Part shown: piece by piece, positions 1 through 64,000 of the stretch
Layout of the letters: each line of letters starts with the position of its first letter
Position numbering within the stretch: position 1 is the first letter of the stretch
NCBI RefSeq assembly: GCF_949628265.1
Contig: NC_088786.1
Coordinates: forward strand, 13,826,001 to 13,890,000
Direction of reading: 5' to 3'
Origin: Cloeon dipterum
Lineage: Eukaryota > Arthropoda > Insecta > Ephemeroptera > Baetidae
DNA length: 64,000 nucleotides
Notes under the pieces: model-generated
Databases searched by the model: none
What the model was told of the DNA's origin: nothing
Seen by the model: the letters and a program-made list of their open reading frames with translations, nothing else
Made by a program: the position numbers and the translations under genes

Positions 1-1525
1 ATAAGAGCCGTTCTTTGAAACAATATACCAAAAATGTTTCGTTCTAATAAATATGTACTGAATTTATACAACTATTTAATAAAACCTGAAATTGAGTTTT
101 GAACAGAGTTCATTGAAGTATCTTATCACCGATTATTATTTTACAGGGGCTTTGTAACTTTGAATCCAACGGTGGTAATGCAACAATGGTCACAGGAAAT
201 TAATAAAAAGGCTTTTCGGAGCACTGCAATCGCAACAAATAATGCGCGGCGACCAGGGACACCTAGCAGCAGGAGGTCCATCGCTCTCTGCTGTTCGTTC
301 ATCTGCGCCAGAGAACCATATGGTAGAGGAACTAGTCCCACAAAAAGTCAAACTATTATTGTTCGCGTGTCGAGAGAGTGACAACAACAAAATCTGAAAA
401 AAGCAACTTTTGCAAAGCGGCGTGTGAAAAGAATAACATTTACCCAGAATTGTTATGTACCCCTTTTTTGTTCACTTGGACAAGCGAGGGTGCATTTTGA
501 TGATTCAATTAGAATCGAGAATAAAGCTAAAAAAGTACTGCGCTGTTTGCAAAAGGATTATATAGGAAAACCTGTGATTCAGCACATCATCATCCGTCTT
601 TCCGCAGGCGGATTATTTGATTCTAATCGACGCGGGAGTGAAATTAACAACGCCACGTGATGTGATCGGACAATAGATTAGGCAAAAGTTTAAACGATGC
701 CGTTACGTCAGCAGGTTGGTCACTTCCATGGGGGTGTTTTGTTCAACGGGTGTGTGAAATTGTTTGTTTGCATTTCGTGAGGAGTTGAAATATGATGATC
801 TAATGGGTTTTTGTAAAGTGTATTTGGTACAGTTCACCTAAAAAATGACAATTATATTGTCATGTGAACAGAAACGTAAGATTTTTAATTTTAAATTCTC
901 AAAATTTGACAGTAAATATGCGTTAATTATGCTGAAACGATGTCTTGAAAAACCGTCAAAATCGGCCAATCCAAAAAAAATAGTTCCCTTAAAAACCTGT
1001 CGAAAATTTACAGCCCTAATCCTATCTTAACTTCTGCGAGCGCTTGAAAAGGATATATACTTCTTTTGGTATTTTCTTGAAATGACAAACATCGGTGGGC
1101 TCAACAAAGAGACTTAAAAATGCTGGAAGATCTTTTGAAAGCAAAAAATGTTAAAAAAGCATCGCAACAACAATTACGACGAGCCTCTAAGTCGCGACGC
1201 TTTTACTTCTGCTGCCTGCATCGAACCCCCGAGTGAGCCACCCCCTTTGTTGTAGTCATTTTTTATAAATTATCCCTTGGCTCGCAGTTGCAAAGAATGA
1301 ATGCAGAGGGTCGTGCATGTGCCAGCACAAAGGGGTCAGGCAGCGCAGTGAATACAAGAGAGGAGCTTTTACCTCCTCTCGCTTCATGCTTTATTGTGTT
1401 GGGCGACAAAAAATGACAAAACAGACAAGGCCTTGAGTAAGCTTGAAAAATCTTAAAATTGTCCCTTCTTTTTTCCATCAATTTAAGAAAATATGCACAG
1501 AACAAATATGACTTTATTGGATGCT
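1..1525. other. non-coding stretch, left edge
   Basis: I see no exon here. The open frames are short, overlap on both strands and match no family I recognise. A C-rich patch near 1220-1235 resembles part of a tRNA T-arm but has no pairing stem. The right end probably contains the 3' UTR of the minus-strand receptor gene next to it. Confidence 0.5.
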
Positions 1526-2521
1526 CTACTTTTTATTTGTCAAAATCAGGTACACCATGGAAGAAAAAACTCTCCTCAGCAGCACCGTGGACAAAATCAA
1601 GGGTTCCCATATGCTTATCATGACGGTATAAACCAAAGCCGCTTCAAAAAATGTATGAATGATCAGCATCCAAATTAGCATGTTGATTGGCGTCAGTCTG
1701 AAATAAAAATTAATTAAACGATGCACCATGCCAATGGAAAGTTTTTACTTTTGTGGAGTGGATGATTGGGACGAGTCTTGCTGACGCACCAACTTTAAAA
1801 CGCTGAAAATGGCCACAGTTGAAAACATCAAGCTGAAAATTGCGATAAACGCTGCCGGCACTCCGTAACAAGCGAGCACTCCTATGCTATTTGGTTCCAC
1901 TGCAATTCAGTGTATCCTTTTAAATAAATTTAACTTTATTCACTTACAGAAAATACTCTCTGACCTTTTCCGCTATTCAGCAAAATTTCAACGCCTGATG
2001 TTAACGCTAATGATAACACAATAGTCAAAACAGCGTATGTCGCTACTCTCCGATTACTTGAATCGTATTTAATCATGCTTTTAAGACTCCTGAAATTATA
2101 TTCAATTATAAAATTATACTTCTGTTTAAAACATTTATTAACCTGAAGTTGTAATACACTTCAAAACAAAACACACAGAGCCACAAGTGAGAATTGAAGT
2201 AGAAAAATCCTGAAATTTAATCTCAAGTAGAATTAATTCTTTTCTGAGCACTAAAAAATTATTTATACCTATCAACGCGTGTAAATATCCGTCTTGAACG
2301 CTCTTTCTGAAGGGAAACGTGGTGAACATGGCAGCTGTTATACCCGTGAATAAGCATCCGATCATCACGGTGATGCACTGACACGCTGTGATTTTTCCGG
2401 ACATCGAAGATCTTTTTTCCGAAGAATTCAGAATGAGCCCCAAAATGACCGTGAACAAAAACGTCGGGACAAGCATTGTGGCGGCCGAAACTGCCACAGC
2501 GTTGAAATCATCAAGTTTCAT
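1526..2521 (-). CDS. methuselah-like 7-TM receptor, membrane core only
   Basis: Predicted five-exon gene, 255 aa: 2521-2269, 2209-2143, 2089-1965, 1899-1749, 1697-1526. Exon phases agree throughout, but the exon 3 donor (GTCAGA) is weak; a stronger GTAAGT nearby would break the frame. The product is almost all hydrophobic and can be read as seven helices. The third helix carries a W-L-C-V-F-C-F-E pattern followed by an aromatic/basic turn, as in the TM3 region of methuselah-type secretin-family GPCRs. A GK motif precedes TM2, as in that family. Such receptors normally have a large extracellular N-terminal domain; here the first Met lies just before TM1 and no ectodomain exon is evident upstream. 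It could therefore be a truncated paralogue, a gene with a missed distant 5' exon, or an unrelated multi-pass protein. The AATAAA at the stop codon could serve as the poly(A) signal. Confidence 0.5.
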
Positions 2522-5500
2522 TTTGAGGCGGTTAAATCATATTAATGATGAAAAATAGTTTAAATATTTCGATGAAATTTTAATATTTACCTCAATGGAA
2601 AATATAAATATTTTCACGGCAACCCAGTTTTGTTGTTTGCGCGAAATTGTCGCAAATATGGTCTTAAGATGAGACACTTCGATGGCAGAATTATTTTAAT
2701 TCACGTGTGTGTAGATCTAAACAAATCCTCTGCGAGTATGTGAGTTTAAAGCAGACCAATTAAGAGAAATAGGAAGTGGGACAAACCTCAAGCGAGTGGC
2801 GCGAACATTGCTCTGGCACTGGTTTTTCTTAGCTAAGCGAGTTTCAGTTTCCGCTAGCAGTTGAATCAGCCGGGAAATATGGTTAATTTATCTGTCACAC
2901 ACTCTCTACTTTTAATAAAATGACATTAACATTATAAAAGGTCTCAAGATTTAATAATATTATAAAGAGTTAATGAATGTGTTGGTGTTCGCAGAAATTC
3001 ACGTCTACACCAATTAATTTATTTTTATAGAAACGAACAGTTCCTTATGAGGACAACCTGCATAAAATAATACTATATTGCTTTATTATATTTCATGATT
3101 TTAAATATATTTACTCAGAAATTTTTGGCAAAAAAAAAATAAAAAATTGCAGTCACAGAACTGACAATGAGCTCACTGACTGAAAAGGGTATCCACGAAA
3201 TCAAAAAGGGGAAGCGCGCACGTTGTGCCACACATCTATATTCTATAATTGCATTTGGAGCACAAGTGTTGCGTGGTCCGAGAGTGCGAAAGGGGTGCAT
3301 CAACAAAATGCCACCCGGGCGGGTCGCGCCCCGGCGTCGTCGGGAGTGAATTCAGACACAGACGCAGAGCTTCATGCAGAGAGAACGAACAGAGCGAGTG
3401 CGCCGGGTGTTGACACTGAATTGATTCGCTTAGCTGCAATTATTAAATTGTTTCATCCAAGCTGCGCCCCAAATTCATGAAGAGGAGAAGCGAGGCGGGC
3501 AGTGCATTTTCCAGAGCAGCTGCCGCCGTCTGAACTCGGAATTATTTATCGCATGCGTAATGCGCTCCGATTTTAATAATTATTCCCCGTCTGAATAAAA
3601 TTATGCACAGACTCATTTGAATATTTACCAATTTCATTTATCATTTTGGAACAAGTGTAAATTTTTACGCTTATTTAAATTTAATTTCGTCCGTCTGTAA
3701 TTAATGATTTCATTGCTTGTCAAAGCATTTACTTTTTAAAGTCCATCCTTCTCGCTCTTTGCTTTTAAATTTCAAAGTATTCATCTCAATTCTTAATAAT
3801 AAGAGCATTGTGAGTAACATAGAATACCTCTTCGGAAGATAATTTCATTTTTTCTTTTAACGATAGCTCCCTTTATACTATTAAGCATTGGTATTTATGG
3901 CCGATTGTGAGAGTAAACTTACATAATATCTCACTCCAAACTTGTTTGGCTTTTTTTACTTGCCACCTTTTTGGAATTTCCAAACTCAGCCAGCAGGTAT
4001 TATATTAGTACTGGTTGAATTATCCACTGTACACGCATAGAAAATAAAGGGAGCTATATAATATATATTAATACATGAATTCTTCTTTCCACGGCGAGTT
4101 TCCATGGCAACCGCTCTTGCTCTTGCCATTGCCAGTTCTGCCGGAAGTTTTGTGGTCAACAGGCCTTCGCGAGAGGCCTGAAGACCGCAAGCAGCTCCCC
4201 GCTTATCCATTAATAAAGGCGCGTCCGTCGACTGCTGCAGGCTGGCGCTCGTAAAAGGACCTCTTTCGCTTTATTCCTGTCAGATGTTCGTCAGCTGAGA
4301 GAAACCCTAAAACCTTATCAGCAGCTCTCTGACCTAACTACTCTGAATTGTCATAACTCAATTGATTGTACCTTCTAAAATTTCAATATCCAGGAAGAAT
4401 AAAAGAAAAACGCGTTGTTTAATCGTTTAGTTTTTCACAAATTTATTTTGACAGTGTGTGCACTCAAGAACTGGCTTTTTGTTCGTTTTTGCATCCTTAA
4501 TTAATATTTTTGCGATTATTCTAAACGAGTTACATACTTTGCAGGACACACTAACAAACAACAGATCTCACAAAATCGTCTATTGTGATTTCCTGATTCT
4601 AAGTTTAAGGCCACAAGCTGAGCTACAATAAAACTGCAGCCACTTACTGGACGGAGATCTTTCTTTCGTGTGGATCAGAATAGGTGGAGTCAAGAAAGTA
4701 GCAAACAATCCAATTTCAAATCTTGAGTTGCAGCACACAGTTTTAGGGTTTTGCAATCGTAATTTACATTTTTTTTAATTTTTGAAAGTGATATTGAGGC
4801 GGAGGGAACCGAGACATTTCATCAAATTTAAAGACACACCAACTAAATATATTATGAAATTTAGATAAAAATCCAAGTTGGCGAAACTGAACATTACAAC
4901 CTGAGAGCAATTGAATTTGTGATCGATGTTTGAATTTTTGTCTAAAATTTTCATTTTTTAAAACCCAACATCTTAGGTTTTAGCATGCCATAAATTTAAT
5001 TATATAATTTTGAATAACACGCTAGCATGTCTTTGAAATTTGATTCAACTCTACTGATAAAAATGTCTTGGCTAATTCCTCCGGATTGATTCACTTGTTC
5101 AAGAATTGATTTTCTTGAGTGACTTGATTTTTTGTTTAACTTCAAACACTCAATTCAAAATGGTTGTTAGATCACAGGTCATACTTAAACAATTATTATT
5201 TGTGAGACATTTTTGTAAAACATCGTAGTTGATAAAGGGATCATTATTTTGTTGTTACAGTTAGAAAATTCGACATGAATTTAGTACGCCCTTGTAAACT
5301 AAACAAAGAATTAATGGACTCAACTACTATCACCTTAATTAACAGTAAAAATTATTATTTGGTTGCATTCTTTTAAAATAAATTAAACGCTTAAGGTTAA
5401 AACAAGAGACTACAAAATCAAAATAGAAAACAAAATCATTGCAAAAGCAAGACGAACGACGCCAAGGAGTAGACACGTTAACTCCTCAGGAGTTTTTGGT

Positions 5501-6045
5501 CTCCTAAAATTCACTTTCATTACAAGTCTTTATTTAGTGGCAAGTTGCAATTAGTTCATTGGTTTTAGAAAAAGCGAATACATAAAGAATACTCAAAAAT
5601 TACTGCGATATTCAGAAAATTTGTGATGTTCAAAATTCCACCTTTGTGTATGCTTTGATTGGAATGTTTTTATTTCTGGAGAAAAAGAGAGCTTTGATTG
5701 GAATCTTTGGGTTCATGGAGAAAATTTTGTTTGGAGATTAAAATAGCAAAATGAATTTTAAAATGAGGCGTCATAAAGTAAACAAAGTTATAATAACAAT
5801 AAAACACCAGACATAATTTTCCCCAAAAACGCATTTTCACAAAATTAGGAAACAGAATGCACTTTGGTTGGCAGAGAACGAAATAATTTCTAGGTGGTGG
5901 TGTTTGCTTGTATAAAAGTTCTACTGCAGAAGTATTTTAGGAATGCTTGACTAATCATTTACAATATAATATGAATTGGGTCGTTGCCTCAAAATTAAGC
6001 TAATAAGTCTTGGTTGGCATGGAAAAAGATTAATTTCTGCAAAAA
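2522..6045. other. intergenic stretch between receptor gene and KATNB1
   Basis: No exon with credible splice sites or family similarity. The sequence is AT-rich with many homopolymer runs. Small overlapping frames around 3115-3480 and 3986-4210 have no recognisable domain. The right part should contain the 3' UTR of KATNB1; an AATAAA on the minus strand is present near 5670. Confidence 0.5.
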
Positions 6046-9000
6046 CTAGAACTCAAGAGTGGTGACCATTTGCGTTTGCAGCTCGCGGAAGGAGTTGCCT
6101 AGCGGCCCCTGCAATGTCTGTCTCTTGAGCAGCAGCGCGTGGATGGCCACCAGGTGGTCGAGGCACTTCTTGCTCTTGGCTCGCCGCTCCTCGCGCGAAA
6201 TGTCCACGCCAATCGTGTTGCCACCTGACGAGTTGTTCTTGATCACAGAGCCAAAGTTGCGCAGAATCAGCCTCAAAGACGCGCATGCCGCACTCATGTA
6301 GCTAAAAATTGAAAGCATTCATATCAGAATTCAAATCCAAATAATAGATAAAATTTGGTTTAGCAAGCTAAGGCGCCTAATTTTTGCCAAAGCCTCGTCA
6401 TTTATTGTTCCCGCAACATTTGAATGGAATTTTCTGGTTATTTGTTAGCCCAAGATTGCGCTGTATTTAATAACATTCAGAACATTGGTTGAATATTTAA
6501 AGCCCCACTTAATTACAAAATTTAGTCATTGTATTATAATACCTACACAACAAGCATTTTAAAATACGCTCCTTAACCGCGTAAGTCGTCTTACAATCAT
6601 ACAGAATTAGAATGTAGAAGCCATATGTGCGCAAGATTAACGGCTGGTAGGGTGTGTGGTTGGAAAACAAACAGCAGCCAAAAAGAAGAGGGATTACGCC
6701 TGCGAGGGTGGCTCGTATTTTACAGGTATTTGATGACCCTTGTGCATATAATTATATCATTGCTCTAAATTAGGTATACGTTAATGAAATGCAACGCGTG
6801 CGTGATGTGAGGAATTTATTGGGCCATCTCCGGTTGCTAATTGCAACCCCTGGAGTCGTCGCTTGGCAGCTGACTTGGTATCGCTTTCAAACTGGCCTCC
6901 CGCCCGCAGCTTTATTGCTCAATAACCCTTTGCTGTTTTCAATTTTGACCGTTCCACGCACAGCCACATCAACAATTAATATGTTTCTACCTCTAGGCAG
7001 TAACTTCTGTTCATTCAATAATTGTATAAAGCTATAATTTGTGACTATTTATAAGGAAAACATTGAATGCATTATGCAAAACAAAATTTAATATTTTTTG
7101 AAGAATCGAACTAAAATATGTATAGATATAATCTAAATTTCAGGTTTGAAAACCATTTTTGAAATAAATATTTTTTGAAATAAATATTTTTTGAAATTAT
7201 TTGCTGCGAAATCATTAATTTATGAATAGCAAATTGATATCCTCTTTTTATCTTAAATCTAGCACAACCATCAGCCAAAGGCATGTTTTTTTAAACCGCA
7301 GATTCTCAACCGCACCTTTGGCCCTGATCATGAAAACCTTAACGCCTAGGAAAAAATGTGAGTGGTGTCGCCGACCGACAGACGGCAGATGATGTGGCTT
7401 TGAATAATCGTGACAGGTTCGAGTGTCTGCCTTTGTGGCGAAAAATTTCACGAAGCGCTGTGCGCGTTTTTGTTTTGGCTAATTTTTATTGAACACTCGG
7501 CGACAACGGCTCTCAGATTGCCAGCGCCACACGCCCTCATTTGCATTCAGCAGAAAAGAGAGGAAGAAGGGTTGCACCAAATAAAATAATATTGTGTCAA
7601 TGTAACTCGAGAGCGCTTGATGGAGAGGCGAACTTGTGAGGCTGCGCTAAACGTTTTTTGTCACCCGTAGATTCTGTTTCATTTTTAAGCAAGGGGAGCA
7701 CATAGATTATATTGAAGTATTTGAGTGAATCTTTTTGTTTTGAGGCTACATTAGATTAGATTTAAATTTCCAAAATATATGTGTTGAATACAATGCTTGC
7801 AACATATTATTTCTTTGTGATATCTGAAAAGGAAATAACGCGGTAAAATATTGCATGACATGAATTAGAGGAATGCCAGATTCCCTTTGAGTTGTTATCA
7901 TTAGAGCATAAGATATGTTTATTTCAATAATTCGTTTGCAAGAATAAGTGAAAATAGTTAACCTTTGCACTAATTTTGTACGAACAAGCAATCAATCCAA
8001 AGGCTCAATCTTTGCAAGAAAAACACATAACTGATAAAATATTAAAATATATACCTTAAAACAATTTTTGTCGCAAAAATAACCGATCATAACATTTGGA
8101 ACAAAACCAAACAAATTTTTAAATTGAAATACCGTGTCAACCCTTGTTAAAAAAAACGTTAATGCCAAATGGCCAAAAAAGGCCGCAGTGAGCTGGCAGC
8201 GAACTTTCCCTAAATGGCACATATATTACGATACTTTCATATTTATAGTACGATCTCTCAATCCACAGCTGAACGAGACAAATCAACAAAAAAACCTCGA
8301 CGCCAATCGCGACGACCCGATTCGATGCGTAAAAACAGGCTGGCGGTGAGAGTTTGCGACCGCACTGCCAACCTTTGGACGGCAAATTTTGCGGCTGTGC
8401 GTTTCTAGGCGAGATCGAGAGAACGCAACGAGCGCGAAGCAGTGCATTCAGTGCCAATTTCACGGACTCGCGCCAGAGGGAGACGTCGCCGGCGCGAACA
8501 AAAGCAACCCTTTCGGAAGCTGCCGCAGCTGTGATCTATTGGCGGGCGGGCGCGCTCGTCCAATTTTCGCCGCTGACGCAGAAGATAAAGCAGCACGCGG
8601 CGCTTTATTGCTTCATGAATACCAGTGAATGGGTTAATGCGTCCTCGCTCGCTCTTTTGTGTCCGACTGATTTTAATAAACCGATGTCCTGCGATTTGGC
8701 CATTCGACACAGCCAATAAATTGCGACATAATCGGGCACGCGCGATTTTGATGGCTCTTTTCACACTTTGTAATGTGGGAATATTATAGATGACATTCGA
8801 ATTTGGCCCACAACCCTTTGTTAGAGATTTTGCGCTGTTTCTCTCTAAAAGAGTAAATATGTGCCATTGCTTTACATTATAGTTTATCGCATTACATTTT
8901 GAAAAAAGCTTTAAGTTTAGTTTGTTGGTGATTTTAACTTAGATCTCATGTCATGTGTGATATTTGACAAAAACATAACATGTATATTTTTTTTAAGTGA

Positions 9001-12000
9001 GAATAAACAAACATAATAATAATAAAAATCATATTAACATTATTGATATCTGTGACGATAGAATTTTGTGTATTTAACAGCAATAAGTATTTGATAATCA
9101 ATTTCAGGACAGCAACATCTGTAGTAATTGAGGCAAAATATCTTATTCCCTATAGATGAAAATTAATCATCCAGGTTCTGTTTGTGATTTCAATACTAAT
9201 TAAATGAATACTTGAAGAATGTTTTGATGCATTAAATATTAATGATTCAACTGATTATTCAAACGTAAACATGCCTTGGCAGACCGCCACAGCAGTTACG
9301 CAAAGCGTTTGCCAGTGCCAATACCTTATCTAATTATTACATGTGGCGCCAAAAACCATTGACGTGAGGTACCATATCTACATCTACGTTTCGCGCTCAT
9401 GTAACAAAAAAAAATTAGCAAATTCTGTTTGAACTGCAGTTACGTGAATTGGCAAGGTCGCCTTTAAACTGGGACACCAAGCAGTAAACATGGTTTACAA
9501 CTTGCAGCTATTAAGGATGTTAAACGCAAACACTCACTTGTGGTGCGGAGAATAGGTATAAATTCTGCTTGCAATAATGAAGAGATGGGCAAAATTTAGA
9601 CTGAACTCGCTATGAAACAGGGAAATCATAGGCTTAAATACTCACGTTTCATATTTGCTCTGTAGCAAAGTGCCGATAGTTGGTAAAACCAGGGCACATA
9701 AATCAAGACTCCAAAGCTGCCTGCAACACAGCGAACAAAAATTATCACAAATGAATATAAATGTTCAGGAAAAATACTTTCTTGTGAAATAGTGACTGCA
9801 AAATAATAATTTTTTACAAATTACGATTATCATGGTACATTTGAGATAGACTTACGGCCTTAAGGTGATAACACTTAGGAGATCAACCATAAGGGAAAGA
9901 TCTTGAATGGCTATTGCACAATCTACAGCTGCCTGGAATACCAAAATATTCATTTAGAAAAAATGATTTGTCTTTCTAATGGGAAAACAACACCTTTATA
10001 TCTTTGTTAGCTAAGGTTTGGAAGACAATCTGAAGGTTTCTAGTTCGCGACCTCAAGACAGTTGTCATTTGGTCATGTTCCCTCAACAGATTAGAAATCC
10101 CCTCAGCCTCAGACATCTCTGGATGAAGACCCCCTCCGAATCTAGGACTGAAGCTACCCGTCTGAAACACATAAAGAGAAGGACATCAATACCTGTCCTG
10201 TCGTCTCTGGCTTAACACACATTAACGGGTTGAAGGTTAAATATGTTCAAATATTTAATAGAATCAAAACTTACAGGAAGAAAGTCCCCCATGTCAAGGC
10301 CGGCCGGTTTATCAGCCAGCATTGGAACATAATCCAGGGAAGAGCTCTTCTTCTCTGTAATGCTGAGCATGCTGAAGGAGTCATCTGATGTGTCCGACAC
10401 TGGGGACTGCGGCACAGTCATGGCCTTCCTCGGAATCTTGCGGCTGCTCTCGCGGGGGGAGCCGCGCGGAGGCAGCGGCGGTGGGGGTGAGCGCTCGGTT
10501 TTAATCTTGCCAAGGGGCAACAACGGCTTACGGAGGGTGGGTTCATTTCTCGAACGTCTCGGCGACAGGTCATTCGACGAGCCATAGAATTCGCCGCGAG
10601 CTTTGGGCGGTAGCTGGTTCCGGTTGTTGGACTTGTGCTGCGCAGGTGGAATCGAGGGTGGCACCTTGCTACTAGGCGACGGCTGGTGCAGGGTTGGTTC
10701 TGAAGGGCTATGCCGGATCCTGCCGCCCCCTCTGCAAAAGAACACCACGCTCATTTTGATTGGGCACAACTTGTTTTTGAAGGGACGACTGAAGAAAGGA
10801 TATCCTTTGTTTTGCTGTCTTATCAGTTATTATCACGTCACTTTTGTGAAAAACAAGGAAATTTTACTTTTCTTGACTCAATTTACTCAGATTATCTGCA
10901 AGTGGTCAAAAAGGAATTGAATTTGTCATAAGTTATTTTTAGACGTTTAGAAAATGCTATAAGAAGCTATCTCTTAACGTATACCCGTCCCCAGATTTTA
11001 TCTTTAAAAATGTCAGAATTAAGAATTATATAAGAATCTACAAAATAAAGCTGTAGCCCATTGAATATAAACCCTGGTCCTCGGGCAGGGATAAAAAGAG
11101 CAAAAAAAAAACTACAACTTAAACTTACTGAACTTCAAAGGCAGGATCCATGAACCTGTTGTTAAGTACAACATTTTCAGACATTTTTCTCCGCGCAGGC
11201 GAGCCAATTTGAAACTTGGGCTGCGGAAGCTTGGTGACTACAGGAGGAGAAGAATCCCCACCACTCTCGGCAGAAAAGTCTTTCCGTAGAATTTGAGGCG
11301 AAAGTGACACATCTGTAAATAGAAGATACGATTGAGCAAATCGTGTAATTCATAATTGGTAAGGATAAAACAGGCATGCGACAAAAAAATGCTCAAAGAA
11401 ATACAGCGTTGGCCAGCCTTACCGTCTTCTTTTGGCTCTGGCAAAGGTTCAGGCGGGGGCGTGCGACTCACTGAAACACAAGCGGCCAAGCAAACGAAAT
11501 AAATCAAAAGCAGACAAACACTCAAGCACAAGCATGAAATTTTGTGATGTTCAATTGACAACAAGTAATGCAAAAACTAAAATATTTATAATCTTTTGAG
11601 AAATAGTTTTTGTGTAGAAAAAGCATGATATGCTCAAGTTTAAATTGATCACTACGCCTCAAATTTAGTCGTGAGGTTGTTGAAAGACAAATATTATAAG
11701 TGTGGCAAGTCTCTTTTTAAATAATTTGATTGCATGCAGTGAGCCAAACTAAAACAAACAGAAGCGGCACAGGAGGCGAGGGTTACACGATTTATGGCTT
11801 CACATCAGACATAAATATTGCTGATAAAACCAAACTCACAAGCGCTGACAGGTTTGAACGCGTCCTTCTCGTCAAACTCAGAGAAGTCGTCCTGGTCGGT
11901 GGTGCCTCCGCAGCCCGATGAGGACGATGACTCCTCCATTAGCGACTTGGGCGCGTTGAGCCCCATTTTAAGCCTAAGCGGAACTTTATCCTTGCTGAAG

Positions 12001-15000
12001 CTCTTGCGCGTTGGCGAGCCCTTGACAAATGGGCCTGCCTCTATGGGTTTTTCCTCCGCGTCGGGCGACTCAGATGTGAGTGGCGCCACGCGGTTCAGGT
12101 CCACCATGTAGACAGAGACGTTGCACTGAAAGTAGGAGGCTGCCAGGATGTGGTTGTTGGGAGCAATCACCATGTCTTGCACTTTGCCCCAACCAATCGG
12201 CACAATGTCATAGATCCGCGACGGCTCCCAGCCCAACACGCGAAGACAGTCTTGAGAGGCGGCGTACATGCAGTCACCATTTGGCGAAAACAATATACTC
12301 CTGCAACAGAAACCGAGATTTTACTACCATCAACACCTGCGTTCTACCAACTACAATGCAATACACCTTTTAACCAGAAAATATTAACATTTAAAAACTG
12401 AAGATAGAAATATAGTTAGTAATAAATTTTAAATTATAGATGTGTTTCATAATCACTTAAAATGTAAGTGTTTAAGATTAACCAAGAAGTGATCAAAAAT
12501 GCCATGAAGAGAAATTAAGTAACTGACAGTAGCTGACATCAACTAATCTTTACCTTATGGGGCCGGCATCTTTTTCAGACGAGGAGACAAGTGAAAACTG
12601 CTCCAAGTCCCAGAAGTTTGACGTTCTGTCTGCACTTCCTGAAGCCAGCAGGAACTCATGTGGGTGGTACTGAACCGTCAGCACCGGTGCTGAGTGATCC
12701 GAAAACTCGGCTAAGCACTTGCCAGTCCGCAAATCCCATAACTGAAATTTCCAAAAAAAAAAATGTATTGTAGTGAGTACTAGAAACCTCCAGACGTTTC
12801 TCAAGTAAGTTCCAGAATATTCGGTTCTAATTTACTCTTAATTATTAAACATGAGTGACAAATTTCCTTTCCATTTAATTCATGTAATATCCTGAACATT
12901 CTAATAATAAAGTTCAACCAAAATTCATTCTGAACAATTATACATAAATGATTCAAATAACAAGTAAAATTTGTGACTTAAGAAATAGTTGAGTTATTTG
13001 TTGGGTTTCGATCATCCGACAACTACTCCTACTGTTTCATTCAACTTGGAGAAAGATAAATACTTAAAAAGGTTACCTTGACTACTGAATCTTCGCCAGC
13101 TGAAGCAACCCACTGGCCGTCAGGACTGAACTTCAAATATGTGACTGACTTGTCATGTCCTTTATAAGTGTAAATACAGCCTTTCCTCCTTATATCCCAA
13201 ACCTAAAAAATGATTGTTAAGTTCCGTGTTTGACTAGAAGGAAGTTTTTGTACTTTGATGTGCGTGTCTGACGATCCTGACACCAAGAAATCTCCGTATG
13301 GGTGGTGATCCAGACACTTAATGCCGGCTTTATGGCCAGTCAGGGTTTTGGTCACCTTAGCTGCCTCCAAGTCCCAGATTTTCATAGCGCCACCTTTTGA
13401 TCCAGCGCATATTGTTTCCTCTGTGATTCCAAATTGCATACATTCCACGGATGTTGATAGCCCAGTTAAACTCTGTAAATCAATTTTTAATGTTCAGTTA
13501 TGATTTTTAATCTTCTGTTAGTACTTTGTATAGGTATAATAAAGAAATTATTGCTCTAAATTTCAATATACACCACTTAGTTAAAATATCAACACTCAAG
13601 GTCGCTTGTTCCATATTAAGATTAAAGCGATATATTGTGTTTATCTGATTCAATATGTAATATGAGGAAATAATTTACATCAAGGTAAACTGAAAATTTA
13701 TATAGTTAACAACTACGGGATTGTGCTCAATTCATATATACTCATTTCCTTCTTTTTAATTGTGAACCAGCGAAAAACTATTTAGGGTTAATATGTCCTT
13801 TAATTATTTGCAAATTTCGTAGAGTTTGTACCAAAATGCATTCAGGTTTTCCGATAGCCCAAACGTTTATTTTCTTGTCATCGCCTCCAGTTGCCAGAAG
13901 TGCTGTAGACTTGCGTCCGAGTGTTAAACTAGTGACATAGGCATCGTGCGCGGTGAAGTTCTCTGAAAAAGGAAATAAATGAGTACACGATAATGAAACA
14001 ACAAAGAAAGAAAAGAGAGACGGAGAGTGCATCTGTCCGATTTAGCAAAATTGTCACGTTTCACTCGAAGGTCAGGCGGCAAACAGTGAAAAAAGCGAGG
14101 AAACACGCCAAGCAAGGACAGTTTGAACGTTACATTATGCCATTTATGAACTTCGCGTCTGCAAATTAAATTTTACGGCTGTCGCCAAAAATGGATATAA
14201 AGAAGTTTTCTAACTACCGCTTCTTCTCCTTCTTAGCCTTAGGCAAGCTACTGCGTTTTCCAATTTTATTTTTCTAAGGTCAATTATTAGAACTTAAAAA
14301 AAAAACAATTAAAATTCTGGATTGAAGATTTTATTTATTTGAATATGGTAATCTCCTGATTTTGAACCATCGTGTGTGGAGAAAAAGTATGTTTATATTG
14401 ATTTCATTAAAATTAAAGCGTTAGCCAAGTGCTTGAATACCATGGACGTTTCACTATAAAATAATATTATAGTTATGTAATAATGTATTTTTAATTAAGT
14501 TGGAAAGGTTTTACACGCCAACATTTTACTATTTATCATCTCGTTATCAATTTAAGCGTTTCAAGGTGGGAGGATTCAAACTGAGCTATTTCTAACAAAA
14601 TTATGAACAGAATTTAAAGTAAAATATTTCAGACGAGATTTAATCTACATACATAAATTTGAAGTACGTAACGCAATTTACATATTTCAACACACAAGTA
14701 AATATTTAAGTAAATGTAAATATTAGAAGGAAAGAGACAAGTTTAAAGATTATCCTCCTCAGTCTCGCTCGTTTGAAATACATAATGATTCATCAAACCT
14801 ACACCTTGGTGCATTAAAGAATAAAAATAAAACGCACTTTCTCAACGGCTGATCCGCAATTTGGCAATAAACACGCCGCGGATAACTATGACTCGTGACA
14901 GATAGATATACATACATATACATGCCCGCGTCTTATCTCTCGTAATATGTAATTACTGTTTCGCGCACTAATGTATAAATTGAAAACAATAGTGAGTGCT

Positions 15001-15043
15001 TTCAAAACTTACGCAATTGCCAGGCTCGTTTCGCAGCCGCCAT
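6046..15043 (-). CDS. KATNB1: katanin p80 WD40 regulatory subunit B1
   Basis: Regulatory subunit of the microtubule-severing enzyme katanin; it binds the p60 AAA ATPase and targets it to centrosomes and spindle poles. The model has 13 exons and 806 aa with consistent phases: 15043-15013, 13962-13832, 13472-13254, 13202-13077, 12741-12554, 12300-11840, 11470-11423, 11312-11129, 10731-10275, 10161-9994, 9932-9856, 9720-9646, 6301-6046. Residues 10-300 hold WD40 repeats with clear katanin signatures (LLATGGDDKKINVW, MKIWDLEAAK, VWDIRRKGC, FWDLEQF). A Ser/Pro/Arg-rich linker follows. From about residue 615 to the end is the con80 domain that binds p60, with VGVDISREER-type sequence (here IGVDISREERRAKSKK). 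The vertebrate protein is about 655 aa; the excess lies in the linker. An in-frame upstream ATG at 15106 would add 21 residues; I chose 15043 for its better start context and its match to the family N-terminus. Confidence 0.95.
6302..9645 (-). other. last KATNB1 intron (3.3 kb)
   Basis: The intron lies before the final con80 exon; donor AC|GTGAGT and acceptor TTTTTAG fit. Its GC-richer part at 8100-8760 has overlapping open frames on both strands. None has splice support or similarity to a family, so I call no gene there. A small AT-rich tandem repeat lies at 7161-7198. Confidence 0.7.
7161..7198. repeat. short tandem repeat, 16-bp unit
   Basis: The unit gaaataaatatttttt occurs twice in tandem, followed by the start of a third copy. 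It lies in the last KATNB1 intron. Confidence 0.85.
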
Positions 15044-15800
15044 CCCAAAACCTTTGAGACTTTTGGGTCTGATTCGAGGGTCCAAGGGTAGAGGTGATTC
15101 AAACATTTGAAAGTCCGATTTGCATTTTTGCGGAGGAGTGATTGCTTCTACATTTTGGTCACCTGAGACGTGAAAGGTTCACTGGTTGGAGCTCACTTTT
15201 ACACACGACTGTACGCTAACAAGCTCGAATAGACGCGGGGGTGGCGATTGCACTAGTCCAGATCGAATTTGCGAACCATCAGGTGGCTTGATCGTTCCAC
15301 TTTCATAAGAAATTCACGTTTAGTTGACAGGATTCTCTGCCTTGACACAGTTCACAAGAATCATTGACCATTTGTGGACACCTGACTGTGAAGCAAACTA
15401 TACCAACCATACAATATTCAACCAATCACATGACAAACCCATAATGATCATTTTTTATCTTTATGCCACTAAAAATATTCATAAGTAACCTGAAATGGTC
15501 AGTTAATAAATTAAAAACCCAAATTAAAAATATTTTTCATTTTTTAATTAAAGAAAGCAATGTTTTTCCTGTCAGGTTTGCAGTGAGCCTTACGAAAACC
15601 TTGCCCCCTACTGACGAGAAAGCGAACCAACGATATTAAGCATGGACTCATACTCGGCCCTCTGGCGTTCGGTCTGGAGACTAAACATTGGCCTGGCATG
15701 TGTTTTCATGGGAGAAAAGGTCAGTCAACTTGTGCAAGAACAGTATTGCCGCTCAATTATTTTAATTATATTCCACTTGATCAACCGCTTTTCGGGAAGC
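15044..15800. promoter_or_regulatory. shared upstream region of a divergent gene pair
   Basis: KATNB1 starts leftwards and the UPF0598 homologue rightwards, with 757 bp between the chosen start codons, so their promoters must lie here. Both genes also have in-frame upstream ATGs inside it (15106 minus, 15642 plus), so the true non-coding core may be only about 535 bp. I see no clear TATA box. Confidence 0.5.
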
Positions 15801-16658
15801 ATGCTTAATTCGGTTTCGTGCAGGCTGGCACGCCATTTAAAAAGGTTAAGTCGCAGATTTCTCAGCTCGAATGAGTCGAGCGTGCAGTACGTGCAGGGTC
15901 AATCTCCCGAGCCCAAGATAAGAGAATATTTTTATTACATCGACCATCAGGGAATGGTGAGATTTTTATTAAAACGAACTGTTCAAGTTCTTAATTCAGA
16001 AATATTATTCTGTATTGTAAATTATAATAAAAATCACACTTTTTAGCTTTTTCTGGACGACTCACGGATGAAAAACTTCACATCATGTTTCAAAGGTTAT
16101 ATAATACAATAAATTAATATAGCACACTCAAAGATTAGTACAAAACTAAGACAAAATCTTGTGCCTTTGTCCAGCAAAATTTTATAACGAATTAAAAATT
16201 ACTTTTCAGAGAAGAAGTTCCTGCAATTTTTCTTCACGCGCCTTAAATTAAACACAACAGACCGGTATCACCCGGCTTTCCCATTCATTTCTCCATGCGG
16301 CCGCGAGCGCAATTTTGTCCGTTGCGACGACCAACCTTTTGTGTACACGCACGTTCTGGGCGACCCTGAGCACAAACAGGCGCTCAGCTATGGGCACGCA
16401 GGCGACCTGCTGACTGTGCCCTTCCAGCCAGACCACATTTTCGTACACCCAGTCTCTGGCCGCGTCTACCACCCAGCGCCGGAGAAGGTCGGAGGGATTG
16501 GTCTTGTGCGCTCGCAGCTTGCCATTGAGTTCAGTCAGCACTTTGTGTTTAAGGACGGAAAGCCGGTTGGTTTCAATTGGGCAGGACGTAAGCACACGCT
16601 TCAAACCGACTGGGTGCCGAAAGGAGCGCAGTTCAACCTGGCTCAAGAAGAGTTTTGA
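15801..16658 (+). CDS. UPF0598 (C8orf82-like) protein
   Basis: Three exons, 217 aa, phases consistent: 15801-15956, 16047-16095, 16210-16658. The length matches the vertebrate C8orf82 protein (about 216 aa). Family hallmarks include VQGQSPEPKIREYFYYIDHQG at the end of exon 1, then LFLDDSRMKNFTSCFKEKKF, CGRERNFVRCDD and GRVYHPAPEKVGGIGLVRS. The function of UPF0598 is not established. The first 25 residues are rich in Arg, Leu and Ser without acidic residues, compatible with a mitochondrial presequence (inference). An in-frame ATG at 15642 would add 53 residues with a hydrophobic stretch, but that extension is not a family feature and contains a possible GTCAGT donor. The gene is divergent from KATNB1 and convergent with AKTIP. 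Confidence 0.93.
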
Positions 16659-17222
16659 ATGACGCCGCTGATGGGAACTGAGAAGGGTTTGATCGAGTTG
16701 CTGGCGACCCACGACAGCCCGCGCGAATCCTCGCTTGAAGACTGAAATTTCATAATATTCTTTTTGAGTTTGAGAAAATGTACATTTATGATCACATAAT
16801 TGTTATTAAAAATTGTTTGATTAAATGATTTTGTTTTTGTTCCTTTCAAAGGTTGTTAAACGAAATGATAATTCAGCGGTATTCAGGAAAAATTGATTAG
16901 AACGTAAAGATTGCGAAAAATAATACATAGAAAGTTTGTTCATTTATTTGTAAATTTGTAGATGTTGTCATTGAGATCAGGTCAAATTGTATTTCTGAGT
17001 TACGAGGGCTAAAAAGGAAGGCATTCTGCTGACAAGATCATTTCATTTTATATAAATTTACTACAACAAGGTCTTCAAAAAAGTTAATCATTTTTACCCA
17101 GTGTCTCTTTTAGAAGACTCCATTATTTGATAGTCAAAAACTTCATTGACTTATGCAGAAACCACCAAGGCCAAAAAATTTAAATTACATGTAAGTCAAC
17201 TAAAGTAATATAAACTGCTGTC
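16659..17222. other. convergent intergenic region
   Basis: Between the stop codons of the UPF0598 gene (plus) and AKTIP (minus). It is AT-rich with no exon seen and presumably holds both 3' UTRs. I looked for a further AKTIP C-terminal exon with the family's W-V-K-P motif on the minus strand and did not find one. Confidence 0.6.
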
Positions 17223-18193
17223 TTATATACTTGCCTCCTGAGAGTAAATTTTCTCCCTCAACGACTCATGAGTTTTGCTGTCGAAAGGCTCAAAAGAAAT
17301 GTAGTGCGGATCATCAGTAGGAGATAAATCATAAATTCGCTGAATGCTGAGACTAACACACTTCTTAGCCTCTGCCATGAATTTTTCGTGATTCATTTTG
17401 TACCTTAAAGGGGAAATATTTTAATTCCTTTGACAGTACCAAATGTGACCACTTACATTTTAGCAGCCTCTTCATTAACAGGTTGGCCAGGGTCAATTTT
17501 CAGAAATGATTTCCTAACATAATCCACAACTTGCCATATGTGATGCATATTTTTGTTCCACTCTGAGAACCCCCTTCCAATGTTGAAGTCACCTTCAGGA
17601 GAAATTTGCGGATGGAATAACTTTGATTGAAACTCCACTTTCTAAAATCATTCAATAATATGCATTGAAGTTTGTAAACAAGATATTTTTTCTTTACCGG
17701 GCAGCCACCATCTGGGAAGTTTTCTGGTATGACAATATTAAATCTAAAAACGCCTCCAACGTATGGGCCTTGTCGAACAAAAATTACTCCAAACCACACT
17801 AGAAAAATACTATTAGTTTTCATCTAAGAGTAAAATTTTCCAGTACTTAAGGGCGTGTTTGCAGCTGGAACGCAGTAGACACCAGGAATTGCACAGCCTT
17901 GAAGCATGTTGCTGAAAATTGAAGAATACATGGACATGTATTTAATACACGTTTGAATTTTTATGGTTCTTTCATTATTACTATTCAGGAAGAAGCGAAT
18001 ACTCGGTGAAATAGGGTCCATATTGCGATGTGGAGCGGATTCCTGGGAGGGAATTTGTCCGCTCAACCAGTTTTGCTGGATCGGGAACGCCCGGCGTGGC
18101 TGGCAGAACCTTCCTTACGGACCCCTGCCTCTTCAGGGGTTCTGCAACAGCTTCGGGTTCCTCTTCTTCAATGGGCGAGAAACTCGAATCCAT
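17223..18193 (-). CDS. AKTIP: AKT-interacting protein (fused toes) UEV-like
   Basis: Five coding exons, 247 aa: 18193-17982, 17911-17847, 17798-17698, 17641-17457, 17403-17223. Phases agree and the introns are very short (48-70 nt). AKTIP is an E2-variant protein of the FTS-Hook-FHIP complex in endosomal transport; vertebrate AKTIP also binds AKT1. Diagnostic stretches are [44 protein letters not shown] and [19 protein letters not shown]. The ubiquitin-conjugating fold is present, but no Cys occupies the E2 active-site region ([13 protein letters not shown]), as expected for this inactive variant. The ATG at 18193 lies just after a possible acceptor (TTGCTTCAG), so a 5' non-coding exon is likely; in-frame ATGs further upstream (to 18271) are alternatives. 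The C-terminus stops earlier than in vertebrates; AG|GCAAGT near 17230 could be a GC donor to another exon. Confidence 0.9.
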
Positions 18194-19611
18194 GGCCAGC
18201 GAGTGTGCCTGAAGCAAAATAATCTCGTCAATGACATTCATCTCTACCCGCACCAGATGATCAACGTGCACTAATACAACGAGTCAAAATGTTCATGTTT
18301 TCGTGACAGAATAACAACTTTATCTGGGAGGATCCTTGATTGTGTTATCATAGAGATATTACGACGAAAATTAGAATTCTTTTTACAAGGTTGCGTTCAG
18401 TGGGTCAACAGAAACACAATAATCATTTGACTGTATTAATATCTATCATATTTTCAGTTATGTACACAAATGACAGTTGTAAAGCAAATCACACTGTATA
18501 TTATATTCTAATTGAAGTTATAAGTTGTCGTGCAAAAATTCATGCATCGTTACCAATCTTTTGGGCGGACTTCTAGGCATGTCGCAAGCAAAAATTGTCC
18601 AGCATCACACACGACACGAGAAAAGCAAACCTGCTGCACCAAGTGCAAAAGGAAAAATAATACGATTTAGGTGTTATTTACACAGCACACTTCAGGATTT
18701 TGCAAATTGAGCGGAATGTCGACTGACCACAAAACCGCTGGTTCAACAGCTGTCTTGCGATAGAGTTAAAAAAAAGTGTGTGCTTGACGGCTTGACGCTT
18801 GAGGCAGCTTGAGGTGAGCAAAAATTGTAACAACACCTTGTTTTCTACATTACTTTCTGGCTTGAACACGTGAGGGCGCACCTGTCACCACTGATAGAAA
18901 CTCTAGCTGTCTTGCTGGCTGCTGGCTTTCTGATTGGTCACTGGCCAGAAAGCCAAACTCGCGCGTAACGTGTTAGCAGTAATAGCAGTGTTAGCACTTT
19001 CCGGAACCTATGTATGTACTATGTACTTGAAAAAGGATACCGCTCTGCATCAACTTTGATTATCATATGAAAAGACCGGAAAAGTACACATTTACATACA
19101 TATTTTAATACAAAATCTACCTATAACTATTACCTGGACACTACTAAACTTGGACCCTGGACTACATAATCGATCTGTTTGGTTGTACGTTTTGCCTAGA
19201 TATTGTGTGGGTGAGGTTAAAGAGCTTCTTAGGCCTATGATTATCTATGTATCTATGTATGTATGATACACACATAATTCTGGACAATACAAAGTAAGGA
19301 ACAGTACATTATGATGTACATAATAATATTATAATTATTATTATTATATTGACACATTAATATTTCATATTTATGTATATATGTATATACTGTAGATATA
19401 TCATACATAATAATTATGATACATAATTATGTATGTAATATTTATGTTATTATTGAAGACAATATGATACCTGTCCTGATAGTTAAGGATTACGACCTGT
19501 TGTGTATGTACATAATATTATTATGATATAATGTAAATACATTATGTATTATTGTTTTTAATCATGAATTTTTTTACAGTTCATCATAAATTATATAAAA
19601 ATTAACTAAAT
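18194..19611. promoter_or_regulatory. divergent intergenic region, AKTIP / Tudor-Schlafen gene
   Basis: Upstream region of both AKTIP (minus) and the Tudor/Schlafen gene (plus). It must hold both promoters and probably a 5' non-coding AKTIP exon. I see no coding exon. The right part is the low-complexity tract described separately. Confidence 0.4.
19220..19560. repeat. AT-rich low-complexity tract with TATGTA motifs
   Basis: Dense irregular copies of tatgtatgta, acataattatg and ttattattat-type words, with local self-complementarity. It ends about 50 bp before the start codon of the next gene. There is no terminal repeat or ORF to suggest a transposon. Confidence 0.7.
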
Positions 19612-22600
19612 ATGGAGGGCACGGAGGATTTAAGCCAAATCGTTGAAAAGTTAAAACTGGTCGTCGAAGATGAATCTTTAAATGAAAGTAAAATTGTTGC
19701 AGTTGCTGAACAATTAGTTGAAATGTGTGAGAATCACATTGATAAATTCATGGAACGACCTGATTTAGGTATGGTTCACATTATTAAATATAGTTTTGTA
19801 TCTGTTTAAATATTGCATTATTAGATCCTTTGAGTGAGAGTGAAAAGCCGCTTTTGTCTGCCCTGATATTGATTCAACAAACTTTGGCTGCGAATTGCAA
19901 AGTTTTTGAGTTGGTCTTCCTTCAGTCCAATCTCTTGAATCAACTCGCAAAGGTAAAAAGATGGTTGCTAATTAATATTACTTTATTTATTACGGAGTAA
20001 TTTTCAGATGATCACCTTTTATGCAGACATCACTGATTTTATGGTGAAAGACCTGTCAAAAGCATGTGCCTTAGAAAAATTTCTATGCTGGTCAGAAGCT
20101 GTTCCTGCAGGGGACATTATGAAGGAGGCCCTGGAAATGGACCAAATTCCACAGTTGGTCATTAACCTCTGCGAGTGCAGGAATGTGGACTTGCAACACT
20201 TGAAAAACTGTGAGTGTTTGGAGTGTATTGAGTGTGAGGACGTCCTTGCTCAAGAAACACTCCCACCTCAATTTCGCAAGCCGCAACTTACCCTCGGCAA
20301 GGCAATTTTTAAAACAAAATTTTTCAAACCATTTAAACATGATCAAAAGAGCAGGCTGACCATGAAACTCCTTTGATGATGGACAGCGGGAAGGAGGGGA
20401 AGATAGCTTTTCCACTTCGATGCCTGCAATTTCACAAAGCTGCAATATGCTGCGTTGAATCTTACTGGAGCTTACTGGGTTGTCGAAGCGATACAATTTC
20501 TAAAATCATTCACTCGAGACCAATTCCTCAACCTGGAGAATTCTGGATTGGCGTTGGGGACATGGTTGCTGTTGCTTCTAAAGTTGGTAGAACTATATTA
20601 TCTACGATAAGTATATGTACAACATTAATCAACATTATTGGACAGTTTGTTATTTGTTTTTTTATTGTCAAATATATTTGTTGGAAATTTAGCTAGTGCC
20701 CTTCTTCCTTGAAAATTCAAGTTTGAACAACACAAACAATTGAAGGGATTATGTACTAAATTGAGTAAATAGAAACTGAATTGCAATATTGGAACTGCCG
20801 CCCATGGTATTAATATCTTCCATGGTATTAAAATATAGGTTTTCGCTTTAAAAAATAAAGTGATAAAATAAGATTATTTTCAAGAAAAACATAATATTAC
20901 ATGTATTGATCAGATCAGTGGTACCATAATCAAGTGTAAATACTTACATGATTTAATTTATTCAGCAGTCCCCTTTTTGAAAACCATTTGGCTATTTTGT
21001 ATTTGATTAAAATTGTCGTGATATATGTAATCATGTAAAAAGCTTCACCCAATTTTTTACACTTATATAAATAAATATTTCTGCCGCATAGGAAATCTCC
21101 TGGATCAGCTATGAGCCAACATCTCCTACTGCGCCAACCTTGCCTGAATATGTGCGGGCAATCATTCTGACTGACTGCCCCTTACCATTCAGGCAGGGCT
21201 ACCGTGGCGTGTGGCTACCTGACTACGCCGCCCGCGCTCTGTGCAAACCCAGCGTCCTGATTCCACTGGAGAGGAGCGACCCTATTATGACCTGGAAACC
21301 ATTGGTTTATATTGGCAACGCGTGCAGGCCCCCTCCGAACGAGCTGCTTGCGGTGGTGGTCAATCTGATCTATGTCACCCTTAATTCTGGCAAGCTGGAT
21401 GACATCCTTGTCATTTTGGATGGGAAAGGACCATGGAGGGCCTACCAATTAATCAAAGTAAAAAATGAAACCTATGAAACTCGCAAGCAATCCTAAATAT
21501 TTCTTATTTCTGTTGTCAGAGCATTGATGGACGCTTGAGAGTTGAATATCTGGCAATTTTGAATGCCCTTGCTTCTCACTGTGAAAAAGGTAGCAGAGGA
21601 CTCATTGCTTGCTGCATTCACAATTTCTTAGCAGGTAGTGTAGTAGGCTCATTCAACTAAGTAAGGGTTGAAATTGTAAAATTTGTTTCAATTTTTAGAT
21701 TGGTTTGTGTGGTTGATTCATTCAACAAAACCATCAAATGATGAATTGGAGACCCTGATGAATGGAATTAACTTGTATTTGCCTAGGATCGAAGTGAAAC
21801 GATGGCCCAAAAGCCGTCTCATTTATGGAGGTTATTATTTACTTAAAATTGTATTTTAGATCTGTAAAAAATTAATGGTGTTTTCAGCCGCCAACGCACT
21901 GCTAAAATGTTGCCCGTCCGAAAAGCTGCATGCTCAATTGGAAGAGTGCATCCATTACCTCACTTGGGACCTTGGAGGCAGAACTGCAAAGCATAGAAGG
22001 TAGAACCCATTGCTGAATCTTTATATGATTATTTAACATGGCAAAAACTATCTAAAATTACAAATCTCATTTTTATAAACTCAAACGTCCAAATAAAATG
22101 TTGGAAATAATTTAAACCAGGCTTCAAATAAAAGATAGGATATACTAATAAATTTTAAGTGGAACCCAGTACTGTATGATCGCTTTAATAATTTTTTGCG
22201 GGCTTTTTAATTTTCAAAAACCTATAATCCTACATTACAACTGGTTGTTATTTTTCCATAAACTTGCCAGAACACTGACTATTATATACAGACTTAAGCC
22301 ATAAAATGGCCCTATATATTTTTTCCTATTGCCCGGCCTCTTTATCAATTGAAGTCTGCGATAGGCGAATTTACCCTATCCCTGAGGAGGTGGAAGCTGA
22401 AGATGAGCGTTTGCAAGTGGAGGCACTGAAGAGTGACCTAAATGAAAACTGCAAAGCGAATTTGAGTCTTAAAAAGTCGCAGTTGTCTGATTTCAACATG
22501 AGCCGTAAGCAGTGGCCTGGAGAAACCTGGCTATTGCCCAGCAGGTCTACTCTTTCTCTCTTCGCCATTCCAGAGGCTAAGCTGAGTAAGGACACGAAAA

Positions 22601-23522
22601 TTATTTTTTTGTCCTGTATAGAATCAATGTTATTATTTGTAGAAGATGCAGCTTTAGTGATGAGAACCAAGTGTCCGTTCCTCCTGCGGAGGCTTATCTA
22701 CAAACCAGTTGTGCAAAGTCTTAACTGTGAGGTGATGAAAGTTCGCAGCATTAGAGATATCCGACAGCCTTCCTTTGCAAAAATCGTTTGTGGAATGTTG
22801 AATTCTGGCGGAGGTGATATTTGGATTGGACTGGCTGAGGGCTCTAGAGTTGAAGGCGTTTTTGCACATCGCTCTGAACGAGACAGCTTTGCTCAAGGTC
22901 AGTTATGTAATATGAAAATTCCTTAATTTTTAAGCTAATCCTGTGCCAGAAAAATAATACATTTTGTCGTTTCCTGAATTTGGCATCAAAAAGGAAAATA
23001 CAGAAATAATCAGAACAGTGTTCTTGGTGCACAGGAATACCATGGTATTCCTGTTTTCTTCCCATGATATATGTTTAAAATTCGCCAAGCGAGAAAAACC
23101 TATCTCATCTATATTGTACTGTCACAAATTTGGAAGCACGCAGTATGAGAAAAATAGTATGCGCCGCTGCTTCTAAAACACCTGATATTAACAACACTTT
23201 GTTTGGATTCGTATTATTAAAGGTGTGCTTGATGTCGCGACTTATAACATTGAGCCCAGACTGCTACCATTCAACTTGGATATTGAGCAGATTTTGGCTC
23301 TCGACAGACAGACTCAGGAGCTACATCCTGACAGAAATCGCTACATCTACAAGGTCACAGTTAGACCTTTGGAGGTAAGTTAATGTTAAGAATGAAAACT
23401 TCAGAAATGTTTAATATTTTCTAATTTATTAGGGTGTCAACTACTTGACCCTGCCAGAAAAAGAGTGCTTGACAAGGAGGGAGCCCTTGGGAGAGACTGT
23501 CATCAAAGTGGCAGAAGATTAG
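19612..23522 (+). CDS. predicted Tudor-like and Schlafen AlbA domain protein
   Basis: Eleven exons, 768 aa: 19612-19768, 19825-19952, 20008-20301, 20355-20582, 21092-21457, 21520-21634, 21699-21830, 21888-21999, 22365-22897, 23223-23374, 23433-23522. All phases agree. Intron 3 needs a GC-AG border and the exon 4 donor (GTTGGT) is weak. Residues 1-190 look helical with a Cys cluster near 170. Residues 261-330 follow a Tudor pattern: GDMVAVASK, then EYVRAIILTD and VWLPDYAARALCKPSVLIPL, where DY (313-314) sits where Tudor domains have DYGN. Residues 625-768 resemble the Schlafen AlbA_2 fold: QSLNCEVMK, then IVCGMLNSGGGDIWIGLAEG and VEGV. In Schlafen nucleases the first motif begins with Glu; here it is Gln628, while Glu633 and an acidic Glu669 remain. 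Known Tudor and Schlafen proteins act in small-RNA and tRNA processing; a similar role here is inference. Confidence 0.7.
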
Positions 23523-23634
23523 TTTATTTTGTCTGTAATACAGTCAAGCAATGCAATTATGCTCAAAAAATGCTATAATCCAAGCAAATTTATTAAAATT
23601 ATAATTGCATATCTCCAAAACAGGGAACACCTTT

Positions 23635-26267
23635 TTAAGGATCTAACACAATTACCTTCCGTTCATCTGCAATTGCATTTTCTGGACTCATTCTGTTTGC
23701 ATAGTTTGCCCAATACACGAAATTATACAGTGCGAAAATTAGAGGAAACATGTAGATAGCGATTTTCTCAACGCGGGATCCAAGCAGGCTTTCTTTGATC
23801 TCTCCCTTTTCAAGTTTTTCGTCCTTGGCCTCTTCAACCTGAAATTGAAAGTAAAAACTTTATAGATGATCGCAAACTAATGTCACAATTGTATTTAATC
23901 TACATTTTGTCACAATATAAGAGATTGATGGGAATTAATATTCAGTGTTTGATTTCAATAGCAGCTAAAACTTCTTATAATTTTATTATCTTAAACTTGA
24001 ACTGGTCCAAATGAACTTAAGATTGAATTAAAATTGGCTAATTACGCTCAAATATCCTGAACTTTTATCTCATGGTAAAATAATTTTGGTTTGATGAGGT
24101 ACATAAATTATACACTATATTAGGGAAAAAAATTAGTTTTCCTCCACTTCTACCATATCTTATAACGCTGTAGATGATCAATTTTCAGGAATTCAAGCAT
24201 ACTGCTTTTAGTAATTATGCATACTTCTGTTGGAGGCTTAAAGAGCGAATATATTAGACCTGCCTTTGGTGTCAGAAGCCTGGAAATAATCAACACAATC
24301 ATTGGCAGCGTTGAAAGCACCACACTCCAGAAACCCCACGCGTCAAGGGCAGTGCAGTCGTTGGTCTCTGGTCCGAGAGAGGAAGCGAATGCAGCCAGAA
24401 TGGCGGTACACAAGATGCTTACTGCCGAGAGGAACACCTTGATGGTCCAATCCGTGCGCAGCCAGAGACAAAGGTAAGCGAGAGCGACCGCAAATGTAAT
24501 TGGCAAATACGCTTGCAACAGATAACGGCCAAATCCGCGGCGGCTTAGCAGAAAGTCAACCGTTAGACAGCTGTATTCTGTTGGTGAAAATATGCTATAG
24601 TTTAGATTTAGATTTCCAACATAATTAGAATTATACCGCAGAGTGCGTTTGGTTTGCAGCATGCGTCAATTCCGTAGCCCCTAAGCTGGAATGGCTTGGT
24701 TGTCAGCTTCTTGCCGACTGTAACTGGGAAGTCTTTATCTTCATACCAGACGTATTCAAGTTCTTTCCTCTTGTGTCCATCTGAAATTCGAGTTGATAAA
24801 GTTGTAAATTTTCTTGCTCTACAAAATTATTTTTAACTAACTTGAGCCAATATTTTTACAAGTTTAGATTTCTTAAGTAAATTGGTTTAGTTATATATTG
24901 GTGCATTATACTTTTGCTGCAAATGGGTGTTTACAAAAAATGAAACAACTATCGCATTAATATCAATTAAATAAATATTTCCTTAAACACTGAATTTGAT
25001 GCAGTATTCAGCAAATCTAATGAAACATTTGATTAAAATTTAAAAAGAAGATTTTGCGCCCGTTCTAAACGTTTTAACGATCTTATCAAACGCAACTTGT
25101 ATCTTAAAAAACATGCTTAACTTACAGCTTTCAAGGGTGAAGCTGCAGGATTGTACGTCGAAGGGGAATTTAGCGTGGTTGAGCGGGCAGGAAAGAGTGG
25201 TGTGCACTCTCGTGCTGTAAATGACACGGCCGTCGTTGAAAATTTTGATGAACGAGTTTTCAGTGAGGGCTTCGCTAAATTTCGTCCTGCGCTCGTTGAC
25301 GAAGAATGTGTCGGGCACCCAGAGCTTATCTCGATCGTTCAGAACGACATGAGTGATGTCAGCTAAGCGGAATTAATTAATTAAGCGTGATTGATACACA
25401 GTTCGAGTTTTGCTTACGGTTCGTGGCGGAGAACTTTACTCTTGGGTCGGTCCAGCGTTGACGGATGTACATGCTCACTCCAAATTCCTATAAATCATTA
25501 TCGTTTGCTTACTAAACTGTTTATTGGAATCAATTAAGATCAAATATTTCCAACCTGGTCCTCGTCATCAATTTTGTAAATGTCCAGAATGTGCATATTA
25601 ACCGCCACCTGCGTAGAATTTAAATCTGAAATGAGCCAAGGAACCATAAAGGAATAAATTTTCGGCCAACTGCAATAAGCGCAACATAAAGCAAAGTTAT
25701 CTAATATTACATTCCGTTTGAGCAGGATGAGCGATGAAAAGGACGCCCAAGATTTAAATTGGTTGATGTAAAAAGTGGTCAGATCCTATTACGCTAGCGC
25801 TGTATGCTCCAACTGCTCAGCTTCTCAAATTGCCGACGATTAGAGCCACGCACAAACGGCCTGACCACTTGTCATGGGTGACCTTTGTAGCCCCATTATT
25901 GCAAACCAGCAAGCTTAGGTCAACAATAAGCAAATAAACAGTGCCGAGAGCTGCTGAGATATTGCGTTCAACTCGATTTACAGTTAGATATCTTTATTTA
26001 TAAATGCTATTCGCTTGCTTTAACTTGCCTAACTGTTTTAAGAACATTTAAAGTAAAAAAGTATTGCGAACCTGGTGGTCTCAAAGCCAAATTAGTTTTG
26101 ACGTCTGGAAAAATCTGCAGTAAAACGTCTTCCATGTTGGTAACAGTAGCGCTTAAATTTTGCAATCAAAATATTGTATTAAATTTTTTAAACACATCGA
26201 TTTAAATATACCTGGAGGCTGCGAAGGTGTAGCTGACAGCTAAAAGAGCGATGTAAACACGCATCAT
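23635..26267 (-). CDS. Cys-loop ligand-gated ion channel subunit, divergent
   Basis: Eight exons, 404 aa, phases consistent: 26267-26212, 26151-26072, 25625-25555, 25487-25418, 25362-25126, 24780-24637, 24577-24225, 23838-23635. Residues 1-18 form a signal peptide. The extracellular domain has the β-strand motif VSMYIRQRW, loop A WVPDTFFVNE, a 13-residue Cys-loop between Cys151 and Cys165 (with FPFDVQS), and a second Cys pair before TM1 (DACCKPNALCEYSC), as in glycine- and glutamate-gated chloride channels. TM1 is about 238-259, TM2 263-286, TM3 about 298-318, TM4 in the last exon. The TM2 start lacks the Pro-Ala-Arg selectivity motif and reads DWTIKVFLSAVS. The TM3-TM4 loop is short. It is most likely an arthropod-specific anion-channel-like or orphan subunit; ligand and ion cannot be told. 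Its stop lies 112 bp from that of the convergent Tudor/Schlafen gene. Confidence 0.88.
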
Positions 26268-26731
26268 CTTGTCTCCTAAATAATTCTTTTTGCCACTAGC
26301 GGCAAGAACTCACAGGCGTATCAAATCTGACCTCTTGGTTTGCTCTCTGCTGGATGCGTACTGACTCAATAATTTGAGTGGATGAGACTTATATATGATC
26401 GGGGGTCAGGCCTAATAAAAGCACTCAATGTCATCACCGTCGCCTTATAATCTGATCAAAGACTTATCATATATAAATGGCGTGGTGCTTTATTTTTGCG
26501 TTACTAAAATGCCTTTGAACTTTCGTTCGAGGAATCGAATCAGCATATGTCATGATCTTTGTAGCCAAGCTACGAAAACATTAGGGTCGATTTGAATTAT
26601 TACGTCTTAGTTTAATTTGATCATTTATTGAAAATGAAACTAAAGTTTTTAAATCAATTTGCCTAAATTTATTAATGACAATATTATAAATAAACGAATT
26701 GAACTGTGAGAATGACAAGGGCAGAATTAAT

Positions 26732-29613
26732 TTACGGAACATTAATTTTTACTCTCATCAGATTGAGCACAAACTGAGCAATTTTGTCATTTCTGAGCGA
26801 TTCCATATGGTCTAAGCCTGGAAAGGTTTGGTGGTAGATTTTCTTGCCGTTATTTTGGGCCTGATTCCACTTTGAGCAACCCTCCAAACTCCGCAGATTA
26901 ACTGTTCCATCACCATCCCCCATGATCAGTCTAAATAAAATTTTAAGAAAATGTTAGTCCAACTTCAACTAATTGTACAAATAAATTACCCTGGCGACGA
27001 GTCTGGGAATTTGTCTTTGGCGTACTTAAGTTGCTCTACTGTGGCTACTCCTACACCATGCGCGCAGTGCACTTCCACACCAGGTGCCGTGAAGTTTAAT
27101 GAATATTTCTCTGTGTCTTTTCGCATTTCCCAGCCAGTCAGCCAGTCGATGTCACTGGGAAATTTAATTTAACTTTTAATTGAATTTGACCGATGGGACA
27201 TTATTATGCATACTAGTAAGTATCAGGTGTTAAAAAACTTTCAATTCTGGATTTAAAAAATTGTAATGAATGCGATGACAAACTGGTTTTGACGATTATA
27301 TTATCATTAATTATCGCTTTGATTTACCTGAAATAGTCGCGAAGATTGCTGAGCGAGTAATTTTTCTCATGAGTAAGGACAAGTGGCTCGTCGGGCTTCC
27401 AAAAGAGCGATGACGGTAGGAGCCAGGCGAGCGACGGCGAAGTGATTTGCTGATCCTTGAGAGTGCCACTGCTCAAAATTATCACGCCTAGATTGTCACC
27501 TGCAATCAGCGCAAAATGCGGCTTTCCGGCTGTGTGGACGTATATTATGCAAGAAATGTTACCAGTGACAAAGACCTTGACTGTCTTCACTGACCCTCCC
27601 CAGGGTGCGGCTAGGGTAACTAGAGAACTGACGTGCTTGTCTTTCCAGCTCTGGCTTTGTCTCTGCAAGAAAGCCAGCGCCATCAAGCCGCCCATACTGT
27701 GTGTCACGATAACCGCGCTTTGTCCGTTCCTCTTCACCGTCTCCTCAATGGTCGCTTCCATGTTAGCGAAAAACTCCTCGTGCTCATCTATGAAATATTT
27801 ACGTTTGCCCAATAATAAGTGGGTTTGGTTCTTTATATTTCGAATGGAAAAACTCACTTGGGGCTTTTCTGAAGTCATATGGCGCGCCGTGCAAATCAAC
27901 CCCGCGCGTGTAGTTTAGTTTGCTGACCAGGGTGTTAGCAATATTATTGAAGTACTTGGAAAGCGAAAGTTGGCTTGGGTCGAGCCACTCAACTGAACTA
28001 GTATCTCCAAAACCTGGCACCCGAGTTTCCACGCCTGGAGAGTTGCTCGTGGTTCTCGTCTCATTGTTGTACACAAGCCGTAAATTGTCCACCTTGAACG
28101 AAAAAGCAACAAACTTTCGTCACACTTCAAAAACTACTATTCCATGCTTAATTTTGCGATGTACTCGATAATTATGTGGTGTGGTTCTTACAATTAGTTG
28201 TCATTCTAAAAGTAAAATGTAAACTAAAAAGTGACGTCAACAGCGAAATTTAAAAAAATCTTAATTTGCCCACCGCATACTGCAATACAAATTTGAAATT
28301 TTGCTGTAAACATTTGGCACTAAAATTAATAAAATTTTAAAAATTTGCAAAATTGATGACATTTAAAGTTGTTATTGCGATTGCGTAAATGACCCCAGCT
28401 AGCCATCAATAAGATCGTAAACACATCGCCGGAATAGAATTGGACAGCGCAGTAATATACATATTTGTGATGTCCTGTCAAGGATCACCGGGTCCTATAT
28501 TCGTTGACGGCTTTTTTAGAAACGTTAGGTTTTTGTCATTCCCACCTATACTTAAAGTGCAAATCAGTATAGTTTTTAAATAAATAATAATTTTACTGTA
28601 TGTGTATTTTAAGTAAAATAAGGCTACTCGAAGGGTTTAGAAGTATACTTAAACAAGCCTCGTTATAGACATTATATAGAACAATCAGCCCCGCTAAGAT
28701 TATAAACCGATAAAGAAACCAGGGAAGCGTGATTATGCAACCAGCGCGAAATGTACGCCACGCCGGCTGCATGGGAGAACTAATTGTAGGGATCAATTTA
28801 TTTGATGCACAACGGTTGATATTGCTCCGCACAAACATAGCTTTGCCTTTTGCCTTACCAGACAGTCTATCACGACTGGGACGAGAAGTTCCAAGTTGAG
28901 CCACGTATTGAAAAAGTCATTGGTCTTTTTCTCGCACAAATAGTGCACCACTTCAGTCTTGTTCAGTTTTGCGTCAATCTGACTTCCTCCATCTCCAGGC
29001 ACTGAAAAATCATTTATTAGTCGATGTAGGGTAAAATGCCTAACAATGCGAGCTATTTATATTTTCATAATTTTTCGTTAGATAAGCAAAATCTTACTTA
29101 ATTGCCAACTTTTTCTTAACTGTAAATGTGAATTGAACGATGAAAAGTGTGAAAAACAATAATTTCCGATCACACTTACAGGCTGGACTTTTTTAATAGA
29201 GATTTTGCAGATATGACGTAACCATAATCATTTTCACAAGCAAAGAAATATATTCATTTTTTTGCTCTCTGTTGTTATGGTACACGTATTAATTATATCT
29301 AGTTCTTGATTTCAAAATTTATTTTGGCATAATGAGAGTTAATTTTGAAGCAATTGAAATAACATCGAAATTTTCAAGAGTCGTGGACTCTTTTAGTAGC
29401 TGCAGTTGAAAAATCAATACAAAACACTTTCTGCTGGCAGAGGAAAAGGGAGCAGTAATTGCCTTAACAATACGGAACATTAACTTATTTCGGAAAAGTC
29501 GACTCACCTAAAATAATCGGATGTCGAATAGCGGCCTCGGTTGCACCTGTCGACGCTGATATCAGCAGAAGAATTGAGAGAAAGCCCAACGCTGTGTATT
29601 TTTCGGTCGGCAT
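26732..29613 (-). CDS. PLA2G15: lysosomal phospholipase A2 (group XV), LCAT family
   Basis: Seven exons, 414 aa, phases consistent and length close to human PLA2G15 (412): 29613-29508, 29001-28859, 28092-27858, 27787-27563, 27499-27328, 27154-26990, 26930-26732. The enzyme removes acyl chains from phospholipids in acidic lysosomes and can transfer them to ceramide. A hydrophobic signal sequence covers residues 8-25. HPIILVPGDGGSQIDAKL is the family's N-terminal motif, including the oxyanion-site Asp; VVHYLCEKKT and TWLNLELLVPVVIDC follow. The nucleophile is Ser192 in THSMGG (usually AHSMG), the acid lies in GDGDGTVNL (354-361) and the His is His390 in GLDHMES. GAPYDFRKAPNE and WGGSVKT also match the family. 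It lies 465 bp downstream of the Cys-loop receptor start on the same strand and diverges from HSBP1. Confidence 0.95.
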
Positions 29614-30964
29614 GCCGCCGCTTTTCGTAACTAGCGACCAGTCTGGCTAAGCGATCGATGAACACAGCACACGTGACTCTGTGTCACTCACACAATCTGC
29701 GCCTTCAAGTCCGACGAACTGCGCGAAAGAATTCGTGGAAGAACAAAACAATCTATCGTAAATTTCAACATCAACCGGAGGCAAGTAACAAAGACGCAAA
29801 AAGAGAATCGCAGCAACCAACAAGGATAGAATTTCACGAGCGTGGAATGAAAAAAATTCGAATTATTTTTCTGTAAGAGGCTCACTTGATAAGACCTTGT
29901 GGCTCTGGCTCTGCCTCCGCGTCAATTGACGCGCGCGTTTGAGCAATGATGAAAGATTGCATTAATTGTGTCAAAGTGATTTCAAAGCTGCAGTTGGATG
30001 CTTTGTGATTCGTGAATAATGAAATGTGTGTTGCGGTGAAGCGAGTAAATGAAAGTTGAAAACAGCAGGAAAGTAGCACATAGAATAAATAAATTTATTT
30101 TAAAATCCCGCTAAATGATGGAAACGTTGAATTTCATGAAAAAATCGAAATAATGTCATGGTAACAAAAAAACATGTTTTGAGGCTTACGAAAAATATAA
30201 CGCATTAATAATCCAATCCTCTAAAGTAAAATAGTTGAATCACATACATTTGCACGGCTAAAACACATTATTAATGATTCGCTGTCATCCATAAATGAAA
30301 CTGCAACAAACAATCACACTAATGTACATTTTACACTACTTATCATTCATTAGAAAATTGAGAAAATGTTAGCTAAAATTAATGTTATTTTTAATTCAAA
30401 TAGTTACTAGGAAAAAAGAAGCTAAACAAATATCATGGCACTTTTGCTCATCTATAAATAAATATTTTTATCGTGTTTTCGCTTTGTATCGACCGTCTCT
30501 ACACCATTAAATTGTAACAGACACGCAGAGCTCACTTTTACATTAGTGCCATCACGAGGAAGGTACAGAGTTAGTAATATGATGTGAGAGCTTTTCCACT
30601 CATTGCAAGCTTTCCCAGCTTTCCTTCCCAGTTCTCATTCAAGCGCGATCCGTGAAGGACACTTCCACAGCGGTTAGCGGTATCAATCCTTTTTAAAAAG
30701 GTAAATGTAATTAATGTGTACACGCACTCGTCAAAAACGTTCGTTATTAGTTTCTGAATATGTTGCCAATTTTTTCTTACATTTGTCATAATTTTATTTG
30801 TAAATATTTCCGATTTTTGTTATGTAGCAGTAGCAGTGAAACGTAGGAACTAACACTAACATTACTCGCATATTTTCCGCCACATTTTGAACCCCAGCCA
30901 ATTAGAAACTCTGCTTCTGCCGGCAGCAGCAGCCAAGGCAATCCAATCACCTCACAGCCCGAGA
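29614..30964. promoter_or_regulatory. divergent intergenic region, PLA2G15 / HSBP1
   Basis: A 1.35-kb region between two start codons pointing away from each other. It presumably holds both promoters and 5' UTRs. The small frames inside it show no domain. I recognise no specific promoter element. Confidence 0.45.
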
Positions 30965-31838
30965 ATGGCGGAGACTCCAGACATGAAAAACTTGGATGAG
31001 CAACAAAATTATGCCCTGGCGAACAATAGCGACCCTAAAAATGTACAGGAGCTGACCACATACGTAAGTTACGTGTCCAGGTTTAAGTGTGAACACTAAT
31101 ATTTGAATAACGCTCACAACTTTAAACTTCTGTAAACGAAAAATGTGGGTTTTATTTCCATCTCAGTGGGCGTCGCCAGGGTGATTGTAAACAAAAATAG
31201 CAGTCAAAATAAAATTATTATTTTTCAAAGATACACAATCTAATGCTATGTGTAATTATGTATATTAATGCTTTTTAATATTGCAGGTGCAAACTTTGTT
31301 GCAGCAGATGCAGGATAGATTCCAAACCATGTCTGACCAGATTATCACGAGAAATATCCTTTTCACGCAAAACGAAAAACTGATAAAGTTAAAATAACGA
31401 AAAAAAAATAATATAATGAAAAGTCATGATCATGACAGTAAAACACAAAATTATGATCACATTAATATTTGAAGGAAAAAACCATGCCTCGGCTCCACGT
31501 CAAATTTACGCAAAAAAATAGTGCTTTTGGATTGGTAATTTTTTTCCTGAATTCAAACATCATCAAACTCTTAATATTTAACAAATTCAGGTTGAAAAAT
31601 ACATTTTCTGAATTATTTTTTATCAAATCCAATTCTGAAGCAATAGTACAGACTCAGCATTTTTTTCTGCACTGTTCATATAGTTTTTTTTCATGCTACT
31701 TATCACAACATTTCACAATTTAACGAACGATTTCCTTCATTCGTCACACTAGATGAAATGGGCAACCGCATTGATGATCTTGAGAAGAACATTGCTGATT
31801 TGATGACACAGGCAGGCGTGGAGGGTCCTGACAAATAA
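30965..31838 (+). CDS. HSBP1: heat shock factor-binding protein 1
   Basis: Small coiled-coil protein that binds trimeric HSF1 and dampens the heat-shock response. Three exons, 84 aa: 30965-31063, 31287-31353, 31750-31838. The protein begins MAETPDMKN, has an insertion of about 15 residues against the vertebrate N-terminus, then matches it closely: [34 protein letters not shown] and [11 protein letters not shown]. The heptad pattern runs through exons 2 and 3. Joining exon 2 to exon 3 restores the conserved R-I-D-E-M sequence only if the second intron is excised at AT and AC borders, which marks it as U12-type. The C-terminus (GPDK) is shorter than in vertebrates. An open frame continues upstream of the ATG but has no start codon in frame. 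Confidence 0.96.
31354..31749 (+). other. U12-type AT-AC intron of HSBP1
   Basis: The donor is A|ATATCCTTTT, an exact match to the U12 5' splice-site consensus ATATCCTT. The acceptor ends CAC-AC|TA. A branch-site-like tttccttcat (31731-31740) puts its branch A about 10 nt before the acceptor, within the short range typical of U12 introns; it departs from the consensus at one purine. The reading frame across the join gives the conserved HSBP1 sequence. Confidence 0.9.
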
Positions 31839-32007
31839 ATTTCACAAAAAATATTTTACGCTTATTGTTCACCACCAGCCAAACTTCTCAAGCACCTAAG
31901 TCAATTTGCAATAATTCACTTTTGTCTTTTCTGTGTTTCATATTATCTTAAATTATTTTATGATTTAATTGTAGGTAAATCTTTCACTATCTGCTTCTTT
32001 TTTGATA

Positions 32008-32013
32008 AATAAA
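32008..32013 (+). terminator. poly(A) signal of HSBP1
   Basis: AATAAA lies 170 bp after the HSBP1 stop codon and is the first full signal downstream, with T-rich sequence following. Confidence 0.7.
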
Positions 32014-32063
32014 ACTGCATTTCTATCAGTATAAAATATTTGTCAAATTGAATAATCCTGTGT

Positions 32064-32069
32064 TTTATT
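32064..32069 (-). terminator. poly(A) signal of CIBAR1
   Basis: AATAAA on the minus strand, only 10 bp after the CIBAR1 stop. If used, the 3' UTR would be a few tens of bases and the two convergent transcripts might overlap near here. Confidence 0.6.
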
Positions 32070-32078
32070 TTGGTCAGG

Positions 32079-33602
32079 TCAGTTCATATACATTTTGGAA
32101 AATTTCCTCTTCTGTTTAATAGCCTTCGGTATTTCAGCTTCTTGGTCTTCCTCGTCGGTTGAAGCAGTATTCTCAGTTGATTCGTCATCATCTTCGTCAT
32201 CAGAAATAGTTAATTTCTGCACTTTCGATTCGCCAGGCAAACTTTTTCTTGATGAGCTCTTCTTATCCTGGAATTTTATATTAAGAATCTGCTACAGTAT
32301 TTTTTTTTACCAGAGCGCTTGACGGGCTGGAGATATCTCCCAGAGATTTTGACAAACTCTTTTTGGAGCTTTTTTCCAAACTTGATTTGCCAGAACCCAT
32401 GAAAAGATTGGCTATCGAACGGAAGTTGGATTTTTTCTCCTTAAATGCTGAAGGTTCCCGAAGAGCTTTCCTGAATTCCTATCGACACCATGTTAAATAG
32501 AAGTAAAAAATGTGATGATTTAATATGCCTCCAAGTCCTGCTCCTGATCCATAGCCTGCAAATCATCATATGCTTTGGTCAACAGCTCCATTTCCTGTGC
32601 GTGAAGAGCCATCTCTGCCACGATTAGATTTTTCAAAGCCTTGGTGGTTACGCTCATTTTAAGTGCTTCAAATGAGTACATTTGTTCCTCAAGAGATCTC
32701 AGAGTCCTTGAAACATCAGCACTGGCCCGTGCTAATTCTGTTTCTGCCATCAGCTACAGTAAAAATAATTTCAAACTTAGGGCTGGTTGAGTGTGAGATG
32801 GGTGCTTACGATCTTTTGCCTGTTTCTTGGATTTCTCTGTCTTGTTTTCTCCACGCCTCTCTTTCTTAAGATTTCTTTTTCCTTTGCCGAGAGTGAAGAT
32901 TTAATGCTTTCCCTCACTTCCCTGCTTTGCGCTCCAATGGCGGAAAATGGTTCCAAAATTTGTGTTTCCAGTCTTTTCACAAATATTTCTCTGCAGGTTT
33001 TGACAGATCTCTAAATATGTAACCTTGCACTCCTGACATTTTATTTGTCAATAAATATTCCAATACAAGATAACGAAGGAAGTAGTTTAATATGATATCA
33101 ACTTCATTTTTTTGCAAAGATTTATGCGCTAAAGGGCAGTAGAAATGTTGATTTATATTTAAATTTCCATATAGAATATTTGTAGAAGTTAAGTTTTCTT
33201 TTGCTTTTTAAAATTAAAACAAACCTAGAGTCGGCGATCGAGGAAAACGAATTTGCGAATTCTATGAACGCAGCACTACTGCTTTTGCAAATTTCTTCAC
33301 TCTCTGCATTCTTCACTATATTGTGAACCACCTCGTCAGTTTGATTGCGGACACTTCAAATAGAAGGTTAGAGTTGCACTATTAGTAATAACACATCTGC
33401 ATAGATTAAATCCTACCGCGCATAGCATTTAGTGTAGCTTCCTAAAGACTGACAAAGATCCCCCAACTGCCTCTCTGAATCAGTCAGTCTGTCTTGGATG
33501 AATTTTGTCTGGTTATCGCTAAATTAAGAGTTAACATTGACTAATAAAGATGAAACATAAATACGTTTACCCTGGTATCAATGGTTGTGGCCTAGGAAAC
33601 AT
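32079..33602 (-). CDS. CIBAR1: CBY1-interacting BAR domain protein (FAM92 family)
   Basis: BAR-domain protein that binds curved membrane at the ciliary base together with Chibby in vertebrates. Seven exons, 347 aa: 33602-33571, 33518-33417, 33353-33225, 33008-32810, 32753-32529, 32478-32311, 32267-32079. Family landmarks are DNQTKFIQDRLTDSERQLGDLCQS, VKRLETQILEPFSAIGAQ, EKTRQRNPRNRQK, MAETELARASADVSRTLRSLEE and DQEQDLE followed by FRKAL. The BAR region spans about residues 10-235; the tail is Ser/Lys-rich, then strongly acidic. Two splice sites are unusual: the exon 4 acceptor must be ...TTTAGAG rather than the adjacent TTTAG to keep frame, and exon 5 joins exon 6 through a GC-AG intron of 50 nt. 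The protein is longer than vertebrate FAM92A (289 aa), mostly in the tail. Confidence 0.92.
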
Positions 33603-34417
33603 TTTTAAGTCGTTGGATAGAATTTTTAAATGCAGGTGGCCGATACGCTTCAGTGAGTTTGGTATGCAGGGGTGAGCGTATTTGAATTCCGCCGCCTTCA
33701 CTTGCAGGGGGTGATAATAATATTATAGGCCATGCGCTTTTCAATAGTTCATTTTTTTTAATGATATTTGAATATTTAGTGTGATTAAACCTTTAATGTT
33801 TAGAAGCGACATATTTACAACTTTCTACCGAATTTTAGATAGTCAAGATGCACTATTTTTGAACTGAATCTTTTGATGATCCAAACCAGTTAACTTTAAA
33901 ACTTAATTGTTAAAATAGGTCACACATCTGGAGTTAACGACAGTTAAATTCAAATTAAGGACATCAGCATTTTGCAATAGTTCAGTTTCTATAAATTGCC
34001 AAGTTAAATTTGGTTATGAAGTTTCTAAAATTGTTTTGTGCAATAGAAAACTATATTATAGCTCTCCTTTTAGAAAAATTTAAAGGACACAAACACCCTA
34101 CTTTTAAAAGAGGAAATGAAGTAAATCAGTACAAATTCCTCACTTTGGAACCTAATTATGAATGTAAGGCACTATTAAATGTGAAATTTGAAATGTAAAA
34201 ATATCGGAAGGACAAAGGGTCTTCAGAGTCATATTTGAATATACTCCTTCATTAAATTCTGGCTGTTTTAATGTAAAACTCATTCTAGTCTTTTTAAAGC
34301 AACAGTTGGCAGCCAGCAAAACCAAAAACCTTCCTTTCAGCTGGTGAGTGTTCATGTCCTATTATGAAGAAATCAGTTTATAACACCACCTCTTAAAACC
34401 CTTAAAACTAATTTTGT
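33603..34417. other. intergenic region between CIBAR1 and borealin
   Basis: The left part is upstream sequence of CIBAR1 and the right part is downstream of the borealin stop; both genes run leftwards. It is AT-rich and I find no exon. Confidence 0.6.
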
Positions 34418-35750
34418 TCATTTTCTTGAAGATCCAGATATAATGGACTTCCTGCCCAAAGAGCGCTTCTGTTGTTTCTCCCAGGCCTTGGTGAGGACAG
34501 AAATGTTACTTTGAATGATTTTAAGGCCTCGCATAATGCTGGGTGAGATTTCAGGAAGTGGACCAAAGTTTGTCACTGGTTGAGGCAGGACAGTCACAGC
34601 CTACATAATAAACACGCAAAATCAGAATTGGTGTTAATATTTAATTGAGTGCAGCATACCATTCCATTTGACACAGGAATGAACAAGTTCAGCAGCGGCA
34701 TCCCAGTAAAAATACTTCCCTGGTGATTGGTTCCATGATTTAGCAGACTGGCACTTCCATTGCTTGGAGGTGTGAAAGGGACAAGTGCTGACTGAAACAG
34801 ATGGAAAAGTGTAAAAACCCATTTTGTACATTTCAATCAACTCAAGTTACTAGCTTCGGCTGATCAGTATTCATCGGCTGAAGGTCTCCGTTTGACTGAG
34901 CGTCGTCAAAATCATCCTCGCTCTCATCGCTCTCAGCCTCAGGTTGGACCACAACAACTGGTGGAGCTTTATCTGCCTCAAGTGAAGCCCCCAGTCTTTC
35001 TCTAGAGCTTCCAGTTCTCTTTGAACTTGTGACATTAGGAGATTGTGTGATTTGTCTTTGTTGTGCTTCCCCTGGAAGTTCTTCATCATCTTCTTGCACG
35101 TTGATAGCATTGAGCTCTTGAAGAAAACTTTGCTGCAGCTGTTTTTGAGATTTATGTATTAAGTTTATCATGTATAATAAGTAATATGTACGTGTACCCT
35201 GTGAAACTGGTTCAAAGTTAGATCAAGAATGTCTTTTTCAACCGTCAAAAATATTTTCTTATACTTCGTGCGCAGGTCCTGCACGCTTTGCTCATGGACT
35301 TCTTCCAAACGGTTCAGGTAAACTTCAGCTGAAGTAAGATAACACAATATCAACATGATGAGAAATTATCTTATGTATCGTCCTGGTCCCGGCAAAATTG
35401 CGCAACGTTCAACAAACACCCAAATTTTCATTGTCGAATTGATGGTTGACCTTTTCTTGCAACAAGGAAATTCGCGTTTGGTTGTTGAAAGTTACGCAAT
35501 TTTGCCGCGACCAGGACGGTATTTTTAATATGTAGATAGATATTTATCGAAATTTGAACTCACATTGCAGCTTGAAGTCGGAGGCAAGAGCGTCAGCGTT
35601 GATTTTCTTTGATGCCATCTCTGTTTCCTTTTCTTTGCTTGTTTCTTCCTCGGTTTGAATGTCAGTGTCACTTTCGTCTTTCTTTTCAAGGCTGTCGCTC
35701 TTGTTTTTGTTACGCAAAGGGCGTTTCACTTTCTTCGCATTCTTCATCAT
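34418..35750 (-). CDS. borr: borealin, chromosomal passenger complex subunit
   Basis: Five exons, 306 aa, phases consistent: 35750-35564, 35328-35198, 35138-34851, 34791-34660, 34600-34418. Borealin joins survivin and INCENP in a helical bundle that targets Aurora B to centromeres. A Lys/Arg-rich start (MMKNAKKVKRPLRNKNK) precedes a coiled-coil segment (EVYLNRLEEVHEQSVQDLRTKY to LDLTLNQF), then a Ser/acidic middle. The C-terminus has the family pattern of a short β-stretch and a helix: GMPLLNLFIPVSNGMAVTVL and SIMRGLKIIQSNISVLTKAW, which aligns with the dimerisation domain of fly Borealin. Identity is low, so the call rests on architecture. An in-frame ATG at 35858, reached by splicing a 45-nt intron (35821-35777), would add 21 residues. 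A palindromic MITE sits in the first intron of this model. Confidence 0.75.
35379..35518. mobile_element. palindromic MITE in a borealin intron
   Basis: About 140 bp with long inverted ends. The left end reads cgtcctggtcccggcaaaat and the complement of the right end reads cgtcctggtcgcggcaaaat. The match continues inward through TTGCG(C/T)AAC(G/T)TTCAACAA, giving about 40 bp of paired arms around a loop. There is no coding capacity. A diverged second copy is at 59030-59162. Flanking bases suggest a short TA-containing target duplication, but the exact border is unclear. Confidence 0.85.
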
Positions 35751-36600
35751 CAGGATAGACGTAGATGTTCCGCGAACTGGATAGAATAAAACAACAGAAA
35801 TGGCAATATTCAACAAAATACCACAGTGAACAGTGAATGGAGAATGAAACAGGATCATCTGGATAGGCCTGTTCAGCCGGTTGCTTTGGCGCCTTTCTCA
35901 CTTTATGCGGCAATTTTGAATACTCTTCTTTGATTGGCTACAATGTGAATGATTGTTTTCATACCAACGATGCCCTCTGTTGCCTATCAGGAGAAAGAGC
36001 ATCCACAAGGCCAAAAAGCACCCAAGGAGGCGCTTTATTGCAAATGAGACCCAAAACTAATTTGAATTATTTATTTGTCATTTAAAAGGTTTACTAAATA
36101 TATTTTTCATGTATTGCTAAAAGATTACAATTACAACCAAAATTGGCTCCTCACCGGATTGTTATTAATATTCCATACATCACAACGCTTAATATTATCA
36201 TAAAATATCTAAATGAAGCCAAAGATGAAAAAAGATGGAAAGCAATAAATAAGTGGAAATTTTTTGAAATAATAATAAAACAGTACAAAATAATGAAGTA
36301 TGCAAAACATAAAAAAATTATCACAATCATTTTAAAATGTAAAATAATCATGTGTTGCATAATTACGTACATACCATTTTGAAAAAAGCAAAATTAACCA
36401 TACAAAAAATACCAATAATTATTCCTTCATTTGATTCAAAATTTGTTTGGAATTTAAATCGAGAAAAAAATGAAATTATTTTGTTTAAATTCATACATTA
36501 CACGTGTGCTTCATAATAAAACAAAACTGATCAGTAAAAATAGTATCGCAGAAAAATATCACACATTGTAACAAATTGTCATGTCCTAAAGATAAACGTA
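35751..36600. other. region upstream of borealin
   Basis: It holds the borealin 5' region and the downstream sequence of the ankyrin/SOCS gene. An open frame on the minus strand, 35937-35822 joined to 35776-35710, could encode 60 residues with two Y-P-D-D motifs and overlaps the borealin start in another frame; I do not call it a gene. The stretch 36060-36600 is very AT-rich with no exon. Confidence 0.45.
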
Positions 36601-38795
36601 TCATAACAGTTCAAACTTCAAAAAGCTCTGAACAGTTTGCGGTATGCTACCGATACTGTTGATTTTCTGTTGTGCCCCCTGACCTAGTCTGCTACGCACT
36701 GCGATCCGACAGAGATCCTGCAAACTCAGCGGATTGAACATCAACGCTTCAAGGAAGTCCAAGAGGTCAACAAATATACTGTCTGGCAAATTAATGTTTG
36801 AGTTTTTTGTGCGCTTCCTCTCAAGCACTTTTTGAACGTTTCGCCCCTTATTGTCTGTGCACCAGAAACTGTGTCCAAACTTGGACAATAATGTCCATAC
36901 AAGCTTGAGCTTCTCCACCTTAACGTCTGATGTCATGGACCACTTGTTACCCACTGTGCAGAGCACCAGTGACGATCCCTGGGCCCGCTCACCTTCTTTC
37001 GCTACAGACCGCTCGCCAATGCTTGGTCCATATTGCAGCGCCAGCAGTAGCACTTCCGGGCTTGGCTTAGCAGCTGCAATCTGGAATATAAAAATAGCTT
37101 TAAGAAAATTTATGGTGCCTCTTAATTATAAAATCAAATCATTATCCTTTTGTGAAACAGAAGATTATAAATGAAATGATAATAATGACATAATTTAAAT
37201 ACTTGGAGTTAGTACAAACTTACCTCTGCTGCATGTAAAATTTGATTGCCCGTGTGCTTGTCAAAGTCTTCTGTGTTGGAGCCGTATTCTACTAATTTCT
37301 TGGCAATATCCAAAAATTCAAAAGTGACAGCCAGGTGGAAGTACCTACAGCAAAGAAAAACAGTTTGCAAATTAGCATTGAGGTAATTTTACTGGCAGCG
37401 ATTAAATCGTCTATGCAAACGACATTTCTATTTCTTTCACACATATCAATTCTACTTCATAGTTAGCAAAAATATTTCTGAGCATTAAAATATAACAAGC
37501 TCAAGAAGACGCTCATAAATTCTCCATAAATATTTTAGGAAATTAATTTTTTTTGAACATATAGCAAGGTCATAAGAGATAGTTTGCCCTTTGTTGCAAC
37601 CACAATGATCCATTTACTTTTAATCAAAACCATCAAAACAAATATATATAAATACACAACTTGAGTTTTAACAAATATATATTTTAAGATTGAATGATGT
37701 TTAATTTTTATTTACTGTTTGTTAGTAAATCATGGAAATTATCTTTCGCTCAAAATAAGTTGCAAATCTATTAACACCAAATTCGCAAAAAATTGCTATT
37801 TTGCAGGGAGGGGGGTCGCAGGTCGCAGGGCTAAACAAGATTTTCACACCCTTTTTATTGTGCTCAACATTAAATGTAGCAGAGAATTTTTGCTGGTGGC
37901 TAGTGCAGCGGACTAAATTTTAAAAGTGAAAATTGATAGTGCTTAACAGTCCAAAGGGCCAGAGGCCAAATTTTTCTCTGACACTACTTGATTATTATTA
38001 TTACTATTGGTTTACTTTTAAAACGGCAGCTGGATCAGATTTGCGTTAAAATTTCCCTTCTTGACGCCCATGCTTAGTAAACTCAGCAAAATTCACACAG
38101 GAGTAGAGCCATTTGTTCAACAAAAAATTGGTGCCTTTTGTACAAGCAAAAATTTATTAAGTTAAAATGTTATCAAGTTAAATTGCGAAATAGGAAAGTA
38201 AAATATCACTGAAATTTATGTACATTGCAATTATAGTTAGAAAACTAGTTCGCTCAACTTTTTCAAGCATGATTATGCAACCTATTCTAGTCATACGGCA
38301 TGTACTTTCGTATCTTGAATAAAGCTATAAATAAAACTTATATATTATAAAATTATTTTCCAACTACCATGATTCGCAAATGAGTTGCTTTTCAGCGTTG
38401 GTGTAGGGCGCAAGGTGGCTCTTGGTGGATGCACCCTTCTCCAGAAGGATCTCAACCATGTTCAGATATTTGCGGTAAATAGCAATGTACAGAGCCGTGT
38501 GATGTCCAGTCCCAGTGACAGCATTTACGTTGGCCCCTTTCTGCAAATTTTTCAACGCTTATTAAGTCATGGGATAAATGAATCAAGAATCACTCACCTT
38601 GATTAAAAAGTTAACGCAGACAGTGTGGTTTCTGTAGACTGCACTCTGCAAGGGAGTCAATTGACCGCAGAAGGAAAACTCTGCCCTTCTCTCGAGGGCG
38701 TCAGGGTCGCGCTCCAGCACTTCGTCCATTTGCAGCACGTCCGCGTCTGACTGTCTGCACTGCGACGAGTGAAGACTCAGCACCATCACGCTCAT
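36601..38795 (-). CDS. ankyrin repeat and SOCS box (ASB-like) protein
   Basis: Four exons, 323 aa from the chosen Met: 38795-38598, 38540-38368, 37344-37224, 37080-36601; phases agree. Ankyrin-type repeats are seen in LTPLQSAVYRNHTVCVNFLI, HHTALYIAIYRKYLNMVEIL with LEKGA, and FHLAVTFEFLDIAKKLVEYG. The last 43 residues form a SOCS box (PLSLQDLCRIAVRSRLGQ to IPQTVQSFLKF), with the L-C-R core that binds elongins B/C. Such proteins act as substrate receptors of cullin-5 ubiquitin ligases; the substrate here is unknown. The frame stays open upstream of the Met to an acceptor-like TTCGCAG near 38876, so a further 5' exon adding about 27 residues is plausible. I cannot assign a particular ASB number. 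Confidence 0.85.
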
Positions 38796-38879
38796 CTTGT
38801 TTCGTTGGTCAGACAAAATATTGCAGAGAAAAACATCCCAGTCTGATGCAGATTTTGGCTTTGATATGACTCCTGCGAA

Positions 38880-41800
38880 GAGATTTACAAAATACGAAAT
38901 TTTGTGTTTACAAGACCAGGTGTTCGACGAAGAGAAGTAGTGAGTGGATGGCTTTCTGGGAGTGAAAGAGTAAGAATAATGATGATTGGTCGAATGGTTG
39001 GTGAGCCACAGATTTGAACAGCGCGGGCGGCAAACGAAAACAAGGCTGCGGAACAAGAAGAAACACGCATCGACTGAAGTAATGTGAAGTGGCGAAATTT
39101 TTAATTTTCTAATAATTCCAAATTGCAAATTATATTTGAATTTTATCGATTGTACTTAACTAAGAAATTATTCATGGAATTCCTATGAGATTTTGGCTTT
39201 CAAATAGCTTGAATGTGCCGACACAAATTCCGCATTTGCAATCGTGATTTAAATTTACGAGTTTTGCATATATTTAATGCTTCAGTACACATCTAAAAGT
39301 TTAAGTCAAAGTGAGTATATTGATCAGAGGTTGGAATTTAGTTAAAAATCGAAAAATTACATTTAATCGCTCTGTTTTAGTGACGCAGGGATATGTCCAG
39401 AGTCCAGAACCCAAGTTTTTATAAAGTCATCTTAACCTCAACATCATATCATGAGACATGTTGGCAATTGAAATCTAGGAAAATCAATTGTAAGCAAGCT
39501 CATTTAACACAAAATCTTTGGAACAGTAGACCCTGTAAAGCATTGTGAGTATCTTAAAGAGCAATATTTTATCTGTAACGTGTTGGTTTCAACATAGCAA
39601 ACAATTACAATATTGCATTATATCTTAAAGGTGAACAGTAGTGTACAGTGCCAGTAATTCAACCAAATATTTTTCATTTGTTATGATAAATAATCGACAG
39701 TGCTTAACTGTCTACAAATATCTCACACAGTGTTTGGTGTAAATAAAGCACTATCGCTGTTTGTAGTCTCACTATTATAATATTATAGTTAAAAAGGTTG
39801 GAAGAGAGCATTTTGACGTTTTCCATATCGCACTGCATGGCTCACGGGCACGGATGGTATTTTGAAAATTCATGGCGTTCGGCATCTCTCACTCATCTCT
39901 CCTGACTCCTCGCGAGCAGCATAAAATTATCGTCTTGTATAAATTTTGTTTCAACAAGAATATGCTTATCGAAAATCGCCCGCAGTGAAAAATAATAAAA
40001 CACACATATGTATATATATGTGATGCATGAAAAAGCAGAAGAGTTTAATTCGCTTTCAATCTCATCAAGCAACAGCAGCAGCAGCAGAGATGAGAAACAA
40101 GCCTTTCAAAGGGGGCTGTTCGAATCACGTCCCTGATTAATCTGCTCTTGGCGGCGCAAGAATAAGTACCTCGTGATACGAGACACGCCCCCAATCCTCC
40201 GATTTTAATCACTTCTCTCGCGGCTTGCAAAAAACACCAACACACACTAAGATCCTCTACACACTCGGCCTGCCAACTGATAATCAATTTTGTTTTATTG
40301 GTGCGCGCACAGCTCTCATGCAGCCAATTTCCCATTCCTGCGCGCCTGTAACGTAACGAGTAAAAATTGCTTTTTTCCTCCCTCCGCTTTTGTACTTAAG
40401 ATATAATCGTTTCAACTAAGTTGTGCTATACTGTGACCACGAATAACAGCAATTTTTCATCTAAAATTTTCAATTTTTCGCTTTTGCCGCCCCCTAATTG
40501 ATTAACGCAAAAAATACAGATTTAAGGCTAATTGTAAGTCGTTTGTTAATTTGTGGATATTATCCTCTTGTACTTTTTCTTTAAGACAATGGCCAGCATT
40601 ATTTACATAATTTGTCTCAACTCTATTTTTTTAGTTTTAAAATTGTTTTGGAAGATACAGAAATCTGTAATGGCAAACTTTTGTTTTAATTTTTGTATAA
40701 ATGAACAGTAAAAATCTCATCGATTTATCTGAAGCAAAAGTAATATTAATATTAGTTAGGAAAATAACATAAAAAGTGCAATTAAAATATTTCCAGCTGA
40801 ATTAAAAACTTCCTAAGAATTTCAAATTTTAGCAGGATTTACTAAAAAGATAAATAATATAATGATGGTAAAAATATTCCGATTCCTGCTAAGGCTGTGG
40901 GGATCCCCTAAAAGTCAGATGTTTGTCTGCACAGTTGGCCAATAACAACAGTTTGTCTAAATTATCAATCTGATCGGGATTTGATTTTTAAGCGAGACAT
41001 GTGTGCGCTAATAAAACAATGCACGCCTAAATTTACTGCTGCCGCGCTTATGCTTTGGCTCTCTCTTGAAGCCCGCAAACGATCGCGAGAGAGCAACAAA
41101 TAAACCGTTCTGGCTTAAAGTTGGCATCCATTTGCATAAATACTGATGCTTTACGGCCTCTTGTCAGTGCAGGCCGAATGCTGAAATAATTTTGAATGAT
41201 TATTATATCCTGGTGTAATGCCTCTTTAAAGGGCTCGCTCACCATGCAAATATAATACGTAATAAAATCATGAATTTTCGTACACACACGTGCAGTGCGA
41301 GTTTCCATAGCTGTGGCACTCAAAAGTGAGAAAACTTTATTGTGCTTAGTCACTTTTAAAATGGATTGTAGGTATCAGAAACATATATAATTTAAATTAC
41401 TTTTAAAATTGAAATAGTTTTTCTAGTATTGTTGATTCATTTCAGATTTTCTGTTTACTTATTTTTTTGTTTGAGAAATTTTCGGCTCGTAGCTGGTTAA
41501 TCCATTAGACAAATCTTTGAGTAAAAAATGCCAAGCTATATCCGTGTACAAATTGAAAAGCCACCTGAAAAAGTTGCCCCCCATTGAATAGCCTAAATCG
41601 AAGCAAAAAACGAAATATTTAGACGACGATTCTGAAATCCTTCTCGGCTTACGGACCAAAAAATCACGCAACTCCCAAATTTGGGCTCACATGATTTACC
41701 ATGTATCCTCTCGAAAAGACAATTAGCCGCAAAAAAGCGCGTGTGTGCGTCTGTAAGGGCGGCACGCGTCCTTATTTTATAAGAATATTGGCGAGCGTCG

Positions 41801-44800
41801 GCACGTACGCGATGCGAAAATCTGGTTCTCATTTGGTCGAAATTCGCCGTTTGCCCAAAAGTAGGCATGGGGACGTGAGCTAATCCAGAACAATACCTGT
41901 CGGCAAAAAAGCCCATTAACGAGACCGCGAGCTTATCAACCGTGGACATCGGCATTTCGCTGCTCTCCTTCGCTTTTCTTGGCCACGTCTCGCGTACAAA
42001 ACGCCGCGCGACTCGGAAAAGGGCAAAATTGCCAATTGCAGCACGCCGTGTGAAAATCGGTCGCTCTGCAGCGGGCACCAAGAGGGAGCACCTGCGGGTA
42101 TCGGCGGCCTAGCGCTTTTCATCTCGGTGCCAAGAGGTGTGATGTCACCCCAATTCAGCCCGAAGGAATTTCTCCAACTTCAAAACTATCGCCGCCAACG
42201 CATCTCACGCAACTGGGGAAAACTATTTGTCCCGAAAGTGTGCACTGAATTGCGAATCGTTGCATGGCTGTTGAAAGGCACTCGTTGCCTTCAAAACGGT
42301 TGATACCCGATATATTTGGAAGTGAGCAGGCATGGGACGGTTGCTCTACTAGCTCAAAATAAAAATAAACAAAGTCGAAAATAAATTGAGCTGAATTTTT
42401 CATGAATCTCTATCTCTAGCGTACAGTTGAATTGTTTTCAACGACCGGTGACTTTTTGATCATTTTGATTTATACATTTTGTCGTTCCAACTCAAAATTG
42501 CAAATAAATGATGAGGTATTAAATGTTGTGTGGTATTTATTTTTTACATTTATAGCTACATTTAAATGTAGCTTCCTCGGTGTTAACGAGCTGTTTATTT
42601 TTCTATATCTCTGATACAGAAAGGTATACAGCTATACTAGTTTAGGCAACTGGTTATAGCCCTAATTCATGAGCAAGAATGGAAACATGTCACAAATTTC
42701 CTACATCAATTTAACATTAACATGTGCATTAGAAGCAATCACCTACTGTAAGAGCTCATTTTATGTTGCAGATTATGTATCCAAGTTTTTGCCAAATCAA
42801 TGAAAGAGGTGAGATTTCTCGCATTTTGTCAAGTCTTGATGAGTAGCCGAAATTGTGCTGGCTCTTATCTGCGCAAAAGTATTATTTGATTCGATTCAAC
42901 CGTTTGCTCATTTTAATTGATAACGCGTAGAGAGCCGTGCTTTTGTCTTACTTCGCTTCGCACTCCTTTCAGCTGAGTCATCATCTTTGATTGGAAACAA
43001 GTGAGTGTGTATTCACAAATGAATCAAACGCTGCGCCTCGATTTTAGAGTACGCTGTTGCTGCTGCTATCGTGTTTCGCTGCTTTATTCACATTTCATAT
43101 TATGCTTATGCTTAATACGTGCACATGACCAACGGAGGAGGAAGGATGCGAGTGCTGCATTGCATACGCTGGGCGACCCAGCAGCTCGAAAGGGAAATCC
43201 GAAGACACCGGTAAATGAACCACACCCCGTGTGCTTGAAAAATTGGTCTTATCAACAATTTATCACTTTCATCAGAGTGCAACGCATGCTGCAACGCTTT
43301 ATTAGGAATTTTGAACCCTATATGGACACTTGTGGTTTGTACGTTTAAGCTATACTATTTCTTTTTAATTAGGTATAAGCACATTTATTATTTTAAAAAA
43401 GGATGGCCAACGTTCTAAACTAAAAATTTTCATTTAACGTGTTACAATTTTAAACTCGCTACAAGAAAGTAAAATTTCTTCTCATAGCTTAACGGAAAAT
43501 TTTCAATCAAGCAAGCGAGAGAGCAAAAGCGTGCTCTTGAACTATTAAGTCAAAGTCGTAATAAAAATGCATAAAAGAGCAAAACAAGTAGCATTGGCAG
43601 CTACCAAGTGCCCAAGAAATACCAAATGTGAAAATAGTTTTTCGTCCTGTATTTTACCCCATACATGCGCAATGCCATGATAAACAATTTAATTACAAAT
43701 TTTAATTTCACTCAATTCATGAGGTTTCATGTTCATATACGTTTGTGCTTCAAGCTCCATGCGAAGCTTACTTGGTTTATTCAAGGATTATTGCCTTTAT
43801 TGAAGTTGTGTCCCATTCGTTTATCCAAGTCTTTTATTCCTTTACAAAAGTTGCAGATTTTGCAGCAATAACTTTGCTGGCAATTTAGCCGCAGACAGGA
43901 TGGCCAGAATTGGGCTGCTTAAAATTTCGCTTTGATATATTATGCGCGTGCATGGGTAGAAGAGAGTGTAACCAAATCTGGCCGGTGACTTGAACGCTGG
44001 GCAATAACTCTCGGCGAGTCATGAGCATTCCTTCGGATGCTGGGTCCATGCACGCGGCCAGGTGTGTGACTGAGTAGGAGGAGGCTCCGACTTCAAGACT
44101 ACATACATACCCGTATAATGTGTACTATTATCATACGCGCGGAGTGAGCGAGGTGCACACCTGTTTGTCTGCATTATTTGCGAAGCCTGCTGTATTTATT
44201 CGTGGCTCCCGCTGCTTTTGCGTGAGTTTCGTGCTCGGCGAAAATGTCATCGCTCCTCGTCTGCCCGACTACAGCGTTTATTTTATCTGCCTTTGGCCGG
44301 CATTCCGCCTAATTTATGCGCGTTTGATTTTATTTTTGCTCTCCACCCACGTATAGAGAGACGCGAGAGCTCTTTCCAGCAGCCACATGGAGAAATAAAC
44401 TTTTATCTGCTGCGTGCTTTTCACGAGCACGGATATCGAATATGTGCTGCATGAGCATTGTGTGCTGGGCAACAGGCAAAATTTAATACACGTCACTTCG
44501 TATGCAAATTGATTTGGGATCCATTGTGAAAAACGGGCGAATGGTCCTGTCACAGAAAATCTTGAACTAAGCAAACAACTTTTAATCCTAGCTTTGATGA
44601 TTAACTATCACGATTCAGGTTAACATTAATTTTATCGTTACAGCGTCATATACTATCGGCCATTGCTGTAACCGTTATTATTATAGTTATTACTCCAGAA
44701 ATGCAATATTAAATGCACGATGGTGATTTTTGTGTGTGCTGAACGCTGAACTTGTACATCGATGAAGCTACTTAAGATTCAGCCGAGGCGTCTATTCAAA

Positions 44801-46255
44801 TTTGTTCTGCAAAAACGCTGCTGTATACAAAGACGTAGGACAGAGGGAATTTTAAGGATTTTTTCGTACACGCCGCATAACAAGGACATGACACTGGTAT
44901 TTCCACCGCATGACCACCGATCTCTTGCCTGCTTTTTACCTTTATACACACAAACACACTCTGCGTGGATCTCTCTCTTTTTTTTATCTCGATACCAAAG
45001 CCAACATGGAATAGAAGCAGCAGCAGCAGACTGCTTTTGGCCATTCGAGGCTGTTAAATGTAATTTATATCGAATTTTTGCATTGTTTACTGCGCGAGTG
45101 GGGAATGAGGCGGAGAGCGAACGAGTGCCCTGTGAGTGTGTGTGTCGCCTTTTATCGCAGCCTTGTATCAGGCGATAAAAATTTATGTACTTACAAGATT
45201 GCTGAAAACGCGCTGCAATGCGAATCACGACTATTTGAATTTTAACAGCTCGGATCTGGAATTCTAGGAAGCTGGCTGAACGAGGGTAAAAAAATAAATC
45301 GCCAGCCTACACACTCGCTGCTTCGAGTTATGGGTTTAATAAATTAAAAGCGAATCTTATTGCACGTCTCGCGGAATAAATAACGAGTGAAAGCGGAGAT
45401 GCGATTATTGTCGGATCCCAATTAGGCTGAAATTCTGCGAATGCCTCAGCCCCACATTTTCAGGAATAATTAAATTTCAAATCACAGGAGGAGCTGGTGG
45501 AATTTTTCAAGCAATTAATTCAACTAGATCCATGTTCTAAAAATTATGTGACAATGAAAGACTGATAAATTTATGTTTTTTTTTCAATTCAAACAAATTG
45601 AAACAAAAGTATAATTTCAAAAAAAAATAGCGCAGTTCCCTTTCACGTTGCAAATCGAATTGCAAGCTCACAATCAGTGTGACTCGCACCTATTCATCTC
45701 AGTTTTAAGCCTTCCATGCCAAATGCAAATAATTTTCAGCTTTCGCATGTCGGCCGCCGTTTAGCCGGGTGATGCAAATGACGTGGCGCGGGTGTGCAGA
45801 CGATAAAATACCGGGGGAGGTGCGAGCCGCGCGGTCATTAATAACAATACTTGTTAACGCGCCATGAAATCGGCGTGAAATGCGAGGTTTATTTTGTCTA
45901 ACAAGCCGAGATTATGATAAGATGCGAGAGTGCGAGAAGGTCCGTCCGCGTCCGCTCGCCTGTCAAACGCGGCGTAATAATGCGCGCGATAGTTTCCTCC
46001 TTATCTACAATCTTATAGTCTGCCCGAAGTAATTAACTCGCATCAATAGTGGAGTGCGTTCAACACGACTGGCCCTGCCACTGCTTCATGAAACCAAATT
46101 AATCTCTGGTGAGCAAGAAAAAATATCCCAACACGGGCTTCAAATTTAATTAACCAGTTTGTGCAAAATCACTGTTTTAGTGTATGTTGACTGTTAATCA
46201 CGCACAGCTGCTTTATTTCTTTGGATTAATCATTTTATCCGTAATATTTGTGTTG
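38880..46255. other. gene-free stretch upstream of the ankyrin/SOCS gene
   Basis: Apart from the likely promoter of the ASB-like gene at the left end, I see no exon. Open frames of up to 160 codons occur (for example 42081-41593 minus and 45228-44779 minus) but have no domain, biased composition and competing frames on the other strand. GC-richer islands alternate with AT-rich spacers, which could be regulatory modules. A short CAG run lies at 40072-40087. Confidence 0.4.
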
Positions 46256-46263
46256 ATTTGTAG
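46256..46263. repeat. target-site duplication, left copy
   Basis: atttgtag, repeated exactly at 47083-47090 on the other side of the element. A length of 8 bp is typical of hAT insertions. Confidence 0.9.
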
Positions 46264-47082
46264 TAGTGCGTTCGCCGGGACGGGAATGTCTCAGGACTCT
46301 CGGAATCTCCCGGGAATTCCCGGCGCCAGGACCCAAATTTTTAGGCGGGAGCCACGGTCGGGACGGGAGCGGGAAAGTTTTGCCGGGAGCGGGAATTCCC
46401 GGGAACCTAGTCAAAATTCACATTCACAACTCGCTTTTAATTTTCCTAGAATGATTAAAAAATTGCTAGGAATGTTTTGTATATTAGATATTTTTCACGG
46501 TTTGATAACTTTATGAACTGTCCTAATTTCAATTTGCGGAGTTCAAGCTGTAATATTTCATTTTTGTCATTCACTACAACTAAAAATGTTACAGAATACA
46601 GAATTTTCTTTCATTGATGATTCACGCCACTTAAAATAGTCGGGAGAAAAGTTCTTGATCTAAATAAAATGCAGTTTTTTAGGTTTAGTTTTACTAATTT
46701 CTGCATCTACAGAAAATTGAATTTTATTTAAAACTTAGTATTTAACGTTGACCAGTAAAAATTGCCTCCGTGGATTTTTTATCAAAGAAAAGTATAATTT
46801 ATAACTTCAACACGGAAAAATAAAAGATCATAGTAAGTTTGTATTTGTAAATATGCGAGCTAAGAATTAAAAATTATCAACGCACATTGCTGGTGTCTAC
46901 TTTCGATTTTAAAATTTTTGGCGGGAAATCGGGAGCGGGAAGGATCGGGAAATAAGAGTCGGGAGCGGGAATTCCCGGGAAAAATATTTGGTAAGGGCAC
47001 CAGGAAATTCCGGTAACAGAGGAAACATTTTTTCGGGACCGGGACTCCCAGGGAGAAAAATTTGCTCCCGAAGAACGCACTA
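46264..47082. mobile_element. non-autonomous hAT-type element
   Basis: An 819-bp element with inverted ends: TAGTGCGTTCGCCGGGA on the left and, on the complement of the right end, TAGTGCGTTCTTCGGGA. It is flanked by a perfect 8-bp duplication. The terminal ~150 bp on each side are full of GGGA/TCCC words, including the identical 20-mer gggagcgggaattcccggga at 46385-46404 and 46961-46980. The centre is AT-rich and has no transposase ORF, so it would depend on an enzyme supplied elsewhere. The intact duplication suggests a fairly recent insertion. Confidence 0.92.
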
Positions 47083-47090
47083 ATTTGTAG
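47083..47090. repeat. target-site duplication, right copy
   Basis: atttgtag, identical to 46256-46263. Confidence 0.9.
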
Positions 47091-48617
47091 GTTTAGATTA
47101 TAAATATTTGAGAGTTTTAAAGAAAATTAAAATTATCAATGTTTAAGATCATCCAAGCGTTGAAAATTTCAACCCATCCCGGTCACTATATTTTTCCTAT
47201 ATATGGTAAACTGTAATATATAAATAGGGTCTAATAAATATCCTCATTAAACATACTAAAAGAAAATGCCTAGTATTGAAAAAAGACTAATTGCAGCATG
47301 GGACACATTAGATACGGATGTTAACTAATCTTTTATAAACAATTTTTGCAGTACAAGCTCTACTTATACAGAACATTTTCAATTTTAATTTTTAGATGGT
47401 TCCTCTTAAACATTGTAAAATACAAACAGTTAATACCAGCTAGAAGCCTTACGAAGCTTCCACGTCGTATTGTCTTCAAAATTATGATTAAAATCCTTCT
47501 CTTCTCATTTTAAATCAATCATGATCATTGAATGCTCCATATCAAACACTCAGATCGTGGGACAAAATCGGTGGTGAAGGTGTGAAGTGAACACGACGAG
47601 CGGTCATCTGCGTTGCGTGAGCCGGTCTTGGAGGTGGAATCCTGACCGGCCAGCTCGATACCATCGGCCGCTCTCTACGCACAGAAGACCGACCGGCCAG
47701 AATCCACGGCCCGCTAGCTTCACGACAGTATTTTTCCTTATTAATTTTTAACCCACAAAAGCGACCAGCGCATTTCTACTAAAAATGAATTTCCAGAGTG
47801 GAACGCACCAGTTCGCATCAGAGGCGATATTTTTCACGCTGAGATGATTCCCGGCTGATAGCCGGAGACGGTAAAATTAGTAATGTAGAGATAACCTAAT
47901 AATATTAGCTTTGCTTGGCAATTTTGCTAAATTAAGATTATATAGGCAAGGGCACTTCGATTGTACCGTTTTAACGATATCACAGATAAAAAGATAACAA
48001 AAATGATTTTTTTGTGGTAGGTAATTTGATTAAAAATTTAATGTTGTCTTCTCCTACATTGACCAAGGAGCAAGGAGCAATAAAAACTGCACTATGACTT
48101 TTGTCCAAGCTTATTTTATTTATGTTTTGCCTTTTAGTACACGCTATTAGAGGCGTGTGGCCATTATTCTAATGCGAGTTCGAACACAAAACCAATTTCA
48201 CGCGATGACACTGCAGGATAAGAATCGGATTGATCGTTTTATAAACAGAACTGCACCCAAGAGAGTCGAAAATAGTGTATATACGTGGAGAGCCTTAGGA
48301 AGGAAATAATACACACTACAATGTGGTGAAGAGCTCTGCATTGATTGCGGCCGATCCATTTGTGAAGAATTCATCAGTCGAGAGTGGAGAGGAGCACACC
48401 CCTGATTTCATTTTATTCACACCTCGCCGTGCAGTTAAAAAATGATTTATTGGTTGCACGGAGATTTAATTTTCCTTTTTGTAATCAATGCGTTGGCTTT
48501 TTCAATAATCCGTTTCGCTATTAGGCCGCATTTGCCTGTCATAATAGGCGGATGATTAATGAATTAAAATTTTTCCTCGTCTCAGCACCCAACAGCAGCA
48601 CTCCCAGCACCTCATAT

Positions 48618-48619
<2 letters not shown>

Positions 48620-48649
<30 letters not shown>
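48620..48649. repeat. (GT)15 microsatellite
   Basis: Uninterrupted GT dinucleotide run of 30 bp, followed a little downstream by another short GTGTGTG. Confidence 0.95.
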
Positions 48650-48652
<3 letters not shown>

Positions 48653-51600
48653 TGACTCTATGCGTGTGTGTTTCCAAGCCCAATTTTCTCGCTTCCTAAT
48701 CTGATTCTGGGCAAATTAGAATTCTGATTAGTGTTTGTACGAATTACACAGACGCAACGGCGGTTTGAATTTCGACTAACGCTCTATTGACACCTGGACA
48801 ACTCGCAAAACGATTAATCGATCAATTGAATCACATACATGAATATTAACTGTATAAAGCAACGTTGTATAAAGGTACTCACATTATTGTTTTCTTTCCT
48901 TCATGAATTAAAAAGCCAAAATGGAAATGGTCTTCATGCACAAATCACAGCAGGTAAAAAGCGGAGAACGACTAATTTTACATCGAAAATTAGTTGACTG
49001 CTAATTGTTCACGCCGTAGAATTATTTAAACGAGCTGTCAACAAGAATAGTGCCGTGCAAAAGTGGCACTAGCTGTTTAGATCTAATCAAAAACACACGC
49101 TGACGAATACGCAGCGCAAAAATTGCTCGGGCAGCTAGCTCAGTCGTCGTAAAATTTGCACATCCGAGAGGGCATAGATCAAGATTTCGGCTGGCATAGA
49201 GCAAACGTCTCTGTATCCGCCTCGCGGGTCCCTTTATAAGGAGCTGGGCGCACGTAAAAATTTGAAATATTAGCCGCGTTTCCGTGAATCGCGAGCGCAA
49301 AAAACGGCTGAAATTGGGCGCTGATCTCATATGCAGCAGGCGAAAATCGCGACGACGGCCTTTGACTGACGAGCCGAGAGGACCACACAGGAGCTGTATC
49401 TCATTAATAATTGGATATATAGCGAGAGCGCCTCTCAGTCAGTGTGTCTCTCTTGCCTAGCTCAATTAGCAAAAAGCAGCTCCCTCGTGCCGCAACCCGT
49501 TCTGCCAAATTCTAAATAACCGTGCCGCATGCTGTTGGCGGCAAATTTTCTTAATGACTTAGTTTGGGCAAAATTGAGCCGACGCGAATATTGTGGCGAT
49601 GATGGCTGTTTCATGCACACTTTCTTGTAAATATTTCCTTTGATAGCTGCATTAATTGCTATTTTCAGGCTTTTTAGGCTCAAAATCGCCGCTAATGACG
49701 GCAATTCACGCAATTATAATCAGCTAGCACTTTAGAATTAAGTTTTTCACAAACATTCCGTACATTCCTAGATGCTGCGATGTTACTAACATGGCAATGA
49801 CCTCGTCATGAGCTTTTGCTTGAAAACCGATTACTTTGAAAAGATTCCATAAATTCTCCTTATGTTTTGGAATAATGTTTCTTTTAAAAGTCACGTATCT
49901 TTGTTTAGAAATGTTAATTAAATTCAACGCTGACATGAAATGTCTAAAATAATATTTACAAAATTCTTCATATCGCTGAGACAAAACGTTTATGAGATTT
50001 ATGAGTAAACGCTCTTACTGAAATCGAGTGGATTTTGAATATTTCAATGTGGTTTTCTACATTGAGTTGTTGATTAGATAAATTTGGTGTCAAACAAACT
50101 TAAATACAAAATCAAACAGGTAAAAAATATCCTTATTTCCAATGAAATACTGAAAATTGGTATGGAATTCCTGAAACACGACTAAATTATTAAGAATAAC
50201 TTGTGCAATAAAACTCTTGATGCCAAAAATGCAACATCACAAACTGTCTGCCAAAGTTAAACCGTTTGAAAATTATGTGGCTTATAATACTTTTACGCAT
50301 CTGAGCATTACTAATATAGAGTAAATTCGCATACAAATGTAAAATGAAGACTGCAAAGCTTCTCGTTAGTTTTTTTTAATCTTCAGCCTATATGTTGCGT
50401 ATTAGTCAATTTATTTAAGACAAGATAATTAACATGAGCACCAAATTGAAAGCAAAAAGTCTTAAAAATAAATGGCCTGTTATAAGCGCATGTTCAATAA
50501 AATCATTTGATTATGGCTGCCACATTGTCGTGTCCTCGAATTCCATTTTGTCTGTGTGCTCGATAAAATTTGGTTAGGCTAATCACGTCAAAAGAAGCTT
50601 CTTACTGCGGGTCGACCAATCTCTCAATTAAATTTGCATGCCACAGAGCAAAGGAAGTAATAAAAACGGCGGCGGCAAAGCTGAAAGAATGCTTGTCGTC
50701 AAATTACCAATTCTGGCCCACGGTCAAAAGAAATAAAAATTACGCATGCATACTTTTAATAACTTGAGTCCGGGTGTGTTTCATTCTTAAGCAGGTATAG
50801 GCACATAGCTCTCCATGCTGGTTGGTCCGTACCTCACTAAATTATTTAATTATTAGGTCTCTTCATAAGGCGTTTCATCACCAACTTCTCCACGTGTGTG
50901 TTCATAGCCCTAATTAGCACTTACTTTTGTAGCTCGTAAATACTTGAAATGCTAGAATAATGGAATAAAAGCATTGAAAAATTAATGGCTGCTAAATTAA
51001 ATAATATAATTGATTAAAGTATTTTATTGTATTTGACTAGAGCAAGAATAAACAAAAAAAACAATAATATTTAGTTGGTTTAGCTTATGACTAAGAATGT
51101 TGTAAAAAATATTTTATTTCGCATTAAATGAACCTACAGTCTAACATAGTTAAGCCTTCGTTGTAATCTTGTAAAAAAATGTCCCAAATGGCTACAGCCA
51201 AAAATTTCATCCTATACGTTTTATTCTTCAATAAAATTTGATATTTTCACCACCATAAATATAAAAAAGTTTTAAATACTATATTTTCGTGACGATGTAA
51301 ATTGTCGGCATCTGCGATAATAAATTTTGGTAAGTTAATTAAAAACCAAGCAACTCAATTTTGGAATGTTTTACAAGAGATCCTGCAGGTAAACGGTAAA
51401 TCGAGTGTGTTAGGCGGCTTGTTGTGCCTCGTGTAATTCAGATTGGGACACGTCGCCGATTACACAAAAAGCAAAGACGGCCGCAAGAAAAAAGCTGCCG
51501 CGCGTCGTGTCTTTTGTAAATAAAAATGATATTGATGGCTGGACCACACGCGAGTTGCCAGATTCTGCGGCAAATATTCAGCAACTCCTGCTTTTCTTCG

Positions 51601-54291
51601 GCGCGCCACTCGCGGCAGCAGAATGGAAATAATTCTTTCTTTTCTTCCGTCTGATTTTTTGTTTGCCGTTCGCCCGTTGTCTTTTATTTATTTATTATTT
51701 GACGATGGGATGGACCCGGCCGAACATTGAATGCAGATTTCGCCGCGCTCACAGAAAGAGCCGGACAAATTTACCGCCGTCGAAATTTAATATTCCCAAA
51801 TTGTCAATTATGTATATAAATTTGAATGGCCATAGGCTTTGGTGTATTCGGGTTATATTTATGGACCTGTCAGACAAATCTAAAGGATAAAACGACCCTT
51901 CTTTGAATCAATAAATTCAAAGTTTCAAATGAAAATCAGTCTCACCAAAGCTTCATTCGAGTAACGATATTTTTTCTCTGCAGGATCCAATTACCTATAT
52001 ATCTATAAATCGATATTCCTGCACACTTTAATCTGTCGTTTCCTCTGTTAGTGATTATATTGAATTCCTTTTACTTGGAAAAGCAGGGTTTATTTTTTAA
52101 TTTAATAAGACACCATGCATGATATTATACGATCAATGCAATGATTTTTTAAAGAAATAAAATACATAAATCATTTCTTTCTAGCACCAATAATACGAGT
52201 GTTATAGCCAGTGGCCACGAGTAATTCATCCCACTTTTATTGGAGTCGTGCTCAGCATTTAAGCACAAATTAATTGACCTTTCATCTGTTTATGTTTACT
52301 CATAAAAAGCGGAGAACGGGAGATTTATTTTCGCGTCGAAGCGGGTTTGACGACTTCAGCCTTGGCGGCGAAAAATGAATGATAATGGTTTATGCATAGG
52401 TGCAGTTTGTAATAAACGTGTATTGCTCATCTCTTCATAAAGGTAACGACCAGATAACTCGTGCAATAAGTCAGCCGTGTTATTGTTCCGAAAGGATTTT
52501 CGGCGCTGCGCGGCTGGTCGACGAAACGCCGCATTTTATGGGCCGTTTGCCGGGACAGGGGCCATCACTCAGGTCGTTCCGTTGCCAGGGTGGTCCTGCC
52601 GTCTCCCGGCCGAAACAATCGGATTCCCCTGGCCAACGCGTTCCACACACCGGCAGCACCCAGCTGAAGCTTTGTTCCTTTGTCTCAGGCCAAACTGCCC
52701 GATATAATTCATCACCTCCTTATCCGCGTTGAATTTACAAGCGAATTAATTTATTGGCTAATTCAAGAAGTATATACACGCGGCCTAGCTGCTCCTTGTA
52801 AGGACACGCTGGATTCAAGGAATGCCATCGATCGCCTTGCTTAATTGCTTCCTGTACGCGAGCTATTTGCTTGTGTGAATGTTGCATCTATAATCAGGTT
52901 TATGCGAGATTTTATTTCCAGAAATAAACTTAAAAAACAATTGTGCGTTACTGACCTTTCTAGTTTTACATGTTTTGGTTTTATTAGACACCATCGGCGT
53001 GCGCCTTAATTACAAATTTTGTTTCTTATAGCAAGCAGCTTGGGGCTTGGGAAAATGATTAAAGATTTTTGATACAGTCGAGTAAATGATACATAAATAC
53101 TAGTAAGCGAAAGAATCACAATATAGACACATTTAAAACTATCAGTTACTTCGAGATTTGTTAAAGAGGTCGGGACCGGGAGCTATATCAGCTTGAAGTA
53201 GTGCTTAAACCGCATAAGGCTTACTTCTTCTTTCATACATTATATAGCATGCTGGATGTTTTGGCCACGTTATTAGATAAAAAATCTTTCAAATTCAAAG
53301 AATCAGTCGGACTCAAGTTAAGATAGTTAAAATTTTTCTCAAAATGAGTTTCCGAAATCCACCATTGGAACGTAATTTATTATTTACTTTAGAAGGGTTT
53401 GAATTTTTATTTTTAATAATTTGTACGAGAGATGCTCTGCTACAAAGATTGAAATAATGAAAACTATTGCTAATTTAATCCTGATTCGTGAGTGTTAGTT
53501 TTCATTCCCGTATATGACTTTGAATTTCCCGATCTTAATTTACTGAGTTGGTCCTAATATTTTATTAATTGTTTTTGGCAGTTTATTAGGCACAGTTTTT
53601 TTTATTTATCTCATTCTAGACAGCACATAATGAAAAAACAAATCTGCACAACATACTTTTTTGCCACGTACCCGATAAATTTTATATTACATTTGAACCT
53701 CAAAACAAAAGTACTTTAAATTTATAGAATAAAATCATATTAATTCTGCGGTTTCTGATAAAATCAGAAGTATTTTCATGAAAAAGCTTACTCTGTATCT
53801 CAGAACACGCATTAAATATAAAGTTTATAATTTTTGAGTCGAAAATTTTGTTTTTCAGCATATTCAGAATTAAATATACACAATATTAAGTATTCCTTTG
53901 TCTCCTAATAAAGTCATAATTCCAGACTGGTCCACATAAACAAGAATCTCGAGCCGGCAGAGAGAAAAATGATGGAGATCCAGATTAGTGAAAATCGTCA
54001 TATGAAGTCATAATCTCATAAAACGTCATATTTAGCGGCGGACAGCGCTGAGAAAAAGAGTCCGCATAGAAGAGTTTTGCGTCCGCGGACCTGAGTGGTC
54101 GGCAGCCGTGCAAATAATAATAATAAATAAAAAAGCGAGGCAGGCAGGTGGATTATAAAGACGCGATGACAAGCGCCCGGCACAAACAAACTGCAGGAAT
54201 GCTGCCGCCGATCCGACTCCCAACCTATACCTGCAAAAGTACGTTTATAAATAAAAGCTGGCAAAAAAGGCAGCGAGATTCGCCGGAGCTG

Positions 54292-54313
54292 GCTGCTGCT
54301 GCTGCTGCTGCTG
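54292..54313. repeat. (GCT)7 trinucleotide repeat
   Basis: Seven GCT units plus one base. A short frame reads through it as poly-Ala on the plus strand or poly-Gln on the minus strand, but no gene is supported. Confidence 0.9.
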
Positions 54314-54603
54314 TTGGAAATTCTTATCTATTTTATAGCTCGTTAAAAACACTAAACAACAAAAGTTATACTCCTGCTGATTCGCGAATAAATCTCGGTC
54401 GCTATCAACAGCAGTTTGTTTTTGCATAAATTTCGCCCCTTTTGCTCTTGACTACCTTTGTGCGCGTACGCTTATTGCAAACGGGCTTTGTTTTATTTGC
54501 GCTGCTGGCACATATTTTGGTAGCACTTCTTTCGAGCGCAAATTGTTCTTGCGATGGCGAGAGGCGTTTCTGCTCTCTTCAAAATGCGCTGATTGCTGCT
54601 GAG

Positions 54604-54606
<3 letters not shown>

Positions 54607-54639
<33 letters not shown>
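54607..54639. repeat. (CT)16 microsatellite
   Basis: Uninterrupted CT run of 33 bp. Confidence 0.95.
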
Positions 54640-54642
<3 letters not shown>

Positions 54643-57600
54643 TGGAAACAATTTAAACACGATGGAGGAGCTAGATCTTCCTCTTTTTTTGGTTTTGGCA
54701 AAAATGGTGCCAGCCATTATCTTTCAGACAGTTGAGCTCTGACTTCGCGGTTGTTAAAAACGAAGATTTAATAACCAAAAGCTAAACTCTGGAGGTGGAA
54801 TTGAGAGAAGCTAGTATTTCGTTTTTACACTGAATTATGCGGAAATCAATACAATTTTCAACAGGTAGATTATTAAATGACATCCCTGGAGAGCCCTGCA
54901 GAAAACATAAAACAATGTTTTAGTCCGAAGTTTAGCCATGGTTTAACAAAAATGTCATATATGTGCTCATCGTTTGAGCTTGGGAGGACAAAGGTATATC
55001 TATTAACTTAGCCTGTAGCTCATCAAGAGCTCAAAGTGGGGACATAGCAACTGTGCTGTCTGAAAGCGTACTTTTCGGAATACTTTTGATAAAATGCCAA
55101 ATCAATATAAATGAAAAATACTTAACAATATTTATTGGCTGCTTTTGCGTTGGAAATTTAAATTCAGGAATTTTTACTGAAATTTAGGGAGGGTTACATT
55201 TGATATAGCTCATAAACAAAATCAAATTTCATTGGCACACTTGAATTTTTTATTGCACCAAATTCTGTAAATACAGAAAAACAGTGCAGATTGTAGATAA
55301 AGGTTGACCACATTTTTTTTCTGAAGCCGAGATTCATAAACTTTGAAATCGTTAGCAATTCTTTATAAGAAAGATTAGACTACACCTGAGTCCAGTGACT
55401 CCAAAACTCCTAAAAAACCTGTCTAAAGCTTGTAAATGTCGTGTTGGAAGCGACTCTCCTAATCTAATATTCTCTTAGCCGCCTCTGCGTTTACTACATT
55501 AACGTACACTGCTATTCAAATTACATCACGTTGGCAGCATTCTTCCATTTTAAAAATTAATAAATCAGGTGAGAACTTGCAGTGCGCATTGCATATCAAA
55601 TGCATACTCATTTCTCACGAATGCATGCACCATAATGCAGCGAGTGCATGCGCCATTGGTTGGCAGTGCCGTGCCCGAAATTGGCTTGTCACGGTGCGAA
55701 AAATGTGCCTGAATGTGTCGTCCAGCAGCAGAAGAAGCAAGAAAGGTGAGACGAGGGAAGCATAGCGAGTGGACGAGCCGGAGTACGAAAGACTAGGTTA
55801 TGGTGTCTCTATCTGCATGCTGATTAACCGCTGATGAGGTATGCAAGGCAGCGGCACAATAAAAACGCCATATCCGTCGACAGTCCGTCGTAACTCTCGG
55901 ATAATCACTTGCGTTTCTCTAGACGGCACTTAATTGAGAAATGAATCTGTAAACAGCAGCAAAAATTGTTTTCGGACATGAATATGTTTACATCATTATT
56001 TGACAGCAAAGGAAAAGTACCGTTGTTGTTTGTTTTAAACAAAATATTAACTAGGATTAAAATGATTCTCAACTGTCTTTAATATTTTGTTTTCAATAAA
56101 AATTATTTATATTGGAGAAACGAAACGCTCTGGAAGAAGAACATTTTTATGTTTTAGAGAAGAGACACAAAAATGCCAAGTATATATTCAAATTTTACAT
56201 TTGAGTGCAATTTGAGAAAAACAGCAGTTTTCTTGGTGGACACAGAAAAAATGTGTTGTCTTGCTATTCTGTTAAGCTATCAAAATTTCCAAAATATTTC
56301 CCATTTAATTTCATATTTCGAAATATGCATTTATTGCTCTTTTTGGTATGTTTATTGCTGTACAATAAAATAATTAAAAAAATCAATTTAATATTTCGCG
56401 ATTTGTTCGTAGGTATATATGTATAACGTTGAGTAAGAGGAAATAGCGATGATATCAAAACAAATTAATATTTAAGCATCTCATTTTATAAAAGGAACTC
56501 CAAAATTTTGACAATATATGTGTTTGATTAAATCTTTAGCGATCTTTAGTTAAAAAATGGCGTTATAATAAAAAAGAGTAGAATTGAAAATCTCTCTTGA
56601 AGGTTCAATCCCAAACCATCGAGCATTCGCATTTTTTGCAATCGTTGGATATTTTTGCCTCACATAGTTCTATCATATTACGATCAGTCAGCATGATCGA
56701 TTTTTTACTGTAATTTAACCCTTGAGTTTTACGTCATCTTCGTCATCCTTGCATTTGGCATAACACGTCATCGAGAAATGTGCAAAAGCGTCGTTTTTTG
56801 TCTCCAAAGGTGCGTCACAACAGCAAGCTGGCAAAACTCTTGATTTTCATTCGAGACGATTTATAATCGGCCGCGTGCTTTTAATTAGAATAAACGCCGG
56901 CTACCGCAGTTGTAAATCAAAACTTAATCTCCCTCTCGTGCCGCAGCGATCGGCGCACAACCGACTGCTTGGCTGTCGTAATAAAAGTAAAGACATGCTA
57001 ATAAGTTGGTGCTCGAGCGCGCGCGAATTCGAGTTTGTGAGTGTGCAACAAAGGCCGAATTAGATAAGCGCACTAGCACTTATGATATGCAAATGAACCG
57101 CTCTAAATGCAGGAAAAGTTTTGAGAAGGGGAAAAGTTTAACGCCTACTGGTCAGGCAACCTGTGATTGCGGACATGAAAGGCGGGCTTGCCTATACTCG
57201 CTCTCAACAGGCTGATTTCAATTAGCGCAAACTTCGTGCAGAGGCAAATAATTAATGGTGCTGCTACTACTTTCAGATTGCAAATTTCCTTTTAGCTTGC
57301 TATGGGTTAGAACGGCCAGGGGTTTTGTGATAGAAAACAAAACTGTAAAAATTGAACCTTTAAAAGTTGTTGATTATAATTAAGAGCTGCATTATTTATG
57401 GTTTAAACAGTCAAACTAAACCACAAGAAATGTAAAATAATAATATATTATAGCAATTTGAATAAAAAGAGAATTTCAGAATTGTGTTTTTATTCATTCA
57501 AGTGAAACACTGCGAAATAGTTGATTTATTTGTTCAAACTGTCCACTCCAAATGGCCAAATCGTAGTTTCATACATTGTAACAATTGATTGTTTGTGATA

Positions 57601-58121
57601 AAGTTTATAAATAAATTTCAATCTTGAAACTTTAGAGATCGCCTTAAAATCATTTAAATACTTGAACATCATGCTTTTAAATTCAAATAAAGGGTCGTCA
57701 ATAATGAAGTTGAAATATTGAATAAATTTGGTTCAGTTTTGAACGTGTTACGCAATCAGGCAATTTAGACAGGCTCAGTCAAAGCGGCAGTTTTCCAACA
57801 TTCGATGTCAGAATCGAATTGCTAATGTTTGATATGTTCCGATTTATTGCCGTGGCGGTTAAAACTCCATTTCCAACATTCAGAGTCTCACTCTATACTC
57901 GCTCTCTGTTCTACACGGTATAAATTATCTCTTTTACGACCCAAGATTTCAGATTCGTCACCTTCAAATTCCCTCATGATTTCATTCATCTTCCTTCCTA
58001 GAAAAGTGCGGCGTGTTCTTGGGAATTTGAGCCGTTCGCTCGATTGTGATTCAAAATCTGGAGACGACGAGACGAAGAATAGAGGCGTCTGGTGTGCGTG
58101 ACAATTTTTTATTCCGGCGCA

Positions 58122-58137
58122 CTGGCTGGCTGGCTGG
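58122..58137. repeat. (CTGG)4 tetranucleotide repeat
   Basis: Four perfect CTGG units in a GC-richer patch. Confidence 0.8.
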
Positions 58138-59029
58138 CATTTTGCATGGGAATGGTTCGGTGATTGCGGGCGCCACGATGGATTATTTATAAATGAAGCG
58201 TCCGTGTCGGTGTTGCCGCCAGTATTCTGCTTTATTGTGTGCGCTTCGAGAGAAAGAAATTATATGCACGCCCCGTAGGCCTGCGAGAATGCTTATTTAA
58301 TATGCGAGCCGCGGGTTGAGCTCGCAACTTGTGCTCCGACAATCGGCTCCAACTGACAAACAACCAACTCGGCGTGCATGCGTTTTAAGGTTGAATTATG
58401 AGGAAACTGCCAAACAAGGCTGAACTCAAAGCCAAATTGCTTGAAAAACTTGCCAATGAAATGAACGATTGACTTAACAAAGTAACAGTTCAATATTGTC
58501 AAGACCAATTTGGCACAGATGTGGATGGTAGGTTTCTAATTGAATGTTTTAAATACATCAATCAACATTTTATAATGAATAGATTGCAATTGTTCGATTT
58601 TGTTCAGTTAAAATTGAAATGGTTGACGATAATTATGCCTACGATATAAACAATTGAGAAAATATAGCAAAAACCAAATAGCTGGGAAATTTTAGCATTA
58701 TAATTTAACCATTTTGTTACTAGTTGAATAATTACAAAATTAATTACAGAAATTTGTGTGCGAAAATTTGGTCCTATTTCTAAGTAGAATTCAGCATAAC
58801 AACAAAATGTGTCAGCAATCTCTTCTCAAAATTAAAAAAAAACAATTTTGATAAAACTATGATTTTATATCTTTAGTTTTAGAGAAAATTGAGTTCAGAG
58901 CCATTTACTATCAATTACTAAACTCGTTAGATTTCAATTGTGGGTGTTATGCTCTTACAGCAATTAATTCTATTATGTATTTTTAGCTGGAAATTGACTA
59001 CAGTCGTGTCCTTTAAGGAGCCTTGCTTA

Positions 59030-59162
59030 CAATGCGGCAAAATTGCGCATCGCTCAACAAACACACAAGTTTTAGTTGTTAAATTGATTGTTGCCCTTTT
59101 CTTGCATGAAGGAAATTCGCATTTGGTTGCTGAGCTATGCGCAATTTTTCCGCTACCACGAC
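59030..59162. mobile_element. diverged copy of the palindromic MITE
   Basis: The arms gcggcaaaattgcgcatcgc and, on the complement of the right side, gcggaaaaattgcgcatagc match the arms at 35379-35518. The loop also matches, including cccttttcttgca and ggaaattcgc(a/g)tttggttg. Outer ends have decayed, so the limits are approximate. Confidence 0.75.
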
Positions 59163-60260
59163 AAATTAGATTATATAACAATTAGCAGGGCTAAAAATCA
59201 AATTTCAAAAGTAATTTTTGCAGAATATGAGGTTCGTATTCATACATATTTTGAAGATTGCGTTAAAACTTGAATAAAGGGGTTGAAAAGTGAAGTGCAA
59301 TAATATGTGATTTCAGGTATGTAATTGCTTAAATAATATTCGTGAATTATATTTTTCTATTGAGTTTGAAAGATATTGGTCATTATTGAATATTATTTAT
59401 TTTATTTTTGGAAAAAATAGAATATCGTAATTTTAGTTAGAATTTTGATCTTATTTGAAAGAGTTGTTGAATCGAGCGGGACGCAACGGAGTTGAATGGA
59501 GCACAGCAGCAGCCATAACCCCGCCTGTGCGAGCACCGTTCTCCAATAGTGGTGCCCACGAGAGGCGTGTTACCACGGTCACGTGACGCATGATTTAATG
59601 TCACATCTCACTTTTATCTCGGGAAGTTGCTCTTCCATCGTTTGGCTCCATCTGCAGCAGCAACTCTCCAATTCGAATCCGCCGAGTGGATTTCAATTTT
59701 CCTCCTTCGTCCAGCGGCCTCCTTCTCTTGCTTCTTTTTTAATTAACAGGAGTTAATTTCTTTAATTGAGGCATTAGCTATTGTTACAGGGAGATAAGCA
59801 GTATCACACACTTCCAAGTTGATAGAATTTTCATATCATAAATTATGGATGGCACGAAATCGTCGTGGCGGCAACCACCATTGGCCAGCTGAGCAGGAAA
59901 TTAAAAACATCGCGAATAGAACAATTAAGAATAAGTGCTGCTCGAGTTTGTGTCTGTCAGCGGAGCAATTAATCCTCCCATGTTTTCTAATGAGTCGCAT
60001 TTACATTTATATTAAATTATTGTAAGTTGTTTTACTTCTCGGCGGAGTGGGCACAAAAGTTAATAAGCCGGCTATCACGCCTCTTATATTCAAATCGGCT
60101 CTTTCTCTCCGCAGAGCCAGCGTCAATGCTGATCAGCCTTGCGCGATAAAACGGTGGCGGCCGACGGACAATATATGCTACACATGAAATGATAAATACA
60201 CGCGCGTCTGATGCTTTGACTGGCCCCGCGACCGAGACAATGCTCGCGTTTTCCATTATT

Positions 60261-60282
60261 GCCGCCGCCGCTGCTGCTGCTG
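60261..60282. repeat. GCC/GCT trinucleotide run
   Basis: Three GCC units followed by GCT units, inside a GC-rich island (60030-60300) with no gene call. Confidence 0.8.
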
Positions 60283-63200
60283 AGGCGGCAGCGTTTTATT
60301 TATCACTCAAGTGATAAATGACCTGTTGGCCTCACGGTGAGCCGCACATGTGTCAAATCAAATTGCTTAGTCTCCTCTCACGTCACGACTTGCCCAACTA
60401 TAAGTGGCTGCGGAGATTTCGCGGATTACATTTACATGCGTGTGATGATTTTTTCGATCAAACTCTTACTCAAAATCGTTCGGTGCAGAGTCACCACCGT
60501 CCGTCCACACTAATGGTATTTAATAAGAAATAATTCATGCCACCAAAAGTTGTACACTTTCCAGCGTTTAATAATTGCATCATCATTAAGAAATCAATAT
60601 TTGCTCTTTTAATAGGAATCATCTTCAGATTTCAGAAGTGTTTGATTTTGTTTGCAGTTAGGCTCCGCTAATGTTATTTCAGGGGCCAAAACAGCTGCTT
60701 TCCAGTATACGAATACGACTATTTTCCTTTATTTTTTAATCGAAGAATTTAAAAATTAAAATTAATAAAAAAATTAAAACAAATTAAAAAATCGCACTCG
60801 ACATTTTTCAATTTGATTTTTTCTGCTCCGATGAAATAGCTTATTAAACTTGTTTGCCTTTAAGTCTAAAGAGTTTAAAACTATTAAAAAGACTGGTGTG
60901 AATCGTTTTGCTGAATAATTCCCATTGTAAAATTGTACTAATTTGTTTCTTCATATTCAAGGAAGTTAAAACCTTTGTGCAGACACCAGCTGAGCAGATT
61001 TATTTCCGTGAAGCATTTTTTGCTGTCGTGTATGCATATATGCAGCTTACGTCGCGGGGTGCGGCGGCCACGTGCGCCCAAACACGAGGACGACAGGCGG
61101 CGCCGCCGTTGGGCGCCACACTGGGCCCGCCGTCGTCGCCACGGAGAATCAAACGAGCCGCCCCTGGTTGCGATCTTTCTCGGGCGTCTCAAAAGAAGCC
61201 GACACGCTTGTGGGAACAACCCTTAAACGGCAATAAAGCTTAAACGCCGCACATGTTTGTCTTCAGGCCGGATTTAGAGAGTATAATATGTTGCTAATTG
61301 CCCGTGTTGGATTACCCTGCACCGTTCTTTCAGCACCGTCGCGTTTTACGACGCAAAAAAAGCGCTCAAATTTCTCCCTGATGATATGATGTGCCTCTGT
61401 GCTTAAAATATGTGGCGTGCGTGCAGATTGCTATTTTTGGCGTCAGCTATGATTTTTTGGCGATAAAAATAAGGCTAAGGAGAATATAGCAAAAGCATTT
61501 TGTTATTTATATTTTATGAATTGCTACGCTCCCATATAAAATAACTCGATGGGGGTTGAAAGAGGCAATTTTAACCGAGACAAAAATAATGGCCTGGATG
61601 ATATCCACTGCATCTGTTGGGAATTTTTGACAACACGCATAATTTCTGTCTTTGAATGATTGCGAAAAATTCACCCCAGCAGTACTGTAGATTTTCCAGT
61701 AAAATTGGTTCGAAAGTATGCATGATTTTCAAATGGCGAGCATGGTCTCCCTCAGGAAAAAATTGATATGTAACAAGATACGTTTTCCTTGTCATATATA
61801 CCATTCACAATGTTAGGTAGATCTCGATGCTAGGATTTTAAAGTGGATCAATACTAAAAAAATAATTTTTATATTTACCGTTATAACTCTGGAAATTGGG
61901 AGATGGTTAAAATTTTCCTAGATTGCCGTTTAAATTTGCGAAAAAATCTGCTCCAAAGTTTGCATGCTAAATCAAGCAGCGAGCACTGTCTCTTCATTGA
62001 AAATCAGGATTTATTTCGCCAGGAGAGAAATTTAGCTCGTACAACAATAGCTAAATTATGACAAGAGGAATTCAAATCAAGCGAAAAAATTAATTGACCA
62101 ACCGTTTAACTATACGAGAAACTTCGCAACACCTGAAATTTAACTTTTAAATTGCTCCTAATTTGATTATTGAGCAGATTTGACGTAATTGTTCAATCTT
62201 AAAATATGATCATCTGTTAATTATAATCAGGAATTAAAATAAATTAGTTACGAATGTTGGCGAAGAGTTTGACAAAATTTTATTTTCCATTGCAGCTTGG
62301 ATTATTGCACATTGTCATGTGCATCTTGTTCAACAATACAGTTCCCCTCGCTTTGCAGCGCGTATGTGTTCGCAAATTTGTAACGTGTTGAACACGTCTA
62401 GTTTGGGCCCTTTTCGACATTGTTCGCAAGAGCAAGGTTTTATCAAGTTGCTTGCCAGGAATGGTGCCTTTTGTCACATTTTTATGTTAGAATTCTGGCT
62501 TGTCTTATTGATGTATTTGTATATTGCATAGTGAGAATAAACATCTATAATAATCTATTAATAAAAAATGATTAGCAGCTACCTGCACTGCTAACATGAA
62601 ACAGATCAACAAGAAATCGTTTTGTACTGACTAAAAAATATTGGTCGCTTATTAGAGTGAATTTTAAGTGAGATTAAAAAAATATTTGAACGACGAGTGG
62701 TTCTCGTTCATGCGAATTGCCACTTCTAGACTCCATTTAATAGAGATCTTATGGATTAAATCAGATAAAAAGAAATAAATCGGTTCACTTCATCATGATG
62801 CGATTACCGCACGATTTAAAAACTGCTAATTTAAAGAAGGAGCGATATGTTTGGATTTAAGTAACTAAAAATTCCATACACAGCCAATTGATACAACATG
62901 TTTCCAACTATTTCAAACTTCGTCTTTCGCAATATCTTGTATCCCGACGCCCTGATGAAGCTTAAGCAGAATAAAGGAAGAGAAGAGCTTAATGAAGACG
63001 AGTTAACGAGCTCTTTTAAGAGCTGTTGAAACGCGATTCCGGGAATGAGGCACAAAGTAGTATAAAGTGCGTGCTTGTGTGCACGTCGGGTTTTCCTCGC
63101 GAGCGGGAGTCAATGTTGTTCATCACAGGATTGAGTTTCACTCTGCGCTTCTCGCTCGGAATAAAAGTGACGGCATTCACAGACGGACAACACACGCACG

Positions 63201-64000
63201 CTGCGCGCACTAGAGAGCCAAAAGAGCAGGAAAGACATCAAGCCGCTGCTGCTTCAACTGCTTTTTATGTGTGCGCTGTGATGTTGTTTACGATTGGGAA
63301 AATAAAAAATGGACAGAACGTATGCGTATTACAATTTTATTAGCGATGTCAATCTACAAAGGCAGCGCGCGCGATGGGAACTCGCGGCGCGGCGACTCAA
63401 ACGCGGTGCAAAACGCGCGCGCATACGATGTGTCTCTCTTTATTGCTCAGTCTTCACACTGCGCCAGACGAACCATATTGTTTCGGGCGCGTTAAATTTG
63501 GACACAGGGTGTTTGCCCAACAACAGATTTCGCAGATAACAGCAGCAGTGTTTAAATAAATAAGGTGGGGGTTTCTTCGTTTAGAGACTGCACCAAAAGA
63601 GAACCGATTTCGGCAGGGAAACACTGCTGTTTTAAACTCTCGACAATTATCATCAGATAACACACTCATCTCAAACAGGACAAGCGTGATCTTGAATATT
63701 AGGGCGAAGAAAAAAATGTACATCAGTTTCAATTGAATTGTAATGTATTATATAGATCTTACTTATCTCAATGATTTTTGATGATGCAAATTAAACACGA
63801 AGTAAAATAACATCTTACTTTTAAACTTGTTCAGGAAATATATATTTTTTTTAATAACTTTACATCAAAATACACTAAATATTTAGTCAAAACGACTCAA
63901 CACTGGAAACAATCGTGTTTGCTAAATTAATAACAAAAATTAAAATGCGACTACATATGAACTTACATTTTAAATTAAAATAACGCTATGGTTGTTTTAC

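Follow-up and report, generated by a model that had tools for sequence, protein, structure and literature searches.

The window analysed here is a stretch of DNA of 64,000 nucleotides, and all positions without a prefix refer to its first letter. At 19612-23522 on the + strand we identified an ATG-to-stop gene model with 11 exons, ten GT-AG introns and a product of ~767 aa. The features of the gene are listed below and include residues 261-330, which an earlier note on this DNA had described as a Tudor-type pattern.

19612-19768, + strand: coding exon 1, ATG at 19612 (open frame, GT-AG boundary)
19825-19952, + strand: coding exon 2 (gene model)
20008-20582, + strand: coding exon 3, with a frame break near 20346 (change of open frame; coding-like log-odds on both sides)
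20502-20582, + strand: first part of the claimed Tudor-like stretch, residues 261-287 (no Tudor match with Pfam or the own-genome HMM)
20583-21091, + strand: 509-nt intron splitting the claimed Tudor region, donor GTTGGT (lowest donor score among the ten)
21092-21457, + strand: coding exon 4 (gene model; 21092-21196 coding-like)
21092-21220, + strand: rest of the claimed Tudor region, residues 288-330, in exon 4
21520-21634, + strand: coding exon 5 (gene model; a donor after 21589 is also frame-compatible, by eye)
21699-21830, + strand: coding exon 6 (gene model)
21888-21999, + strand: coding exon 7 (gene model)
22365-22585, + strand: coding exon 8 (lowest acceptor score of the ten; in-frame alternative start at 22299, by eye)
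22643-22897, + strand: coding exon 9, first half of the SLFN_AlbA_2 domain (22765-22897) with MLNSGGG (Pfam, motif check)
22714-22716 and 22729-22731, + strand: codons of Q627 and E632 in exon 9 (motif check)
23223-23374, + strand: coding exon 10, second half of the SLFN_AlbA_2 domain (to ~23362; Pfam)
23433-23522, + strand: coding exon 11 with the stop at 23520-23522 (gene model)

The exon boundaries were picked so that the frames join, and the fit of the phases is thus given by construction. The outline of the gene is independently supported by the contrast in base composition: the GC content is 0.457 for the coding sequence (2303 nt) compared to 0.284 for the introns (1608 nt). Seven of the introns measure 55-64 nt and the remaining three 325-509 nt. 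The gene is confirmed in outline, with its 11 exons and on the strand given above. An ATTAAA at 23592, downstream of exon 11, could be the poly(A) signal. The genome (190.1 Mb in 10 contigs, with coordinates prefixed G000) contains the animal gene families Tudor, Piwi and Cys-loop channel. The best explanation of the locus is a nuclear animal gene, probably an insect one, with a product of ~690-767 aa, in which a long N-terminal part without a recognised domain is followed by one C-terminal Schlafen (SLFN/AlbA_2) fold.

Both neighbours of the gene lie on the − strand. Upstream, at ~17223-18283, there is a ubiquitin-conjugating-type piece (UQ_con, 23.8 bits, E 3.6e-5, cut-off 27) together with a second piece without a Pfam match. 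Downstream, at ~23635-25372, one piece matched Neur_chan_LBD with 74.3 bits and indicates a ligand-gated ion channel of the Cys-loop type; a second piece was again without a match.

Exon 3 does not read through in a single frame. One frame is open to ~20346 and another one from ~20349, which places the break within 20340-20352. The product of 768 aa given in the earlier note corresponds to the 767-aa read-through plus the stop and is reached only by passing over this break. An alternative reading is an extra intron at 20210-20439, which shortens the product to ~690 aa; its donor scores 2.4 and its acceptor −2.6, where the acceptors of the accepted introns range from −3.3 to 3.9. We computed codon log-odds with a model trained on the other exons of the same gene and obtained 0.27 bits/codon for 20209-20346 and 0.47 for 20349-20438. 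For comparison, 52 overlapping 138-nt windows of intron sequence showed a mean of −1.01 and a maximum of −0.25 bits/codon. The other two frames of 20209-20346 scored −0.20 and −0.67 bits/codon, hence the coding signal is partly one of base composition. As the stretch 20210-20439 looks coding, a frame break of the assembly or of an allele inside one exon is likelier than the extra intron. The break is present in the assembly as given and would truncate the protein ahead of the Schlafen domain, so that the gene might also be a recently broken or dying copy. We consider this unlikely: the frame is open on each side of a single break, the tested pieces are coding-like, and the break would be accounted for equally well by an error of the assembly or by an intron missing from the model. 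Furthermore, in an exon-level search of the genome with the window protein all 12 matches fell in the window gene itself and no intact paralogue was seen.

The C-terminal part of the protein carries the only domain that was recognised. Pfam SLFN_AlbA_2 (PF04326) matched residues 644-734 of 767 with E 1.8e-5 and 25.7 bits, which is barely over the curated gathering cut-off of 25.3. The score rose to 29.2 bits for the last 165 aa and to 30.0 bits for a 130-aa piece, and one AlbA_2 stretch only was found by Pfam in the whole chain. The AlbA_2/Schlafen module that had been proposed for residues ~625-768 was thus recovered over the cut-off. A sequence search of the PDB with the C-terminal 144 aa gave five rows, none of them significant: SLFN12 twice (E 0.11 and 0.13), a superoxide dismutase (0.37), SLFN11 in fourth place (1.7) and a parasporal protein (2). 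The SLFN12 alignments lie around LNSGGG and are about equal in the N-lobe and the C-lobe. With the whole protein the PDB search returned no match at E≤10. AlphaFold gave a mean pLDDT of 41.3 for exon 9, which was modelled alone as a single-exon fragment; the value is too low to read a fold from it. The protein is very probably a Schlafen-domain protein, and by the curated Pfam standard its C-terminal domain is a Schlafen fold, divergent yet genuine.

A few further searches concerned the rest of the chain and its possible relatives. NCBIfam showed no match for two pieces of the protein, and none of the six matches in a pattern search of viral contigs was related to it. In the N-terminal 208 aa Pfam reported C12orf66_like with E 0.14, which is under the cut-off and was taken as chance. 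Judged by eye, the N-terminal part could be read as ARM/HEAT repeats, a reading that Pfam did not support.

The earlier note had combined the Schlafen module with the Tudor-type pattern at residues 261-330 and regarded the protein as a Tudor-Schlafen fusion in one chain. Pfam does not agree with the Tudor half: for the whole protein AlbA_2 was the only match at E≤1, and Tudor (PF00567) was not found at E≤10 in a 90-aa piece, a 156-aa piece or the alternative splice form. We also built a Tudor HMM from the genome itself, keeping 22 of 30 Tudor exon loci and dropping 8 with internal stops or fewer than 55 aa. The window protein reached −0.1 bits against this HMM, and 31 of 300 shuffled copies stood higher in the list. 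Three splice forms scored between −0.3 and −0.4 bits, and the respective score was equalled or surpassed by 26, 23 and 26 of the 300 shuffles. The control was a leave-one-out scheme in which each held-out Tudor was placed in a shuffled background. All 22 held-out Tudors beat all 300 shuffles. They were chosen by Pfam, so the control gauges the power for ordinary Tudors only. In the corresponding rebuilds the window protein appeared among the reported matches in 6 out of 22 cases, each time with 14-41 of the 300 shuffles scoring as high or higher, and went unreported in the other 16. The alignment of the protein to the Tudor profile with hhalign scored 12.55, which was equalled or beaten by 23 of 100 shuffles. 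For exon 4 alone, again a single-exon fragment, AlphaFold (AF2) gave a mean pLDDT of 40.8, which is too low to speak for or against a Tudor barrel.

Exon by exon, PF00567 matched 43 exons of the genome at E≤1, none of them in the window gene. The same kind of search with PF04326 gave 1 match, which lies outside the window gene; it missed the intron-split AlbA_2 of the window gene itself, and for this reason both genome-wide results are weak evidence. At the level of sequence, an ordinary Tudor domain is absent and the fusion in one chain is not supported. Of the single gene with Tudor and Schlafen domains, the gene outline and the Schlafen half stood, and the Tudor half failed with Pfam, with the own-genome HMM and with hhalign. 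Taken jointly, we regard it as probable that the gene encodes a single-SLFN protein with no recognisable Tudor fusion.

The region could still hold a very divergent Tudor (or extended-Tudor) module in front of the Schlafen fold, and the protein would then be a one-chain Tudor-Schlafen factor, for example of germline granules. By eye, VGDMVAVASK, EYVRAII and WLPDYAARA...LIPLE may be read in the order of the Tudor strands. The best short alignment of hhalign places VGDMVAVASK-EISW on a stretch of the Tudor profile (P 0.21), and with 43 matches the genome contains many Tudor exons. We judge such a module quite unlikely, since no Pfam Tudor was found even at E≤10, the HMM scores stayed at the level of the shuffles in three splice forms while every held-out Tudor was detected, and the hhalign score was matched or exceeded by almost a quarter of the shuffles. 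In addition, the region spans a weak splice junction. A Tudor fusion would have been the striking part of this locus and is unsupported; the window protein is a modest addition to the known Schlafen family and not a new fusion.

The active site of the Schlafen fold was checked with a pattern search. E-x4-E-x-K is absent throughout the 767 aa; what comes closest is Q627-x4-E632, where position +2 holds no Lys. Because the alignment to the Pfam profile begins at its position 19, the register of Q627 and E632 is set by spacing and lies outside the scored part. For SLFN11, the residues E209, E214 and K216 are described as essential and family members without one of them are reported to be endonuclease-deficient (PMC9482658, in extract). 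SLFN12 likewise requires E200 and E205 (PMC8285493, in extract). Read against this pattern, the window protein seems to have a Schlafen domain without two of the three essential residues. The domain might nevertheless be an active metal-dependent RNase with a non-canonical set of residues. Proteins of the Schlafen fold are described as RNases (PMC9482658, PMC8285493 and PMC10567574, all in extract) and E632 is retained, yet with the E-x4-E-x-K pattern absent we find an active enzyme improbable.

A second Schlafen gene is located at G000:C1:34583007-34584140. Its exon at G000:C1:34583601 is the only PF04326 match of the exon-by-exon genome search (33.4 bits), and the spliced protein reached 37.2 bits. 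The second protein carries E-x4-E-x-K in the form EDQNWEFK. Its search against the PDB returned no Schlafen and 5 chance-level rows. At the exon level it matched the genome five times, four times in its own gene and once with E 0.27. The exon-level genome searches with either protein revealed no further paralogues. The extract of PMC10567574 reports potential catalytic residues for the C. elegans protein TOFU-2 and none for TOFU-1. With one Schlafen gene that has the catalytic pattern and one that does not, the genome offers a parallel to PUCH, with its split between TOFU-2 and TOFU-1, that can be tested.

For the window protein we propose the following mechanism. The C-terminal fold would do without the canonical E-x4-E-x-K, the first Glu being replaced by Gln627 and the second kept as Glu632, with no Lys two residues further on. 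The Schlafen fold would then serve as a non-catalytic subunit that binds RNA or a partner, in the manner of TOFU-1, the PUCH subunit beside TOFU-2, or the protein may be of the SLFNL1 type. The product of the Schlafen gene at G000:C1:34.583 Mb is a candidate for the catalytic partner. The gene outline, the Schlafen domain and the missing pattern are observations; we infer the catalytic inactivity, the RNA binding and the partner alike. We put this mechanism forward tentatively, as the best supported of the readings but one that could well fail.

SLFNL1 (human/mouse Schlafen-like 1) resembles the window protein in having one partial C-terminal SLFN domain after an uncharacterised N-terminal region (PMC9256597 and PMC10567574, both in extract). 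The N-terminal part is ~600 aa long here, unlike in SLFNL1, and the likeness is to the published description of SLFNL1. With the nucleases SLFN11, SLFN12 and SLFN13 the protein shares a Schlafen core of the LNSGGG type, and the weak, non-significant PDB matches to SLFN12 and SLFN11 belong here as well. Those nucleases differ in that they are described as two-lobed and as carrying the essential set of E, E and K, whereas the window protein has a single AlbA_2 stretch and the pattern is absent from it.

The junction between exons 3 and 4 has the weakest donor of the model: AAA|GTTGGT scored −1.5, the lowest of ten, on a rough consensus scale with approximated weights. We counted 21 phase-compatible pairs of donors and acceptors at this junction, two of which (acceptors 21193 and 21197) outscore the chosen pair. 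The acceptor at 21092 is favoured because the stretch 21092-21192 is GC-rich, with 50.5% compared to 27.3% for the intron, and because 21092-21196 is coding-like at 0.565 bits/codon. The claimed Tudor region, residues 261-330, spans exactly this junction. The low donor score and the many compatible pairs, together with the AATAAA at 20854 and at 21070 inside the intron, would fit a wrong join of two genes, one with exons 1-3 on the 5' side and another with exons 4-11 on the 3' side. Two separate transcripts are very improbable in our view. A stop closes the frame of exon 4 just before 21092 and the first Met follows only at codon 66, and thus exon 4, whose stretch 21092-21196 is coding-like, needs an upstream exon.

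The genome also contains a gene that bears on the comparison with the piRNA pathway. At G000:C1:30849329-30849917 two exons joined gave 100.3 bits to PLDc_2. The best of nine PDB matches of the protein was mitochondrial cardiolipin hydrolase (E 9.6e-19), a name which we take to cover Zucchini/PLD6, and on these matches the gene appears to be Zucchini/PLD6-like. By eye, an upstream exon of this gene shows a hydrophobic stretch at the N terminus and a part rich in Cys and His that resembles a zinc finger. Given the presence of a Zucchini/PLD6-like gene, a PUCH-like nuclease is not required to explain piRNA 5' ends.

The subunits of PUCH in C. elegans (TOFU-1, TOFU-2 and SLFL-3/4) are described with a single SLFN fold per chain, as in the window protein, and TOFU-1 is without catalytic residues, as the window protein seems to be (PMC10567574, in extract). 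The same extract reports C. elegans to be without a Zuc homologue, unlike the genome studied here with its Zucchini/PLD6-like gene. The likeness between PUCH and the window protein is one of sequence; the trimer, the partner and the work on piRNAs, in which a complex of SLFN proteins cleaves capped precursors, are features of PUCH. A germline RNase of the PUCH type, in which the window protein would be a non-catalytic Schlafen chain with a highly diverged Tudor-like recruitment module of its own and would act with the Schlafen protein of G000:C1:34.583 Mb beside Zucchini, strikes us as extremely far-fetched. Among the matches listed for open-licence PMC we found no study of an insect Schlafen protein of this kind, and no paper on a Tudor-Schlafen fusion as judged by title and start of abstract.

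The genome-wide search for Piwi/Argonaute-type exons gave 59 matches, several of which are clustered, and this suggests an expanded Argonaute/Piwi family. Examples of the Piwi clusters are C4:1250823-1290211, C5:3022304-3029939 and C3:7358345-7532894 (all G000).
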